The notes under the pieces are model-generated. The model made no database searches, was not told the DNA's origin, and saw only the letters and a list, made by a program, of their open reading frames with translations. 64,000 bases of DNA from assembly GCF_004354985.1 (NCBI RefSeq), contig NZ_SMSK01000018.1:1-64000 (forward strand), read 5' to 3'. Numbering within the stretch: the first letter of the stretch is position 1; every line of letters begins with the position of its first letter. This stretch comes from Segetibacter sp. 3557_3 (lineage in GTDB: Bacteria; Bacteroidota; Bacteroidia; Chitinophagales; Chitinophagaceae). Positions 1 through 64,000 of this stretch are shown one piece after another. A program made the position numbers and the translations under genes.

Positions 1-360
1 TGTCGCAGTGATAAATAACCAGGCCAAATATGTGAATAACTACAAAGGAGTGGCATAAACAAAACAGAAAAAAAAGTTTCAAAAAGCTAAGGCGTATCAT
101 AGCAATCACTCCCTTGTACTCTTGATAATTCTATTGACCCAAACTCAACGCGGTTTTAGCTAAATGCCATCCATTGCAAATTGAAGTCCTCTCAACTTCT
201 AACTTTTCGCTTTTTGTTTGACATTATGAGAAGACTACACATCTATCGAGACGGGAAGGAAGAAGTTATGAGATATAAGAGATGAGACGTGATGTTCGGT
301 CGTGTATTCGAGCTGGTACGGGTTGATTTTACATTTTGCATTTTACATTTTGCATTTTCT
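1..360. other. Gene-free left edge of window
   Basis: No supported gene. Positions 106-125 carry TCACTCCCTTGTACT, which recurs exactly at 33529-33543, so this is probably a fragment of an interspersed repeat. Positions about 325-360 are a low-complexity run with two copies of an ACATTTTGCATTTT-like unit directly after the 3' end of acs. I see no convincing terminator hairpin for acs. Confidence 0.5.
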
Positions 361-2292
361 TCAAAGTTTCCCTTCCTTGATCTCTTCTACAACCCCCGGG
401 TCGAGCAGGGTAGAAGTATCACCAAGATTTGACGTTTCGCCTTCGGCGATCTTGCGTAAGATCCGTCGCATAATCTTGCCGCTCCGGGTTTTCGGCAATC
501 CTTTCACAAACTGGATCTTGTCTGGTTTTGCTATGGCCCCGATAATCCTTGTTACTGTCGCAAGAATGTCTTTGCGGGTATGTTCGGGGTCGCCATGGTG
601 TACATCGTGAATGATGTATGCATAAATCCCCTGGCCTTTGATGTCGTGGGGGTAGCCCACCACTGCACTTTCAATAACACCGGCATGCATGTTAATGGCA
701 TTTTCAACTTCAGCGGTTCCAATGCGGTGTCCGCTTACGTTTAATACATCATCAACCCGTCCGGTAATACGGTAAAATCCATTCTGGTCTTTAAGTGCGC
801 CATCCCCGGTAAAGTATAAGCCCGGGTAGGTTGCAAAGTAGGCATTGCGGCAGCGCTCATGGTCACCATAGGTTGTGCGGATGATTCCTGGCCACGGAAA
901 CTTCAGGCACAGGTTTCCACTAAGCAGGCCACCATGCTCAGCTGATGCTTCGGTAATCTCTTCTCCCTTCTCGTCTACCAACACCGGCTGTATACCGGGC
1001 AGCGGCAGGGTTGCCCAACTGGGTTTTGCAGGCGTGATACCAGCAAGGTTGGAAATCAAAACACCACTGGTTTCCGTTTGCCACCAGGTGTCTACAATCG
1101 GGCATCTGCGCTTGCCTATATGTTCGTCGTACCAATGCCAGGCTTCTTCGTTGATGGGTTCACCAACAGTGCCGAGGATCCTGAGGCTGCCCAGGTCCTT
1201 GTCTTTCAGCGGTGCTTCCCCAAAACCCATAAGGCTGCGTATGGCAGTTGGCGCCGTGTACAAAATATTAACCTTAAACTTGTCTACGATGTCCCAGAAC
1301 CTTCCGGCATCCGGCCAGGTGGGTATGCCTTCAAACATCAGTGATGTACCACCCGCACTTAAAGGGCCATAAAGGATATAACTATGCCCCGTGATCCAGC
1401 CAATGTCGGCCGTACAAAAATGGATTTCGCCCGGTTTATATTGAAACACGTTTACAAACGTGTAATTGGTAAAAAGCATATATCCGGCAATGGTGTGTAC
1501 CACTCCTTTCGGTTTGCCGGTTGAACCTGAAGTATATAGTATAAATAGCGGGTCTTCAGCATCCATTTCTTCTGCAGGAAAGTCCTTCAACCCAAGTGTT
1601 TCTACCTTTTTAATTTCATCCTCCCACCAAACGTCGCGTCCTTTAATCATGCTTACCGCTGTTCTGGTACGGGTACATACAATAACCCGTTTTACAAAAC
1701 GGCAGGCAATCAGCGCATCATCGATTACGCTTTTCAGCGGAATATCTTTTTGCCCCCGATAAGCGCCATCGCAGGTCACAATGAATTCTGCATTTGCATC
1801 AACAAGTCGGTCGGCAATACTTTGTGCACTAAAGCCGCCAAATACAACACTATGGATAGCGCCAAGACGTGCGCAGGCCAGGATGGCGATGGGCAACTCG
1901 GGTATCATACCCATATAGATACATACACGGTCACCCTTTTTTACGCCGTTGTTGCGCAGGACATGCGCAAACTGGCAGACTTTATCATAAAGATTTCGAT
2001 AGGTTAATACCCGGTGGTGTTCTTCAGGATCGTTAGGCTCCCAAATGAGTGCAGGTTGATCTCCATGGCTCTCCAGGTAGCGATCGAGGCAATTTTCGGT
2101 GATGTTTAGTTTGCCACCCTTGAACCATTCGATTTTAGGTTCGGTAAAATTCCAGTTCAGTACTTCGTTCCACTGATTTCTCCAGCTAAAGTGCCCGGCT
2201 ATTCCTGCCCAAAAAGCGGCAGGATCATTTACACTTCTCTTGTATTCTGCCTCGTATTGTGCTAAGCTGGTGATCTGGTAAGGGTACGACAT
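361..2292 (-). CDS. acs: Acetyl-CoA synthetase (acetate--CoA ligase)
   Basis: Cytosolic AMP-forming ligase that converts acetate, ATP and CoA to acetyl-CoA via acetyl-AMP, feeding acetate into central metabolism. The 643 residues match the usual Acs length. The N-terminal ACS region is followed by the P-loop-like motif YTSGSTGKPKGVVH (about residues 251-264), the acetate-pocket block WWQTETSG (about 400), the hinge region YFTGDGALKD with GRVDDVLNVSGHRIG, and PKTRSGKIMRR near the C-terminus. Lys606 in that last motif is the residue expected to be acetylated for regulation (Lys609 in Salmonella/E. coli). The gene is divergent from the MFS transporter gene at 2609, and the gap between them holds short tandem repeats. 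No truncation is seen. Confidence 0.97.
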   Translation of the reverse strand: MSYPYQITSLAQYEAEYKRSVNDPAAFWAGIAGHFSWRNQWNEVLNWNFTEPKIEWFKGGKLNITENCLDRYLESHGDQPALIWEPNDPEEHHRVLTYRNLYDKVCQFAHVLRNNGVKKGDRVCIYMGMIPELPIAILACARLGAIHSVVFGGFSAQSIADRLVDANAEFIVTCDGAYRGQKDIPLKSVIDDALIACRFVKRVIVCTRTRTAVSMIKGRDVWWEDEIKKVETLGLKDFPAEEMDAEDPLFILYTSGSTGKPKGVVHTIAGYMLFTNYTFVNVFQYKPGEIHFCTADIGWITGHSYILYGPLSAGGTSLMFEGIPTWPDAGRFWDIVDKFKVNILYTAPTAIRSLMGFGEAPLKDKDLGSLRILGTVGEPINEEAWHWYDEHIGKRRCPIVDTWWQTETSGVLISNLAGITPAKPSWATLPLPGIQPVLVDEKGEEITEASAEHGGLLSGNLCLKFPWPGIIRTTYGDHERCRNAYFATYPGLYFTGDGALKDQNGFYRITGRVDDVLNVSGHRIGTAEVENAINMHAGVIESAVVGYPHDIKGQGIYAYIIHDVHHGDPEHTRKDILATVTRIIGAIAKPDKIQFVKGLPKTRSGKIMRRILRKIAEGETSNLGDTSTLLDPGVVEEIKEGKL

Positions 2293-2444
2293 GCAAAGGT
2301 TTTTGTGCAGCTAAGGTAAGTGGAAGGGAAAATGCAAAATTAAAAATGGAAAATAAAAAATCTAACGCGACACGGGATCTCTTTTACAAGTCACATAGCC
2401 ATTCATACGGACAATCTCCAATCACGCAACTCTCATTAAATATG

Positions 2445-2546
2445 CAATACCTGAATACCCAATACCTCAATACCCCAATACCTCAATACCCAATACCACA
2501 ATACCCAATCCCTGAATACCCCAATACCCAACAACCCATTACCTCA
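2445..2546 (+). repeat. CAATACC-type tandem repeat array
   Basis: About 100 bases made of imperfect 7-9 base units such as CAATACC, CAATACCC and CAATACCTC between the divergent acs and MFS transporter genes (gap 2293-2608). A weak open frame across it encodes only a QYPIP-like low-complexity peptide, so I do not call it a gene. The same word family appears at 4755-4846 and, in opposite orientation (GGTATTG/GGTATTAAG), at 4526-4554, so it is a recurrent intergenic sequence in this genome. Confidence 0.75.
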
Positions 2547-2608
2547 AAACCTTATTCCCGCTACTGCATATCCTAATTCTATATCTTTAAACCCTAACTA
2601 ACAGCTAT

Positions 2609-4135
2609 ATGAGCAACAACGCCTCGCAGGGTATTGGTAAAGTGATCTTCTCATCCTCTTTGGGTACATTAATCGAATGGTACGACTTTTACATTTTTGG
2701 TAGCCTTGCGACGGTTATTTCAAAACAGTTTTTCCCGGAAGAACAGGGTACTGCGGCGCTGTTGTCGACCCTCGCCATTTTTGCCGCAGGTTTTATTGTT
2801 CGTCCATTTGGGGCCCTGGTATTTGGCCGGCTGGGCGACATCATCGGTCGCAAATACACGTTTTTGCTGACCCTTGTTCTTATGGGTGGTTCTACCTTCC
2901 TGATCGGTTTGGTTCCCGGCTATAAGTCAATCGGTATGCTCGCACCTATATTGGTTTTGCTACTGAGACTTGTGCAGGGGCTTGCCTTAGGTGGCGAATA
3001 TGGCGGCGCCGCTACCTATGTTGCAGAGCATTCCCCGCCAGGCCGCCGCGGCTATTATACAAGCTGGATTCAAACGACGGCAACCCTTGGCTTATTTGTA
3101 TCGCTAGGGGTAATACTGCTAACCAAAATGAGTATGAGCAATGAAGCCTTTAATGCAGAATGGGGCGGATGGCGTTATCCATTTTGGGTTTCCATCCTGC
3201 TTGTTGTTGTGTCCATCTACATACGGATGAAGATGAAGGAGTCACCCGTTTTTACTAAGCTGAAGAAAGAGGGTAAAACGTCGACCAATCCTTTAAAGGA
3301 AAGTTTTGCGCATAAGGCAAACCTGAAGATGGTATTGCTGGCCCTGTTTGGTGCTGTTATGGGCCAGGGTGTAATCTGGTATACCGGCCAGTTTTACGCA
3401 CAAAATTTCCTAGAAACAAAAGCGATGCTCGACTTCGAGCAAAGCCGTACAATTGTATTGTGGGCGATCTTATTTGCAACACCCTTTTTCATTTTATTCG
3501 GCGCACTTAGCGACCGGATTGGCCGGAAGTGGATCATGATCCTGGGTATGTTGTTGGGTATACTTACCTACCGGCCTATATACCAGATGTTCCTCGACAA
3601 AACGGATGTTTCTGCGAGCGCCGGGGCCACCATGCTTGGAGCGCCATCGGTTCGGTACGAGCCTGTAAAGGACCGCCCTGATTCAATCATGATCACGTCG
3701 ACCGAAAAACAATTTGCTGATGGCATAAAGTTCAGGGAGACACGCACGGATACTATGTTCGCCAACCCTATCAGGGGCACTCATCCTGGTAACACCACAT
3801 ACACCGAAAAACGGCTGCCGACGGATACATATTGGTTGTTTGTGTTCCTGGTTTTCCTGCAGATTGTTTATGTAACCATGGTTTATGGCCCTATCGCAGC
3901 ATTCCTGGTCGAACTCTTTCCAACCAAGATCAGGTATACGTCTATGAGTTTGCCATACCATATCGGAAACGGTGTTTTTGGCGGGCTTGTTCCCTTTATC
4001 GCCACGCTAATCACGAGTTTTAAAGGTGCCACCCCGCTCTCTGGTTTATGGTACCCGATTGGCGTTGCCTCGGTGTGCTTGGTGATTGGTTCAATTTACC
4101 TCCGAAACAAAAAAGATGAAAACATCCTTGATTAG
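2609..4135 (+). CDS. MFS transporter, metabolite:H+ symporter (MHS) type
   Basis: Inner-membrane secondary transporter of 508 residues. The N-terminal GTLIEWYDFYIFGSLA block and GRLGDIIGRKYTF (loop 2-3 motif A) are typical of the MHS subfamily, which moves organic acids and related solutes (ProP, ShiA and KgtP relatives). A second motif A, LSDRIGRKW, marks the start of the C-terminal half. About 80 hydrophilic residues (roughly 335-405) separate two C-terminal membrane segments, longer than in the enterobacterial relatives. Substrate is unknown; proximity to acs makes acetate or another monocarboxylate a reasonable guess only. The small membrane protein gene at 4224 follows by 88 nt and may be cotranscribed. 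Confidence 0.9.
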   Translation: MSNNASQGIGKVIFSSSLGTLIEWYDFYIFGSLATVISKQFFPEEQGTAALLSTLAIFAAGFIVRPFGALVFGRLGDIIGRKYTFLLTLVLMGGSTFLIGLVPGYKSIGMLAPILVLLLRLVQGLALGGEYGGAATYVAEHSPPGRRGYYTSWIQTTATLGLFVSLGVILLTKMSMSNEAFNAEWGGWRYPFWVSILLVVVSIYIRMKMKESPVFTKLKKEGKTSTNPLKESFAHKANLKMVLLALFGAVMGQGVIWYTGQFYAQNFLETKAMLDFEQSRTIVLWAILFATPFFILFGALSDRIGRKWIMILGMLLGILTYRPIYQMFLDKTDVSASAGATMLGAPSVRYEPVKDRPDSIMITSTEKQFADGIKFRETRTDTMFANPIRGTHPGNTTYTEKRLPTDTYWLFVFLVFLQIVYVTMVYGPIAAFLVELFPTKIRYTSMSLPYHIGNGVFGGLVPFIATLITSFKGATPLSGLWYPIGVASVCLVIGSIYLRNKKDENILD

Positions 4136-4223
4136 CAAGACAGTCTTCACGAATAGGTAAGTGGGACCAATAACCCGGTTTATAACAACACATTCAACAC
4201 TTAACGTCGCTAAAGCGCATTAT

Positions 4224-4517
4224 ATGAACAATCTGAAAAGGGGCCTTGGTATTATCTGGATGATACTCGGGCCTGCCTCAATCATCTTTATGATCTGGCA
4301 AGCGGCCGACAAAATTGGAATTGCACGCGAGCAGGTGCAGCTTGCTACCTCTGCAGCGGCTAAAAGCATGGCTGCTTCAAACGCTACCAATACCATCCTT
4401 CAATGGGCCATCATCATTGCGGTGTTTTTGCCGATAGCAACCGGCCTGGTCATCTTTGGTAAGTATGCGATGGCCGGCGAGTACGACCGGCTTCCTGAAA
4501 GCTCGCAGGAGCTCTGA
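4224..4517 (+). CDS. Small two-helix membrane protein (DUF6814-like)
   Basis: A 97-residue protein starting MNNLKRGLGIIWMILGP. An in-frame start 63 nt upstream gives a poor leader, so the internal ATG is preferred. There are two hydrophobic segments (about residues 8-26 and 57-77) separated by an Ala-rich stretch, then a short charged tail. It resembles small proteins found just after MFS transporter genes in Bacteroidota (I believe the DUF6814 family), which suggests an accessory role for the transporter encoded upstream. No enzymatic motif is present. Family name is from memory; the gene itself is well supported by position and membrane topology. Confidence 0.7.
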   Translation: MNNLKRGLGIIWMILGPASIIFMIWQAADKIGIAREQVQLATSAAAKSMAASNATNTILQWAIIIAVFLPIATGLVIFGKYAMAGEYDRLPESSQEL

Positions 4518-4920
4518 GGTAGGGATTAAGGTATCGGGTATTAAGGTATTGGGACTGACGTAAAAGCCTTCCTGCTAATTTTTAGCTCAGAAAAGATATG
4601 CAGTACAAGAGTGCGACGCAACGATGCACCAGCAGAGATCTGCAGCTGGGTCCAAAAAAACTTCATGAAGTCCTATTCGGCTTAACCGGGTATTGCTGTT
4701 AAATCCAAGTATGAAGTTATTGTAGGGCTAAACAATTCAACTTACAACTTTCTCCTCAATACCCAATACGTCAATACCCGCCTCAACCTATCAATTTACC
4801 AACTGATCTACTCTTCCTAATACCTCGATACCTGAATACCCACAGCCCACTCCCCCCTTTTTACTTTCCTTTTGGTTTGTATTACCGTAATTTGTGCCCT
4901 ACTCAATAGTTATCTTCCTC
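4518..4920. repeat. Repeat-rich gap between transporter genes and gldA
   Basis: This 403-base gap has no supported gene. It holds GGTATT-type repeats at 4526-4554, a copy of the 30-base interspersed repeat at 4599-4630, and CAATACC-type repeats at 4755-4846. The first and last groups are inverted relative to each other, so the stretch 4526-4846 is bounded by inverted repeat words, as in a small non-autonomous element, though no terminal duplication is visible. The gldA promoter should lie in the AT-rich stretch 4855-4905. Confidence 0.55.
4599..4630 (+). repeat. Interspersed ~30-bp repeat, copy A
   Basis: Contains ACAAGAGTGCGACGCAACG preceded by TGCAGT and followed by ATGCACC. The same core occurs at 58891-58923 (plus) and, with two changes, on the minus strand at 9919-9950. 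All three copies are intergenic. Confidence 0.8.
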
Positions 4921-5838
4921 ATGTCGATCGTTGTAGACAATCTCCTTAAAACCTATGGCACCCAAAAAGCGGTTGACCATATTTCGTTTGCTGTTGAGCA
5001 GGGAGAGATTGTCGGGTTCCTTGGGCCAAATGGAGCAGGAAAGTCTACGACCATGAAAATGATTACCGGCTACCTGAAACCTGATAAGGGTTCGGCACTT
5101 ATAGCCGGCATCAATGTAGCCGATGAACCCATTGCCGCAAAGCACAAAATCGGGTACCTGCCCGAAGCCAATCCACTTTACTTTGATATGTACGTAAAGG
5201 AATACCTGGAATTTATAGCCGGGGTTCACAGGATTAAAAGTCCCGGAAAAAGGATCGACGAAGTAATTGAACTGACGGGTTTGACCCTTGAGCGGAGAAA
5301 AAAGATCGGGCAACTCTCGAAAGGTTATAAGCAGCGTGTGGGTCTGTCTGCAGCCTTATTGCACGACCCGGAGGTACTAATCCTCGACGAGCCTACGAGT
5401 GGGTTGGATCCTAACCAGATCATTGAAATAAGGAATGTCATCAAGGCGCAAGGCAAAACCAAAACGGTCCTATTTTCGTCGCACATTCTGCAGGAAGTGG
5501 AAGCCATATGCGATCGTGTAATCATCATCAATAAGGGCAAACTGGTGGCCAATGATAAATTAAGCGTATTGCAACAGCAGGGTAGTTCGAGTGCCGTGTT
5601 GGTGTCTTTTAAAGAGCCGCTTGAACAGGAATGGCTGCGCAGGATTCGCGGAACCGTTTCGGTGGAAAAGGTAGATACATACAGCTGGAAGTTGCAGGCC
5701 ACAGATCCAAATGAAGTAAAAAAAGGGCTGCTGGAACTGAGTTTGCAGCACAACCTAAATATTGTTTCTTTGCACACGGAAGGCGGAAGCCTTGAAGAAG
5801 TGTTCCGCTCGCTTACCACCAGCCCGGTAGCAGTATAA
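4921..5838 (+). CDS. gldA: ABC transporter ATPase, gliding-motility GldA type
   Basis: A 305-residue ATPase from the ATG at 4921 (MSIVVDNLLKTYG); a longer start at 4894 adds a non-conserved leader. Walker A GPNGAGKST (about 35-43), Q-loop region GYLPEANPLY, signature LSKGYKQRVGLS (about 132-143), Walker B VLILDEPTSGLDP (about 152-164) and the H-loop SSHI are all present. Length and the GYLPE..PLY block fit GldA, the nucleotide-binding subunit that works with GldF/GldG membrane proteins in Bacteroidota gliding. No gldF or gldG is adjacent, so the exact partner is unknown and a general drug/lipid exporter ATPase remains possible. Confidence 0.85.
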   Translation: MSIVVDNLLKTYGTQKAVDHISFAVEQGEIVGFLGPNGAGKSTTMKMITGYLKPDKGSALIAGINVADEPIAAKHKIGYLPEANPLYFDMYVKEYLEFIAGVHRIKSPGKRIDEVIELTGLTLERRKKIGQLSKGYKQRVGLSAALLHDPEVLILDEPTSGLDPNQIIEIRNVIKAQGKTKTVLFSSHILQEVEAICDRVIIINKGKLVANDKLSVLQQQGSSSAVLVSFKEPLEQEWLRRIRGTVSVEKVDTYSWKLQATDPNEVKKGLLELSLQHNLNIVSLHTEGGSLEEVFRSLTTSPVAV

Positions 5839-6027
5839 CGTTAGGATTATCGTGGCAGTTAGTAAGCCTGAAGAGGATCAGATGAGCCGTGCAACGGGGT
5901 AATGCTGAAAAGATTTTTGTGTACCGGGAGTGCTGTGAGTGCGAGGGGTTAGTTGCGGTTTGATTTCCGGCTAAGCAAGACTTTTTCACAGAATTCTTTA
6001 GTTCACGTCGGGCAGCAAACGCCTTGA

Positions 6028-7392
<1,365 letters not shown>

Positions 7393-7436
7393 GTTGGTGT
7401 GGTTTGAATAAACTTTTTTAGTTAAATTGTAGGAGA

Positions 7437-7748
7437 ATGTTGTCGTTATCCGGAATATGGAAGTTGGTGCAGAACAAATACGTTATTGCATGCCTCAGCT
7501 TCCTGGTTTGGATATTGTTTTTCGACCGCAATGACCTTTTCACACAATGGGATAGAAAGCAGGAGCTGAATAAACTTGAACAAAGCAAAGCCTATTACCA
7601 GGCAGAAATAAAGTCGATTAATAAAGGTCTTGCGGAGATACAGAACAATCCGGCTATCATTGAAAAGTATGCGCGTGAAAACTTCTACCTGAAACGGCCA
7701 AATGAAGATTTGTTCATTGTGGTGGACAGCTCGGCGGTAAAAAACTGA
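7437..7748 (+). CDS. FtsB/DivIC-family septum formation protein
   Basis: A 103-residue bitopic membrane protein: short cytoplasmic N-terminus, one membrane helix (VIACLSFLVWILFF, about residues 16-29), then a predicted coiled coil (about 38-70) and a periplasmic tail containing NPAIIEKYARENFYLKRPNED, the conserved block of the family. These proteins form the FtsQ-FtsL-FtsB (DivIB-FtsL-DivIC) complex at the division site. Position directly after eno supports the call. Confidence 0.9.
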   Translation: MLSLSGIWKLVQNKYVIACLSFLVWILFFDRNDLFTQWDRKQELNKLEQSKAYYQAEIKSINKGLAEIQNNPAIIEKYARENFYLKRPNEDLFIVVDSSAVKN

Positions 7749-7828
7749 GTTCTGCCACAATAATATGCTCTCTGATCCGTTTTGGAAAAGTAGGACAATT
7801 ATAAGATTGCAAAACCCTTCTATAAACT

Positions 7829-8062
7829 ATGCCCAATTTTACCACGGAGGATCTTATACAGTTCGTGTATCAGGAAACCTCGAACGAGAAAGCAATAGCA
7901 ATTAGAAAGGCTGTAGAAGAAAACTGGGAACTGAAGGAAAAACTCGACGCGTTGCAAGACTCTTTAAGAGGTTTGGATGAAATTGTTGAAAGTCCACGTC
8001 CACAGTCGATTGAGGCTATTCTAAACTATGCCCGGAACACGGCCGCTGTTGAACAACACTAA
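7829..8062 (+). CDS. Small conserved acidic protein of unknown function
   Basis: A 77-residue soluble protein, rich in Glu and with helical character (MPNFTTEDLIQFVYQETSNE), no signal peptide, membrane segment or catalytic motif. It lies between the ftsB-like gene (80 nt upstream) and nth (43 nt downstream) on the same strand, so it is probably transcribed with them. I recognise the general look of a small protein found next to housekeeping genes in Bacteroidota, but cannot name a function. Confidence 0.7.
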   Translation: MPNFTTEDLIQFVYQETSNEKAIAIRKAVEENWELKEKLDALQDSLRGLDEIVESPRPQSIEAILNYARNTAAVEQH

Positions 8063-8105
8063 TATGCGCTAATTTTTTATCGAAACTGTATCTTTCCGCT
8101 TTGGT

Positions 8106-8753
8106 ATGACGAAGAAGGAGAGATACAGTTTTATAATTCAATACTTTCAGCAACACGCACCTAATGCTGAAACGGAGTTAATCTACGACAACCCCTATCA
8201 ACTGCTCGTTGCAGTTATCCTGTCGGCGCAATGCACCGACAAAAGAATAAACCAGACCACACCCGCTATCTTTAGCCGTTATCCTTCGCCAAAAGAACTC
8301 GCGGAAGCCACTTACGACGACTTATTTGAACTGATTAAAAGTGTTTCCTACCCAGGAAATAAAACACGCCACCTGCTTGGGATGGGCAGGATGCTGCAGG
8401 ACAAATTTGGCGGTAACATACCACTTACCGTTGAAGAACTTATGCAACTTCCGGGGGTAGGACGAAAAACAGCGAATGTAATTACCTCAGTTGTAGACAA
8501 CCAGCCCAATATGGCTGTCGACACCCACGTTTTCAGGGTTGCGGCCCGGATTGGCCTGACAACAAATGCAAAAACCCCGCTGGCTGCAGAAAAACAATTG
8601 GTGAAACATACGCCAACCGACCTTATTTACGTTTCACATCATTGGCTGATACTTCATGGCAGGTACATCTGTCAGGCACGTAAACCTAAATGCGACATTT
8701 GCGGCTTAAAAGTTGCGTGCAAATATTATCAGCATCTCATTAAGAATCAATAG
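8106..8753 (+). CDS. nth: Endonuclease III (DNA glycosylase/AP lyase)
   Basis: Base-excision repair enzyme that removes oxidised pyrimidines and cleaves AP sites. At 215 residues it fits the family. Visible: LSAQCTDKRINQ, helix-hairpin-helix LPGVGRKTANVI with the catalytic Lys (residue 121), catalytic Asp in VDTHVFRVAARIGL (residue 139), and the C-terminal 4Fe-4S cluster ligands spaced C-x6-C-x2-C-x5-C in CQARKPKCDICGLKVACKYY. Complete, with no missing key residue. Confidence 0.97.
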   Translation: MTKKERYSFIIQYFQQHAPNAETELIYDNPYQLLVAVILSAQCTDKRINQTTPAIFSRYPSPKELAEATYDDLFELIKSVSYPGNKTRHLLGMGRMLQDKFGGNIPLTVEELMQLPGVGRKTANVITSVVDNQPNMAVDTHVFRVAARIGLTTNAKTPLAAEKQLVKHTPTDLIYVSHHWLILHGRYICQARKPKCDICGLKVACKYYQHLIKNQ

Positions 8754-8768
8754 ATCAGCTCGGTAGAA

Positions 8769-8799
8769 CGGGTCTTTTTGGTTCCTATAATCAGACCCG
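8769..8799 (+). promoter_or_regulatory. Inverted repeat in the leader of the 8801 gene
   Basis: CGGGTCT (8769-8775) and AGACCCG (8793-8799) form a perfect 7-bp stem with a 17-nt loop, ending one base before the start codon at 8801. T residues follow the left arm rather than the right, so it is not a classic terminator; a leader hairpin or protein site is possible, and so is chance. Confidence 0.3.
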
Positions 8800-8800
8800 A

Positions 8801-9742
8801 ATGATGATCCGATCTCCTAAACTTACCACGCTGTTTATAGCGCTCCTTTCTGCAATAGCCGGATTCGGCCAGTATTATTCAAATTCCGATAAACCATTTT
8901 TGTTTGAAGCCGGTATAGGGCTTGGTGGTATGAATTGCGCCACCGACCTTGGTGGTCCTCGTGGCAGGGGCGGCTACTACCTGAATGAGATCAACTGGCA
9001 AAATACCGAACTCAGTGGAAGCATTTATGCGAGCATGTTGTATAAGCATGTTGTCGGCGTAAGGCTCGAGTATACAGCAGGTGCCGTAAGGGCGTACGAT
9101 ACCATTTTGAAAGGCATAGCAACTGAAAAGGCAATCGGCCGTTACGAAAGGAACCTGAGCTTCAGGAGCAGTATCCGGGAACTTGCCATCCTGGGTGAGT
9201 TTCACCCGCTGATGATGGGGCAGTTCGAGGATAAGATGCCCGTGTTTTCGCCCTACCTGCTGGCGGGGGTAGGTGTTTTTGCTTTTGATCCTAAAGCATC
9301 TCTGAATGGAAACTGGGTTCGGCTTCACCCCCTGCGTACCGAAGGGCAGGGCTTCCCCGAGTATCCTGACCGTAAACCTTACCGGCTCACCCAAACCAAC
9401 CTCAGCTTTGGTGGTGGGGTTCGGATTGAGCTTCGGCGATTCAACATGCGACTTGAGGCCCTCAATCGACGACTTCACACCGATTACCTCGACGACGTTA
9501 GTACAAACTACATTGACCCTTACCTGTTTGACCGTTACCTGGATCCTGCGCTGGTCAATAGTGCCCGTGCACTGTATAATCGTAGCACCGTTGCAACCGG
9601 TTCGACCATCAAACGCGGCAACGCCAAAAATTCGGATGCCTACATTACCGTAAACATAAAAGTTGGTTTTAAACTGGGCATGGGCGAGCCGGAATATGGT
9701 AGTCGCCGCACTAAATCGCGTATAGGCTGTAAACGTATCTGA
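8801..9742 (+). CDS. DUF6089-like outer-membrane beta-barrel protein
   Basis: A 313-residue protein with an N-terminal signal peptide (hydrophobic LTTLFIALLSAIAGFGQ, cleavage likely near residue 23). The mature part alternates polar and hydrophobic residues with many aromatic and Gly residues, as in small outer-membrane barrels: FEAGIGLGGMNCATDLGG, YKHVVGVRLEYTAG, RELAILGEFHPL, PYLLAGVGVFAFDP, LSFGGGVRIEL. The GxGxGG....TDLGG start and the ELA.LGEFHPL block are what I know from DUF6089 proteins of Bacteroidota. The role is unknown. The start could be either of two adjacent Met codons (8801 or 8804). Confidence 0.75.
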   Translation: MMIRSPKLTTLFIALLSAIAGFGQYYSNSDKPFLFEAGIGLGGMNCATDLGGPRGRGGYYLNEINWQNTELSGSIYASMLYKHVVGVRLEYTAGAVRAYDTILKGIATEKAIGRYERNLSFRSSIRELAILGEFHPLMMGQFEDKMPVFSPYLLAGVGVFAFDPKASLNGNWVRLHPLRTEGQGFPEYPDRKPYRLTQTNLSFGGGVRIELRRFNMRLEALNRRLHTDYLDDVSTNYIDPYLFDRYLDPALVNSARALYNRSTVATGSTIKRGNAKNSDAYITVNIKVGFKLGMGEPEYGSRRTKSRIGCKRI

Positions 9743-9771
9743 TGTGGGTTTTGGGTTAGTTGATACCCACA
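9743..9771 (+). terminator. Possible terminator hairpin after the 8801 gene
   Basis: Immediately after the stop codon, TGTGGGT (9743-9749) pairs with ACCCACA (9765-9771), a 7-bp stem with a 15-nt loop. It is followed by a weakly T-rich stretch (ATCTTCATCTTTT). Position is good; the long loop and weak T tract lower confidence. Confidence 0.35.
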
Positions 9772-10385
9772 GATCTTCATCTTTTCAACTTAGATTTTGA
9801 CTTAGACCTGCACGCGTTTTGTGCAGTTTTCAGTGCTTTTTCTCGCCGTTACCACCAGATCATACGCGCGGTACTATTCAGGATAAATTTTTTGGGTCCG
9901 GGCGGCGGAAACACTGTTCGACATCGTTGCGTCGCGCTCTTGTACGGCAACAATGCTATTCGCCGGGATAAAGCGGATCTTGAACGGGAATGTAATTTAC
10001 TGCGGGTCTATGGAGGGGTCTGTGGCCAGCCAGCACCTAATTCGTACATAATTTTTGGAAACCCAGTTTATTGGTCGGGGATTCAATAGCGTGAGGGATT
10101 GAAGTGGAAAGCCCGCAGAGCCCAACGCAGTGGGGGACGAGGACTTGGAACGCCCGCCCGGCTGAAGCCCCGCCGGGCTGCGCCAGTCGGACGGGCATTC
10201 GGACGGGAAAAGCCCGACCCTTGCGTAGCTTGGGGCACGCCCAAATTAGTACTGTAAAAGAAACTGCACTTGTAGTCGTTATCCTTGCCTGCATCCTGAA
10301 TATTCCCCTGTGCTGATGATATCTTCTTTTCTTTGCATGAATTCAACGTGCAACAGAACAGCCGTTTGCACGTTAACTCCTTAGT
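9743..10385. repeat. 643-bp gene-free gap with two kinds of repeat-like sequence
   Basis: No supported gene. Positions 9919-9950 hold copy B of the 30-base interspersed repeat (minus orientation, GCGTCGCGCTCTTGTACGGC on the plus strand). Positions about 10090-10250 are strikingly GC-rich compared with everything around, with self-complementary runs (CCCGCCCGGC...GCCGGGCTGC) and no coding logic. The FUSC gene starts directly afterwards. Confidence 0.6.
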
Positions 10386-12611
10386 TTGACCGACTATATA
10401 CGCGCATATAAAAGTTTTATTAACAGCCATTACCTGACAGAGGCGATGCGCATGACGGTTGGTATTTTACTACCTGCTTTCATTTTGGAAGGCTTTGACA
10501 AGCTTGAGATTGGAATTGTAATGGCACTCGGTGGCTATTTTGTATCGATTGCCGATGGACCGGGGCCGGTGCACCACCGCAGAAACGGGATGCTCATATG
10601 TACCGTTGTCATTTTTTTAATGTCGGTTGTTGCAGGCTTAACTCATGGTTCACCATGGCTCTTCGGTGTAGTGTTGGCCGCCTCCTGTTTCCTGTATTCC
10701 ATGATTGGTGTTTTTGGTGCCCGGGCAACTTCAATAGGCATAGCGGGTATGGTGGTATTGGTGCTGAGCATTGAGCCGCAGCAGCAAGGCAGGCAGGTTG
10801 TAGAACATGCCGCGTACTTGCTTGCGGGGGGTATCTGGTATTTTGGCTTCAGCCTGCTGATGCACACGTTCAGGCCGTATAAATTGCTGCAGCAAGCGCT
10901 TGGAGAGAGCATAGAAAATATCGCCTCTTATTTGCGTACTCGTGCCGGCTTTTATAAGAAGCAGGTCGATTACGACGCCGTATACAAGGAACTGCTGCAA
11001 CAGCAGGCTTCGGTGCAGGAGAAACAAAACATGCTGAACGATCTGATCTTCAAAACGCGCAGTGTTGTTAAAGAAACCACGCATACCGGAAGGGTGCTGG
11101 TGTTGATTCACCTGGATGCTGCAGATGTTTTTGAAAAGATTATGACCTCGTACCAGAGCTATCCTTTACTGCATGAATACTTCGACAAGACCGGTATACT
11201 GGATAGATATTATGATTTGCTATTGCAACTGGCGGCGGAACTTGATGAAATTGGATTGGCGGTCAAAAGCGTGCGGCCATCTCATCCCAATGCTGCTTTG
11301 CCCACGCATATCGAAGAGGTAAGGGGAAGTTTGGATGAATTGCGGCATACCAGCCTTGCGGGAGACAATATAGAAGGTTTTATAAGCCTGCGGCGAATAC
11401 TGGAAAGCATAGATGACCTGTACAAGCGGCTGCAAACCCTGCACCGCTATACCACCTACGACAGAACGATAAAAAAGCGATCGCGACACCAGATTGACTA
11501 TGGCGACCTGACAACAAAAGAGTCGGTGCGCGTACAAACATTTCGCGATAACCTCACCCTGCAGTCCGACATTTTCAGGCACTCGCTTCGGGTATGTGTG
11601 GCGGCCACCATTGGATTTGTGGTGTCGCAGTTCTTTTCCATCGGCCATAGCTATTGGATATTGCTTACCGTAATTGTGATCTTGAAGCCGGCGTATAGCC
11701 TCACGAAAAAGCGGAATAGCGACAGGTTGCTGGGAACGATACTGGGGGTACTTATCGGAATGGGCGTGTTGCAACTGATACATGACAACACCGCGTTGCT
11801 GCTGGTAATGATTGTGTTTATGGCAGCAAACTTTAGCGTGATGCGGAGAAACTACTTTCTTACTGTCATGCTGATGACGCCTTACCTGATTGTATTCTAT
11901 CACCTCATGCACCCGGATGAGTTCAGGTCGCTGCTTAAAGACCGGGTTATTGATACCGCAATCGGCTCCGTAATTGCTTTTACAACGAGTTTTCTATTGC
12001 CGGCGTGGGAGCGAACAAAGATGAAGTCGCTGATGATAGAGATGCTTGAAAAGGCCGTAGCCTACTTTACGGTTATTGCGGGCGGGTTTGCGCAACAGGA
12101 ACCGGTATCGGACCAGGAGCGGCACATCGCGCGCAAGGATGCGCTGGTTGCATTGGCAAACCTGTCTGATGCCTTCAACCGGATGTTGTCGGAACCAAAG
12201 AGCCAGCAAAAAGGCATTGAGCTGATTCATCAGTTCGTGGTATTGAACCATATGCTGACGTCTTACCTCGCAACACTGGCAGGCTATGTAAAGTACAAAT
12301 CAATCCCATATACCTCTGCTGAGTTGAACTCGGTGATTGAAGACATCCGAAACCACCTTTTTATCACGATCAGCTTGTTGCGTGATGAACCGGTTACAAC
12401 AGAGCCGGTGACGCGAAAAGTTTCATTAGAACACATTAATCGTGAAGCCGGTACCCTGATGAAAATACGACAGGATGAGTTGAAGATGGGCCAGTTGGAG
12501 ACTGAAACAAAAAAGGCCTTGTTTGATATCAAATCAGTAGCCGACCAATTCAATTTGTTGTATAAAGCTGCGGCAGAATTGCAGAAGGTTACGAGGAGTA
12601 TAAAGGTTTAG
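10386..12611 (+). CDS. FUSC-family inner-membrane protein (YccS-like)
   Basis: A 741-residue polytopic membrane protein of the fusaric-acid-resistance/aromatic-acid-efflux-like superfamily. It has two hydrophobic blocks (about residues 20-155 and 395-540), each with several membrane helices, separated by a cytoplasmic region of about 230 residues and followed by a cytoplasmic tail. The second block contains FRHSLRVCVAATIGFVVSQ and SYWILLTVIVILKPAYS, the conserved FUSC core. Function is probably efflux or envelope related; the substrate is unknown. The start used is TTG at 10386 (MTDYIRAYKSF); the next in-frame ATG (10446) would remove 20 residues. It stands alone on the plus strand. Confidence 0.85.
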   Translation: MTDYIRAYKSFINSHYLTEAMRMTVGILLPAFILEGFDKLEIGIVMALGGYFVSIADGPGPVHHRRNGMLICTVVIFLMSVVAGLTHGSPWLFGVVLAASCFLYSMIGVFGARATSIGIAGMVVLVLSIEPQQQGRQVVEHAAYLLAGGIWYFGFSLLMHTFRPYKLLQQALGESIENIASYLRTRAGFYKKQVDYDAVYKELLQQQASVQEKQNMLNDLIFKTRSVVKETTHTGRVLVLIHLDAADVFEKIMTSYQSYPLLHEYFDKTGILDRYYDLLLQLAAELDEIGLAVKSVRPSHPNAALPTHIEEVRGSLDELRHTSLAGDNIEGFISLRRILESIDDLYKRLQTLHRYTTYDRTIKKRSRHQIDYGDLTTKESVRVQTFRDNLTLQSDIFRHSLRVCVAATIGFVVSQFFSIGHSYWILLTVIVILKPAYSLTKKRNSDRLLGTILGVLIGMGVLQLIHDNTALLLVMIVFMAANFSVMRRNYFLTVMLMTPYLIVFYHLMHPDEFRSLLKDRVIDTAIGSVIAFTTSFLLPAWERTKMKSLMIEMLEKAVAYFTVIAGGFAQQEPVSDQERHIARKDALVALANLSDAFNRMLSEPKSQQKGIELIHQFVVLNHMLTSYLATLAGYVKYKSIPYTSAELNSVIEDIRNHLFITISLLRDEPVTTEPVTRKVSLEHINREAGTLMKIRQDELKMGQLETETKKALFDIKSVADQFNLLYKAAAELQKVTRSIKV

Positions 12612-12751
12612 GAGGGATTACTTTGCAGTTGGTGGGTGTAACTGGTTGCATAAATAGGGGATAGGATATTAGAGATGCTGGAATTCTCTTTTAACGTATA
12701 CTATTATTTTAGTACGTAGCGTTAATGGCAGGAACCAGTTAATCCAAATCC

Positions 12752-15136
12752 TTGAAAAAGTTCGTTCTCCTGCTCGTGAGCATGCATTGCATTTTTGTAC
12801 ATGCACAAAACCAGACTTATTATATTTCTCCTGAGGGAAGTGATGCAAATACCGGCTTTAGTCAGGGTTCTGCGTGGCAATCTGTTTCGAAAGTAAACTC
12901 CATAGATTTTCAGCCCGGCGATAAAATCCTGTTCAAGGGGCAATCCACATTTTCCGGTTCGTTACAATTGGTCAATACTGATCGTGGCACAGCGGAAAAC
13001 CCAATTATCATTTCTTCATATGGTACCGGAAAAGCAATCATCGATGCCGGTGCTGCAAATGGCGTGTTTGCATATAATGTAGGAGCAGTGGAAATCAGGA
13101 ACGTGGCAGTGCGCGGGAATGGCGCAGGCAATAATAATTCCAGTGGGCTCAATTTCTATATGGATCAAACCACTGCTGATCTTGCCCATATTGTTGTTGA
13201 TAGCGTTGAAGCATCGGGATTTGGAAAGTTTGGAATCTCAATTGGATCCTGGGGTACAACTAAAGGGTATCATAATGTAAAAATTCTTCGCAGTAGTGCC
13301 CATGATAATGGCAGGGCAGGGATCACTAGTTACGCTGAAGGCTCTTTATATGTTCACCGCAACTTTTATGTAGGCTATTGCAAAGCGTTTAGAAATACCG
13401 GGCGAATCGAGATGACACAAACAAATACAGGAAGCGGTATTGCCCTATCGGGCATTGATGGTGCTACAATCGAATTTTCGGAGGCTTATGAAAACGGCCA
13501 ATACAATGGAAAGGTTTATGGTGGACCTATGGGAATATGGTTCTATGATGTGAAGAACGGAGTAATACAATTTTGCGAAAGCCACCATAATATGGCCGGC
13601 AAACTTGCGGATGGCGGAGGCTTTGATCTTGATGGCGGCTGCCAAAACTCAGTGATACAATATTGTTATTCTCACGAAAATGAAGGTGCAGGTTTTGCGA
13701 TGTTGGAGTATGGTTCCTCCAACAGTTTTCGTAATAATACCATCAGGTACAACATCAGCCAGGGCGATGGAAGAAAGAACAACGAAGGAGGTCTTGCTTT
13801 TTGGGCATCGGATGCAGATCATAAGATTATAGATTGCCAGGCTTATAACAATACTATTTATACCAGCAACCAGAATATTATAAGCGGAACGCCAGCGGGC
13901 TTCAAGGTTTATGATCAACATATTACCGGATTAAAAATCAGGAACAATATATTTTATGCTACTGCGGGAGTGAACTTCACCTACTGCAATACAGGGTTTG
14001 ATACTTCCCAGGTATTGTTTCAAAACAATAACTACTTCTCATCCTCAAACACGCCCCGGTTTATCTGGGCGTCAACGCCCTACTACTCACTAAGTGCCTG
14101 GAAAGGAGCTTCCCATGGCCAGGAAACGCTAGGGAGTTTGCAACTAGGGACCACGATAGATCCTATGCTGATTTCTGCCGGTACTGGTGGAACAATCAAC
14201 CCGGCTGAGGGCGGTGACCTTACAAAGCTGGCAGCATATAAGTTGCAAACTGTTTCCCCGATGATCAATGCAGGTTTGTCGATGCGAAACCTTTTTAACG
14301 TTGAACATGGAGTACGGGACTTTTATAACAACCAAATTGCTTTAAGGCCAGAGGCCAACATTGGGGCACATGAGCTGCGTGGTTCGAGTGTGACCTTTAG
14401 CGGCAAAGTATTACTCCAGGGGGCTTACAACCCATTTACGGGAACAATGAACAATACGTTAAATGCTTTGGGTATCCTAAAGGTTAACGCAAGCGCTCAA
14501 CCATATAATCAAGAGCCATTCAATTATAGGGGTACCGAACTTGCAGGATCCCATTTGTTTGTCAGCAATCCAGATATTATTGACTGGGTGCTGATTGAGA
14601 TTCGTACAGCATCAAATCCTTTAACGGTTGTTGCACGGAAAGCAGCATTGTTAAAACAAGATGGTACTATAATCAGCAGTGATAGTGCTGCAACAAAAAT
14701 CACCTTTGAAGGTATTGCCCCCGGATCATATTATGTCAGCATAAGACATCGTAACCACCTGGGTATACGTTCTGCCGTGTTGGTAGATTTTTCAGACGGC
14801 AAAGGTTTCTACGACTTTACACAATCAGGAACCGCTTGCTTTCAAAATCTTAATTATACGGCAACGGTACAAAAGGGGAACGTTTGGTTGATGCGCGGGG
14901 GGAATGCGAATGCGAATAGCAATGTGAAATTCAATGGTCCTGCAAACGACCAGGACAGGATACAAAATGTTAAAATGGGGGGATCGATATCACTTGTGTT
15001 AAGCAATCAATATAGCCTGGAAGATATCAACCTCGATGGGAAAGTAAAAGCCAATGGCCCGGGTAACGACACTGACTTTCTGTTGAATGGAATATTAAAT
15101 GGATCTACCGGTTCGGTATATGTTGAACAGCTCTAA
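12752..15136 (+). CDS. Secreted parallel beta-helix protein with dockerin-like C-terminal module
   Basis: A 794-residue protein from a TTG start (12752), which gives a good signal peptide (KKFVLLLVSMHCIFVHAQ); the first ATG would delete half of it. Residues about 22-540 form a right-handed parallel beta-helix: YYISPEGSDANTG, then Asn/Gly-rich rungs such as GIWFYDVKNGVIQFCESHHN and GFDLDGGCQNSVIQYCYSHEN, as in polysaccharide lyase/epimerase folds. Residues about 547-794 are a separate module also found in the protein at 35840, with two repeats of a V-K-x-N-G-P-x-N-D motif. No catalytic triad can be assigned. It borders the polysaccharide cluster and could act on or bind its product. Confidence 0.85.
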   Translation: MKKFVLLLVSMHCIFVHAQNQTYYISPEGSDANTGFSQGSAWQSVSKVNSIDFQPGDKILFKGQSTFSGSLQLVNTDRGTAENPIIISSYGTGKAIIDAGAANGVFAYNVGAVEIRNVAVRGNGAGNNNSSGLNFYMDQTTADLAHIVVDSVEASGFGKFGISIGSWGTTKGYHNVKILRSSAHDNGRAGITSYAEGSLYVHRNFYVGYCKAFRNTGRIEMTQTNTGSGIALSGIDGATIEFSEAYENGQYNGKVYGGPMGIWFYDVKNGVIQFCESHHNMAGKLADGGGFDLDGGCQNSVIQYCYSHENEGAGFAMLEYGSSNSFRNNTIRYNISQGDGRKNNEGGLAFWASDADHKIIDCQAYNNTIYTSNQNIISGTPAGFKVYDQHITGLKIRNNIFYATAGVNFTYCNTGFDTSQVLFQNNNYFSSSNTPRFIWASTPYYSLSAWKGASHGQETLGSLQLGTTIDPMLISAGTGGTINPAEGGDLTKLAAYKLQTVSPMINAGLSMRNLFNVEHGVRDFYNNQIALRPEANIGAHELRGSSVTFSGKVLLQGAYNPFTGTMNNTLNALGILKVNASAQPYNQEPFNYRGTELAGSHLFVSNPDIIDWVLIEIRTASNPLTVVARKAALLKQDGTIISSDSAATKITFEGIAPGSYYVSIRHRNHLGIRSAVLVDFSDGKGFYDFTQSGTACFQNLNYTATVQKGNVWLMRGGNANANSNVKFNGPANDQDRIQNVKMGGSISLVLSNQYSLEDINLDGKVKANGPGNDTDFLLNGILNGSTGSVYVEQL

Positions 15137-15203
15137 GTGGTTGTTTTGGAAAGCGAGTTGTTATGGCGAAACAAAGTTGCATCGCAATATCGTTCTACCC
15201 TTA

Positions 15204-15944
15204 TTACCATTTCTTTTTAAAGTCGCCTTTGCTGAAATATTTTTCGATAAAGCAGTACAGGAGTATAAAAAAATACCTGCTACCCATTTCGCGAATGCTC
15301 AGATTTGATTGACCCGTTTTTCGGTTTTGCCATGAATTGGGAACAATCTTATAACTAAAACCGCGTACAATGGCCTTTAGTGGCATTTCGAGCGTAAGGT
15401 TGAAGTGTGGCGAAAGGAGGGGCTTCAAACCTTCGATTGCAGCACGGGAATACAGCTTGAATGCATTGGTGCAATCGGTATACTCCAGGTGAAAAACAAA
15501 ACTGACTAAGTTATTCGCAAAGCGGTTTATATAGTACTTTTTACGTGGATACCCGCTAACCTTTCCACCTTTCATAAACCTGCTGCCAAAAACACAATCA
15601 ACCTTATGTTCAACAAATATTTTGTAGAATTTCACGAGGTCTTCGGGAGCGTCTGACAAATCCGCCATTACTATTGCCACACAGTCTCCCTGGTAGTTTC
15701 CCAGGCCGGCTCTGACAGCGTATCCAAAGCCATTTAAGGGAGGATGATTGCATATGTACCTGAGGGTAGGTATTTGTTGTTGAAGTTCCTGCAGTACCAT
15801 TTCGGTATTGTCGCTGGAATTATCATTTACAACGAGCAGTTCGTGATCAATATGATGCGAATTTAAAGAGGCATAAAAAGCATTTAAGGTATCCGGGAGA
15901 TTTAGACTTTCGTTATACGCTGGTATTACTACGCTTAGTTTCAT
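15204..15944 (-). CDS. GT2 glycosyltransferase, polyprenyl-phosphate (DPM1-like) type
   Basis: A 246-residue GT-A enzyme without membrane helices: VVIPAYNESLNLPDTL at the N-terminus, VVNDNSSDNT, and VMADLSDAPEDLVKFY with the DxSD metal motif typical of dolichol/undecaprenyl-phosphate sugar synthases. FGSRFMKGGKVSGYPRKK is the DPM1-like acceptor-loop block. It likely moves a sugar from a nucleotide onto a polyprenyl phosphate at the cytoplasmic face. Together with the epimerase (16153) and the polytopic membrane protein (17312) it forms a trio suggesting a lipid-linked unusual sugar used by a GT-C enzyme. Confidence 0.88.
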   Translation of the reverse strand: MKLSVVIPAYNESLNLPDTLNAFYASLNSHHIDHELLVVNDNSSDNTEMVLQELQQQIPTLRYICNHPPLNGFGYAVRAGLGNYQGDCVAIVMADLSDAPEDLVKFYKIFVEHKVDCVFGSRFMKGGKVSGYPRKKYYINRFANNLVSFVFHLEYTDCTNAFKLYSRAAIEGLKPLLSPHFNLTLEMPLKAIVRGFSYKIVPNSWQNRKTGQSNLSIREMGSRYFFILLYCFIEKYFSKGDFKKKW

Positions 15945-16124
15945 TATTATACAGTCTGGATGATTTTCATCAAAAAAGGAGACAGGCGGTCTGGTTGCAA
16001 ATACGATAACGTGAGCAGCATGTAAGTTCGTAAGTCGACATCACCTATGAATGCCAATTTGATCAGGTGTTGGTATAGCTCGGGAAGAACGTAGTACAGG
16101 CGTCATTTACGATATCAATTTTTT

Positions 16125-16141
16125 ACCCTGATGATCAGGGT
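16125..16141 (-). terminator. Stable stem-loop after the epimerase gene
   Basis: ACCCTGA-TGA-TCAGGGT forms a perfect 7-bp stem with a 3-nt loop 11 bases past the stop codon of the gene ending at 16153. On the minus strand it is followed by a run of A rather than T, so it is not a textbook intrinsic terminator, but the position and stability suggest a role in 3'-end formation or mRNA stability. Confidence 0.4.
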
Positions 16142-16152
16142 GGAATTAATGA

Positions 16153-17226
16153 TTACATCTTGAATACGCCTTTTAACTGCTGCTCATTCTTATTAATCCA
16201 GTGAAAAACATCTTCTACGATTTCGTAAACGGACTTACCAGGAGCCCATCCGGTGACGCTGGTGATTTTCTTATTGTCTGTGATATACCAGGGTATGTCT
16301 CCCTTTCGCTTTTCAGTAACGGCATGTTCTGCAAGCTTAGTGCCTGTAACTGCTTTACAGATTGATGTAAGCTCCTTTAAGGAAGTACTTGACTTAAGAC
16401 CTCCACCGGCATTGAAAGTAGAACCACTTACCTGGCTGAAATGGTGGATCTGGTGATCGATAAGTCGAAACAGGTCTTCTATGTGCAGCACATCCCTGAC
16501 CTGTTTACCAGAGCCATTAAACCCGAAATACGAGATGTCTTTTTTCCAGTAATGAGAAGCCACCCACAAAGCAATAACTCCCTGGTCCACCTTTCCCATT
16601 TGAAACGGCCCCGCTACAACGCCACAACGGTTAATTACATATTCCAGATCATAAAACTCCCTGAACTCTTCTATAAGTAACTCCGATGCCAGCTTGGTTG
16701 TACCATAAATTGATCGTGCATTGTTAAGAGGGAAATCTTCATTGATCCCATTTTCACTTACACCGGAAACTGATTGGTTGGCTGTTAACTCAAACCTGCT
16801 GTCACTTTCTGTGAGCTTCAAACGCTCAAGATTTTTGATTGGGTAAACCCTGCTTGTTGAAAGGAATATAAATTTGGCCCGATGTTTTGCTGCTGCCTCA
16901 AGGGTGTGAATCGTGCCATTGAGGTTTGTTTGGATCACATAATCAAGAGATGATCCAACACCAGCCAGTACGGATGGTTCAGCTGCCGCATCGATGATGA
17001 AATCAGGTTTATGCTCCATCACAAGGTCTGAAGAGAATCTGATGTCGGCATGAACAAAGAGCACTTGATGCCTTGCCAACCTTTCTATATTCAGTTCAGA
17101 ACCACGCCGCTTAAGGTTGTCGACTGCGATAACCTGGTAGGCTGGGTATTTCTCCTTTAGCATGACGCAAAGATTGGAGCCAATAAACCCGCAACCTCCG
17201 GTTATAAGAATTGATAGCTGTTTCAT
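16153..17226 (-). CDS. NAD-dependent sugar epimerase/dehydratase, CDP-paratose 2-epimerase-like
   Basis: Extended short-chain dehydrogenase of 357 residues. NAD-binding TGGCGFIGSNL lies near residues 9-19, a UDP/CDP-sugar family AEPSVLAG block near 80, and the catalytic SxnYxxxK equivalent is SIYGTTKLASELL. FGFNGSGKQVRDVLHIEDL and FNAGGGLKSSTSLKEL are blocks I associate with the CDP-paratose/tyvelose epimerase branch. The probable job is making a rare nucleotide sugar for the surface glycan; the exact substrate cannot be fixed from sequence. Neighbours are the DPM1-like GT2 and a GT-C-like membrane protein. Confidence 0.8.
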   Translation of the reverse strand: MKQLSILITGGCGFIGSNLCVMLKEKYPAYQVIAVDNLKRRGSELNIERLARHQVLFVHADIRFSSDLVMEHKPDFIIDAAAEPSVLAGVGSSLDYVIQTNLNGTIHTLEAAAKHRAKFIFLSTSRVYPIKNLERLKLTESDSRFELTANQSVSGVSENGINEDFPLNNARSIYGTTKLASELLIEEFREFYDLEYVINRCGVVAGPFQMGKVDQGVIALWVASHYWKKDISYFGFNGSGKQVRDVLHIEDLFRLIDHQIHHFSQVSGSTFNAGGGLKSSTSLKELTSICKAVTGTKLAEHAVTEKRKGDIPWYITDNKKITSVTGWAPGKSVYEIVEDVFHWINKNEQQLKGVFKM

Positions 17227-17311
17227 GTAAGTTTCTTTATGCAGCAGATGAAAAAACGACCCTATTTAAGAACTTAAGGCATCTGTCTTTATTGCCAGAC
17301 ATAATCCGACT

Positions 17312-18751
17312 TTATTGCGTGATGGTGGTATCGATGTTTTGAGTTGGAGCTGTATTCTTATTGTCACTGTCGACTTTCATTTGTTTAAAAGGACCAATAC
17401 CTGCCTCTTTAAGTTGCAACATCCGGTCAGATAAACGTTTCTTGTTTGAGTGAAGCAGGAAATTGAAATGCTTAGTGGCTAAATCGCCATGTGGAACCCC
17501 GTTCTCAATGTCTGTCATTACTGACCGGGTACCATCGAGGTACCAGTCCCGCCAGATAAATCCTTTTCGTGAGTTGGGAATTATCAACAGCGCCATTGCT
17601 AGAAAAAGGCTTGCAGGGATGATGACCCGTGACTGTTTTGATCCATATAATAGCCAGCTGAAATAGCAGGTAATCAGCGAAGGAAGAGCAAGTAGTACAT
17701 ACCGTATCGGCATACCGAAAGTGGGCACCCATGCTGCGCGTCCCCAGCCCATGGCTAACGCAAACACGATACTACCGCCAAGGAAGAGCAATAAGGCGAA
17801 TGCCCGGCGAAACTCAGGTCCCCGCACCTTTAACAGTGTTCTAAGTAGTATGTATAAGGTTGAACCATTTATTAACAACGCGGCAAGCGTAGAGATTGTC
17901 CACGATAGTATTGCGGCTGGGCCAAAAGCCAATGCAAGGAATTTAATGCTTGTTTTAAGTGTGGGGTATATCCCGGGATTTGGCGGATTCCACCATGGAC
18001 GATAGTAGCCGTCGAAATACATGAACACAAACACGACGGTTATAATCAATGAAACTAAAATGAGGTAAGCATTGAGCCGGCTTCCCCCTTGTTCTTTTGA
18101 TTTGAATTGGAAGTAACATTCGTAAGTTAACCAGGGAACAACGGGAACTAAGTATAGCAGACCATTCGCCCCACTTAAAGGAAGCGCCATCATGCAAACG
18201 CTCGCCAATACGGTGAGCCTTGTTGTTAGTAGCCGGGTATAATTAGCTACGATAGCGATAAGTATACAGGTCAAAAATGTGGATAGTATCAGCGTAAATT
18301 GCCAACTCCAGTAAAAGTTCTCCCAGTTACCCATGTGCAGGAAGGCAATCGGAAAAAAGGCGTCCACATAGTTTGTCTTGCCCCGAAGCTTTTTACATGC
18401 GGCGATAAACATTGCCGCAATTCCCGCTGAGCTGCAGATGTTCAATACCATTCCGCAGCGAAAATCGCCATTGGTGATTTTGAGCAAAAGGTGCAACACC
18501 AATTTAGGAAATGGTATGCGGTGTTCGTTATTCTGCTCCCAGAGCCATGTAGCTATGTCCTGCTGGTTACCTGTTAATGCCGATACCATATTCCAGTCTT
18601 CTTCAAGTGGTAGATTTCGTCCATAGACAAAAACATAAACCAGGGCTACTACCAGCATAATGAACCAGATTGACCAGACAAATAAGTTGGCAGGGTCGGT
18701 AAACCGTCGTGAGGCCACAGCCGATTGTTCGCCAGAGGTTAGGTTGAACAT
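17312..18751 (-). CDS. Polytopic membrane protein, possible GT-C glycosyltransferase
   Basis: A 479-residue inner-membrane protein with about ten hydrophobic segments. The first periplasmic loop after the first helix carries acidic residues (LPLEEDWNMVSALTG) followed by NNEHRIPFPKL, the kind of loop that holds the catalytic acidic residue in GT-C enzymes using polyprenyl-phosphate sugars. No named family recognised. The C-terminal 60 residues are polar and cytoplasmic or periplasmic. It sits 85 nt upstream of the epimerase gene and near the DPM1-like GT2, which would supply the lipid-linked donor. An O-antigen ligase or polymerase-like role is also possible. Confidence 0.6.
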   Translation of the reverse strand: MFNLTSGEQSAVASRRFTDPANLFVWSIWFIMLVVALVYVFVYGRNLPLEEDWNMVSALTGNQQDIATWLWEQNNEHRIPFPKLVLHLLLKITNGDFRCGMVLNICSSAGIAAMFIAACKKLRGKTNYVDAFFPIAFLHMGNWENFYWSWQFTLILSTFLTCILIAIVANYTRLLTTRLTVLASVCMMALPLSGANGLLYLVPVVPWLTYECYFQFKSKEQGGSRLNAYLILVSLIITVVFVFMYFDGYYRPWWNPPNPGIYPTLKTSIKFLALAFGPAAILSWTISTLAALLINGSTLYILLRTLLKVRGPEFRRAFALLLFLGGSIVFALAMGWGRAAWVPTFGMPIRYVLLALPSLITCYFSWLLYGSKQSRVIIPASLFLAMALLIIPNSRKGFIWRDWYLDGTRSVMTDIENGVPHGDLATKHFNFLLHSNKKRLSDRMLQLKEAGIGPFKQMKVDSDNKNTAPTQNIDTTITQ

Positions 18752-18913
18752 ATTGTACGATAAATTATGGGTTGTTAATTGTGGGCGAGCACCGGTGTTG
18801 CTTGTAGATTAAAAGCAAGCAGAGATGAAGCAGCGGTATTGAAAAAATCATTTCGGGACTGGTGAATGCTAAGCGTAATTGAGGTTGAACTTCAGCCATG
18901 TGACGATCGGGAC

Positions 18914-21900
18914 TCAACTTAATTTTAAAACAAATTTTTCGAAGTTGTCCGAACCAGCAACTTCAATCCGGGGCAAACTTAACAGGTCATCTGTTAATGT
19001 ACTCTTCGTGTTTATGCTTGCCACGCCCAAAGTATATCCACAGGCACCGATGAAATGTTTAACAACAGGGTCGATGTCCCCATAAGGATAGGCAAATAAT
19101 TTCACAGGTGATTTCAAAATATTCTGTAGTATAACTCTCGACTCAGCAGCTTCTTTGATCATTTCCACGTGCGACAGTCCTGTTAGATGGTACCCCGAAA
19201 GCGAATGTGATCCGAACTCAACCTCGTTTTCCTGTAAAGCTATAATCTCTTGTTTTGACAAAAATTCACCTCCGACATCTTGCATTCCGCTCTGGTTCGG
19301 TATATTGATGCCGTTTGCGGTTAAAAAGACGGTTGCATTAAATCCATATTTTTTCAACAATGGCCAGGCATGCTCGTAGAAATCGGAATAGCCACCGTCA
19401 AATGTCAACGCGATAGCATGACCTTGCAAGGGCTTACGGGTAAGTATTGCATTTTGCCAATCCTCCAGGCGGGCAGAATAATACCCTGCGTCGCGCAAAA
19501 ACGCTAGCTGTTGTTCAAAATTCCGCTTGTTCACACAGGGTCCCGCAGGCTTGCTTATTTGATCCCCGCTAATGTGCTGATACTTTAGAATTGGTAATTG
19601 TTGTGTTTCGCTTACCGCGAGTCGCCTTGGCAAAATGATGCTGCGAGCCGGCGCAACTTGTACCGGACTGCCTCCAGGCAAAAGCTCCGGCTGCTCAATC
19701 CTTTCCACCTGGTGCTTGTGCCTGGAAAAAAATGGAAAGTTCATTGTCTCCCGGCGAAATAAATGTATGGAGTAGCCGGAGGTTTGAATTTCCCTGACCA
19801 TTGTGAGATTAGGCGTTTTTGAAAAGATTTCGCCTATAAGGGTGGCACCAAAAGGTAAGGCCACAACTTCGCTGGTGCTATTCTGCTCTTCACCTAACTG
19901 GTTTGCGTGGGCCATAATTAAATACCCACCCGGCAAAATTGAACGGGCAACTTTTTTAGCTACATCCTTCAGCAACCTCAACTCAGTGATGTAGTAAAGC
20001 ACTTCGCTGCAAACGATAAGGTCTAAGGATCCGGGTAAGGAATCCGTTATAAAATTCAAATGTTGAAACCGGATGTTGTCCAAATGACTGCATCTTTCCC
20101 GCGCTCGTTGCAACGCAATTTCTGATATGTCACAGGCAAAAAGGTTATCCGTAATATTTGCCAACTGCATGGTAAAATGCCCTTCGGCACAAGCAATTTC
20201 AAGCGCGTTCTTAAACTTGCCGGGTGGTAACAGCGAGAGCGTAAGTGCGTTCTTGCTTTGTTCGTAAGGATGGCTACTGTTCCATGGATCATGGTTATTT
20301 GCGAAGATTGTCTCGAAATAAGACCTGCCATAAGGCTCGGCTGCTGTATCGGCTATTGCCTTTTTCTTGCTTACTGTTTTTGTATTAATACCAACCTCAA
20401 TAAGATTGGGGCAATAGCAAAATTGCCCAGGGCCGAAAGTTGGTTGTTTTTTCATGAAGCGATCCTCCAAGCCCTCGAAAAACGGTAACACGGCCAATGG
20501 TAATGTCACCCTACGCGAAGAACTGGTTCCAAAGTCGCCATCACGTCTTCCGATACATATTATCTCGTTAACCGAACCGAATTCGTGGTCCGTAACCGCG
20601 ACACTACTTTGCCCGCATGGATCTGAAGCCCTTTTCTGTGTCTTTGCTTCCAACAGCCTTTTGCGAATGGTTGTTTTTTGATCCAGGGGTTTACCAACTA
20701 GGGCTTCTCTAACGCAGAGTACGCATAAGTCAAAACCAGTTGTGATCGTGATGCCTGCCCGCAATGCCTGCGGGCTGACAATGTTTTTTTCCTCGTAAGC
20801 ACTCATGTCAACCATCCCAGCGACGACCCCTGCTACCGATAACATGATTTGTTTGGTTCCGCCCCGCAAAGAAAGCGCGGGTAATGTTTCACTGATTTCA
20901 ACAACGGGTATATGGGTGCAATCTATGACTTCTGCGAACTCAGACTCGGGTGTTTCAGGATCATAGAAAAGGGTACCGTCCCAACCATCGCGTTCCCATA
21001 ATTGCTGCAGAAATTTGGTCCACCCCCAGGTGTTATGATGATCCCGGAGATCACCCTTAATCTCTTTTTGCTCATAAACATTGTACTGGAAAAACTTTTC
21101 CAATATTAGCCAGGAGAACTCAGCGGCAATTGCATCTTTTAAAACCGGGGTAGTTACTATTCGGTCGCATACGGGTAACTCAATACTGCCGATTTTCTCA
21201 GACCCTATCTCTATAGAAATATGAATGCGTTCTGCTTCATCCGGTGCAACGATATCTATGATTTCTTCTGTGATTTCCATGCGTATTGCAAAGGTCTTTT
21301 CAACCATCGCGGGATTAGAGATCGCTGCATTCCGGAGCATCTTACGCGCCAATTCTGCTACCACCCTTTGTGCAAGTAATTTGTTACCCGTTTTCAATTC
21401 AAATGCAAACAGGAATTGCTTCAAACTGTCTACCGTAGCTGGCCACAATACGTAAACTGTGGAAGGCAGCTTGCAGGTTTGCCGCCAAATTGCATCAAAT
21501 AAGTTATCGGCAACAAAAGCAGGATCCATGTCGCAACAGGAGTCACTAACCAGATCGAGTAGGGCTCGACCGTCTTTACCTTCACTGATAAACAGACCGG
21601 CACACCAGCTCGCCCAATAAAATTGTTGCGCTTCAAGATTTGCCGGGTCAAGTCCATTGATATATTTTTTGTTCGGATTGCTAACCCTTGGGTCAGCCGA
21701 AAAGCCAAGTTTAAGAATTTGTAGCGCGGTACTAAAGAATTTATTAGCATTCCTCGAAATTGACTGCGGTGACATTCTATAAAATGCATGCACTTCTCTT
21801 AACTCACCAAAACGTGCCGACGTGCGTGCTACACGCTGCCACAAATCCCAATCTGTACAGATCGTTAAGCCAGGGGTGAATCCGCCTACACTGGTGACAA

Positions 21901-22384
21901 GTTCCTTTCGTACTATGCAGGAATGCATGATGAAAGCACAGGTTCGGGCAAATGCCGGGAACATATCTTCTGTAATCATTGGATATGTTGCACCGCTCAA
22001 TGCTCCCTCAGGCGTGATGATGTTCCAACCGCATACAACAGCGTCCAAATGAGCATTTGCATCCAGTTTTTGGCCCATGTTGTGTAAGTGCTCCGGTGAA
22101 ATCCAATCATCAGCATCAAGAAAAAGCAGCCATTCATGCTGCGCAATTGCAATACCTGTATTCCTTGCAACGCACACACCTTGATTCTCCTGCTTAATGA
22201 TTTTTATGCGCTTATCCTTTGCTGCAAATGGGCTAACTATCCCGTCGGTGTCATCAGTAGAACCATCATCGATGATGATTGCTTCCCATTCCTGATAACG
22301 CTGTGTAAGCAATGAACCAATTGTTTCACTAATGGTTTTTGCTGCGTTATATGCAGGAACGATCACTGAAATACCTGAGACCAT
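18914..22384 (-). CDS. Three-domain GT2 / methyltransferase / NodB-like fusion protein
   Basis: A 1156-residue cytosolic fusion. Residues 1-250: GT2 domain (VIVPAYNAAKTISETI, IIDDGSTDDTDG, FLDADDWISPEHL, ICTDWDLWQRV). Residues about 382-428: a small module shared with three neighbouring GTs (ISIEIGSEKIGSIELPV). Residues about 685-870: NodS-like SAM methyltransferase (YFETIFANNHDPWN, ALEIACAEGHFT, LIVCSEVLYYI). Residues about 930-1156: polysaccharide-deacetylase (NodB) fold starting LPILKYQHIS. In the NodB part the usual TFDDG is TFDGG and the usual H-S/T-x-x-H is HSLSG, so two of three metal ligands are replaced; FAYPYGD is kept. The three activities recall nodC/nodS/nodB, but here probably tailor the exported glycan. 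Confidence 0.85.
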   Translation of the reverse strand: MVSGISVIVPAYNAAKTISETIGSLLTQRYQEWEAIIIDDGSTDDTDGIVSPFAAKDKRIKIIKQENQGVCVARNTGIAIAQHEWLLFLDADDWISPEHLHNMGQKLDANAHLDAVVCGWNIITPEGALSGATYPMITEDMFPAFARTCAFIMHSCIVRKELVTSVGGFTPGLTICTDWDLWQRVARTSARFGELREVHAFYRMSPQSISRNANKFFSTALQILKLGFSADPRVSNPNKKYINGLDPANLEAQQFYWASWCAGLFISEGKDGRALLDLVSDSCCDMDPAFVADNLFDAIWRQTCKLPSTVYVLWPATVDSLKQFLFAFELKTGNKLLAQRVVAELARKMLRNAAISNPAMVEKTFAIRMEITEEIIDIVAPDEAERIHISIEIGSEKIGSIELPVCDRIVTTPVLKDAIAAEFSWLILEKFFQYNVYEQKEIKGDLRDHHNTWGWTKFLQQLWERDGWDGTLFYDPETPESEFAEVIDCTHIPVVEISETLPALSLRGGTKQIMLSVAGVVAGMVDMSAYEEKNIVSPQALRAGITITTGFDLCVLCVREALVGKPLDQKTTIRKRLLEAKTQKRASDPCGQSSVAVTDHEFGSVNEIICIGRRDGDFGTSSSRRVTLPLAVLPFFEGLEDRFMKKQPTFGPGQFCYCPNLIEVGINTKTVSKKKAIADTAAEPYGRSYFETIFANNHDPWNSSHPYEQSKNALTLSLLPPGKFKNALEIACAEGHFTMQLANITDNLFACDISEIALQRARERCSHLDNIRFQHLNFITDSLPGSLDLIVCSEVLYYITELRLLKDVAKKVARSILPGGYLIMAHANQLGEEQNSTSEVVALPFGATLIGEIFSKTPNLTMVREIQTSGYSIHLFRRETMNFPFFSRHKHQVERIEQPELLPGGSPVQVAPARSIILPRRLAVSETQQLPILKYQHISGDQISKPAGPCVNKRNFEQQLAFLRDAGYYSARLEDWQNAILTRKPLQGHAIALTFDGGYSDFYEHAWPLLKKYGFNATVFLTANGINIPNQSGMQDVGGEFLSKQEIIALQENEVEFGSHSLSGYHLTGLSHVEMIKEAAESRVILQNILKSPVKLFAYPYGDIDPVVKHFIGACGYTLGVASINTKSTLTDDLLSLPRIEVAGSDNFEKFVLKLS

Positions 22385-22826
22385 TTATTACAGTTAGTTG
22401 AATTGAACTTCTTATTGAAGCTTGAAGGGAGTAAGTTTAACATGAACTTTCGCCAGGCTTGATCCAGGAGCAAAAAGCATGAGACAGTACAGTACGAAAT
22501 ATTCATAAGTGTACCTAGTCTTTGTTCAGGTGCGATATTCTACAAAGGTCCACCAACAGATCATCGAAAAACCTTAGTCTCAACAAAATGTGTCCGGATC
22601 AATTGCTTAACGGTGGATCTTACAATCTTGGACAGGCAGTTTTCCTTCGGATTAAGCTGGTGCTTGTTAGGCTTTCAAAGAAGACCCTCATTAACTGATG
22701 TTAAACGTGCATACCGACAAGCTGTTGTTTGCTAATGTTATTTGCATTGTGATTAAGCGGGGTTGTTAATTGTAACTTATAAGGCTATCAAACAAGAGTG
22801 CACCCCTGATTACAACTGTTGCCTTA
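22385..22826. other. 442-bp gene-free gap
   Basis: No supported gene on either strand and no clear hairpin or repeat. It separates the fusion-protein gene from the GT2 gene to its right, so the promoter of the 18914-22384 gene may lie here; no clean Bacteroidota -33/-7 pair was found by eye. Confidence 0.4.
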
Positions 22827-24059
22827 TCAATTTTCTTTACTTTTCGCCACCGTTTCACGTTGCATCAGCCGGGTTTTCCGATAAGCCCACGGGCTGGTTA
22901 ACATCCCTTGTAACTCGGTAAGTGAAAGTGACCTGGGAATGGTGTCGCCGCGTTTCAACAAATTTCGAATGTTCCATTTGTAGAGCCAGTTAACCAGGAA
23001 AAACCGTACGATGCTCGGTCTCCTGACTGTTCTTTTTATATAGCAATCGATTAAATAACAGCCAAAGCTCCGGCCGTTGTTATAAACCTGTTTACGCAAC
23101 GCCTGGTCTGTAGAGCGGTGATAGTGCCAAACAATCATGGACGGCTCATAAAGGAGCAGATGATCATTTAAAACAATCCGGTGAAACATTTCAATATCAC
23201 CACCCCCGGAAGAAGGAGTACCAACGTCCAGCCCCGTGTCAAAATCTCCTACTTGCTGGAAGACTGTCTTTCTGAATGCCATATTCGCACCCACGCCGAA
23301 GCTACTGGCCCATAAAAGCTGCTGATCCGTGGAAGTTGCTTTTCGGATATAGCGTTGCCTAAACCCATGTCCCATTCCCCCGTAACCAATTTCGAAGATT
23401 TCCTGCGCAGGGTGTTCTAATTCAGCAGGACCTACATAGCCGGTAAGGGCCATTACCCGAGGGTTCGTAAAGCTTTCATTGATTATCCAGAGCCAATGTT
23501 GATTGGGATGAGCATCATCATCGGTAAACGCTACAATGGGGTAGTTTGCTTCCTGTATACCACGGTTGCGTGCCCAGTCGAGCCCCGGCGTATTTTCCCT
23601 TACATAACGAACCGGAAATTTTTTCACTAATTCAAAAGTGTCATCTGACGAAGGGGCGTTATCAACTACAATAATTTCAAAGACTGGATAATTCAATACT
23701 GTTAGTACGTTAAGACACGAAGCGAGCAGGGCAGTTCGATCGCGGGTACAAACAACGATGCTAATGGGCCCTGCATCAGAAACGCGGTGACTAGCCCTAA
23801 TTCTGTTTAAAATGGAAAGTTCTACCAACGGCAGCTTCAGTTCACTTCTGACTGCGCTCATGACCTCATCATAACCAATGTAGCTATTACCGGGTCCAAC
23901 AGTAAGTGTAACCCAACCGAGGGGCTTCTTATCAATCAGTACAAGAATACGGTAGCAATTGTACCGGGGATCTACCATAAGGTTCTCCAAGTCTTGTGCG
24001 AGATCAACTTGCAGTACTTTGATTATTCTCCGGGTTGCTGCTATTTCTTTCTCAGCCAT
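22827..24059 (-). CDS. GT2 glycosyltransferase with N-terminal accessory domain
   Basis: A 410-residue protein. Residues 1-90 are an accessory domain (YRILVLIDKKPLGWVTLTV) homologous to the N-terminus of the protein at 26246. The GT2 domain spans about residues 96-340: ISIVVCTRDRTALLASCL, EIIVVDNAPSSDDT, VAFTDDDAHPNQHW with the metal-binding DDD, and GGGDIEMFHRI as the acceptor-side acidic motif. The C-terminal 70 residues are basic and may touch the membrane. Overlaps the start of the methyltransferase gene at 24041 by 19 nt, so the two are cotranscribed. Confidence 0.9.
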   Translation of the reverse strand: MAEKEIAATRRIIKVLQVDLAQDLENLMVDPRYNCYRILVLIDKKPLGWVTLTVGPGNSYIGYDEVMSAVRSELKLPLVELSILNRIRASHRVSDAGPISIVVCTRDRTALLASCLNVLTVLNYPVFEIIVVDNAPSSDDTFELVKKFPVRYVRENTPGLDWARNRGIQEANYPIVAFTDDDAHPNQHWLWIINESFTNPRVMALTGYVGPAELEHPAQEIFEIGYGGMGHGFRQRYIRKATSTDQQLLWASSFGVGANMAFRKTVFQQVGDFDTGLDVGTPSSGGGDIEMFHRIVLNDHLLLYEPSMIVWHYHRSTDQALRKQVYNNGRSFGCYLIDCYIKRTVRRPSIVRFFLVNWLYKWNIRNLLKRGDTIPRSLSLTELQGMLTSPWAYRKTRLMQRETVAKSKEN

Positions 24060-24976
24060 AAACTTGAACCGGGATTTTTGGCATACAATGGCATTCGTTG
24101 TTTAAGAAAATCCTGATGAAAATGCCCGATAAAAGAGTTGAACACCACAATTTCAAATGCTGTGTTGTATTGCAGAAAAGCCCTTAGTATATAAGCTTCA
24201 TTCCAGGCACGTCCCTGCAGTATCCAGTTTTTTGGATATTCAAAGGGGTAGTAAATGTCGTGAAAGTGGATATAGACCCCGCTTTTAAGTTTTGGCAGAA
24301 TGGTAAATAAGATATGGTTTACATCACTGTCAATTCTGGAGATGTGCGTAGAATCAATAAACAAAACGTCATCAGCATCCAGGGTTTGAAAAACCTCCGG
24401 ATCTAACTCCTGGAGGCGACTTGAATGTATATTGATGTTGTTATGATCCTCCGGTTTTAATAAAGATCGCAGCAAGTCTGGATATGGTTCAACAAAACTA
24501 ATTGCTGCCCTGTTCCCGAGAAATCGCTCGTTGATATCGAGCATTGCTGCTGATGAAAAGCCTGAACCAATTTCGATCACTTTCTTGGGGTTAAGGTGAA
24601 CGAGCAAATAGTAGAGGGTCAGACTCTCTCCATAGGAGTAGTTAGGGTTCTCAAAGTAGTACCTGAGACCCTCTTGTTTATGATCCTTCCACGGCTGCGA
24701 AACATAGTATTGCGATAAACTCGCGAGCAAAGCAAGCTGCTGCTCTTCCTGCAAATCGATCCCCGCGAGCTGATTTGGAAATGCTCCCCATATGATGTGC
24801 TCTCTGGATTGAACCTGCTTCAGTGAAGGAATCGGAGAATAGAAATGTCCCGGTTGCCAACCTAACCTGTAATCATCAGTGTGTTCTGGTATATAGGATG
24901 TGCCGCTAATCTTTTGTAACAAATATTGGAGCGTATTTTCGATCCACAACATCATCCCGCGTTGTTTTCGTTTCAT
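24041..24976 (-). CDS. Class I SAM-dependent methyltransferase
   Basis: A 311-residue cytosolic protein. VIEIGSGFSSAAML is the SAM-binding motif I, followed by FVEPYPDLL (motif II acidic residue), DADDVLFIDSTHISRIDSDVNHIL and LPKLKSGVYIHFHDIYYPFEYP, the block seen in Methyltransf_24-type enzymes with a likely metal site (D/H residues). Likely methylates a sugar or a lipid-linked glycan intermediate. The ATG overlaps the stop of the upstream GT2 gene (ATGA, 24973-24976) and its own 3' end overlaps the next gene. Confidence 0.85.
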   Translation of the reverse strand: MKRKQRGMMLWIENTLQYLLQKISGTSYIPEHTDDYRLGWQPGHFYSPIPSLKQVQSREHIIWGAFPNQLAGIDLQEEQQLALLASLSQYYVSQPWKDHKQEGLRYYFENPNYSYGESLTLYYLLVHLNPKKVIEIGSGFSSAAMLDINERFLGNRAAISFVEPYPDLLRSLLKPEDHNNINIHSSRLQELDPEVFQTLDADDVLFIDSTHISRIDSDVNHILFTILPKLKSGVYIHFHDIYYPFEYPKNWILQGRAWNEAYILRAFLQYNTAFEIVVFNSFIGHFHQDFLKQRMPLYAKNPGSSLWLRKK

Positions 24977-26253
24977 TTTTCTTGAGCAAATTTGGTTGTC
25001 AAACGACCAGATAGATGAGTTTTGAAAGGTTCGTCCAAAGCCAATGCTTCTGACATTTCCTTTAGGAATTTAGCTGCAATTATTGGTCGCAAGTGTTTAC
25101 CTCGCAAGTCTTCAGCACCAGCAATTGCTTTTACCTCCCCGATAAATTGGTCACCATAAAATAGCTGCATCGCGGAAGGTCTTTCAAAGTCCAGGATTCG
25201 TTCTGCTTCAGGTAAACCAAGTTTGAGGTTAATTTTTAAAGCTTCTGATTTGATATCAGCAGTTGATGAGGCACTAATCAGCTCATCAAGTGCAGTGCGC
25301 GATTTTAGCGCATCTGCTGCTCCCCGCAGGTACCAATATTGGTGTACCTTATTACTTAACTTTTGCCACAATGAGCGAAGTTTTAGTTGCTCCAGCATGT
25401 GCATAAGGCTGATCGCATGACCGGCCATAAAGTCACCTACCTTATTCTGTTCAAATGCGTAATGAGAAAGCGTGGAACTTTCCTTACCGCTTAAGGACCC
25501 GTATTTTGATATCTGGAGGTCGGGTAAAAGATCGGGGTGTCGTAAGGCAAATAACACGTCGGCTGCTCCTTCTTTTCTTTTTCTTCCGAGAGATCGTTTC
25601 AGGTCCGTTTCGGTGTCGAGGTGGTAGCCATATGCATCACGCGAGAATACGAAGTTTGCCCCGCCCTTTAATAAGCGCGCACCAAGCTCATAGTCTTCCC
25701 TGCAGTCAAAACTGGTATCAAAGCCCTTTGCCTGGGTAAACCGCTCGCGGCTTACGGAAAAGTTACCGCTAAGCAGATTCCGGTACGAAAACCGATGTCC
25801 CGGTAATAAAAATTCCCCGAACTCATCTTCCCACCATTTTCGAAGGAGGATCCTGTAGAAGCCGGGATCTTCTTCAAGGGGTAAAGGAAGATAACCAATA
25901 ACAACGACGTCGCTGGCAGTATGTTTTGCAAGATGTGCCTCTACAAGGCCGGGGGAAGGGTCGATGTCGTCGTCTATAAATATAAGCACCCTGCCGCTTG
26001 CCCGGAGTGCTCCTGTATTTCTTGCGGTTGCTGCTCCCATACCGGGGCCACTTGTAAACTCCAGGCGGAATGGAGCATTGTAAGCCGCCAGCATTTCAAT
26101 AGTGCCGTCTGAACAATTGTCGGCTACAACAATTACTTCCATCTGTTGCAATGGGAAGGTCTGTTGGGCCAGGCTGCTTAATAAACCTTGCAGTAAGTTT
26201 TTGCGATTATGCGTTGGTATGATAACGCTTGCAATCTGACATCCACTATCCAT
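24973..26253 (-). CDS. GT2 glycosyltransferase with C-terminal accessory module
   Basis: A 426-residue protein with its GT2 domain first (ASVIIPTHNRKNLLQGLL, VIVVADNCSDGT, LIFIDDDIDPSPGLV, GFDTSFDCREDYELGARLL). The middle is helical, and the C-terminus carries a short module (MQLFYGDQFIGEVKAIAG...HLRPIIAAKFLKEM, residues about 362-402) that resembles modules in three neighbouring GT2 proteins. The start overlaps the stop of the upstream gene by 8 nt. Substrates unknown. Confidence 0.9.
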   Translation of the reverse strand: MDSGCQIASVIIPTHNRKNLLQGLLSSLAQQTFPLQQMEVIVVADNCSDGTIEMLAAYNAPFRLEFTSGPGMGAATARNTGALRASGRVLIFIDDDIDPSPGLVEAHLAKHTASDVVVIGYLPLPLEEDPGFYRILLRKWWEDEFGEFLLPGHRFSYRNLLSGNFSVSRERFTQAKGFDTSFDCREDYELGARLLKGGANFVFSRDAYGYHLDTETDLKRSLGRKRKEGAADVLFALRHPDLLPDLQISKYGSLSGKESSTLSHYAFEQNKVGDFMAGHAISLMHMLEQLKLRSLWQKLSNKVHQYWYLRGAADALKSRTALDELISASSTADIKSEALKINLKLGLPEAERILDFERPSAMQLFYGDQFIGEVKAIAGAEDLRGKHLRPIIAAKFLKEMSEALALDEPFKTHLSGRLTTKFAQEK

Positions 26254-27439
26254 TCTTCAAATGTTTATGTGCCCGTTTCCTCGATGCCAGGTACGCCCAG
26301 GGTCCGTAAATACACCCCGACAGTTCCGCCCATACCAGTGTGAAGGGGTGGCTTCCCGGCCACTTGATTGCTGATTTAATCAATGCACGCAACTGCTCAT
26401 GAAAAAACCAGTTTATGGGAAGCTTTATAATGCCTAACTCACCCTTTTCGATTAATGTGCGGGTCCAAAACGCATATACACCTACCCCGTAGCCCCATAT
26501 GGCTTTTTTTGTTTCTTCCATAGTTCGGCGGTGACGATGCCAGCTGAGGGCAGCCGGATCATAAATGATTTGGTATCCTGCGGTAAGTATCCGAAGAAAG
26601 AATTCATGATCACCACCGGATTGGGTAAGCGTTCCGGCATCCAGAGCTTCATCAAAGAATCCTATGGTTTGAACAATCTGCTTTCGAATAGCCATATTTG
26701 CTCCTGCTCCAACCTGTCCAGTGGCCAATGGATTACGACTTGCCATTGAATGCACCACGCGTTTAAACCCCTTACTAAATGGACTATAACTTTCAAACGC
26801 TTCCTGGCCCTCTGTTTCCAATTCAAGTGGCAGCGTGAGCCCCGTAACACATGCCGTTTGTGTGCCGCTGAAATTGGCCATCAATGCACGTAACCAACCA
26901 TAGTCCGGAATCGCATCATCATCGGTAAAAGCAACAACATCATGTGTTGCTTCTTTCAAAGCCCGGTTCCGGGCATTGTTTAGGCCCGGAAGGTCTTCCC
27001 TTACATACCTGAGGCTTCCAAAACTTTCAACGAGTAACTGCGTGTCATTATTGGAAGGACAGTTATCTATAATCAGGATTTCCTGTCCATCATCAGGCAA
27101 CTTCAAAAGTCCTTCTATACACTTGCGAAGATCAGATGTCCTGTTGCGCGTACAAACTGCGATAGTTGCTTTCACCTTGCTTTGGCTAAGGTGCTCATTT
27201 CTATCTATGCCAAGGTAATCTAACACCATGTTTTTTGCCAGCGCTGGTCCAGTGGAGGCTATTATTTCGGAAAGGATTTCGGTTGTAATTACCTGGTTGT
27301 CGATAACCGGAACAACGATCTTGCCCAGGGGAACCTTGTTCTGTCGAAGCAAGATGAAGGCTTTATCATACCGGTCAGACAACTCAATTGCCTCAGGTAA
27401 ATTATCGATATCTAAATCCAATATAGCTGTTGGCATCAC
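26246..27439 (-). CDS. GT2 glycosyltransferase with N-terminal accessory domain
   Basis: A 397-residue protein. Residues 1-85 form the accessory domain (YDKAFILLRQNKVPLGKIVVPV then TTEILSEIIA) shared with the protein at 22827. The GT2 domain (about 87-330) shows ATIAVCTRNRTSDLRKCI, EILIIDNCPSNNDT, VAFTDDDAIPDYGWL and SGGDHEFFLRIL. It is the first gene of a tightly overlapping set of four (26246, 24973, 24041, 22827) reading leftwards. Upstream, 111 nt separate it from the Wzt-type ATPase gene. Confidence 0.9.
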   Translation of the reverse strand: MMPTAILDLDIDNLPEAIELSDRYDKAFILLRQNKVPLGKIVVPVIDNQVITTEILSEIIASTGPALAKNMVLDYLGIDRNEHLSQSKVKATIAVCTRNRTSDLRKCIEGLLKLPDDGQEILIIDNCPSNNDTQLLVESFGSLRYVREDLPGLNNARNRALKEATHDVVAFTDDDAIPDYGWLRALMANFSGTQTACVTGLTLPLELETEGQEAFESYSPFSKGFKRVVHSMASRNPLATGQVGAGANMAIRKQIVQTIGFFDEALDAGTLTQSGGDHEFFLRILTAGYQIIYDPAALSWHRHRRTMEETKKAIWGYGVGVYAFWTRTLIEKGELGIIKLPINWFFHEQLRALIKSAIKWPGSHPFTLVWAELSGCIYGPWAYLASRKRAHKHLKNG

Positions 27440-27550
27440 TAATAAGCGGTAACGTTTACCAAACTTTGTTTCCGGCTATCTGTTCTGAAACAGTCATTCA
27501 TTGCATTGGATGTACTGCTTAGATATGGAAGCATGTATAACATGTTATGC

Positions 27551-28831
27551 TTACTGTTTATCCGGGTTCTTATAAAAAATAAATGTATCGATTTCAGGTC
27601 TGATCAGTCCCGGCCAGGTATCAAAATAGTACATCCCTTCCCTGATGTCTTCCACTTCAAACTGAATGCATTGCTGAAAATCAGCAATTAATGCAGCATT
27701 ATTCTTCATAACTCCGAGAGAAACTGTATAGGTTTTGTTATTTAGCAGGTTTGCCGGTATTGTACTTTGTAGTGCCAGTACACCTTTTTTTGCTTCAAGA
27801 TTATGAGAGCCCAGGTTGAAGATACATTCTCCTTTTGTCGACAGAAGAATGACATTGATATTGACCACGCCATCATCAACATTGCACCAAAACTCAAAGT
27901 TCAACTGCACAGGTGTTCGTACCGTTATGTAAGCATCGGCTTCTGCAGATACCGGCTTAACCACAGCTCTTCTTAACTTGATTAGCTCATTTCCCGGAGC
28001 AGAATCAAAATCCTCCCAACTCTGAACTGTCTCCTTTGGCTTTGTGCTTGCGGTATAGCTTTTTACAACTTCCTTTGACTTACCCTTTTTCGCAATCTGT
28101 CCCTTGTCAAGCCATATTGCATTTTCGCAGAGATTAGCAATCGCCTGCAAATTATGACTTACCATTAAGATGGTTCTGCCCTGTTTTCCTGATAATTCTT
28201 CCATTCTTCCGAGACACTTTTTCTGAAAATCTGCATCTCCAACAGCAAGCACCTCGTCTACGATTAAGATGTCCGTTTCAAGGTGTGCGGCCACAGAAAA
28301 AGCAAGCCGGATATACATACCAGAAGAATAGCGTTTAACCGGGGTATTGATATATCGCTCAACCCCGGCAAACTGAACAATGTCATCATACAATTTTGCG
28401 ATTTCTTTTTTTCGCATGCCGAGGATGGCACCGTTAAGAAAGATGTTTTCTCTTCCGGTAAGTTCAGGGTGAAATCCTGTGCCTACTTCCAGCAGACTTG
28501 CAATTTTGCCCTTAACTTTTATGGTTCCTTTTGTTGGTGTTGTAATACGGCTAAGCAACTTTAGCAGCGTGCTTTTGCCTGCGCCATTGTTGCCGATTAT
28601 TCCCAATGTCTCACCTTGTTGAATGGTAAGGTCAATGTCCTTTAAACTCCAGATAATATCATCTGTTGGTTTATTAACGCCAGACGCTTCATCGATAATG
28701 GTAAATGGATCCTGCTTTCCTCTGGCCTTTGCCACCCATCGCTCAATATCACGGGAAAGCGTACCGGTACCAACTTCCCCCAAACGGTAGACTTTTGAAA
28801 GGTTTTCGACTTCGATAACTTTTTCCGACAT
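27551..28831 (-). CDS. wzt: Polysaccharide ABC exporter ATPase, Wzt type (copy 1)
   Basis: A 426-residue ATPase. N-terminal nucleotide-binding domain: Walker A GNNGAGKST (about 82-90), SLLEVGTGFHPELTGRENIFLNG (Wzt/TagH-type insert), signature YSSGMYIRLAFSVA, Walker B ILIVDEVLAVGD and SHNL. After about residue 250 there is a C-terminal beta-rich domain of about 170 residues (TVRTPVQLNFEFWCNVDDGV) like Wzt C-terminal carbohydrate-binding domains that recognise the finished chain. No permease gene is adjacent; the only Wzm in the window is at 59014 beside the second Wzt. It probably shares that permease or one outside the window. Confidence 0.92.
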   Translation of the reverse strand: MSEKVIEVENLSKVYRLGEVGTGTLSRDIERWVAKARGKQDPFTIIDEASGVNKPTDDIIWSLKDIDLTIQQGETLGIIGNNGAGKSTLLKLLSRITTPTKGTIKVKGKIASLLEVGTGFHPELTGRENIFLNGAILGMRKKEIAKLYDDIVQFAGVERYINTPVKRYSSGMYIRLAFSVAAHLETDILIVDEVLAVGDADFQKKCLGRMEELSGKQGRTILMVSHNLQAIANLCENAIWLDKGQIAKKGKSKEVVKSYTASTKPKETVQSWEDFDSAPGNELIKLRRAVVKPVSAEADAYITVRTPVQLNFEFWCNVDDGVVNINVILLSTKGECIFNLGSHNLEAKKGVLALQSTIPANLLNNKTYTVSLGVMKNNAALIADFQQCIQFEVEDIREGMYYFDTWPGLIRPEIDTFIFYKNPDKQ

Positions 28832-29002
28832 TAATTGATATTAATTTAAGACTGCTTTTCACCGTCGTTGGGGAAATTTCAACAAGGCTTTCCTGCGCGA
28901 CGGTAAAATGCAGATGCGACCATAATGCTATTCTTATGTTAATACACCTGCAATAAAAACGTGTATATGTAAGCCTGACTTCATTTTAAAACCCGAAATA
29001 TT

Positions 29003-30262
29003 CTACCTGATCGTTTTATTTAGTTCCATTGCCGATTCTATACACTTATCCATGTTGTAATATTCCCATTCTGCAAATCTTCCCAGCAAATAGATGTTGT
29101 ACTTAGCCAGGTGTTTTTTAAGCGTATCAATTTTACTACGGGTATCTTTTTGCTGAATGATGTAGGAATTTGGTTCGTAGTTAAAAGCGATTGGCTTGAG
29201 ATTGCCGGGCAACAATGCCAGTTCACTGCGCATATCATCCTGGTCTTGCTTACCAGAAAACTCAACAACACAGGTTTTTCTTCGATTGGGTTCGTTGTTT
29301 GTTCCGCTAAAGTTACCCGTATAGATGATCCGGTGGGCCTTGTACTTTTCTTCGGGAAGATACATCCAGGAAAGGTTTGTGTCATCTGTTTCACACAGCA
29401 CATTTGAAGTGCCATTACTCGGAAGATTGGTTACAGCATCCAAACATGTCCTTAGCAATTCATCTTCTATGGCCACTATACCCGCCAGCTGCCTCACATC
29501 ACCACAGTATACCAACAATTGCGTATTCAGTTCATCTCCATTGATGCCAATACCTTTTTCACCAACACCAATGCTACTTACCTGGTAGGAAAGCTGTATA
29601 TCCTGTTGCTCTGCAAGACGATCAATGATAAACTGCGAGCCATTATTTTTGGGATAATAGAAACTGGAGTGGACCATCGATGCTTCTTCCTTTTTTAGGA
29701 TGTTGCTGATGATAACTTCCCGTATTTGTGGCATCGGCAGCTTCCCATCAAGCCATTCCAGCGGCACCTTGCTGATATCGGTGTTCCATATTTTGGCGTT
29801 GTACGGGCCAAAGTATAAGTTGTACAACTGTTCACCAAAGTTCCCGATCAGGAACGCTTTAAAGTTTGGATACTCCTCCGGTGCTTTAGGTACCTGGGAA
29901 ACCATTGTGAGCAGTTCATCAATTATAGGTCGGAGCTTTTCTTCAGGGAGCTGGTATAGATAATTCTCGAGGGGATATCCAAGCAGTTGGTCATCAAACA
30001 GGATTTTAGCATTCCGGGTAGCTTTAATAAATTCTTCCTCACGGTTAAAATGACTCCAGAACCAATCTAACACCGTTTCATTTTTACTATTAAAAACATG
30101 CCCCCCCACCCGGTGAAAAAGGCTTCCCATTACCCGGTCGCATTTTATTAATCCACCTGCTTTATCCGCCTTTTCGAGAATGCTTACCTGATAACGGTCA
30201 CTCAGCATACGTGAAATACTTAAACCTGAAATGCCTGATCCAATTACTGTTGCGTGTTTCAT
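29003..30262 (-). CDS. FAD-dependent UDP-galactopyranose mutase-like protein
   Basis: A 419-residue flavoprotein with the dinucleotide-binding motif VIGSGISGLSISRML at the N-terminus, then EKADKAGGLIKCDR and FHRVGGHVFNS, comparable to the glycine- and His-rich loop at the active site of UDP-galactopyranose mutases. YNAKIWNTDISKVPLEWLDGKLP is another block of that group. The likely role is converting a UDP-hexopyranose to a furanose for the glycan. It is divergent from classical bacterial Glf, so another sugar or an amine-oxidase-like activity is possible. Confidence 0.65.
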   Translation of the reverse strand: MKHATVIGSGISGLSISRMLSDRYQVSILEKADKAGGLIKCDRVMGSLFHRVGGHVFNSKNETVLDWFWSHFNREEEFIKATRNAKILFDDQLLGYPLENYLYQLPEEKLRPIIDELLTMVSQVPKAPEEYPNFKAFLIGNFGEQLYNLYFGPYNAKIWNTDISKVPLEWLDGKLPMPQIREVIISNILKKEEASMVHSSFYYPKNNGSQFIIDRLAEQQDIQLSYQVSSIGVGEKGIGINGDELNTQLLVYCGDVRQLAGIVAIEDELLRTCLDAVTNLPSNGTSNVLCETDDTNLSWMYLPEEKYKAHRIIYTGNFSGTNNEPNRRKTCVVEFSGKQDQDDMRSELALLPGNLKPIAFNYEPNSYIIQQKDTRSKIDTLKKHLAKYNIYLLGRFAEWEYYNMDKCIESAMELNKTIR

Positions 30263-30338
30263 CTTCTGTCTTTGCTACCTGGTGAGTACCGTATGGTTCA
30301 GCAACAATGGGTTTTTTTATGGTAAATAATTTTAAACA

Positions 30339-30360
30339 AGCAAAAAGATTGCTTTTTGCT
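30339..30360 (-). terminator. Perfect 9-bp hairpin between glycan genes
   Basis: AGCAAAAAG-ATTG-CTTTTTGCT is a 9-bp perfect stem with a 4-nt loop in the 270-nt gap between the GT2 gene at 30533 and the mutase-like gene. On the minus strand it is followed by an AT-rich stretch (TTGTTTAAAATTATTT). It could end or attenuate transcription coming from the GT2 gene. Confidence 0.4.
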
Positions 30361-30532
30361 ATCACACTATAAATGCAATGCAGTACCTGGTTAATTTCGC
30401 ATTCGTACCCCGCTAATGTGCACTGATTTAAGCGAAACTACCGGTTAAGCATCGGTTAAATGAACGAAAATTCAAGTTGCTTTAACAATATCGGGATTCC
30501 GAACAGCTAAGAAGTTGTAGTTAACCCTATTG

Positions 30533-31615
30533 CTAAGCTGGTTTTGTTTTCACCTTCGTTGTATTTCCGGGTACGACAGATGCCATCAGGTATTTTGCAA
30601 AAAATTTGGACAGCCAATAAAACGATTTGGCACTTCGGTCGAGGCGCCATGCGGCTTTCACCTGCAGTATCGCAGCTTTGTTGTTATGACCTATTAAACC
30701 GTGCGCCAGTTTGATAGAATATATTGCATAGTGCCGGATTGAATATCGCTTTATAGCGTCTCTTTTATCCGGTGGCAAAAGGGGTTGTATCAAATCAATA
30801 ACCTTCAAAAGGTCAGTAAGATTTTGGCCTGTACTAATCGAAATGGAACTTATATTTCCAACCTTCAGCGCGCGATAAGAAGCCAGTATTTTTGGCGAAT
30901 AAGCCACTTTATAGTTAGCTGCAATACGGGTCCACATCTCCCAATCCTCACCGTAGTGAACAGCGTAAAAGCTTCCAAGCTTTTCATAAACGCTTCTTTT
31001 TACCACAATAGCAGGGGGTTCCAGCCTTTGGTACTTTGCAATTTGGTAAAGAAAGTCGGGAATGATGCCTGGCGCAGGTAAAATGTTTGGATGAACCGAT
31101 TTAACTTTTCCTCCCGCATCAATTGTTGAATTGTTTACAAACGCAGCGCCGATATGCTCATCCAATTTGAACAGGGTCTCAATTTCATTATAGAAGCCGG
31201 AATGTACCAAATCGTCGCCATGTAAGATATGCACCCACTTGCCTTTAGCGCGATTGATGCAGGTTTCGAAATTTCTCAAGCTACCCACATTCCGTGGTTG
31301 CCTGTAATAGCCAACCCTGCCTTTTCCAACTTCTTTCACGACTGTCTCTACATCACCATCTGTACTATAATCATCAATTACTTCAATTTGCATGTTTGTT
31401 CCCGTGTCTTGCTGCAGTACGCTTGTTATTGTGGTCGCCAGGTATTGTGTACAGTTGTAGGATGGTATCATAACCGACCACAAATAACCTTCTTTACCTT
31501 GCTGAACAGGCACTATAACCGGAGGTGAAGAGGGAATGCGGGTCGCATCACCTGCCGAACGTTCTGTGCTTAACAGATGTGTTGAGTCTGGTAAGTCAGT
31601 TGGTGTTGCATTCAT
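30533..31615 (-). CDS. GT2 glycosyltransferase
   Basis: A 360-residue protein with an unusual 45-residue polar N-terminal extension before the GT2 core (WSVMIPSYNCTQYLATTI). IEVIDDYSTDGD and ILHGDDLVHSGFYNEI provide the nucleotide and metal sites, and YGEDWEMWTRIAANY the ED motif of the acceptor side. A C-terminal basic helical region follows. It stands between the WcaI-like GT4 gene (283 nt upstream) and the mutase-like gene. Donor and acceptor unknown. Confidence 0.9.
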   Translation of the reverse strand: MNATPTDLPDSTHLLSTERSAGDATRIPSSPPVIVPVQQGKEGYLWSVMIPSYNCTQYLATTITSVLQQDTGTNMQIEVIDDYSTDGDVETVVKEVGKGRVGYYRQPRNVGSLRNFETCINRAKGKWVHILHGDDLVHSGFYNEIETLFKLDEHIGAAFVNNSTIDAGGKVKSVHPNILPAPGIIPDFLYQIAKYQRLEPPAIVVKRSVYEKLGSFYAVHYGEDWEMWTRIAANYKVAYSPKILASYRALKVGNISSISISTGQNLTDLLKVIDLIQPLLPPDKRDAIKRYSIRHYAIYSIKLAHGLIGHNNKAAILQVKAAWRLDRSAKSFYWLSKFFAKYLMASVVPGNTTKVKTKPA

Positions 31616-31898
31616 TAATGGTCTGTTTTCAAGGGTGCGTTTTCACTATAAACGAAGAATTAAACTCCGAGTTGTGTAGTGAGTAGAATTAATAACTGGC
31701 TTGGCGAAGTGAATATTGAATTCAGATAACGGGGGAGTGATAACCGTATGTAATACAATGCCTGTAAACTAATTTCGAAAAGTAGCGTAGTATCTTCCTC
31801 GCCGAAGATATTACCAAATTATCTTATAATTCTAATTAATTGCATAAAAAATAACTTAAGGTCACAGCCATCCAATCTTCCAGGTTTTAAGAGTCCTA

Positions 31899-33206
31899 TT
31901 ACGCCCTGATGAGCTTTTCTTTTGTGTATGCTCCACTTTGCGATTGTTCAACGGCCTGCATGAATCCTTGTAAAATGGTGTGCGTGCTCAGTTGCTGAAC
32001 GGCGTACGCACGTGCATTAATACTAACGGTTCCATGTTCGTTCATGCCATCAAGTGCTTTCGCAATGACCTCGTTAAGCGCTTCCTGGTTGTCTGGCTCC
32101 GTTAAGATTCCGATTCTGTTTTCCTTGACAATTGAGTAAAGGCTCGTTCCGGCACTGGCGGTTACAATCGAGATACCACCAACAGCAAGTATAGTCGTCA
32201 GTTTCGACGGTAGCAGCAAATCGCCTGCATTAGCTTTTTGAATTACCAGGTGAAAATCAGCAAGGTTCAAAAATCGATTAAGTTCTTCCACTGGCTTCAG
32301 CGGTAGAAATACAACGTTCTGCAGGTTCAATTTATTTTTGAGTGCTTCGAGCGTGGTCTTATATGGGCCCGATCCGCAAATAATAAACTTTACCCGGGTA
32401 TTGCTTGCAAAACGTTTGGCCGAATGCAGGATTGCCTCCAATCCTTGTTTTACCCCAATTCCGCCTGAATACAAGAAGATGATATCACCCGGCAAAAAGC
32501 CGTATGCAGTCTTAATTTCAGTTTTGTCATGCAGGGGCGTAAACTTTGTTGTATCCACCCAATTTGGAAACAGTAATATGTTTTTGTCTATTTTATTTTT
32601 AATCTTTTTAATCATACCCTCCGATATCGTACTTATCCGGTCGGCTCTTTTCAGGATAAACTTTTCTATTGCGAACAACACGTTAAGCAAAGCAGGCGAC
32701 TTGACGATTTCCAGCTCGCGGGCTGCGTCAATCTGAAGGTCCTGGATGTGATAGATGAACTTCGTACGTTTGAAGGTCTTGTAAAAAATCGCCAGTAGTC
32801 CCAGCGCAAAGGGCGGCGCAACCGTTATCACGTAATCATATCGCTTGGCAAAAAGCAACCGGAAAACCACAAAAAAGGCAGAAAAGAAAAAGCTGAAGTC
32901 TGAAATTATTCGCGTGAGACCCGACGGGCTTGCGGGTATATAATGCGGACAGCGAATGATCTTAATTGGAGAGGCGTTTTCGCCAGGCATTCTCAATTCG
33001 CTTTTGTACCACGATGCGTCTTTGCGGTAAGGCTCTTCCACTTTCCACTGTGGGTAATAGGGAAAAGTAGTAATAACGGCACACTCGTAATTGTTCGTTG
33101 CCAGCCAATCCATCATTTCCCCGCTATATTTTCCGATTCCTGTAGGTTCAGGAAAGTAATTCCCGCCAATAAGCAGAATCCTTTTTTTAACTGGTGGTTT
33201 TTGCAT
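31899..33206 (-). CDS. WcaI-type GT4 glycosyltransferase
   Basis: A 435-residue GT-B enzyme. ILLIGGNYFPEPTGIGKYSGEM and TTFPYYPQW are strongly characteristic of the WcaI family (colanic-acid cluster fucosyltransferase-like). IYHIQDLQIDAA and LFPNWVDTTKF also fit. The C-terminal half has FLYSGGIGVKQGLE and a degenerate donor-binding region (LLLPSKLTTILAVGG). Before the inversion described at 34063-39708, a WcaF-type acetyltransferase gene would have lain directly upstream, an association also known from colanic-acid-type clusters. Confidence 0.9.
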   Translation of the reverse strand: MQKPPVKKRILLIGGNYFPEPTGIGKYSGEMMDWLATNNYECAVITTFPYYPQWKVEEPYRKDASWYKSELRMPGENASPIKIIRCPHYIPASPSGLTRIISDFSFFFSAFFVVFRLLFAKRYDYVITVAPPFALGLLAIFYKTFKRTKFIYHIQDLQIDAARELEIVKSPALLNVLFAIEKFILKRADRISTISEGMIKKIKNKIDKNILLFPNWVDTTKFTPLHDKTEIKTAYGFLPGDIIFLYSGGIGVKQGLEAILHSAKRFASNTRVKFIICGSGPYKTTLEALKNKLNLQNVVFLPLKPVEELNRFLNLADFHLVIQKANAGDLLLPSKLTTILAVGGISIVTASAGTSLYSIVKENRIGILTEPDNQEALNEVIAKALDGMNEHGTVSINARAYAVQQLSTHTILQGFMQAVEQSQSGAYTKEKLIRA

Positions 33207-33636
33207 TCCTGGAAAACTGTAAATATTTGTATGCTACCTCGTGTGCAAGTTTACTGATAAACAATCATCAATAAACTTGATGGCCTTTATAGGAAAGGGT
33301 AGGGGGTTCTAAAGGGAAGTAGTCTTCTAATTGTTGTTGCGATGGCTGATAAAACCTGAATGTGCTGACCGGGCTTAGTAAGTGCTTTCCGGTGGGCGAT
33401 TGGCTGCGGAAAGTGCTCGGGCAACCTGCAGACGAATGGAGGAAACGCCAGCTGTGTTGTTCGGCCCATTTTAACAAGGAAAGATTCTTTGTGCTCCGGC
33501 ATTTGTTGGCTATTGTACCCCGGTTGTGTCACTCCCTTGTACTCCATAGCCCTGAGCAACCTTTATTTTCCGCAGTAAATTGTTCCCTGCCTGGCTACGA
33601 GGTAGGGCTTAGCGAACACAAAGTTCACCGGCATAG
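33207..33636. repeat. 430-bp gap with degenerate interspersed-repeat sequence
   Basis: Several overlapping short open frames on both strands, none with a credible protein. Positions 33524-33548 (GTTGTGTCACTCCCTTGTAC then TCCAT) look like a diverged copy of the 30-base interspersed repeat (19 of 25 bases by eye against copy C reversed) and share an exact 15-mer with 108-122. No transposase remnants seen. Confidence 0.45.
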
Positions 33637-34062
33637 TCAATCAGTAGGGTGATGTGATTGTTTAAAGGATGAAAGCGTTTCCCTGTCGCGGAAACATACC
33701 GCCGGACTGCCGGCACAAATTTTTCCTGCAGGAAGCGATTTAAATACGGACGATCTTGCACCTACAACGGTGCCTTTTCCAACAGTTATACCCGGGGCTA
33801 CAAACACGTCGGTAGCCAGCCAACACTCATCTTCAATCGTTATCGGCGAATTCGTTGTCGGAAACTCAACATACCTGTAATCGTGAGAGCCTGCACATAA
33901 GTAGCTTTTTTGTGAGATTACGACATTGTTGCCAATGTTAATGTCGGCAAGGCTGTAAAGCACAACCCCGTCGCCTATCCAGCTATAATCGCCAATGGTA
34001 ACCTTCCACGGAAAGTGGGTATGTACAGATGCTCGAATGATCACATTGGTTCCAATCTTGGC
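33637..34062 (-). pseudogene. 3' part of a WcaF-type acetyltransferase split by inversion
   Basis: Encodes about 141 residues from AKIGTNVIIRAS to the stop: the left-handed beta-helix domain (FPWKVTIGDYSWIGDGVVLYSL, CWLATDVFVAPGITVGKGTVV) with the His-containing AGSHDY block of O-acetyltransferases. The open frame continues to 34116 only by reading into foreign sequence. The missing front (53 codons, LWWIVEALFFRTSPQFLYGWRR) is on the opposite strand at 39550-39708. Joined, they give 194 residues, against 195 for the intact paralogue at 35070. A shortened protein from an internal start would lack the conserved N-terminal segment and is probably inactive. Confidence 0.88.
34030..34039 (+). repeat. 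Left arm of 10-bp inverted repeat near inversion breakpoint
   Basis: TGCTCGAATG lies 23 bases left of the inferred breakpoint. Its reverse complement CATTCGAGCA lies at 39713-39722, 4 bases right of the other breakpoint. The offsets differ, so simple crossover at this repeat does not restore the genes; it may be coincidental. Confidence 0.4.
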
Positions 34063-35089
34063 TGCAGTGTTGTATAACGAACTCCTAAAAAGATCAATTG
34101 ACGCGCGATTTATCAATACAAGTGCAGCTAAAAACGAAAGTAACCAGGGAAAGTTTTCGTTAAAAAAGATATTTTCTTTTCTCCATGTTTATCGTTCAAC
34201 CTTGTTTGTCGGTAAGTACGATGTTGTATATATGACCCCGGGGCAGACTTTCTTCGGGGTGGTAAAGTATGCACCATTCATTTTTTCATGCCTATACCTA
34301 AAGAAACCCTTTATCATTCATGTACATGGTAACCATTTTGGGAGTGAGTATAAATCGTTAACGGGTTTCAAAAAGAAAATGTTTAAGTCCTTAGTAACGA
34401 AAGCCCGGGCCGGAATCGTACTCTCCCATTCTCTGCGGCACAATTTTGAGTCGTTACTTGACAATGAGCGAACATATGTTGTTCCAAACTTTGTGGAGGA
34501 CTCCTTATTTGCAGTTGACGCTCCGAAGCAAACAGACAAGTTGAGGATCCTTTTTTTGAGTAACCTCATGGAGGAGAAAGGGGTATTTGACCTACTGGAT
34601 GCACTACGTAAATTAAAAGACAAAGGAATACTTTTCGAAGCTGTTTTTGCCGGCTCAGTTGAAAGTAGTCTTGCCGGGAGGCTGGACTCCCTCTTCTCAA
34701 GCCTAGGTGACAACGTCAAATACATTGGAACAATTTCAGGAGAAGATAAACGACAGCGACTGTTGGATGCAAATGTGTTGATATTACCAACCTATTACAA
34801 GATGGAAGGTCAGCCGATTGCTTTATTGGAAGGCATGGCAACCGGGAATATAATCATCAGCACCAGGCACGCTGGTATACCCGATATTGTGAGCGAACTA
34901 AATGGCTTCCTGGTTCCCCCGAAATCGTCTGCCCACATTTGTGCTTGCCTGGAAAGGCTAAGTACCGACCTCCCAAAGATGATTCAAAAATACGCAAATA
35001 CAAATAAGGCATATGCACAACAAAATTTCACTGTTGATGCATTTACAAACAATATTTTACAAGTTCTCAATGCAAGTACAAAAACTTAA
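34063..35089 (+). pseudogene. GT4 glycosyltransferase lacking its native first 20 codons (split by inversion)
   Basis: The GT-B enzyme body is intact: FINTSAAKNESNQGKFSLKKIF, DVVYMTPGQTFFGVVKYAP, FIIHVHGNHFGSEYKSL, FLSNLMEEKGVFDLLDAL, and PTYYKMEGQPIALLEGMATG with the retaining-GT E-x7-E motif. The open frame extends upstream to 33995, but those residues are antisense WcaF sequence. The true N-terminus MKVLLVGPFPPPINGCSNA, with the glycine-rich donor loop, lies on the minus strand at 39709-39767. Without it, activity is doubtful. The 3' end overlaps the acetyltransferase start at 35070 by 20 nt. Confidence 0.88.
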
Positions 35090-35657
35090 TCAGTTCCGGC
35101 TACCGGCTGGTTTCAGAGGTCGGCCAGGTTGGCTGGTGCAACTCTGGTGGATAATTCAGGCTGTGCTTGTGAACACTACACCTCAGTTTATGTACGGGTG
35201 GAGAAGGTTTGTTTTCAGATCTTTTGGCGCTAAGATTGGGAAGAGTGTAATGATTCGGTCGTCTGTTCAAATGCAGTTTCCCTGGAAAGTTGTCGTAGGG
35301 GACTATAGTTGGCTGGGGGATGGTGTCGTTTTATATAGCCTGGGTAACATCGAGATAGGGAAACATGTAGTCATATCGCAGAACTGTTATGTTTGCGCGG
35401 GATCTCATGATTATACCCGACCAGATTTTCCGATCAACAAAAATCCGATTGTTATAGAAGATCAGTGTTGGCTGGCTGCGGATGTATTTGTTGGGCCGGG
35501 AGTTACCATTGGCCTCGGGACAGTTGTGAAATCTCGATCATCCGTTTTGAAGGATCTTTCAGGTGGGAAAATCTACGGCGGAGTACCTGCAATTTTCGTT
35601 GGTAATCGCGACGGAGCGGTGAAGTCGACGAGTACTTCCTCGGAGTCATTGCCCTAA
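35070..35657 (+). CDS. WcaF-type O-acetyltransferase (intact paralogue)
   Basis: A 195-residue hexapeptide-repeat acetyltransferase. The N-terminal segment VQLWWIIQAVLVNTTPQFMYGWRRF precedes the left-handed beta-helix (AKIGKSVMIRSSVQMQFPWK, YSWLGDGVVLYSL, CWLAADVFVGPGVTIGLGTVV), with AGSHDYTRPDF holding the likely catalytic His. Expected to transfer acetyl from acetyl-CoA to a sugar of the glycan. The start MQVQKLNQFRLPAGFRG is preferred over an upstream ATG because it aligns with the paralogue fragment at 39550 (MEYQRLDLFKLPPGSRG). Its ancestral operon is the minus-strand cluster; it is reversed with the 34063-39708 block. Confidence 0.92.
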   Translation: MQVQKLNQFRLPAGFRGRPGWLVQLWWIIQAVLVNTTPQFMYGWRRFVFRSFGAKIGKSVMIRSSVQMQFPWKVVVGDYSWLGDGVVLYSLGNIEIGKHVVISQNCYVCAGSHDYTRPDFPINKNPIVIEDQCWLAADVFVGPGVTIGLGTVVKSRSSVLKDLSGGKIYGGVPAIFVGNRDGAVKSTSTSSESLP

Positions 35658-35839
35658 GAACAGGTAGAAGGCTTACTTAAAATGTTTTCAGAAGGAATTA
35701 AAAATGTATTAAGAATTTTAATAAACCATGTTCAGCGATTAACTTCCAATATTTCGACTGACGCCCTATGAATAGCACAACAATACTTCTATGATTTCGT
35801 TTGAAATTCGTTTCACCTTCCCCGAAACCGAAGTATGCT

Positions 35840-38800
35840 ATGAAAATTCTAATCACATTATTTCTATTACTGATACTGTCTCAACACTGTTTTAGTCAAA
35901 GCTCAGATGTCAACACCATTGTAACAGATTACGAAAACAGGATTCGATTAAACGGTGGCGTGATCAGTGCTAGCGACCTGCAAGCAGTCAATACATTTGT
36001 AAGGGCTGCTAAAACAAACAATTATTGGGACAAAATAATCGACCTCGCACCACTTGCAGGACAAGATCTTAATGCGGCTTTGGTGAAGTTGAAATTCCCT
36101 GTTCCGGGAACAAGTTTGATTGCCAACAACGGATTTCAACCTTCTGATTATACGCCCACGTCAGGGTTAAAATTGAACCGTTCCTGTTTCCTCAACTCAA
36201 ATACAAATCTGAGCAAACTTAATTTGCAGGGACTATTTGGTTATTCCATGTGGATTGAAGATAAGGGTTGGGGATGGATTGGCTTACCAAATTCCGCCAG
36301 TCCTTACTCGACTTTGGCAGTTGCCCCTTCCAGTGTGAATGCTTATATTGGTTCAGCTTCCAACTATGCTGTAGTGGGCGGGGGAGTACCTTCATCAAGG
36401 GAGGGATTTTTCCACGTAATAAAACAATCACTTAATACTGCAAAAGTGTTTGTTGATGGTAGACAAGTTGGCATTACCAGCAATACCCCAACTACTACAG
36501 AGTTAAGGGACGCGGCCATTCAGGTTTTTAGAGATGCCAGCGACATAGGAAAGGGACAATTTTACTGTATCGACAACGGAATGCTTAGCAATGAACAAGC
36601 CGTTTTGTTTTTTAACGATGTAAAACGTTTGTTACAGGACCTCGGCCGAAGAATAGCCCCGCCAGTATTTTCCGCGCACGGCCTGTACACCCAAACACAG
36701 TTGGTATCCATTACCGAAAGCCCCACCAACTCCCTGATGGCCGGTGCTACCATTCACTATACTTTGGATGGTACGACACCAACTGTCTTGAGCCCTATTT
36801 ATAACGCACCCTTAGCAATAAACAAAACGACCCGTCTACGAGCCATCGCAGTCAAAAATGACCGAGTCTCAGAACAGACGGATAAATGGATTTCGATTGT
36901 GCCGCAAGGGTTCACATCCACCAAATACTACACTGCTCACGTAATGGTCAACCTGCTGGCGTTTACCGACAACATGGATGAATGGCTGAAGCAAATGAAA
37001 GCATCCGGTTATAACCTGATCTGGGCTCACCTTGACGATTATTCCGGCAATTATATTTCAACCTTGCGAAAACTTATGGATGCATCTGCCCGGGTCGGTG
37101 GAATTCCGGTTATGCCAGGTCCATCTTGGTGGGTAGAGCCTGCAAGTGTTAGCCAGATGTACACTGACACCTGGAACCATCCGGCACTGTTTACCATTGG
37201 CGGCAAAAAAGTTTACACGGGCTGGGACTACCAAATGGACAACCAAAGTCAACTGGACAACTTGCTGGCTGCTCAAAATATTTCAACGGACGATTATTAC
37301 CTATGGGTGCATTCAAGGTACCCTATTTCCTACAATGATGGTGCAACATGGCTCGGGGAGAATATGACCACTTCCGGTTACCTGAGCTGGTTTGGTACAT
37401 CTGACGCCCGTAGCCTCGAAGGGGTTCATCACCTTTACGATACCCGTCCGCAAATAGACGGCCTGATCAATTTTGCAGTTGACCAGGGGAACAAATACTC
37501 TATCATCAAAACCAATAGATACATCACTCAATCCTCAGTGCCCAGGGGTAAGTTTTCGATGGCAGGAGTAAGTTCTTTTTATGCCTCTGTATCTTTCAGT
37601 GATTTTGGTTTTAATGGTGCAGCAGAAATCTGGGATAGTCTTTTAGTAGCTCCTGCCCATTCCAGGCCTACGGCAATGAGCGATATTACTGCTAATGATT
37701 ATGCTGAGCTTTCCTATATATCACCACTGGTTATTCCTGCTGTAAATGGAATGTCGTTTGTTCCCCCGCTAAACGCAGGCTTCAACCTTGGCGATAATGT
37801 ACGGTATCCTATTGCAGATCATAGCGGAATTCAAAAATTCTTAAGACCATGGGTAGAGGCTTACAAAAACAACCTGCCTGCCCCTACTTTCCAAGAGGAT
37901 AGGATGTTCTCGCACTACTATCTGCATCCAAGTACAGCGACCCCAAACCCCGTTCTTCCAACCGAATTTAGTAACTATGCGCATTTGAATCAGTCGTGGT
38001 GGAACAAAACCGTTTATGCAACCGGCCATATTGAAGTCGGCGGAGGAAACCAGGTATACGGAATAAAAACGCGGTTTGAAACCGACAAAATCAAGATGGC
38101 TGCACACCTCACCGCACCGGCACAACTTAAAATCAACAATACATTATCCGAACTGAAACCCGCCGGGGCTGCTTATTTTGAGATCGATCGCGACGCGTTC
38201 CGGGGTACGCCAACATTTAGCATTGTAAGAAACGGGGTTGAAGTAAAAACCGGAAAAGGTCTTCAGCCAATCACCGATAATGTTTTTCCCGGAGGATGGA
38301 ACTTCTTGTCAACTGAGATAGATCCTCAAGTAGACAGTGCCTCAATAAAGTTCAACGGCAAAGTTTTTCTGCAGGGGGCTTATAACGCGGGTACAGGAAG
38401 AATGAATAATGCCCTGAATATGTTAGGTATTTTGCAGGCAAAAGCAGCAACCCAACCTTATAATAAAACACCCACTAGTTACACGGGTACGGAATCGGTT
38501 AACGCCACCTTTTTTGCCAATCACCAAAACATTGTTGACTGGGTGTTACTGGAATTACGCGACTCGGCTACTAATAGTACCCTAACAAGAAAGGCATTAT
38601 TCGTGAATACCGACGGTGTGCTCGTAGACCTTGATGGCTCAACAACACAAATTGGGATCCCGGGTATTGCCCGGGGTAAATACCAGGTGGCTATTCGCCA
38701 CAGGAATCATCTTGGTATCAAATCTAAAACGACCCTAGATTTCAATGGTGGCTCAGCAGCCTACGATTTTACCACATCTGCCTCTAGTTCATTTAGCAAT

Positions 38801-39088
38801 CAAAGCTACTCTTCCACGGTTCAGATTGGAAGCATCTGGGCAATGCGGGCCGGAAATGCAAACGTTAATAACAATGTGAAATTTAACGGCCCCGATAACG
38901 ATCAAAACCAAATCCAAAATTCAGGTCTCGAGGGCTCGATTTCGAGTGTTTTAATGAATATGTATACCACGTCGGATATCAACATGGACGGAAGCATAAG
39001 AACGAATGGGCCGAACAACGATCAAAATTTCCTACTCAATATGATCCTGAACGGAATGCTGGGTAACATCATCTATGAGCAGCTTTAG
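35840..39088 (+). CDS. Large secreted GH71-like protein with dockerin-like C-terminal module
   Basis: A 1082-residue protein from the ATG at 35840, which gives a clean signal peptide (MKILITLFLLLILSQHCFS); the longer frame from 35801 starts at TTG. Residues about 75-265 look like a LamG-type sandwich (SGLKLNRSCFLN, YSMWI). Residues about 273-353 are a chitobiase/hexosaminidase C-terminal-type domain (IHYTLDGTTPTVLSPIYNAPL). Residues about 362-690 resemble glycoside hydrolase family 71 (alpha-1,3-glucanase), mainly from YYTAHVMVNLLAF, ALFTIGGKKVYTGWDYQ and DITANDYAELSYISP. Residues about 836-1082 match the C-terminal module of the protein at 12752. It may trim, release or bind the glycan made by the cluster. 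Confidence 0.75.
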   Translation: MKILITLFLLLILSQHCFSQSSDVNTIVTDYENRIRLNGGVISASDLQAVNTFVRAAKTNNYWDKIIDLAPLAGQDLNAALVKLKFPVPGTSLIANNGFQPSDYTPTSGLKLNRSCFLNSNTNLSKLNLQGLFGYSMWIEDKGWGWIGLPNSASPYSTLAVAPSSVNAYIGSASNYAVVGGGVPSSREGFFHVIKQSLNTAKVFVDGRQVGITSNTPTTTELRDAAIQVFRDASDIGKGQFYCIDNGMLSNEQAVLFFNDVKRLLQDLGRRIAPPVFSAHGLYTQTQLVSITESPTNSLMAGATIHYTLDGTTPTVLSPIYNAPLAINKTTRLRAIAVKNDRVSEQTDKWISIVPQGFTSTKYYTAHVMVNLLAFTDNMDEWLKQMKASGYNLIWAHLDDYSGNYISTLRKLMDASARVGGIPVMPGPSWWVEPASVSQMYTDTWNHPALFTIGGKKVYTGWDYQMDNQSQLDNLLAAQNISTDDYYLWVHSRYPISYNDGATWLGENMTTSGYLSWFGTSDARSLEGVHHLYDTRPQIDGLINFAVDQGNKYSIIKTNRYITQSSVPRGKFSMAGVSSFYASVSFSDFGFNGAAEIWDSLLVAPAHSRPTAMSDITANDYAELSYISPLVIPAVNGMSFVPPLNAGFNLGDNVRYPIADHSGIQKFLRPWVEAYKNNLPAPTFQEDRMFSHYYLHPSTATPNPVLPTEFSNYAHLNQSWWNKTVYATGHIEVGGGNQVYGIKTRFETDKIKMAAHLTAPAQLKINNTLSELKPAGAAYFEIDRDAFRGTPTFSIVRNGVEVKTGKGLQPITDNVFPGGWNFLSTEIDPQVDSASIKFNGKVFLQGAYNAGTGRMNNALNMLGILQAKAATQPYNKTPTSYTGTESVNATFFANHQNIVDWVLLELRDSATNSTLTRKALFVNTDGVLVDLDGSTTQIGIPGIARGKYQVAIRHRNHLGIKSKTTLDFNGGSAAYDFTTSASSSFSNQSYSSTVQIGSIWAMRAGNANVNNNVKFNGPDNDQNQIQNSGLEGSISSVLMNMYTTSDINMDGSIRTNGPNNDQNFLLNMILNGMLGNIIYEQL

Positions 39089-39549
39089 CTGCATGCAGAA
39101 AGATGTGAAGAACACCTCTACCCTGGGTAATCCAGGGGGTTTTCTGCCAATCACTTTACGTAGGTGCTGGGGTTCACCCACCTGGTGCAATCAGTCTACC
39201 TTACCTGTTTTACAGCGGTTCGCTTGTATTAACTAATTATTAGCAATTTATCAGCAGGCCATCGATGTAAATGAAACCGTGTTTTCTCAGTACTTTGGCA
39301 CGTTTTTACGAGTATGCTGGCGGGCTAGAGAGGGCGTTGGAGCGGTATTCCCAATCCTGATGTGCTCAATATAGCTGATTGTCAAATATATATTTGACTG
39401 TAATAAAATAGACACCCTTAAAAACCCGTTATTCTTACTATTCACAAGTTTAACTAACCGGCATGGTCAAGAAAAGTCCTGAAATTGATAGAGCGTATTC
39501 GAATGTTACTGCGGAAGATTATGTCTCGTCTAATAAATCGCCTTTGTTC
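39089..39549. other. Gap before the split WcaF front part
   Basis: 461 bases without a supported gene apart from the terminator at 39121. The open frame containing the WcaF front could start at 39463, but the first 29 codons have no counterpart in the paralogue, so 39550 is preferred. An AT-rich stretch at about 39380-39450 may hold the promoter of the original WcaF gene. Confidence 0.4.
39121..39143 (+). terminator. Intrinsic terminator after the GH71-like gene
   Basis: CCCTGG-GTAAT-CCAGGG forms a 6-bp GC-rich stem with a 5-nt loop, directly followed by GGTTTTC, 33 bases after the stop codon at 39088. Good position and shape for a rho-independent terminator, with a short T run. Confidence 0.6.
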
Positions 39550-39708
39550 ATGGAATATCAACGACTTGATTTATTTAAGTTGCCCCCGGGCTCCCGAGGT
39601 AAGTCCCGCTGGTTCGTTCAACTCTGGTGGATCGTAGAGGCGCTATTTTTCCGTACATCGCCTCAATTTCTTTATGGGTGGCGACGGTTTCTGCTAAGAA
39701 GCTTTGGT
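39550..39708 (+). pseudogene. 5' part of WcaF-type acetyltransferase split by inversion
   Basis: 53 codons from MEYQRLDLFKLPPGSRG to LYGWRRFLLRSFG, matching residues 1-53 of the intact acetyltransferase at 35070 with the same spacing. Beyond 39708 the frame runs 22 codons through antisense GT4 sequence to a stop at 39774. The remainder of the gene is at 33637-34062 on the other strand. The hexapeptide domain is absent, so the encoded peptide cannot be an active enzyme. Confidence 0.88.
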
Positions 39709-39767
39709 TTCGCATTCGAGCAGCCATTAATTGGAGGAGGAAAGGGGCCAACAAGTAAAACCTTCAT
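39709..39767 (-). pseudogene. First 19 codons of the split GT4 gene
   Basis: Minus-strand ATG at 39767 begins MKVLLVGPFPPPINGCSNA, a classic GT4 N-terminus (beta-strand then P-P-P-x-x-G loop). It starts 28 nt after the stop codon of the upstream GT4 gene (39796), as expected in this operon, and ends abruptly where antisense WcaF sequence begins. With 34063-35089 it forms a 361-residue enzyme. Confidence 0.88.
39713..39722 (-). repeat. Right arm of 10-bp inverted repeat near inversion breakpoint
   Basis: CATTCGAGCA on the plus strand, reverse complement of 34030-34039. It lies within the first codons of the split GT4 gene. Confidence 0.4.
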
Positions 39768-39795
39768 TATTTAATCAGGTGTTTGAAGCAACAGA

Positions 39796-40923
39796 TTAGT
39801 TGAGTTGCGTGCGAAATATATCCAGAACTTTTTTTGCATTATACCGGGATGAAATCAGCGGTATAAGTTCCTTCGAACTTTGTTGTATTCGCTTCCTTTC
39901 ACCTGGATTTTCTATAAGGTGATTAAAAGCTCGACTAAAGGCATCCACGTCTTCAGTTTCGCACAATATGCCATAATCAGGAGAACTGATCAGTTCTACC
40001 GATGCACCAACTGTATTGCTTGACACGATCGGCACGTTTGCGGCTATTGCCTCGTTAATCACCACGGCCCATCCATCGTAGCGACTCGCAAAAGCAAAAA
40101 TGTCTGCAAGTCCGAAAAAATACTTTAGCTCTTCCGGTTTTTGAAATCCCATGAAGCTTATCCGCTCATCCCCGTTTCTTAATTCTTCAAGTCTTTGCTG
40201 CGCCTCCCCACTGCCCAGGATGATAAGTCGAAGGTTGCGATGATCTACCTTTTTCATCGCTTTAACCAGGATATCCATTCCTTTACGTTGTATTAACGCA
40301 CCCGATGACAGGATGATTATTTCGTTGTTGGGCTTATATTTTTTACGGTACTCTCCAAGTACTGCAGGGTCAAGCGCAGTAAAGCTTCTCTCGTCGATGT
40401 TGTAAGGAATGATAAACTTTTTGGGGTTAACCTGGTAAGCAATAAAGCTTTCCGCTGCTTTTTTGCCTACGCAAAAAATAGCCTTGCAGCAGTAGTTGAG
40501 GATTCTGAGGTATAACCACTTAAATCTGTATTTCAAGGGACTCTTAACCTCAAACAGGGGTTCAGAAAAATAAGCGACTTTCTTTTTTTTAAAGCGGTGA
40601 ATCAACAGTGCTACCGTTGCGTTCGGCGAGGCGTAACTGCCTCCAATAATGACGTATTGGCTTTTGTCTCTTGAGGAAACTGAAAAAATGTCCCAACTAA
40701 AATGAAAGTCCAGTACCCGCTTTTGGAGCAAACGGGCGATGAAATTGTCTCTTAGCACAACTGCTTCGTAATTACTCGGAGGGGTAAAACTCCACTCCCG
40801 GTTACTCTCCGAAACTGCATAGTAAATCACTGTCAGGTCGAACAGCACCGCTAATTCTTCAAAAAACGCAAGCTGATACGGTGTTGGTATATTGGTATAA
40901 AAAGAAAGTGAAGGTTTAGGCAT
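39796..40923 (-). CDS. GT4 glycosyltransferase
   Basis: A 375-residue GT-B enzyme. SFYTNIPTPYQLAFFEEL at the N-terminus and VIIGGSYASPNATVALL in the acceptor domain; YNIDERSF, ILSSGALIQRKGMDIL and FASRYDGWAVVINEAIAANVPIV in the donor domain, the last with the conserved acidic pair. The start overlaps the upstream polymerase gene by 8 nt. It is the last intact minus-strand gene before the right inversion breakpoint, and the split GT4 front begins 28 nt downstream. Confidence 0.92.
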   Translation of the reverse strand: MPKPSLSFYTNIPTPYQLAFFEELAVLFDLTVIYYAVSESNREWSFTPPSNYEAVVLRDNFIARLLQKRVLDFHFSWDIFSVSSRDKSQYVIIGGSYASPNATVALLIHRFKKKKVAYFSEPLFEVKSPLKYRFKWLYLRILNYCCKAIFCVGKKAAESFIAYQVNPKKFIIPYNIDERSFTALDPAVLGEYRKKYKPNNEIIILSSGALIQRKGMDILVKAMKKVDHRNLRLIILGSGEAQQRLEELRNGDERISFMGFQKPEELKYFFGLADIFAFASRYDGWAVVINEAIAANVPIVSSNTVGASVELISSPDYGILCETEDVDAFSRAFNHLIENPGERKRIQQSSKELIPLISSRYNAKKVLDIFRTQLN

Positions 40924-42223
40924 ATTGGAGCTTACGAACTTTGAAGCAGGTTTTTAAAACAACCCAGATCGGAATGTACATATACAGTGTGAAGATGATC
41001 ATGGGCATCATGTTCTGTGTAATAAAGTAAAAGCAACCCACATACAAGCAAATATAAAACAGCCTTGATCCGAAGTTGGTCGACGAACTTTTGTGCAGTA
41101 AGCGGGTGTAGTAGCCAAACAATACAAAAAATAAGGGTGCTCCCCAAAAAAAGCGATAAAAGCTATCAATCATGCCGGTTTCAGCTGAGCCCTGTGCCGG
41201 CTTAATGTTGCTGTACTTCCTCATCACCGTGAAAATATCAGTCGAAAATGAAAACCAGGTTGGCTTTTCCGCCCACATAGCCCGCGGAATGAAGTTGATG
41301 AATGGATAAAGCCATTTAAGTCCATAATCACAAGTCACCGCAACCTGGTTTGCCTGGAAGGCGTTATATGCAGTAACAAACTCGTTGCCTTCGTCTATTC
41401 CTGATCCGCCAATAAGCAGCTCAGGTTGTTCGACAAGGCGATCTATAGTCAGGTTTATTTGCTCGGAAAAAGTCGTATAGGGTGAGTAGAACTTCCTGAT
41501 CTGAACCGTTAAGGTGAGTAAAAGCGCTAATGCTGCCCCCGAAATCGCTATACCTTTGTATTTGGACAACAGCGTAGTCAGGCGCAGGCTCATTTGATTC
41601 TTCTGGTTAAACAAATAGGAGAAAATTAAAATTACACCTAATCTGATCCAACTTCCCCGTTGTTGTTGAATATAGGCGTCGTAGCAAAGAAACAGGAGAA
41701 TACATGCCAGGAAAATCAATCCCTTTTTTGAAAGCGTTTTATTCAGGAAGGAGTTGAATAACAAGAGCACCGATGAAAAAATGAAGTACCTCAATTCATA
41801 GATATAGCCACCTACGCTAAAATCTCCACTGTTGTGCCCGTAAAAGTAGTAAGGACCCGATTTATAAATAAAGTAGCCATACCCAGCGAGCCCAATAACC
41901 CCGGTCTGGATAGAATAGTTTTCATACTTTTTGTAGTCAACAGAAGTTGACAAAACTCCGTTGTTTCCTTGTTGATTATTTAATCCCATTGAGTCGCCTG
42001 CAATAAAGCCGACATAACACAGGAATATGAAGGCCATAAACGATAACTCGTACTCATTATTCACCAGACCTAATTTCCTGAACGTAGGAAAAAGTTGAAG
42101 ATAGGGAACAATGTAAAGCATCAACGTAAGTATAGAGAACACAAATGCAATCGATGACACATGCAATGAACATATCTTATAGACTACAAGCAGCAAAAAA
42201 AAGTAAACCAGTATTTCCACCAC
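40916..42223 (-). CDS. Wzy-like O-antigen/oligosaccharide repeat-unit polymerase
   Basis: A 435-residue integral membrane protein with about eleven hydrophobic segments and a large periplasmic loop between about residues 235 and 345 (QIRKFYSPYTTFSEQINLTIDRL, WLYPFINFIPRAMWAEKPTW). The loop with its IPR..W..KP and GSAETGMIDSFYRFFWG blocks is what I know from Bacteroidota oligosaccharide repeat-unit polymerases. It would polymerise undecaprenyl-linked repeat units in the periplasm. Start codon overlaps the upstream GT4 stop by 1 nt. No Wzx flippase is present in the window, although one would be expected for a Wzy pathway. Confidence 0.82.
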   Translation of the reverse strand: MVEILVYFFLLLVVYKICSLHVSSIAFVFSILTLMLYIVPYLQLFPTFRKLGLVNNEYELSFMAFIFLCYVGFIAGDSMGLNNQQGNNGVLSTSVDYKKYENYSIQTGVIGLAGYGYFIYKSGPYYFYGHNSGDFSVGGYIYELRYFIFSSVLLLFNSFLNKTLSKKGLIFLACILLFLCYDAYIQQQRGSWIRLGVILIFSYLFNQKNQMSLRLTTLLSKYKGIAISGAALALLLTLTVQIRKFYSPYTTFSEQINLTIDRLVEQPELLIGGSGIDEGNEFVTAYNAFQANQVAVTCDYGLKWLYPFINFIPRAMWAEKPTWFSFSTDIFTVMRKYSNIKPAQGSAETGMIDSFYRFFWGAPLFFVLFGYYTRLLHKSSSTNFGSRLFYICLYVGCFYFITQNMMPMIIFTLYMYIPIWVVLKTCFKVRKLQYA

Positions 42224-43383
42224 TAATTATTTAATAACGTCTCTTCATAAAACCTTGCGAGACATTCAGCATATTGATCCCATGTTATATTCTTGTCTCC
42301 GGCTGAAAAGGGGTGATCAATAGATTGTACAACGGCTTCGTAGATCGAAATCTCCGAAGATGGCTCAATTACGAAACCATTGATTCCATTTACCACGATT
42401 TCAGCTGCCCCGCAATTTTTGGTAACGATTACCGGAACGTTCACTGATAGTGCTTCTGACACAACAATGCCAAATCCGTCCTCAATGCTTGGAATTACTA
42501 TCAAATGGTGTTTTTCGATAGTTGCCAATATTTCCACGTTAGGTAAATGTCTAACGTGTGTGATGCTCAAACGACTGAGATGACCTTTTATTATTGGCAG
42601 GTAAGCTTCATCGATGCTCCCTACAAGCGTAAGTTCTACAGGATACCCATTTCGTTGGAGCAGTTCAAAGGCCTTTAAAAGATAAATTACCCCTTTTCTA
42701 AAGGTTATTTTTCCAACAAATATCAAACTGATCTTTTCGCCATGTTTGATATGTTTAAAGTTTTTACCAGTTTCAGTGACATGCTCTGTGCCGTAGGCAA
42801 GCACCTTAACTTTACTGTCATCAATCCCATTTGCAACAAGTGAACTCTTTATGAATGTAGAAGGCACCAGTAGCTTGTCGCAAAGCATAAGCTCTTTTAT
42901 GATGCTGCTCTGAAAGGTTTTCTCTCCAGATGTATATTGCAATCCATAGTTTAGGTGCTCACGTTCAAGCAGCTTCTCCTGTTCAATCGGGTGGGCATTC
43001 ACTACTTCTCCGATTATTAGAATCCCCCGTTGTTTATAGCGCTCGATGATCTTGTAGCAATTGCCATGAAGGAGAAAGTGAGCAACATTACCCTCAGGCT
43101 CCAGTGTTAGTACCTGTACCTGCCACAGCTTATGTAAAAGCCGTACGTATTTAAAGAATGGTGTTCCCTTGATGAATTTCGCACCCAAATACATCAGGTA
43201 CTCTTTTGCAGGGTAATTCTTTAACAGCTTCTTACTAAGCTTAAAGTCATACCTGACCTTATAAGAGTAGATAAATCGTTTAAGTATCCCTTTGTTCGCG
43301 ATCAGGTGGATGTATTTATGAAAGTGAAACCTTCCACAGACCACTACTGTTACTTTAGCGCTTCTTTCTGTTGTAATTGCCAA
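42223..43383 (-). CDS. GT4 glycosyltransferase
   Basis: A 386-residue GT-B enzyme. VTVVVCGRFHFHKYIHLIAN opens the acceptor domain, LLVPSTFIKSSLVANGI and VLAYGTEHV form the linker region, and SLIFVGKITFRKGVIYLLKAFELL followed by VIPSIEDGFGIVVSEALSVNVPVI carry the donor-site Glu residues. Cytosolic or peripheral membrane. Tightly coupled to the polymerase gene downstream (1-nt overlap). Confidence 0.93.
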   Translation of the reverse strand: MAITTERSAKVTVVVCGRFHFHKYIHLIANKGILKRFIYSYKVRYDFKLSKKLLKNYPAKEYLMYLGAKFIKGTPFFKYVRLLHKLWQVQVLTLEPEGNVAHFLLHGNCYKIIERYKQRGILIIGEVVNAHPIEQEKLLEREHLNYGLQYTSGEKTFQSSIIKELMLCDKLLVPSTFIKSSLVANGIDDSKVKVLAYGTEHVTETGKNFKHIKHGEKISLIFVGKITFRKGVIYLLKAFELLQRNGYPVELTLVGSIDEAYLPIIKGHLSRLSITHVRHLPNVEILATIEKHHLIVIPSIEDGFGIVVSEALSVNVPVIVTKNCGAAEIVVNGINGFVIEPSSEISIYEAVVQSIDHPFSAGDKNITWDQYAECLARFYEETLLNN

Positions 43384-43450
43384 GGCAGGGATTTTTAAAC
43401 GAAATAGAATTTAATGATGTCATCGCCTTGATGCAACAAAGTATACAATG

Positions 43451-43990
43451 CTATTCGAGAATAGGGTTAAACTTCAGGGTGTAGGTCAGTGAATTTTTAC
43501 GCTTTCTGATAAACGAAGCCGGGTTGCCGGCTACAATGTCGAGTTCCTGAACGTTCTTATGAACAACCGAAGAAGCCGCGATAACCGCGCCTTTTCCAAT
43601 ATTTACACCCGGTAAAATCGTTACTCCAGACGCAATCCATACATGATGGCTTATGTTAACGTCCCCACCGTACAATTCATGCGTTTCTGAATCTGGTTTG
43701 TGGCCGAGGGTCCATATCCTGGTATATGGCCCTATATCAGTATTATTATCGATGATTATTTTATATCGCCTGCAATCTAACACGCAGTTTTGGTTGATTA
43801 CCACGCTTTCCCCGATTTCGATCTTCCAGAAATTGAGAAGTTTTGAATGCATTAGGATTACTGCAGTGCTGTGAATATTTTTGTTAAAAGCCCGCAAAAA
43901 GCTCTTTCTTACAAAGTGGGAAGGAAAATGGCTTATCAGGTTATTATAACAGTAATTGAGGATAGAACCCCCTATCAAGTTCATGCTCAT
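43451..43990 (-). CDS. Hexapeptide-repeat acyltransferase
   Basis: A 179-residue left-handed beta-helix protein: VVINQNCVLDCRRYKIIIDNN, IGPYTRIWTLGHKPDSETHE with the probable catalytic His, HHVWIASGVTILPGVNIGKGAVIAASSVVHKNV, and IVAGNPASFIRKR. Similar to serine- or sugar-O-acetyltransferases such as MaaA/WcaB-like proteins; an O-acetyl decoration of the glycan is likely. Its ATG overlaps the upstream GT4 stop (ATGA, 43987-43990). Confidence 0.88.
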   Translation of the reverse strand: MSMNLIGGSILNYCYNNLISHFPSHFVRKSFLRAFNKNIHSTAVILMHSKLLNFWKIEIGESVVINQNCVLDCRRYKIIIDNNTDIGPYTRIWTLGHKPDSETHELYGGDVNISHHVWIASGVTILPGVNIGKGAVIAASSVVHKNVQELDIVAGNPASFIRKRKNSLTYTLKFNPILE

Positions 43991-45117
43991 CCCAAAATTT
44001 GTTTATAGCTTTCGACTGCAATAGCCACGTGTTTTTCCCAACTAGCCTCCCGGATGTAATTTTCCCAATTTTGCGCCAGATTTTTAGGGTTGTGTTCCAG
44101 CAAGTCGACAATAGTTTTTGTTAGCTGATCAACGTCGCTATGAGGAATAATCGCTCCAAGGTTGTAAGCACTAACGCAGTCTTTTAGCGAGCTTTCTGTG
44201 TTTGATATAATAAGCATTTTGTGAAATGTAGCGATGCTGTTCAGCACCCCGCTTTGAGAAGTAAATGAGGGTTTATAATACAATAACACAATGTTGCAAG
44301 CTTCAATCGCCGCATTAAAATCGTGCTGATCCAAATACCTGTCCACCCATATAATCTGTTCACTAACGCCAAATTTCGCAGCAAGTTCATGATAATGACC
44401 AACTGAAACTCCGGAATTTGATGCCTGCCCTGCCACCAATAACTTTACGTGCTTCAGGTGTTTTAAACTCTCGATGATAACCTCGTAATTCTTCTCCTCC
44501 CGGATGTTCCCCAGCACGCCAACGATTGCTGAACCATTTGCTTGATGTAATATTTCTTCAAGAAATGCCTGGTTAAATTCTCTATTATCATAAATTCCAT
44601 GAGGCACTTTTACTTTGCAGAATTTCCCTTTGTAATATGGCCTGTCGGGTAATACACCGTGGTAGAATGCCACATCCATGAACGACATGATGCTGGACAT
44701 GGTAAATCGGGACAAAGCCTTAAATGGAAAGAACTGATCTCTGTCAGGGTCATGCAGAATAACTGCAAACCGATGTGATCTGAAGAGCTTAAAAAATGGC
44801 GCCCAGAAGTTTGCGGTAGGTTGATCAAAATCGTTGAAGAGCACAATCGACTTTGGTTGATTACGCAAAAATTTAAATAGCTTGAATGGATTTATAAAGC
44901 TTCGGTATAGGAAATAAAATCTCCTTACCCATTTGTTTGAAGATGTGCAAATGTCGGACAACAAAATCTTTGAATTCGCACCTCCAACAATAGCATTTGC
45001 CGGCATCAAAAGAGTACAACTTTTTACTTCCGGATGCAGTAGGTATTGACGGTGTAGGTACTGTACATATTCATAGTTACCGCCAAAGCTATTAATGTTA
45101 TATATAACAAGGTTCAT
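43987..45117 (-). CDS. GT4-like glycosyltransferase
   Basis: A 376-residue protein taking the ATG at 45117 (MNLVIYNINSFGGNYEYVQYL); an upstream start at 45177 adds a leader unlike the family. GT-B fold by pattern: SIVLFNDFDQPTANFWAPFF, RFAVILHDPDRDQFFP, VGVLGNIREEKNYEVIIESL. The donor region YYKPSFTSQSGVLNSIATFHK lacks the usual E-x7-E and instead resembles the SG.L..A....P region of more distant GT4 members, so it belongs to a divergent branch. Confidence 0.8.
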   Translation of the reverse strand: MNLVIYNINSFGGNYEYVQYLHRQYLLHPEVKSCTLLMPANAIVGGANSKILLSDICTSSNKWVRRFYFLYRSFINPFKLFKFLRNQPKSIVLFNDFDQPTANFWAPFFKLFRSHRFAVILHDPDRDQFFPFKALSRFTMSSIMSFMDVAFYHGVLPDRPYYKGKFCKVKVPHGIYDNREFNQAFLEEILHQANGSAIVGVLGNIREEKNYEVIIESLKHLKHVKLLVAGQASNSGVSVGHYHELAAKFGVSEQIIWVDRYLDQHDFNAAIEACNIVLLYYKPSFTSQSGVLNSIATFHKMLIISNTESSLKDCVSAYNLGAIIPHSDVDQLTKTIVDLLEHNPKNLAQNWENYIREASWEKHVAIAVESYKQILG

Positions 45118-45187
45118 AGAATATAGGCCTGTACAGGGCAAAAATGGATGGATAATCCGATTTGACCGGCAGGTCAAAAGCCTTTCG

Positions 45188-45751
45188 TTAGAGATCGGTT
45201 GTAGTGGACAGGTGCACTCTACTCAGCGCTCCTGTCCCTTGCATTATTCCCGAGTACCGGTTCAGCCAAACTGACCAAAGTACAAAGATTAACGAGTAAG
45301 CTATGATGTTAAAAAGATAGTGGTGATTAAAAGAAAGCGAACGGTAATCGTAAACGGCATTAAGTGCAAGCGCTGAAATTCTTACCAGGTTCAGAACATG
45401 AATGATCATTATGCCAACAGGGATAAACCAAACCTTTTTAGCAGCGGATCCCGGTAAGGCAATGATCAAACCGGCAAACTGTGCAAACAATACAAGACCA
45501 TTACAGGGATGGTCAACAAAAACAACATCAAGCCCATTGACGTTCACAATGGTGCCTTTTAAAAAAGCCTTATACCCAAGTAAATTGATCAGCACATTGC
45601 TACCCTTAGCAGACTGCAGTGTAAGCCATGGGTCCAGCCGGTGAATGAACGGGTTAAGTATTTGCCAACCAATTACGAGAGCAGAAAAGATAACAACAAA
45701 CCGGGTAACGGCTTGTATTTGTTCACGTTTTACACCAGTTGACATCCGCAT
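45188..45751 (-). CDS. Exosortase-family cysteine transpeptidase
   Basis: A 187-residue membrane protein with about five hydrophobic segments. The three exosortase active-site residues are visible in order: Cys in VDHPCNGLVLF, Arg in LNLVRISALAL and His in FNHHYLFNIIAY. Exosortases cut C-terminal sorting signals of secreted proteins and are usually encoded within exopolysaccharide clusters, as here. A small protein with such a signal is encoded directly upstream (45769-46002, 17 nt away). The size fits the short Bacteroidota exosortases rather than the longer EpsH type. Confidence 0.88.
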   Translation of the reverse strand: MRMSTGVKREQIQAVTRFVVIFSALVIGWQILNPFIHRLDPWLTLQSAKGSNVLINLLGYKAFLKGTIVNVNGLDVVFVDHPCNGLVLFAQFAGLIIALPGSAAKKVWFIPVGIMIIHVLNLVRISALALNAVYDYRSLSFNHHYLFNIIAYSLIFVLWSVWLNRYSGIMQGTGALSRVHLSTTTDL

Positions 45752-45768
45752 CTTACTTCTAATTTGCC

Positions 45769-46002
45769 CTACTTCGATTGATTGGGCTTATTGTACAATT
45801 TCTTAATGGCATATACACCACCGGCAATCAGCAGCGCGGTTGCTCCACCGTCAAACGGAACGGAATTCGGAATATTTTTACCGTGTGCATTGCTTTGCAC
45901 CGGAATTTTTTCCTTATTGCATTGAGCGGTTGCCGTATTATTATAGGCAGCTAGTAAACAAGAACAAACCACAACTTTGCCTAAAAAACGCAAGGATATC
46001 AT
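45769..46002 (-). CDS. Small exosortase substrate with PFDGG sorting signal
   Basis: A 77-residue secreted protein from the ATG at 46002 (MISLRFLGKVVVCSCLLAAY); a longer frame to 46128 begins with unlikely sequence. A signal peptide (residues 1-27, ending TATAQ) is followed by only about 22 mature residues (CNKEKIPVQSNAHGKNIPN), then VPFDGG, a hydrophobic helix ATALLIAGGVYAI and a basic tail KKLYNKPNQSK. This tripartite end matches the PID-CTERM type of Bacteroidota sorting signals, with Phe in place of the usual Ile. The exosortase gene follows immediately. After processing, the mature product would be a tiny peptide. Confidence 0.82.
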   Translation of the reverse strand: MISLRFLGKVVVCSCLLAAYNNTATAQCNKEKIPVQSNAHGKNIPNSVPFDGGATALLIAGGVYAIKKLYNKPNQSK

Positions 46003-46143
46003 AAAAATTATTTTCAAGATAGACGTGATTGTAAGCCAGAACGTTGCATACCAGCAAAAAGTATCCTTGCCTGCTAATATAAAATGTAACGAACAGTTAG
46101 CAAGTAAACAGTTGCTGAAGGATATCATGGATCAATGCACCTC

Positions 46144-47223
46144 TCAGGCTGGTTCAAGGCTGCGGATGTTGGCCGCCGGTGAAGCCAATCGTTTCTTCAA
46201 TGCCTTTGCTTCTTCCTTTTGCAAGTCGCTTGAATATAGATATCCTGTAAGGTAGCCTTTAATGTAGCTAAACCTGGTGGCGTCAAGTAAGTAAAAGCCA
46301 TAAACGTAAGTCGGGAAATCGTACTTTTTAGATCTAAATCGAAGCCAACAGCTCGTGTACGAGATATATGACCGCATGCCTGCTGCTAAAGGTAATAGCA
46401 GTAGAAAGTATATCAGGTCCAGCTTTCCCGCGATTGAAAGCACAAGAAAAGTTGTAAAAAGGGTGAAAAACAGATACCGTAGAATTAGTTCGATGCTATT
46501 TTTTAAAAAATTACGCGAATTCACCCTGGCCTCTCCGTCTCCAAGCCCATACCGCTGAGCCTCTTTAATGTAGCCAATGCCTTTCTGATGCCTTCCCCAA
46601 TAAACAAAAGGCTCATCCACGATTTGTATCCGGTAGCCATGTGCCTTTAGCTCTTTACCAAAAACAAGGTCGTCGGCGGCAAGCGTCAGCCATTCGCAGT
46701 AACCCCCGATAGCAGTAAATACTTCACGTTTGTAAGCAATAGATCGTGACGAAGGAATAAACCATGGTGCGTTGACGTCTATGCTATAACCATTCGACAT
46801 AATGTAAGCAGCCTTGGCTGCCTTCGTACTGATATCAGATTCGATTACAGTAAATGATCCTCCAACTACATCTACATCGGGATCCCGGAAAGGTGTGATT
46901 AAAGACCGGAGCCAATCTTTGTGAAACCTACATCCAAAGTCGGTGCTTGCAATTAGATCGTAACTGGCTGCCCGGATAGCCAGGTTTCTTCCTTCCGCTA
47001 CATTGCACTTTGGCTTCAAGATAATGTGAATGGGAATAAGTGAGCTTCTCTTCCACTCTTCAAGGATCTCAAAGGTTCCGTCGGTACTACCAGCATCGGT
47101 GATAATAATCTCTGCTGGCTGAAGTGTTTGCGAATTCAGGTCAGCAATAGTTTGCTTGAGCCTTTTTGATTCGTTGAAGACAGTAGAGACTAAAGTAAAC
47201 TGGAAATGTCCAATATTCAACAT
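46144..47223 (-). CDS. GT2 glycosyltransferase with membrane helices, exosortase-linked
   Basis: A 359-residue protein. GT2 domain in residues 1-225: FTLVSTVFNESKRLKQTI, IIITDAGSTDGT, CNVAEGRNLAIRAASYDLIASTDFGCRFHKDW (TDxG in the metal position) and LAADDLVFGKELKAHGYRI. Two or three hydrophobic segments follow (YLFFTLFTTFLVLSIAG, IYFLLLLPLAAGM) and a basic tail. It lies 141 nt upstream of the sorting-signal gene, so the three genes form a natural unit; I recall GTs being associated with Bacteroidota exosortases of this kind. Confidence 0.88.
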   Translation of the reverse strand: MLNIGHFQFTLVSTVFNESKRLKQTIADLNSQTLQPAEIIITDAGSTDGTFEILEEWKRSSLIPIHIILKPKCNVAEGRNLAIRAASYDLIASTDFGCRFHKDWLRSLITPFRDPDVDVVGGSFTVIESDISTKAAKAAYIMSNGYSIDVNAPWFIPSSRSIAYKREVFTAIGGYCEWLTLAADDLVFGKELKAHGYRIQIVDEPFVYWGRHQKGIGYIKEAQRYGLGDGEARVNSRNFLKNSIELILRYLFFTLFTTFLVLSIAGKLDLIYFLLLLPLAAGMRSYISYTSCWLRFRSKKYDFPTYVYGFYLLDATRFSYIKGYLTGYLYSSDLQKEEAKALKKRLASPAANIRSLEPA

Positions 47224-47898
47224 ACTTGTTGTTTAAAAAAGACTTAAGTGATTCCGAACAATCTCAACTACCATTGGCTTGTTCGAAAGCACAGGAATTG
47301 GCATGCTAAACATAGACAACGTGCATTATTAAGCTATCATTTGGAATTTCAATGCATCAGCTTGACGAAACAAAAATGTGCTTACCGTATCTCATACTAA
47401 ATCTCAGCTGGCTTTCATTCCAAAATACATAAGTATAGCATCCCCGTATATTAATTGCGTCTTCTCTTAGACCTGTTTCATAAACCTACACTAAAGAAGT
47501 AACAAATAAAACTTGAGAGAAGATTAGAGCAAGGCGACATCTTTGAGTTCAGAGAAGATTAATAAATAAAATTTTTGTTACGTACAAGGGGTTATTACAT
47601 ATTAGAAGATGGTTAAACCATAATCAATCAATTCCATTTTCATTTGATCATTCTAATGAACAAGTGAGGCCTAGTTTGATAGTTATCTTACATCTGGCAT
47701 CACCAGGGTCTTGTGAATATTCGAAGGTATTGAACTGTGTATCTTCTAGCTCCTCGACAACTTGCGAAGGTACTCACATCTTGTATCATCATAGAGGAAA
47801 GCACACATTGATCGTTATAATTTGATGACTTTTAAATCGTTAATGCTGATTGAATTACTGGCCAACAATATAAAGTTATTGAAGTACATAAACACTTT
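47224..47898. other. 675-bp AT-rich gene-free gap
   Basis: The largest internal gap of the cluster. No supported gene on either strand, no long repeat and no clear hairpin. Its AT content is clearly higher than in the first 30 kb. It probably contains the promoter for the exosortase unit (46144 and onwards, minus strand) and marks a junction between sub-operons. Confidence 0.45.
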
Positions 47899-49047
47899 TC
47901 AGGCACACTTGCTTATTCCATCAACAGCCTTCTTAATATCAAGAAGTATCTTGCTTTTGTTGAAAGTTGTTCTTACTTCAGATTGAATCTTTAAAGAACA
48001 TGCTTCCCGAAGTTTATGGTTGTTTTTTAATTCAAAGATGGCATCCACGATCTCACTTATGCTTAGGTAGCTTGCTTCCAGTCCTCCACCATTCTTTACA
48101 ATTTCATTGGTACGTCCTGACCCTTTGAAACAAACGACGGGAATACCGAGCGCGCCCATTTCAAGAACCACCAGCGGGTTTGGGTCTTCTCTGGAAAGAA
48201 GGAGCTGAAGTTGAAATTGTGAATAAATTGGAAGAGGGTTCCGCGTAGGGGGAACGAACTCAAGAATATCCGACAATTCTGCCTTCTGATAATCGAAATT
48301 GTAGGAAATGTTTTCTGAATCGTCGGTGTTATACCCGACGCAATAAAACTTTATGTCGAAGCTGCCTGCTCTTTTTTTTGTCTCTTGCGCTACTTGCAGC
48401 AATAAATCCGTCCCTTTCCTCCATCCAGGATAGCCTGAACAACCAACTTTAAATACTGACGGTTCTTGTCGATGTGTAGGTTTCCATTCTTCAATCATGC
48501 CGAACTCTGGAATTAGGCTAATCTTATTTGCCGGAATCTGGTAGTCCCTAACAAGTGTTGCTTTCGACTCTTCACAAACAGCGATGAAGCTGTCTACAAA
48601 CTTGATACCTTGAGTAAACTTTAAACCACAATGATGTTTAAGAATAAACGCCATTTCATGGATGTGCATTACTACAGGTGAATCAACTGGCTGCAGAGAG
48701 GAAAGAAGGTAACCGCTAACTCCGGTATTACAGTAAATCACGTCAGCTTTTAACGATTTTAATCGCCAAGCTATCTGCAACCGCCATAGACTTCTCAAGC
48801 AGAGATTCCAAAGAAACTTCAGTGGAAAGCGGACTAGCTTCTTTCTATATTTATTAAAATTCAGGGTGTACAGGTAAATCTTGCCCAGCTTTTTGTACTC
48901 TGGTTCTAGAATTCCACCTGCCTCCACAAAGAAGAAACATTCCCATCCCTGCGCTTTAAAAAATTTGGCGATCTCAAGTAATAATAAAGGCGCACCGGTT
49001 CTTCCAAAATCGTTACCAATAAATAATATTTGTTTTTTGAGCTTCAT
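47899..49047 (-). CDS. GT4 glycosyltransferase
   Basis: A 382-residue GT-B enzyme starting MKLKKQILFIGNDFGRTGAP (ATG at 49047; a further in-frame start at 49077 is less likely). Acceptor domain: DVIYCNTGVSGYLLSSL, VVMHIHEMAFILKHHCG. Donor domain: FKVGCSGYPGWRKGTDLLLQVA and LLSREDPNPLVVLEMGALGIPVVCF with the conserved acidic pair. Flanked by gaps on both sides (675 nt downstream, 214 nt upstream), so possibly a single-gene unit. Confidence 0.9.
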   Translation of the reverse strand: MKLKKQILFIGNDFGRTGAPLLLLEIAKFFKAQGWECFFFVEAGGILEPEYKKLGKIYLYTLNFNKYRKKLVRFPLKFLWNLCLRSLWRLQIAWRLKSLKADVIYCNTGVSGYLLSSLQPVDSPVVMHIHEMAFILKHHCGLKFTQGIKFVDSFIAVCEESKATLVRDYQIPANKISLIPEFGMIEEWKPTHRQEPSVFKVGCSGYPGWRKGTDLLLQVAQETKKRAGSFDIKFYCVGYNTDDSENISYNFDYQKAELSDILEFVPPTRNPLPIYSQFQLQLLLSREDPNPLVVLEMGALGIPVVCFKGSGRTNEIVKNGGGLEASYLSISEIVDAIFELKNNHKLREACSLKIQSEVRTTFNKSKILLDIKKAVDGISKCA

Positions 49048-49261
49048 TAAGTTAAAGTAGGGTGTCAAATACGTCAATTACAAAATACCGAGTGGAAGTA
49101 ATCTAAAGAAAGAGATTGTCAAAGTAATTTCACGAATGTTAGATAAACATTTCGAAATTGGTTCAGAAAATCTCAATTTTATAAAGTTAGTTTACACCTC
49201 ATCGACTCGCATCTGATTTGATTAGGGAGTGGAATTCACGGCAATTTTCAGTCAAGCCCTT

Positions 49262-50230
49262 TTACCAGTAACATCCACCTTCTATTTGCTGAAAATTCTG
49301 GGGAATCTCTTCAGCCAACGGATTAACCCAGTACTCATTGAAGAAAGACTTCTCGGGGTGATGATTTTCCCACCTCTTCCCCTTAATCCCAAAAAGTATC
49401 TGAGTTGTGCCTCCAATATTAATAGCCTTTTTCCCCATTCTTTTGATAAAAGCGGCTAAAGGAAAGCCATATGCACCACAACCTAAAATTGCAATGTCAA
49501 AATCTTTTTTCAAAATCTGTTCTTCCATGTACTGCAAAGCATCGAACCAGTCAGAAAATGGCGTTTCGTTTTGAGCGATAGATTGAACAGCTTTAACTGT
49601 CAACAATTCAAAAGCGGGCAGGATTCTTTTATCAGGGAAAAGCATTTCCCTTTTAAGAAACTGTTGTCGAATACTTTTTTCATAAGGATGAACAATAAGC
49701 ACCTTTTTTTCTTCCAACACACTACTCCAAGGATCTTTATAGTTCCATGGCGCAAAAGCACCTAGTTTTACTTTGTTGGCATTTGGCATAAATGGAAGGA
49801 AATGCTCCTCTCCTTTTAACCAAGATCCTAAAACGTCAAGCTCCGCCATGTCCTCAATCATTTTCTCACAAAAACGATGAAGATTTTCCGAAGTTGGATT
49901 AATGAATCCGGCATTGTTGCCCATGTATTTTGATATTCCTTTGTCCCACCAAAACGGAAACATGTCGCCTTTGATATAATCGTATGATTTCTTAAGAAAG
50001 CCACCTTTATCTGTGATAGCATGATAATGTAACAAGCAGTTTAATTCAACGTTGCCGAATCGAGCAATCATACATGGATTATCTCCAGCTAACTTCTCCT
50101 TTATTAAATTGTAAGCATCTCGATCACTTAGTTCAACAAGACTTTCACTATATCCAACTTTCTCTGTAGTTGAGAGTTTGGCATTAATTCGGTTTAATGA
50201 CTTTAGTATTAGAATTGAAATCTTATCCAT
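49262..50230 (-). CDS. Putative GT-D-fold (DUF1792-like) glycosyltransferase
   Basis: A 322-residue soluble protein not assignable to GT2 or GT4. MIARFGNVELNCLL near residue 55 resembles the R-F-G-x-x-E block of the GT-D-type enzymes described for streptococcal adhesin glycosylation. KKVLIVHPYEKSIRQQF and FDIAILGCGAYGFPLAAFIKRMGKKAINIGGTTQ resemble their C-terminal half. The assignment rests on these motifs and on context; it could be an unrelated conserved protein of glycan clusters. It lies in an AT-rich stretch with 282 nt to the next upstream gene. Confidence 0.6.
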   Translation of the reverse strand: MDKISILILKSLNRINAKLSTTEKVGYSESLVELSDRDAYNLIKEKLAGDNPCMIARFGNVELNCLLHYHAITDKGGFLKKSYDYIKGDMFPFWWDKGISKYMGNNAGFINPTSENLHRFCEKMIEDMAELDVLGSWLKGEEHFLPFMPNANKVKLGAFAPWNYKDPWSSVLEEKKVLIVHPYEKSIRQQFLKREMLFPDKRILPAFELLTVKAVQSIAQNETPFSDWFDALQYMEEQILKKDFDIAILGCGAYGFPLAAFIKRMGKKAINIGGTTQILFGIKGKRWENHHPEKSFFNEYWVNPLAEEIPQNFQQIEGGCYW

Positions 50231-50512
50231 TGTAAACTGTAATGAAAGTATGTGAGATCTATGATTTATTTTTTCTTACACCTTTTATAAAAAATTGGCT
50301 ATGCCGTTTAATCCAGCGTTTACCCCGAACACATACAGTAAGTCATTTCTGCTCTTGCCTAAAATCAAACATATTCGACGAGTTGAATTCAAAATCGACA
50401 TTATACTTCGTTTATTATTCAAGAGAGTACGAAATCTTTTGAATAATCAAAACAAGCATCTTTTCCCTTTTGCTTGATAGCCAAAGCTATTTAGTGCGTG
50501 TAACAGGTTTTG

Positions 50513-51412
50513 TTAGAGTAGCATTCTCTCTATTTCATCTACTAAGGTCTTAGACTCGGGATATCTTAATTTCCTCGCCCAGATGCCATCAGTGTTTTTA
50601 ATTTCAGGGAAATGTCGCTTGGTAAGCCAGTTAGGACTCCAGTTTACTGCATTGTTCCAATCAATAAACCTGTAATTATTGAAATTGATTTTAAGATCCG
50701 GCTGGTTTGCAAGAAAAGTTTGGATAATGGTCTCTTGTGGACAAGGGTGCATATTTGGATTCGCTATGATATACCTGTGATAAAATTGGATCAGGTCGGA
50801 TATTAATGAATCTTCATTGACTAGTTTTAAAGCAGCGGTTTTGTTTAAAAAGAAATAGTTTGAACCATGATAATACTCATAGGTGCCGTTTAAAAAAGGG
50901 TTTCTTGCCACGGGTATTTTTCTACGCACATTTCTAAAAACGGGTTGTGCTTTTCTATTCAAAAAGGGGAGCCTAAACCAGAGTTGCTTTTCCATGTCTC
51001 GCAAAAGCCATTTGTCAAGTTCACCAAAATTGCCATCCTTGACCCGATGCATATCTATATACGCGTCGTCGACAGCATTATTGAAGAAAGTTTCAATTTC
51101 TTGTTTGCTTTTTATCGGAAAGCAGTTAGGGGTCAGGGTAATAAACCAATCAGGTGGTGCACTACTCTTGATCATTTGCCTTAAGCCTTCAATTGTCGCT
51201 AAAACATTATTAACATGTGACCAATACGTTTTGTAGTGTGGCTTGACAATTTCGATCTGCTGTTGTGAAATAAATTCCGCTGATAATGAAGACTGATTGA
51301 AGTCGTGATGAACGTATGTAATGGCATTAGAAAAACCACTTAAAAATGTCAGTAATTTAGTGTAAATCTCATCTGGTTCATTACAAGATAAAATTAAGAA
51401 ACCTAATCTCAT
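50513..51412 (-). CDS. GT14 core-2/I-branching-type glycosyltransferase
   Basis: A 299-residue protein with the GT14 pattern: LGFLILSCNEPDEIYTKLLTFL, TYVHHDFNQ, TYWSHVNNVLATIEGLRQM (equivalent of the family's W.G...V.A...L), WFITLTPNCFPIKSKQEIETFF, YYHGSNYFFLNKTAALKLV (S.w..Lsr block) and HPCPQETIIQTFLAN. Bacterial members likely add a beta-linked branching sugar (GlcNAc or xylose in characterised relatives). Unlike eukaryotic enzymes there is no membrane anchor. Isolated by 206 and 282 nt gaps. Confidence 0.85.
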   Translation of the reverse strand: MRLGFLILSCNEPDEIYTKLLTFLSGFSNAITYVHHDFNQSSLSAEFISQQQIEIVKPHYKTYWSHVNNVLATIEGLRQMIKSSAPPDWFITLTPNCFPIKSKQEIETFFNNAVDDAYIDMHRVKDGNFGELDKWLLRDMEKQLWFRLPFLNRKAQPVFRNVRRKIPVARNPFLNGTYEYYHGSNYFFLNKTAALKLVNEDSLISDLIQFYHRYIIANPNMHPCPQETIIQTFLANQPDLKINFNNYRFIDWNNAVNWSPNWLTKRHFPEIKNTDGIWARKLRYPESKTLVDEIERMLL

Positions 51413-51618
51413 GGTATCTATTTAAAGCGGAAATACAAGTAAGTTCAGAAAAGATTTCGCAAATTCAATCAATTTGCTAGCATCAAAGTGGCAAATAAAT
51501 TACCGTCACGGGACATGACTTAAGGACTGTTATAATAATTGATTAGCTTAGCTCATTTCTAGAGTTCAGTATATAGGATCGCTAGTTTGTAACTAATCGA
51601 CCTCTAACTTGCGAACTT

Positions 51619-52593
51619 TCAAGTTAACTGTCGAACGTAATTTTCGAATACTTCTGGGTGCCGGTGGAGTACCCCGTGCATTTTCTGCCATGAAGTTCCA
51701 GTTTGAAGCTGACCATATTTTCGTTTCACCTCGTATACATATCTAAAGAACCAGTCTGTTCTTGTTAACTTTACTTCAGGTCTGACCCCAAATTTCTTAA
51801 CAAAGTGAAACCGTGAAGCAGCCAGGCTAGCCTTAAACATTAATCTACTTGACCAAGCTGACTTGAAGTCAATTCCTTTTTCGATAATGTCTCTCGCTTT
51901 TAAGCCATCAATCCATTTGCCTTCATCAGAAACGTGCATGTCCGTTATTTGATTCTGGTGTTGCCGGTATATCACACAGCTATCATTTTCGTGGTGATAA
52001 TTTTTTGCGAGTTTAGCAATTCGGAACCAAAATTCGTAATCTTCATGAGGCATTAAGTCTTCACGCCATGGCCCTGCCTCAACTATCAAATCTTTTCTGA
52101 AGAGCACTGATTGGGTGATATTGCACCAGCCGCCTAAAACGTGGTCCGCTAAACGGCCATTTGGCATTGCGGAATATTGCATAATTACATCTACTTGTTT
52201 CCACTTGCCTGCATCATAAATTGCTTTCACCCATGGGCCGTACACGAAATCTGCGTTCTTCGAAATCAACAAATTACTTTGAACCTGCAACTTGTTAGAA
52301 GTCATGAGATCATCTGAGTCGAAAAATTGAATTAAATCTCCACTTGCCAGCCTCAACCCTGTGTTACGTGCTGCACCCGGTCCTACTCCTTCAGATTTAG
52401 TGAAAATCACTGAAGAATGATAAGTTTGTATTAGCTCAGTTAAATTATCGGATGATCCGTCGTCAACAACGATTATTTCATAGGGTTGCAAACTTTGGTG
52501 ACGGATATTTTCTAAGGTTAGGTGTAATAATTTTGCCCTGTTCTTAACCGGAATAATCACTGATATTTTCAAAGTAAAAGTTAAAGGTGACAA
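51619..52593 (-). CDS. GT2 glycosyltransferase
   Basis: A 324-residue protein: ISVIIPVKNRAKLLHLTL, IIVVDDGSSDNLTEL, GPGAARNTGLRLASGDLIQFFDSDDLMTSN with the DSDD metal site, MPHEDYEFWFRIAKLAKNY as acceptor-side motif, and a C-terminal helical region (FGVRPEVKLTRTDWFF). The first 8 residues could be shorter if an internal start is used, but none is clearly better. AT-rich codon use like its neighbours. Confidence 0.9.
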   Translation of the reverse strand: MSPLTFTLKISVIIPVKNRAKLLHLTLENIRHQSLQPYEIIVVDDGSSDNLTELIQTYHSSVIFTKSEGVGPGAARNTGLRLASGDLIQFFDSDDLMTSNKLQVQSNLLISKNADFVYGPWVKAIYDAGKWKQVDVIMQYSAMPNGRLADHVLGGWCNITQSVLFRKDLIVEAGPWREDLMPHEDYEFWFRIAKLAKNYHHENDSCVIYRQHQNQITDMHVSDEGKWIDGLKARDIIEKGIDFKSAWSSRLMFKASLAASRFHFVKKFGVRPEVKLTRTDWFFRYVYEVKRKYGQLQTGTSWQKMHGVLHRHPEVFENYVRQLT

Positions 52594-52941
52594 TAATGAT
52601 TTAGACTCGCCTGTTTCGATTGTTTACTAGAGCAGGCAAACTTGCACGATTCTAGATGATTGTGTCTTTATTCACAGGCTTGTAAAACTGCAGCAACCCT
52701 GAAACATCCAAATATGTTTTGCAAAATGATGTTCTTGTTAAAATGCAGTTAGCAGAGCCTAGTCATTTAAGTTTATCCGCTTTTGCTCGCAGTGTTTCGA
52801 GGTTTGATATCGCCACTTTAGAAATTGGATATTCAAAGTTCTTGCGAATAATGCTTTGTAATCAGTTTCAAATGACTCAATGATTTTCGTAGATGATAAA
52901 GGTTTTTGTATGCCGAAGTTAAGATGCTCCTTTATGGCAAG
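52594..52941 (-). other. 348-bp gap with an orphan reading frame remnant
   Basis: No complete gene. On the minus strand an open stretch ending with a stop at 52759-52761 reads ...KEHLNFGIQKPLSSTKIIES...NIQFLKWRYQTSKHCEQKR and has no start codon; upstream it abuts the stop codon of the GT4 gene at 52942. It could be the tail of a decayed gene or an extension of the GT4 in another frame. The left half of the gap shows nothing. Confidence 0.35.
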
Positions 52942-54081
52942 TTACCATAAGTGTTCCCGCTCAATTTTGTTCATAAAAGTTTGATGAGGATTGAAATCTA
53001 TTGTTTCAAGGATTTTTCTATTTGCTTTTTTCCCCATCTCTGCCCAACTGCTCTTTTGTTGCCAGGCGTTTTCGAGGGTCTTTCCAAATGGAGCAACAAA
53101 AAAGGAGGAAGCCAGGTAGCCATTTTCAAGGTCGTCTATCAACTCTCCATTTCCTGCCACATCTGAAGCTATTCCGATTCTTCCACACATCATTGCTTCT
53201 ATCAAAGCAAGTGGCTTTCCTTCAGCAATCGACGGTAATAGCAACGCATGATTTTCCTTCCAAACAGCTTCAATTCCGGGAACATGTCCGTGAAACGTGA
53301 CTTTACTATCCAGAGAATAGAAGCTGCAAAGATCTCTTAGGTAGTTTTCGTCGGGACCTGAGCCATAAAGATTTAAATGCCAGCTTCTTTCGCGCCACTT
53401 TTCCTGTTTGAAGATCTCCAGCAAAATGTCCTGGCCTTTGAAATTTGCCTCCAGTCGCGCTACTGACGCGAATTTAATTGGCTGTTCTTCCGCCGGATAG
53501 TCCAGGTACTTTAACTTGCTAATTTCAGGATGGTTACTGATTACTTCAGCATTAGGTAAGCGAACAGCTAACTGCTTTTCAGCAATCTCTTTATTTCTTT
53601 CAGATACGAAAGAAATCTTCTTTGCTTTCTTAAACAAGCTTCTCGCCTTTACAATATCGGCGTAGCTTAGAACCTCGTGGTCGGTATTGAAATGCGATAT
53701 CAGGTAAAAAGGAAAGTTGCTGTGATGCAGTAAGTCGTTAATTGCGGGATGAAAAGGAGCACTATAAGTATGCACCTGGTTTACAACGATGCAGTCAGGC
53801 TTAAACTTCACAACTTCATCAAGGTTATAAGGCATCAACTTCCCCTTTACGTAACGTACGACAGCCGCCATTTTATTGCCCTTAACAAACGAATTCGGCA
53901 TCTCTACGAACGTAGCATTTTGCTGCAGTTTCGCCAATGCAGGATGCAGACCATCCGTTTGAGCATAAACGACAACCTGGATCTCATGTCCGCGACTCAC
54001 TGCATTTTCCGCCATCTTAACCCAAAGCACTTCACTTCCGCCGTACGTTTGTTGCAGCGTGGCAATAAATGTTATTCTCAT
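52942..54081 (-). CDS. GT4 glycosyltransferase
   Basis: A 379-residue GT-B enzyme: ITFIATLQQTYGGSEVLWVKMA (G-G-S/A-E acceptor loop), FYLISHFNTDHEVLS, ISFVSERNKEIAEKQL, FASVARLEANFKGQDILLEIF, LNLYGSGPDENYL and LLPSIAEGKPLALIEAMMCGRIGIA with the donor-binding Glu residues. Its start overlaps the upstream GT2 stop (ATGA, 54078-54081). Confidence 0.93.
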   Translation of the reverse strand: MRITFIATLQQTYGGSEVLWVKMAENAVSRGHEIQVVVYAQTDGLHPALAKLQQNATFVEMPNSFVKGNKMAAVVRYVKGKLMPYNLDEVVKFKPDCIVVNQVHTYSAPFHPAINDLLHHSNFPFYLISHFNTDHEVLSYADIVKARSLFKKAKKISFVSERNKEIAEKQLAVRLPNAEVISNHPEISKLKYLDYPAEEQPIKFASVARLEANFKGQDILLEIFKQEKWRERSWHLNLYGSGPDENYLRDLCSFYSLDSKVTFHGHVPGIEAVWKENHALLLPSIAEGKPLALIEAMMCGRIGIASDVAGNGELIDDLENGYLASSFFVAPFGKTLENAWQQKSSWAEMGKKANRKILETIDFNPHQTFMNKIEREHLW

Positions 54082-54902
54082 CGTTGCAAAAACCTTTGCT
54101 TTGTAAACGCCAACATGTTATAAATACTTTTTGCCAGAACTTGCTTCCTGTAAGACCATAGCAACATTTCAGTCCAGCCAAGCAGAAGACTACCGTAGAG
54201 TATTTGATTAATCGCTTCCTGGTGCCTGTGGCTATCAAAAAAAGCGTTAAATCTTGACTTCTGCAGGGCTTTTGAAAACAAGCTCACTTTTTTGGATAAA
54301 AAACGAGTATCGACTACCCTCCCACTTAAGCCATTGTCATCAAAGATTGCTATCGGCAATGGTACGTAACGTATCTCAATGCTTTTATTTGAAAGTAAAT
54401 TTATATTAAAAGCATAGTCCGCTGCAATTGGAAAACGCAAATCGAATTGACTAGTGCGAAATAACGCATCGCGATAGAAGATCGCTTGCTGGCAAACATT
54501 GGTGGTAAGGAATTTCTGCATTGAAAACCTTCCGTCGTATAATTTACCGCTTGCCTTAATGCGTACACTTCCATAAATTACTTGTGCCGTAGTTGACTCA
54601 AAATCAGGTTGTAACCGCTTGAGACATCCTTCTGTTAATTCGTCGTCACTTCCCAAGAAATATATCCATTTTCCTTTAGCTATTTTTAATCCTTTATTTA
54701 AAGCATCGTAAACGCCTCTATCTGGCTCGCTAACCCACTTAACGGCTGAATACCGTTTTACAATGTCAATGGTACCGTCTGACGAACCGCCATCTATTAT
54801 AATGTGTTCAACTTCGAAAACATCCTGGTCAATCACGCTTTGAATGGCATTAGCTACGCAATGGGCGCTGTTGTAAGTTGCTGTAATAACAGTAATTAGC
54901 AT
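54078..54902 (-). CDS. GT2 glycosyltransferase (WcaA/colanic-like)
   Basis: A 274-residue protein of the PGL/WcaE-like GT2 branch: ITVITATYNSAHCVANAI, HIIIDGGSSDGTIDIV (the I-D-G-x-S-x-D-G-T form is typical), SEPDRGVYDALNKGL and WIYFLGSDDELTEG. NVCQQAIFYRDALF and FPIAADYAFNINLL follow as in family members. Part of a chain of overlapping genes (54902 upstream by 1 nt, 54081 downstream by 4 nt). Confidence 0.93.
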   Translation of the reverse strand: MLITVITATYNSAHCVANAIQSVIDQDVFEVEHIIIDGGSSDGTIDIVKRYSAVKWVSEPDRGVYDALNKGLKIAKGKWIYFLGSDDELTEGCLKRLQPDFESTTAQVIYGSVRIKASGKLYDGRFSMQKFLTTNVCQQAIFYRDALFRTSQFDLRFPIAADYAFNINLLSNKSIEIRYVPLPIAIFDDNGLSGRVVDTRFLSKKVSLFSKALQKSRFNAFFDSHRHQEAINQILYGSLLLGWTEMLLWSYRKQVLAKSIYNMLAFTKQRFLQR

Positions 54903-55759
54903 CAGTGTGTTTCTTTAGCTTTGTCAGAAGAATGCACGACCTGGTCTGTTGAAAGTTCGTAGCCAAATCCTTCTATAAACGGACGCCAGAACTCTAGATT
55001 ATAAGTCCACCATGCATGACATCCCATAGGCAATTGACCATTAGTTAACCCATAAAGGTATTCTGGCCTGGTTTCAAAGCTGAAGTGAAGGGCTTCATTT
55101 ACCGGAGCTATTTTAAAGTCTGGAAAATAATTTGGAAACTCAAAACAAAAGAACCCATCTTCATAACCATTGCTATACCGCTGCACCGTGTAGTTCTCCC
55201 CAAATTGGTTCATTAACCACCTGTACGGAAACTTAAAATAAGCCTTTAGTAAGTGTCTCCTCCCTTTGTAATACTCGTTAGGTTTCTTAAAAAAAAGTAC
55301 GGCGAGTTTGTCCTTGATCGTTTGTATGTTTCTAAGTGAAAAGCCTGAGTTTCCAACGCCAATTAACTTATTGCTGGTAATATTATTGAACCCTTCGAAC
55401 CAGGGGGCTCCGATGTAGTCATAATCTTTCTTGCACCATTCTTCCACTTCATCCCTGAACACAAAAGCATCAAGCTCGTAGGTTAACAGATACTGATAAT
55501 CGGCAAAGAGGTTATAGAAATACCGGCTTTTTTTAAGCTTGTTATAATAGATATAACTGGATTGCCATTTGGGATCTATCAGGATTGTTTTAAAATCAGG
55601 AACTTTATTACGGTATAACGTTAAATCTAATCCCTCGGGAGCTAAAACTTTAATGGGATATTTTCCCAGAATGCGAAAGCATTGCTGGAAAGATATCAAC
55701 TCGTATGCGTTGGGTTTAGCACTATGAACCGGGATAACGACAACACAGCCACTACTCAT
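54902..55759 (-). CDS. DUF5672-family protein, probable glycosyltransferase
   Basis: A 285-residue soluble protein: VVVIPVHSAKPNAYELISFQ, ILIDPKWQSSYIYYNKLKKS, YFYNLFADYQYLLTYELDAFVFRDEVEEWC and YDYIGAPWFEGF are the blocks that define DUF5672, with the YELDAFVF stretch in the place of a metal-binding DxD. Its function has not been demonstrated as far as I know; its regular presence among glycan genes suggests a GT-A-like enzyme. Overlaps the upstream GT8-like gene by 8 nt. Confidence 0.85.
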   Translation of the reverse strand: MSSGCVVVIPVHSAKPNAYELISFQQCFRILGKYPIKVLAPEGLDLTLYRNKVPDFKTILIDPKWQSSYIYYNKLKKSRYFYNLFADYQYLLTYELDAFVFRDEVEEWCKKDYDYIGAPWFEGFNNITSNKLIGVGNSGFSLRNIQTIKDKLAVLFFKKPNEYYKGRRHLLKAYFKFPYRWLMNQFGENYTVQRYSNGYEDGFFCFEFPNYFPDFKIAPVNEALHFSFETRPEYLYGLTNGQLPMGCHAWWTYNLEFWRPFIEGFGYELSTDQVVHSSDKAKETH

Positions 55760-56747
55760 ATCCTCGTCTTAAGATGTTTGCTGAGCGGTTTACCCTTGAA
55801 GCAAGCTTTGACAGAATTGGTTTTTTCTGCTCCACTGTTATTTGAACGTTATCAAGTTGAGGAAAGTAAAAAACCTTTAGCTTTTTGATTTGTTCTATCC
55901 CATTTTCCTGCAACAATTTTCTATACTGATCGAACAAGGGAACCAGATCTGGTCTGCTATTGAAGTTATATCTTGTCAGGTAAGCACAAATTACATCGGG
56001 ACGTTCGTACTTATAACTACTAAAGTGAAAAAAACGCAGCGGTTGTGTTGAGTTAACAGTGAACGTATTGCTGGTGACAGTCAGGTTTCTTTCGTGCAAA
56101 TTCCAGTTGGCCATGTTGTAACCAACGTGGCTGAGGATATGATGATTAGGGTAGAAACAAGGAACGTAATTAATCCACAGCTGGTCATAAAACATGTTCT
56201 TGCTTTGATCGCAATAGCCATATTTTACCACACGATCATGCCACCAATTAAGAAAGCCATTTACGCTGGAATAATTGCTTAGTGCAATAAACCCTAAATT
56301 GAAAATGCCACCGCCAAGTGTATGAAAGTCGGATGGGGCATAGTCATCGTCTATAGGGCTGCAAATATGAGGTGTTAAAACAATATTTTTCTCCGCTAAA
56401 GTATTTATTACTTCTTCAAACCGGCTTGTAACCAGGATATCCGGGTCTAAATAAATTACCTTATCTGCATTATACTTTTTAAAAAGGTAATGAAAGTATG
56501 CCGGTTTTACGCTCGTGTTCAGTTCAGTGATGTTATACTTAGAAAGTAGCTCCGGAAACTCCGACATGGATAATTCTTCAACCAAGACGAACTCGATGTT
56601 CTTAAAGAATTTATAGTCGAAGTCATCATCAAATTTATCCACCAGGCCTATGATAAACTTTGCCTCCGGGTGATGCTGTAAAAAAGAGTCACCTAATGTT
56701 TTGGCGTGCGCCAGGTAATTATTAGAACAAATTGTAAATGCAATCAT
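55752..56747 (-). CDS. GT8-like glycosyltransferase
   Basis: A 331-residue protein resembling nucleotide-sugar transferases of the GT8/glycogenin type: AFTICSNNYLAHAKTLGDSF at the N-terminus, KYNADKVIYLDPDILVTS with the DxD metal site near residue 97, HTLGGGIFNLGFIALSN and YDQLWINYVPCFYP. Probably retaining. The C-terminal 70 residues are basic with no clear domain. First gene of the overlapping run 54078-56747; a 182-nt gap separates it from the acyltransferase gene. Confidence 0.82.
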   Translation of the reverse strand: MIAFTICSNNYLAHAKTLGDSFLQHHPEAKFIIGLVDKFDDDFDYKFFKNIEFVLVEELSMSEFPELLSKYNITELNTSVKPAYFHYLFKKYNADKVIYLDPDILVTSRFEEVINTLAEKNIVLTPHICSPIDDDYAPSDFHTLGGGIFNLGFIALSNYSSVNGFLNWWHDRVVKYGYCDQSKNMFYDQLWINYVPCFYPNHHILSHVGYNMANWNLHERNLTVTSNTFTVNSTQPLRFFHFSSYKYERPDVICAYLTRYNFNSRPDLVPLFDQYRKLLQENGIEQIKKLKVFYFPQLDNVQITVEQKKPILSKLASRVNRSANILRRGYE

Positions 56748-56929
56748 GAAAGATTTTTTACCTGATGTTTAGTGAACCGGATCCAATTCTTGCTGTTCGT
56801 AGCGAACGTGAAATGGCGCCATAGTTATATATGTATACTTTGAAATAGGGTACAAGACAGCACAAAAACGTTTGATTAATTCCTTGCGGATTGACTTGGG
56901 GTTGCGCAATTAAAAACCCTAACGACAAG

Positions 56930-57499
56930 TTACTGCAATGCCTTAAGAACCTTACACGGTATACCACCGGCAACGCAATTTGGAGGGATACTTTTTGTAA
57001 CAACAGCATTTGCTCCTATAATCGCGTTTTTACCGATTGTTACACCGTGTAGGATAGAAACGCCCTCTCCAATCCAAACGTTATCTTCTATAATTACAGG
57101 CCCTTTTGAAAATAATTGCCTGGCAATCGGCGGCAATTTTAATGCCTCGGTATTTATTTCTCCATGCGAATGATCAGATATAAATATCCTGCTTGCCAGG
57201 AGTACATTGTTTCCAATCTGAACTTTATCTATACAGCCAATATGTACATCTGAGTTGAAACACACGTTATCACCGATAGATAACTGTGGAGAGTAATTGG
57301 TTCCTGCGTAACTGTCCCAGGCTTCTAAACGCAGGTTATGTAGCGAAGAGAAATTCTGCCCGATCTTCATATACTTCGGATTCTTTATAAAAAACAGGGG
57401 CGCAACTGAACTGCCGGCGCCTAGTGCGGCAAAGGTCAATTTTTCAAATGAGGTCTTTGCAAATCCAAACTTAGCTAGTAGTTGTTTTAGCAGCATCAT
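56930..57499 (-). CDS. Hexapeptide-repeat acyltransferase
   Basis: A 189-residue left-handed beta-helix protein taking the ATG at 57499 (MMLLKQLLAKFGFAKTS), whose ATGA overlaps the Wzt stop codon; a longer frame to 57553 would lie inside the Wzt gene. Repeats: MKIGQNFSSLHNLRLEAWDS, LSIGDNVCFNSDVHIGCIDKVQIG, SDHSHGEIN with the likely catalytic His, and VWIGEGVSILHGVTIGKNAIIGANAVV, ending GGIPCKVLK. Fits an O-acetyltransferase decorating the glycan before export. Tight coupling to wzt suggests an early modification linked to chain export. Confidence 0.88.
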   Translation of the reverse strand: MMLLKQLLAKFGFAKTSFEKLTFAALGAGSSVAPLFFIKNPKYMKIGQNFSSLHNLRLEAWDSYAGTNYSPQLSIGDNVCFNSDVHIGCIDKVQIGNNVLLASRIFISDHSHGEINTEALKLPPIARQLFSKGPVIIEDNVWIGEGVSILHGVTIGKNAIIGANAVVTKSIPPNCVAGGIPCKVLKALQ

Positions 57500-58755
57500 G
57501 AACTTGCGCTTCCGTAAGAAAATTTTAAAGGCTCTGAGATAATGCCGAGCCATTTTTCGTCAAGCGGCGACTGAAAATCACTGAGTACCTGCAATTTCTT
57601 TTTTGATACCCATTGACAAATGATCTCCTCTTTACTTACTACTGCAATGTCTATTTCATAATGACCATGCTTAACCGGGAACCGAAAGTCGAAATCAATA
57701 TTGTAGCTTCCTTCATCCAGGTCGAAGAAAGTGCCCCCATTATCCCTGCTGTTGCATGAATAGATCAGTTCTCCCCTGTTATCCCTTAATACCAGGCCAA
57801 TTTCTACTCCTTCTATTTTCGAATTTGTTGTAAAATCAAAATTTAGATGGCACTGGTTCCTGCTGAACATCGCTGTGTCATTAACACCATTAAGCAATTT
57901 CCACGAACTGAAAAATGCTCTTTTACTTTTGAGGCTACTAATGTCAAGGTCGTCTGAGTCCGACATATCACCAAGGTAGTACTCGTTCACTACGTCGTTG
58001 ATATCTCCGGCAACAACAACTTTTCCATGTTTGAGCATGATGCCGCTGTTACAAAGATTTTTAATTGCCGACATGTTGTGGCTGACAAAAAGCACGGTGC
58101 GCCCTTCGCCCTGGCTTACCTGGTTCATTTTTCCGAGGCACTTTTTTTGAAATTCTGCATCACCTACAGCAAGCACCTCATCAACGATTAATATTTCGCT
58201 TTCCAGGTGCGCAGCAACGGCAAAGGCCAACCGCACATACATTCCGGATGAATAGCGTTTTACAGGAGTGTCAATGTATCGTTCCACACCTGAAAAGTTG
58301 ACGATCTCATCAAACTTGCGAACGATCTCTTTTTTTCGCATGCCGAGAATTGCGCCATTTAGAAAGATGTTTTCACGACCTGTAAGTTCCGGGTGGAACC
58401 CAGTGCCTACTTCAAGTAAACTGGCAATCCTGCCTTTGATTTTAATGCCGCCAGTAGTGGGGGAAGTTACTTTGCTCAGTATTTTAAGTAAGGTACTTTT
58501 ACCTGCACCATTGCGGCCAATGATACCAACCGCATCACCTTCTTTTATTTTGAAGTTGATGTCTTTGAGACTCCAAACAATATTGCTTGAACCTTTGGTG
58601 CTCCGGTCGTTTGTTTCACCGATCTTCAGGTAAGGATCTTCTTTTCCCCTTTTAAGTGTCCACCACCGATGGATATCGCTGGTTATTGTACCAGTCGAAA
58701 ATTCGCCAAGCTGGTATGCCTTTGAAATATTGTCTGCCTTTATTGCCAGGGCCAT
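57496..58755 (-). CDS. wzt: Polysaccharide ABC exporter ATPase, Wzt type (copy 2)
   Basis: A 419-residue ATPase closely similar to the one at 27551 over its first 250 residues: Walker A GRNGAGKST, SLLEVGTGFHPELTGRENIF, signature YSSGMYVRLAFAVA, Walker B ILIVDEVLAVGD and VSHNMSAIKNLC. The C-terminal domain (FFSSWKLLNGVNDTAMFSRNQ, IEGVEIGLVLRDNRGELIYSC) is unlike that of copy 1, as expected if each reads a different chain end. The permease gene wzm lies upstream at 59014, separated by 258 nt that carry an interspersed repeat. Confidence 0.93.
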   Translation of the reverse strand: MALAIKADNISKAYQLGEFSTGTITSDIHRWWTLKRGKEDPYLKIGETNDRSTKGSSNIVWSLKDINFKIKEGDAVGIIGRNGAGKSTLLKILSKVTSPTTGGIKIKGRIASLLEVGTGFHPELTGRENIFLNGAILGMRKKEIVRKFDEIVNFSGVERYIDTPVKRYSSGMYVRLAFAVAAHLESEILIVDEVLAVGDAEFQKKCLGKMNQVSQGEGRTVLFVSHNMSAIKNLCNSGIMLKHGKVVVAGDINDVVNEYYLGDMSDSDDLDISSLKSKRAFFSSWKLLNGVNDTAMFSRNQCHLNFDFTTNSKIEGVEIGLVLRDNRGELIYSCNSRDNGGTFFDLDEGSYNIDFDFRFPVKHGHYEIDIAVVSKEEIICQWVSKKKLQVLSDFQSPLDEKWLGIISEPLKFSYGSASS

Positions 58756-58890
58756 TAGTTATAATTATTTGTTGTTCTGATGAAACCTAACTAAAATGTT
58801 ACTTCTATTTTGTTCGCCTCTATAATCGGTATTTTCCGGAGCCTGCATTTCTGGGAAATGCGGCCATTTGCAGGAGCGCCGCGGAGTGAT

Positions 58891-58923
58891 TTGCAGTACA
58901 AGAGTGCGACGCAACGATGTACC
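58891..58923 (+). repeat. Interspersed ~30-bp repeat, copy C
   Basis: TTGCAGT followed by ACAAGAGTGCGACGCAACG and ATGTACC; nearly identical to 4599-4630. It sits between wzm (59014) and wzt (58755), two genes expected to be cotranscribed, inside a moderately GC-rich insert-like stretch (about 58840-58985). Confidence 0.8.
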
Positions 58924-59013
58924 ATCGAAGCCGTTAGACCGGCCCATAAAAGCTGTAAGTTGTAATTTAATGTTACCCCCATTTGCCGTCGGGAGTCTGA
59001 TCAATTAATGCCG

Positions 59014-59910
59014 CTATACAGTATCTACAAAGTTCTTTTCTACTTTATTGAAAATCACAAGTCCGAAAATGAAAACAACAAGTGAGACAATAGTACTATA
59101 TAGAAACGCTTGCAGGTAGAACTCGCCTTTACCCAGGAAACCATAGCGAAAGGTTTCAATCAGGCCGCTTAGTGGATTTAACGACAGTATAAACCGGTAG
59201 TCTTCGGGTGCGGAGGATAAGGGATATATTACGGGTGTCGCATACATTAATAGCTGTATACCAAATGTTACCAGGAACGCCAGGTCACGATATTTTGTAG
59301 TCATTGCCGTAATGATGAGCCCGGAACCAAGCCCAAGTAAAGCCATCAATAGCATGATTATAGGGAAAAGCAGGAGCGTGATATTAGGTTCGATGGCTGC
59401 TCCTTTAAATAGATAATAACAGAATATAACGATAAACAACAGGAATTGAACTCCAAACCTTACAAGGTTCGAAACGACAATGCTCATCGGCATGATCAAT
59501 CTTGGAAAGTACACCTTGCCAAAGATGCTTGCATTATCTCTAAATACTGTGCTGGTTTTACTAAAGCAGTCTGCAAAATAATTCCACGCAATAATTCCCG
59601 ATAAGTAAAACAGCGGTGCCGGGCTACCATCTGTGCTAAACCCGCCCATTTTATTAAAGATAAATGTAAATAGAACCGTGGTAAATATCGGCTGTATAAA
59701 AAACCACAAAGGACCGAAAATGGTTTGCTTATAAAATGAAACAAAATCTCTTCTTACCAGCAATAGAAGTAAGTCGCGGTAATTCCAAACGTCTTTTAGG
59801 TGCAGGTCGAAAAGGTTGCTTTGGGGTTTAATTTCTGAATCCCAAACCTGTTCGTCTGCCGGGGTATCGGCAGGTATTGAGTTGATCATTGAAAGTTCTA
59901 CTTTATGCAT
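59014..59910 (-). CDS. wzm: Polysaccharide ABC exporter permease, Wzm type
   Basis: A 298-residue ABC-2-type permease with six membrane helices. VWNYRDLLLLLVRRDFVSFYKQT is the conserved amphipathic N-terminal segment, followed by IFGPLWFFIQPIFTTVLFTFIF; the last helices carry LLMYATPVIYPLSSAPEDYRF and LNPLSGLIETFRYGFLG, typical of Wzm/TagG. It forms the channel with the Wzt ATPase and moves undecaprenyl-linked glycan across the inner membrane. The start at 59910 (MHKVELSM) or the Met seven codons later are both possible. It is the only such permease in the window, for two Wzt genes. Confidence 0.93.
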   Translation of the reverse strand: MHKVELSMINSIPADTPADEQVWDSEIKPQSNLFDLHLKDVWNYRDLLLLLVRRDFVSFYKQTIFGPLWFFIQPIFTTVLFTFIFNKMGGFSTDGSPAPLFYLSGIIAWNYFADCFSKTSTVFRDNASIFGKVYFPRLIMPMSIVVSNLVRFGVQFLLFIVIFCYYLFKGAAIEPNITLLLFPIIMLLMALLGLGSGLIITAMTTKYRDLAFLVTFGIQLLMYATPVIYPLSSAPEDYRFILSLNPLSGLIETFRYGFLGKGEFYLQAFLYSTIVSLVVFIFGLVIFNKVEKNFVDTV

Positions 59911-60168
59911 TTAAGTTATGCTGTCGTTTAGTTTAGCTCCCGAATATATCCGGACGAATTTGGAAGATGCCAATTAAGTGCTATTGTGCCAGCGTATACA
60001 CTGGGGAACAAGGATGTGATAACTTTTACATATTTTTTTTATAGGAACAAAGATGTTACGGACCTTTATTTCCCTGCAAATAGGTTAGTTCGTCAAGTTT
60101 TTCTGCCTGCACCGTTTGAGTGATTCCGGTTAACATGCATTGTTGATGTTTAGGCTAATCTGGAGGAT

Positions 60169-62517
60169 TTACGACACAGCACTCTTTTTCCAAAATGATT
60201 TCTTTAACGAACTGGTGCCATTTCCGGAAAAGCCGTAGTCTGCCCCGTAGCCATAATAAGATTGTTTGCCAGGTGATCTAACGTCATTCAAGATCAGCAG
60301 TATTTCGGGCATGTCACGTAGTTTGGCGACATCTTTAAGTAACTCCATTTTCTTCTTAGGCGTGAAACCCTGTCGAACCACGAAAATGATAGTATCGGCA
60401 TATTTACTTAAGATATACCCGTCGCTAACCAGCCCGATTGGTGCTGAATCAATGATGATGTATTCATACTCACGCCTTAATCTTTGCAATAGTGCCGGCA
60501 TACCCTCGTGAAGCAGTAGGTCTGATGGGTTTCCTGTCGTTATCCTGGCTGTGTAGGCATGAAGAGACGGGATTTCGCCCGATGGTTCATGAAGAGCCTT
60601 GAGATCAGTTGTATGGCCTAAAACAAAATCGGTCAGATTCTTTGTTGATTGGGTTTCGGCAGCTTTGCGCATGTCGAAGTTTATCAGGGCTACCTTTTTA
60701 CCAGGGATAGCGAGCACGCCCGCGAGATGAAGCGCAACAAATGATTTTCCTTCATTGCTTTGGGACGAAGTAATTAATAACACTTTCTTGTCGACATTTC
60801 GTTGTAAGAGGGACAGCCTGGTCCGGATGATTCTAAATTGTTCACCGATAACGTCGCGGTTGAGCAGCGATACCCCTTTAATCAGCTTTTTAGAGACATG
60901 ATTGGTTTCGCCCAATATGGGTATCGAAGTGCGGCTGGCAAGGTCGTTTTTAGTTAAAATTTTATCGTTAAGCATACCGCGGACTCCGATGATAACAATA
61001 GGTATTAGCAAGCCTGCGAGAACCCCCATTATCCAAATCTTTTTGTTATTAGGCTCAACCGGCCCATAACCTTTGGCCTTATCCATTTGCTTATACCCCG
61101 GCTTGTTTACTGCTGCGCTCGAGATTGCAAACTCTTCTCTTTTTTGTAGAAGGTATAAGTAGAGTCCTTCAGTAATGCTTTGTTTTCTCTTGATGTCCTG
61201 TAGCGCTTTTTCTTTGTAAGGAAGCACTGATAGCGTTTGTTGATATTTGTTGTTTTGCTGGCGAAGGCCTGACTCCTTTAACCTAAGGTTCTCTCCTATA
61301 TTTTGCAGGCTCTCCAGGATACTCGCGCGCACACTACTTATTTGATTATTAAGATCTTTCATGATCTCGTTTTCTTCCTGGAGATATGGGGCTTCCTTCT
61401 CCTTTCTTATTTGCAATTCGTTATAGTGGCTGATCATTGATGATAGTGTACCGTCGCTCAATCCAAGTGTAGACGGGACCAATTTGTTGCGGTATGTTGG
61501 ATTATTCAGGTAACGGGAAATCATGTCAACAACTCCTTTTTGGTTGTTTATGTCGAGAAGATCTTTATCAACAGCGTTGGTATTTGAAAACGTTGCTGAC
61601 GATTGATCCTCCAGACTTGAAACCCGGTTTGCACTTTGGTAATTTGCAAGGTTTCCTTCAACTCCGCCAAGGTCGGCAGCGACTACGCCCAAACGATCGT
61701 CGATGAATTTCACCGTTACATCCGCAAGTTTTGCCTTTTCTTCCATACTTGCCTGGATATACTCAGTACATATAGAATTTAGGAGATCCTGGCCTTTATA
61801 GAGGTTTTCTACAAGCATACTAAGTTCGATAATGCTTGTTTTGTTATCCAACATCCCCACATAGAGCCGACGCTGCAAATCGTCTGCAAAGGCATCAATG
61901 GGATTCCAGACCGCCCGGTAAGTTATGGATTGACCAGGTAAACGAGTTGTTTGTACAAGTCTGAAAGTTTGATTGCCAATTGTAAAAGGACTACTCCATT
62001 GAAACTTTCTAAATTTTGCATCAGCACTGGCAGGTGCAATCATGCCGCCCTCGCGGGTGAGATCTTTGACGAGGATGTTAAAAGCATTATTGCTGTCTTT
62101 AATTTCATGTGGTACAAGTCTGAAGGGCACATCAAGATAAACGTCGAGGTCTAAAACGTTGCCAACTTTGTAATACACAATATTGAAGGCGCTTTTGGAA
62201 ACAACTCTTTCCATCAGTTCCACAGACTTAAGTAACTGCAACTCATTCTCAAGGTTCATGTTAGCTCCTTTGAGTGCAGTTTCAATAAGGTCACCTGAGT
62301 TTGAAGCGCCTGACCGGTCCGTTTTAACCAACATTTGGGCGTTGACCTTATACTTTGGTATCGTGTACCTGATATATAAAGCTGCCGTACCAAGGCTGAG
62401 GATCAGCGCTATAATAAAAAGAGGATAGTTGCTGATATATTTCTGAAGGTGATCCCGGATCGTTGGTCCATCAGCCGTCTCTACAACATTTTCCGCGTTA
62501 TTTTCCGTCATTGTCAA
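60169..62517 (-). CDS. wzc: Wzc-type polysaccharide co-polymerase with tyrosine autokinase
   Basis: A 782-residue inner-membrane protein. It has a Wzz domain with membrane helix 1 (FIIALILSLGTAALYI, about 34-49), a long periplasmic coiled-coil region (about 250-470), membrane helix 2 (IMGVLAGLLIPIVIIGV, about 500) and a cytoplasmic BY-kinase domain: Walker A SSQSNEGKSFVALHLA, Walker A' LINFDMRK, Walker B YIIIDSAPIG. A short Tyr cluster (SYYGYGADYGF) near the C-terminus is the probable autophosphorylation site. It controls polymer length and export with the Wza protein. Start overlaps the wza stop (ATGA, 62514-62517). Confidence 0.95.
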   Translation of the reverse strand: MTMTENNAENVVETADGPTIRDHLQKYISNYPLFIIALILSLGTAALYIRYTIPKYKVNAQMLVKTDRSGASNSGDLIETALKGANMNLENELQLLKSVELMERVVSKSAFNIVYYKVGNVLDLDVYLDVPFRLVPHEIKDSNNAFNILVKDLTREGGMIAPASADAKFRKFQWSSPFTIGNQTFRLVQTTRLPGQSITYRAVWNPIDAFADDLQRRLYVGMLDNKTSIIELSMLVENLYKGQDLLNSICTEYIQASMEEKAKLADVTVKFIDDRLGVVAADLGGVEGNLANYQSANRVSSLEDQSSATFSNTNAVDKDLLDINNQKGVVDMISRYLNNPTYRNKLVPSTLGLSDGTLSSMISHYNELQIRKEKEAPYLQEENEIMKDLNNQISSVRASILESLQNIGENLRLKESGLRQQNNKYQQTLSVLPYKEKALQDIKRKQSITEGLYLYLLQKREEFAISSAAVNKPGYKQMDKAKGYGPVEPNNKKIWIMGVLAGLLIPIVIIGVRGMLNDKILTKNDLASRTSIPILGETNHVSKKLIKGVSLLNRDVIGEQFRIIRTRLSLLQRNVDKKVLLITSSQSNEGKSFVALHLAGVLAIPGKKVALINFDMRKAAETQSTKNLTDFVLGHTTDLKALHEPSGEIPSLHAYTARITTGNPSDLLLHEGMPALLQRLRREYEYIIIDSAPIGLVSDGYILSKYADTIIFVVRQGFTPKKKMELLKDVAKLRDMPEILLILNDVRSPGKQSYYGYGADYGFSGNGTSSLKKSFWKKSAVS

Positions 62518-63296
62518 TTGAAAAAAGTCGATATTAAATAAATAAGTGTAGTCGCAACAGAAAGGACAGTCATTGCGATCTGGAGTCCTGACTGTCCATC
62601 TGTTTTCCGGTTCATCTGCCTGAGTTTTTTATCCGTTGAACCAACATAAACAATATCATTTTGCCTTAACTGGTATGCCGGAGATTGAAATAGACTTCCA
62701 CTACGAAGGTCTATTGTATAGGCGTTCCGCCTGCCATTTTCTTCCCTGATGATCATAACGTCGTGCCTTTTTCCCGCTATCGTGAGGTCTCCCGCTGCAC
62801 TTATTGCATCAATTATAGTGACCCTTTCTTTTGCGAAACTCTTTATTCCGGGAGCACTTACCTCTCCCAAAACGTTCACCTTAACGTCGGCAAAGCGCAC
62901 CAGAACTGCCGGGGACTTAATATAAACTGAAAGCTTATCAACAATGCTTTGTTGCAGTTGAGCCCTGGTAAGACCCGCCGCCGGCACATCACCGAGTACC
63001 GCGATTTCAACCATTCCATTATTGTTTACAACATAGCCCAGGGATCCGGCATTTGCAAGGTTGTACATTGCCGTTTGCTCCTGGTTGGGTGTTTTACTGT
63101 ATATCTGGATGCTGAGGCCGTCGTTTGGTTGGATCACGAGGTCCTGCAATTTTACCTGGCCCATACTGTCAAGCCCTCTTTGAAAGTAGATGCTTTCTTT
63201 GTTAATTTCTTTCGAAGACCTGCATGAGAAAAACAGGAAGGAGCAAATGAATAATGAGGTGGTTATAAGATGCTTTATGGGATTACGTGGGATCAT
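62514..63296 (-). CDS. Wza-type polysaccharide export lipoprotein
   Basis: A 260-residue outer-membrane/periplasmic lipoprotein. A signal peptide ends in the lipobox FFSC (Cys25). The Poly_export domain (LVIQPNDGLSIQIYSKTPNQE) is followed by a SLBB domain (KVNVLGEVSAPGIKSF, TIIDAISAAGDLTIAGKRHDV) and NDIVYVGSTDKK. The C-terminus ends in a hydrophobic helix (IAMTVLSVATTLIYLISTFF), as in Bacteroidota Wza relatives. It pairs with Wzc for export of the polymer and appears to be the first gene of the leftward cluster. Confidence 0.93.
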   Translation of the reverse strand: MIPRNPIKHLITTSLFICSFLFFSCRSSKEINKESIYFQRGLDSMGQVKLQDLVIQPNDGLSIQIYSKTPNQEQTAMYNLANAGSLGYVVNNNGMVEIAVLGDVPAAGLTRAQLQQSIVDKLSVYIKSPAVLVRFADVKVNVLGEVSAPGIKSFAKERVTIIDAISAAGDLTIAGKRHDVMIIREENGRRNAYTIDLRSGSLFQSPAYQLRQNDIVYVGSTDKKLRQMNRKTDGQSGLQIAMTVLSVATTLIYLISTFFN

Positions 63297-64000
63297 AAGT
63301 AGTTGTTATATTCCAATTCTTTATTGATAATTGTAGGCGGACTTAAACGTTTTATACGGCTTCGCCGACCCTCAGTCCCACTTGCTGATGAATAATCAAT
63401 TGTTCTTTGCATAACAATAATATGCAATCAAGGGAAAGCAGATCGTTTTTGGCGGTGACTTTTGAAGGTATTATCAGAACGATAATCGGTTAAAAATAGT
63501 GTCCGGAGAGCAGGATCATTCCAAACCCGGGATAAGATAGTCTGTTTTTAAGCACGCATGATATAAACAATTCAAAGACTTTCAATTCCAATCGTTAGAT
63601 ACATCGGCATCTTGTGTTCAATGCTTTTGTACGGTGAAGAACTAACTGCACTATCGCTGACTCCTCAAGCCCAGGGTTAATTAAAACTCGGGATGTAACC
63701 CTCGAGACTGTTCAAGATAGACTCAATTGTACTATCCTATGATGAATTTATATATTCAAAGGATGCATGATCAACCCGAGCAGATCATTTAGTGGGTATT
63801 CAAGGCCTCTTTTTATTCGAAACAACATAAGGTACCCGCTCCGCCCTAATAAACATCGTGTTGATGAGGTTTTTATGGATGCAATACGGATAATTATCTT
63901 CGGGAGATCTCCTGTTTTAACGCCTGGCTCCTGATTTAAATAGCCTGCAATGTGTTTATTATTAAGCCATAACATGTAGACAATTTGCATCAAAAAGAGT
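63297..64000. other. Gene-poor 704-bp region upstream of the cluster
   Basis: Likely contains the main promoter of the polysaccharide operon (minus strand), but no clear -33/-7 pair or NusG-like regulator gene is visible. An open minus-strand frame from 63748 runs to the window edge (C-terminal residues ...LNDLLGLIMHPLNI); it resembles nothing I know and could be the tail of a gene starting beyond 64000, or chance. Confidence 0.35.

What the first reader, a model, noticed from the sequence alone, without database searches (positions are those of the whole stretch)
34063..39708. Reciprocal inversion that splits a GT4 and a WcaF acetyltransferase gene
Both ends of a plus-strand block lie inside genes whose missing halves sit at the other end on the opposite strand. 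Reversing 34063-39708 restores both frames exactly: 53 + 141 codons give a 194-residue WcaF (intact paralogue in the window: 195) with junction RSFG/AKIG identical to that paralogue, and 59 + 1027 nt give a 361-residue GT4 starting MKVLLVGPFPPPINGC, 28 nt after the upstream gene. All cluster genes then face one way. If reversible, this would be an on/off switch for a sugar transfer and an O-acetylation of the surface glycan.
Basis: partly seen in the sequence, partly recalled or inferred. Interest (0 to 1): 0.92.

Follow-up and report, generated by a model that had tools for sequence, protein, structure and literature searches.

The report
Inversion splitting two glycan genes
In this assembly a 5.6-kb piece of a sugar-polymer gene cluster lies backwards and cuts two genes in half without losing a base, but it lacks the marks of a reversible switch and looks like a one-off rearrangement or an assembly error.

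Summary
Compared as separate pieces, never joined in a tool, 39550-39708(+) matches residues 1-53 and 33637-34062(-) residues 54-181 of the intact WcaF paralogue, without gaps; three NCBIfam models put the pieces at adjoining positions. The GT4 pieces are in frame by length and fit homologues to within one residue. Twelve ORFs left and 22 right of the block are all minus; the block is plus.

The switch reading is not supported. The bases next to the break do not match. No match to two recombinase families lies on this contig, but nine tyrosine recombinase matches lie elsewhere. A 10-bp inverted repeat flanks the breaks at 23 and 4 bp, found in about 1% of random site pairs; crossing over in it would leave both genes out of frame.

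Best reading: one blunt inversion, perhaps by Ku/LigD end joining, that disabled the GT4 and cut the WcaF N-terminus from its hexapeptide domain. An artefact is the main rival: no reads, no same-species genome and no related cluster could be examined.

The parts
34063..39708 (+). Inverted block, 5646 bp
   Evidence: Both ends cut genes whose other halves lie beyond the opposite end; only plus-strand stretch in the cluster
33637..34062 (-). WcaF1, C-terminal 141 codons plus stop, with the hexapeptide repeats
   Evidence: Paralogue residues 54-181; NF007797 199.2 bits, cut-off 192; Hexapep 44.4 bits in the ORF 33637-34116
39550..39708 (+). WcaF1, N-terminal 53 codons
   Evidence: Paralogue residues 1-53; NF007797 positions 2-52, 49.7 bits, under the whole-protein cut-off as a fragment
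39709..39767 (-). GT4, first 59 nt, with the P-rich/glycine start motif
   Evidence: Translation; same motif in homologues
34063..35089 (+). GT4, remaining 1027 nt
   Evidence: PF00534 81.8 bits and PF13692 74.3 bits in the ORF 33995-35089; N-terminal PF13439 26.5 bits, under its cut-off of 28.5
35070..35657 (+). WcaF2, intact paralogue, 195 aa
   Evidence: NF007797 248.7 bits, cut-off 192
35801..39088 (+). 1095-aa ORF with chitobiase C-terminal-like, Fn3-associated and GH71 domains
   Evidence: PF13290 56 bits, PF13287 54.4 bits, PF03659 51.2 bits
34030..34039 (+). Left arm of a 10-bp inverted repeat, 23 bp outside the left break
   Evidence: Only two copies in the window; distance
39713..39722 (-). 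Right arm of the 10-bp inverted repeat, 4 bp outside the right break

Best explanation
A single, non-programmed 5646-bp inversion inside an exopolysaccharide-type cluster. Shown: the block lies backwards relative to two genes, no residue is lost in WcaF, the bases next to the break do not match, and neither recombinase family searched matches on the contig. Inferred: two double-strand breaks were rejoined nearly blunt with the middle piece flipped, possibly by Ku/LigD end joining. Inferred effect: the GT4 loses its N-terminal glycine-rich loop and with it its activity. WcaF1 loses its first 53 residues but keeps its hexapeptide domain, and the intact WcaF2 may cover part of its role. WcaF2 and the GH71 gene now run against the operon. 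Without repeats at the break, reversal should be rare.
For: Exact adjacency of the WcaF pieces in the paralogue and three family models. In-frame GT4 pieces. One-way cluster around the block. No matching base on either side of the break for two positions. Ku over its cut-off in the genome, with LigD 3'-phosphoesterase and ATP-dependent ligase domains beside it. No stop inside the pieces (the only stops counted are the terminal ones), so the event, if real, is recent.
Against: The confirmed spontaneous inversions of PMC3411829 (passages) all had inverted repeats at the endpoints, 12-18 bp in the five verified; candidates with 7 and 9 bp were not verified. Rejoining four ends without losing a base is unusual (general knowledge). 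The LigD domains lie in two frames that change at an A10 run, so LigD may be broken or the base count wrong. Ku presence does not show that it acted. No read evidence.
Confidence: 0.55

Rival explanations
1. Assembly or record artefact: the middle piece is backwards in the sequence but not in the cell.
For: Joins without loss and without homology are what a backwards-placed piece would give. The draft has 35 contigs, no SSU rRNA found, and frame breaks elsewhere. No read or second strain was available.
Against: No long inverted repeat surrounds the block to mislead an assembler (longest arms found in 33000-41000 are 26 nt at 77%). No N in the contig. A single chimeric read would not give both reciprocal joins.
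Confidence: 0.3
2. Reversible, recombinase-driven switch of a GT4 and an acetyltransferase.
For: Surface-glycan locus; published invertons have 10-40 nt repeats (PMC11892184, passages) and a 10-bp pair flanks the breaks. Nine tyrosine recombinase matches exist in the genome, and a recombinase may be encoded far from its site (PMC5903667, passages). Both genes remain open in pieces.
Against: The repeat is not at the break, and crossing over in it shifts the joins by 19 nt in sum, out of frame for both genes. No matching core at the break; a 2-bp CA match lies at positions 3-4 inside the block side, where by my reading the conserved WcaF glycine would be lost. No tyrosine or serine family match on C9; no IS110/Piv-type match in the genome.
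Confidence: 0.08
3. Replication template switching helped by the 10-bp inverted arms.
For: Arms next to both breaks, the only copies in the window; 135, 197 and 816 of 20000 random site pairs share an inverted 10-mer within 40, 50 and 100 bases.
Against: Such an event should leave the arm or a duplication at the join (general expectation); none is seen. The pair is absent within 30 bases and was noticed after the fact. Local alignment scores are ordinary (0.139, 0.087 and 0.569 of 1000 null pairs as high at 30, 60 and 150 bases).
Confidence: 0.05

Closest known systems
Invertons, e.g. Mpi-controlled polysaccharide loci of Bacteroides fragilis (PMC5903667, PMC11892184; passages)
   Same: Inverted DNA in a surface-glycan locus
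   Different: Known ones are bounded by inverted repeats at the crossover; here none. The block holds genes and splits two of them.
Gene-altering programmed and intragenic inversions (Milman et al.; Chanin et al. 2024; seen only as reference-list entries, otherwise recalled)
   Same: Inversion joins gene parts
   Different: As recalled, those need repeats in the genes and give alternative products; here one state gives two broken genes.
Spontaneous inversions between short inverted repeats in Salmonella (PMC3411829; passages)
   Same: Unprogrammed small-scale inversion
   Different: The confirmed cases had repeats at the endpoints; none here.

Membership tests
Inverton (site-specific inversion) | Inverted repeats of about 10 nt or more at the crossover | tested here: not met
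   No match next to the break; 10-bp arms lie 23 and 4 bp outside and do not restore the frames
Inverton (site-specific inversion) | A recombinase that acts on the site | tested here: inconclusive
   No tyrosine or serine family match on C9; nine tyrosine matches and one broken serine-type locus elsewhere; no IS110/Piv type
Inverton (site-specific inversion) | Both orientations in one population | not testable with these tools
   No reads; one genome per species
WcaF family acetyltransferase (NF007797) | Score over the curated cut-off of 192 bits | tested here: met
   WcaF2 248.7 bits; WcaF1 C piece alone 199.2 bits
Colanic acid WcaF equivalog (TIGR04008) | Score over the cut-off of 326.3 bits | tested here: not met
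   WcaF2 236.6 bits; C piece 194.9 bits
GT4-type glycosyltransferase | Glycos_transf_1 domain over its cut-off | tested here: met
   PF00534 81.8 bits, cut-off 26.4
GT4-type glycosyltransferase | N-terminal domain over its cut-off in the present chimeric frame | tested here: not met
   PF13439 26.5 bits, cut-off 28.5; several intact GTs here also miss it, e.g. 39796-40923 with 17 bits

The most novel reading that the evidence does not exclude
The block is reversibly inverted by an enzyme that needs no identical core at the crossover, perhaps guided by the 10-bp arms just outside, so that one flip turns a glycosyltransferase and an O-acetyltransferase of a surface glycan on or off together.
Probability: 0.04. 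Interest if true: 0.85.

Novelty: new member of a known kind. Interest (0 to 1): 0.33.

Why it matters
If real, it is a clean example of a small inversion without repeats or loss in a bacterium that encodes Ku, in a glycan locus. If an artefact, it warns that drafts can hold gene-splitting inversions that annotation would pass over. If a switch, it would fall outside the known rules for invertases.

Tried and rejected
Recombination between the two WcaF copies: 67% identical in DNA over 272 bp, but the break's other partner is the GT4. Dispersed element at 33520-33542: one copy in the window, outside the block, and the right end gave no such match. Crossing over in the 10-bp arms: rejected on frame. 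The uninverted order in relatives: the 40916-42223 protein matched only its own genome among 394 drawn from the family. GT4 matches: 56 of 59 genomes at E 1e-3 and 22 of 396 at E 1e-20 with at most five candidates scored per genome, own genome included in both; the best-scoring outside match in each was 31% identical, and I looked at no neighbouring genes of these. The GH71 ORF's last 862 residues matched 58 of 344 genomes, own included, at most two candidates scored per genome, mostly in the C-terminal part. Genome contigs: one Pedobacter locus, 47% over a 37-residue stretch. Viral contigs: none. Plasmids: 135 records, all under 60% identity. Rfam and tRNA: nothing in the window. Paper searches listed nothing that I recognised as this locus; one found no paper.

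Dropped rows: one search aligned 16 of 27 loci (11 dropped because read on the wrong strand, one aligned row has no N-terminus). One search used 32 of 34 (L018, L019 gave no hit); L044 and L061 gave the same protein; 16 of 32 did not fit my motif pattern. The null counts skipped close pairs as misses. In one search, 0.006 of 1000 pairs at 50 bases and 0.033 of 300 at 100 had an inverted match of 10 or more.

Full report
What is there. The window is the first 64 kb of contig C9 (130,655 bp) of a 6.75-Mb draft genome in 35 contigs. No SSU rRNA was found (the same search rang in 9 of 14 controls, so it can miss). From about 15 kb to 63 kb lies a run of glycosyltransferase, ABC transport, polysaccharide export, acetyltransferase and exosortase-like genes. 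From 15204 to 65856, ORFs of 110 aa or more are minus, 12 to the left and 22 to the right, except the three of the block and its cut ends.

The split genes. I compared the pieces apart. The piece 39550-39708(+) matches residues 1-53 of the intact WcaF paralogue and 33637-34062(-) matches residues 54-181, without gaps. Three NCBIfam models agree on the adjacency. For the GT4, 39709-39767(-) gives a 19-residue start with a P-rich/glycine motif, and 34063-35089 holds the rest. In homologues the spacing between the motif glycine and the C piece is 5 residues in one alignment (9 motif-bearing rows of 16) and 4 in another (16 of 32, 15 distinct). The window has 5.

The break. Position by position, 7 of the 20 bases around the break match in inverted orientation, none within two bases of it; CA matches at positions 3-4. 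By my reading, a compensating shift of one base keeps the WcaF glycine, so the break is known to about one base. A 10-bp inverted repeat occurs exactly twice in the window, at 34030-34039 and 39713-39722, where shuffles expect 0.08. As the pair was noticed after the fact, random site pairs are the fairer control: 135, 197 and 816 of 20000 share an inverted 10-mer within 40, 50 and 100 bases, and the observed pair is not within 30. Local alignment scores there are ordinary. Crossing over in the arms would put both genes out of frame.

Machinery. Phage_integrase gives 9 matches, none on C9. Resolvase gives two adjoining matches on C17, one with a stop inside. The IS110 type, which as I recall includes the Piv invertase, gives none. 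Ku scores 186.1 bits. Beside it are a LigD 3'-phosphoesterase domain (139.4 bits) and an ATP-dependent ligase domain (130.5 bits) in two overlapping frames that change at an A10 run. That may be real or a base-count error.

Relatives. I found no genome with the same cluster. The 435-aa protein 40916-42223, with no Pfam match and Wzy-like by my judgement only, matches its own genome alone among 394. GT4 relatives are distant. The uninverted order was therefore not seen anywhere; it is inferred from the pieces.

Interpretation. A real, unprogrammed inversion fits best (0.55). The joins without homology are unlike the confirmed spontaneous inversions of Salmonella, which had inverted repeats at the endpoints (PMC3411829, passages); Salmonella lacks Ku as far as I recall. 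That leaves an artefact at 0.3. The switch has little support (0.08), though a recombinase may be encoded far from its site (PMC5903667, passages). The likely effect is loss of the GT4. The WcaF1 C piece keeps its hexapeptide domain and WcaF2 is intact, so acetylation may persist.

Noticed in passing
window 45188-46128: An exosortase-like gene beside a small protein with a PID-CTERM sorting signal inside the glycan cluster; exosortase X model 154 bits, under its cut-off of 170, general exosortase signature and PID-CTERM over theirs.
   Followed up: partly
window 33497-33554: A short dispersed element: 15 further matches in the genome at E 1e-3 or better, with a core of about 23 bp (GTACAAGGGAGTGACACAACCGG in the window); only 40 of 167 candidates were scored.
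   Followed up: partly
window 38300-39085: The last 250 or so residues of the GH71 ORF recur in proteins of many sizes: 58 of 344 family genomes, own included, match the ORF, mostly there. Perhaps a sorting or anchoring domain.
   Followed up: no
window 18914-22384: A 1156-aa ORF combining a GT2, a methyltransferase and a polysaccharide deacetylase domain.
   Followed up: no
L031 635-683: LigD phosphoesterase and ligase domains lie in two overlapping frames that change at an A10 run: a homopolymer slip in the cell or in the sequence.
   Followed up: partly
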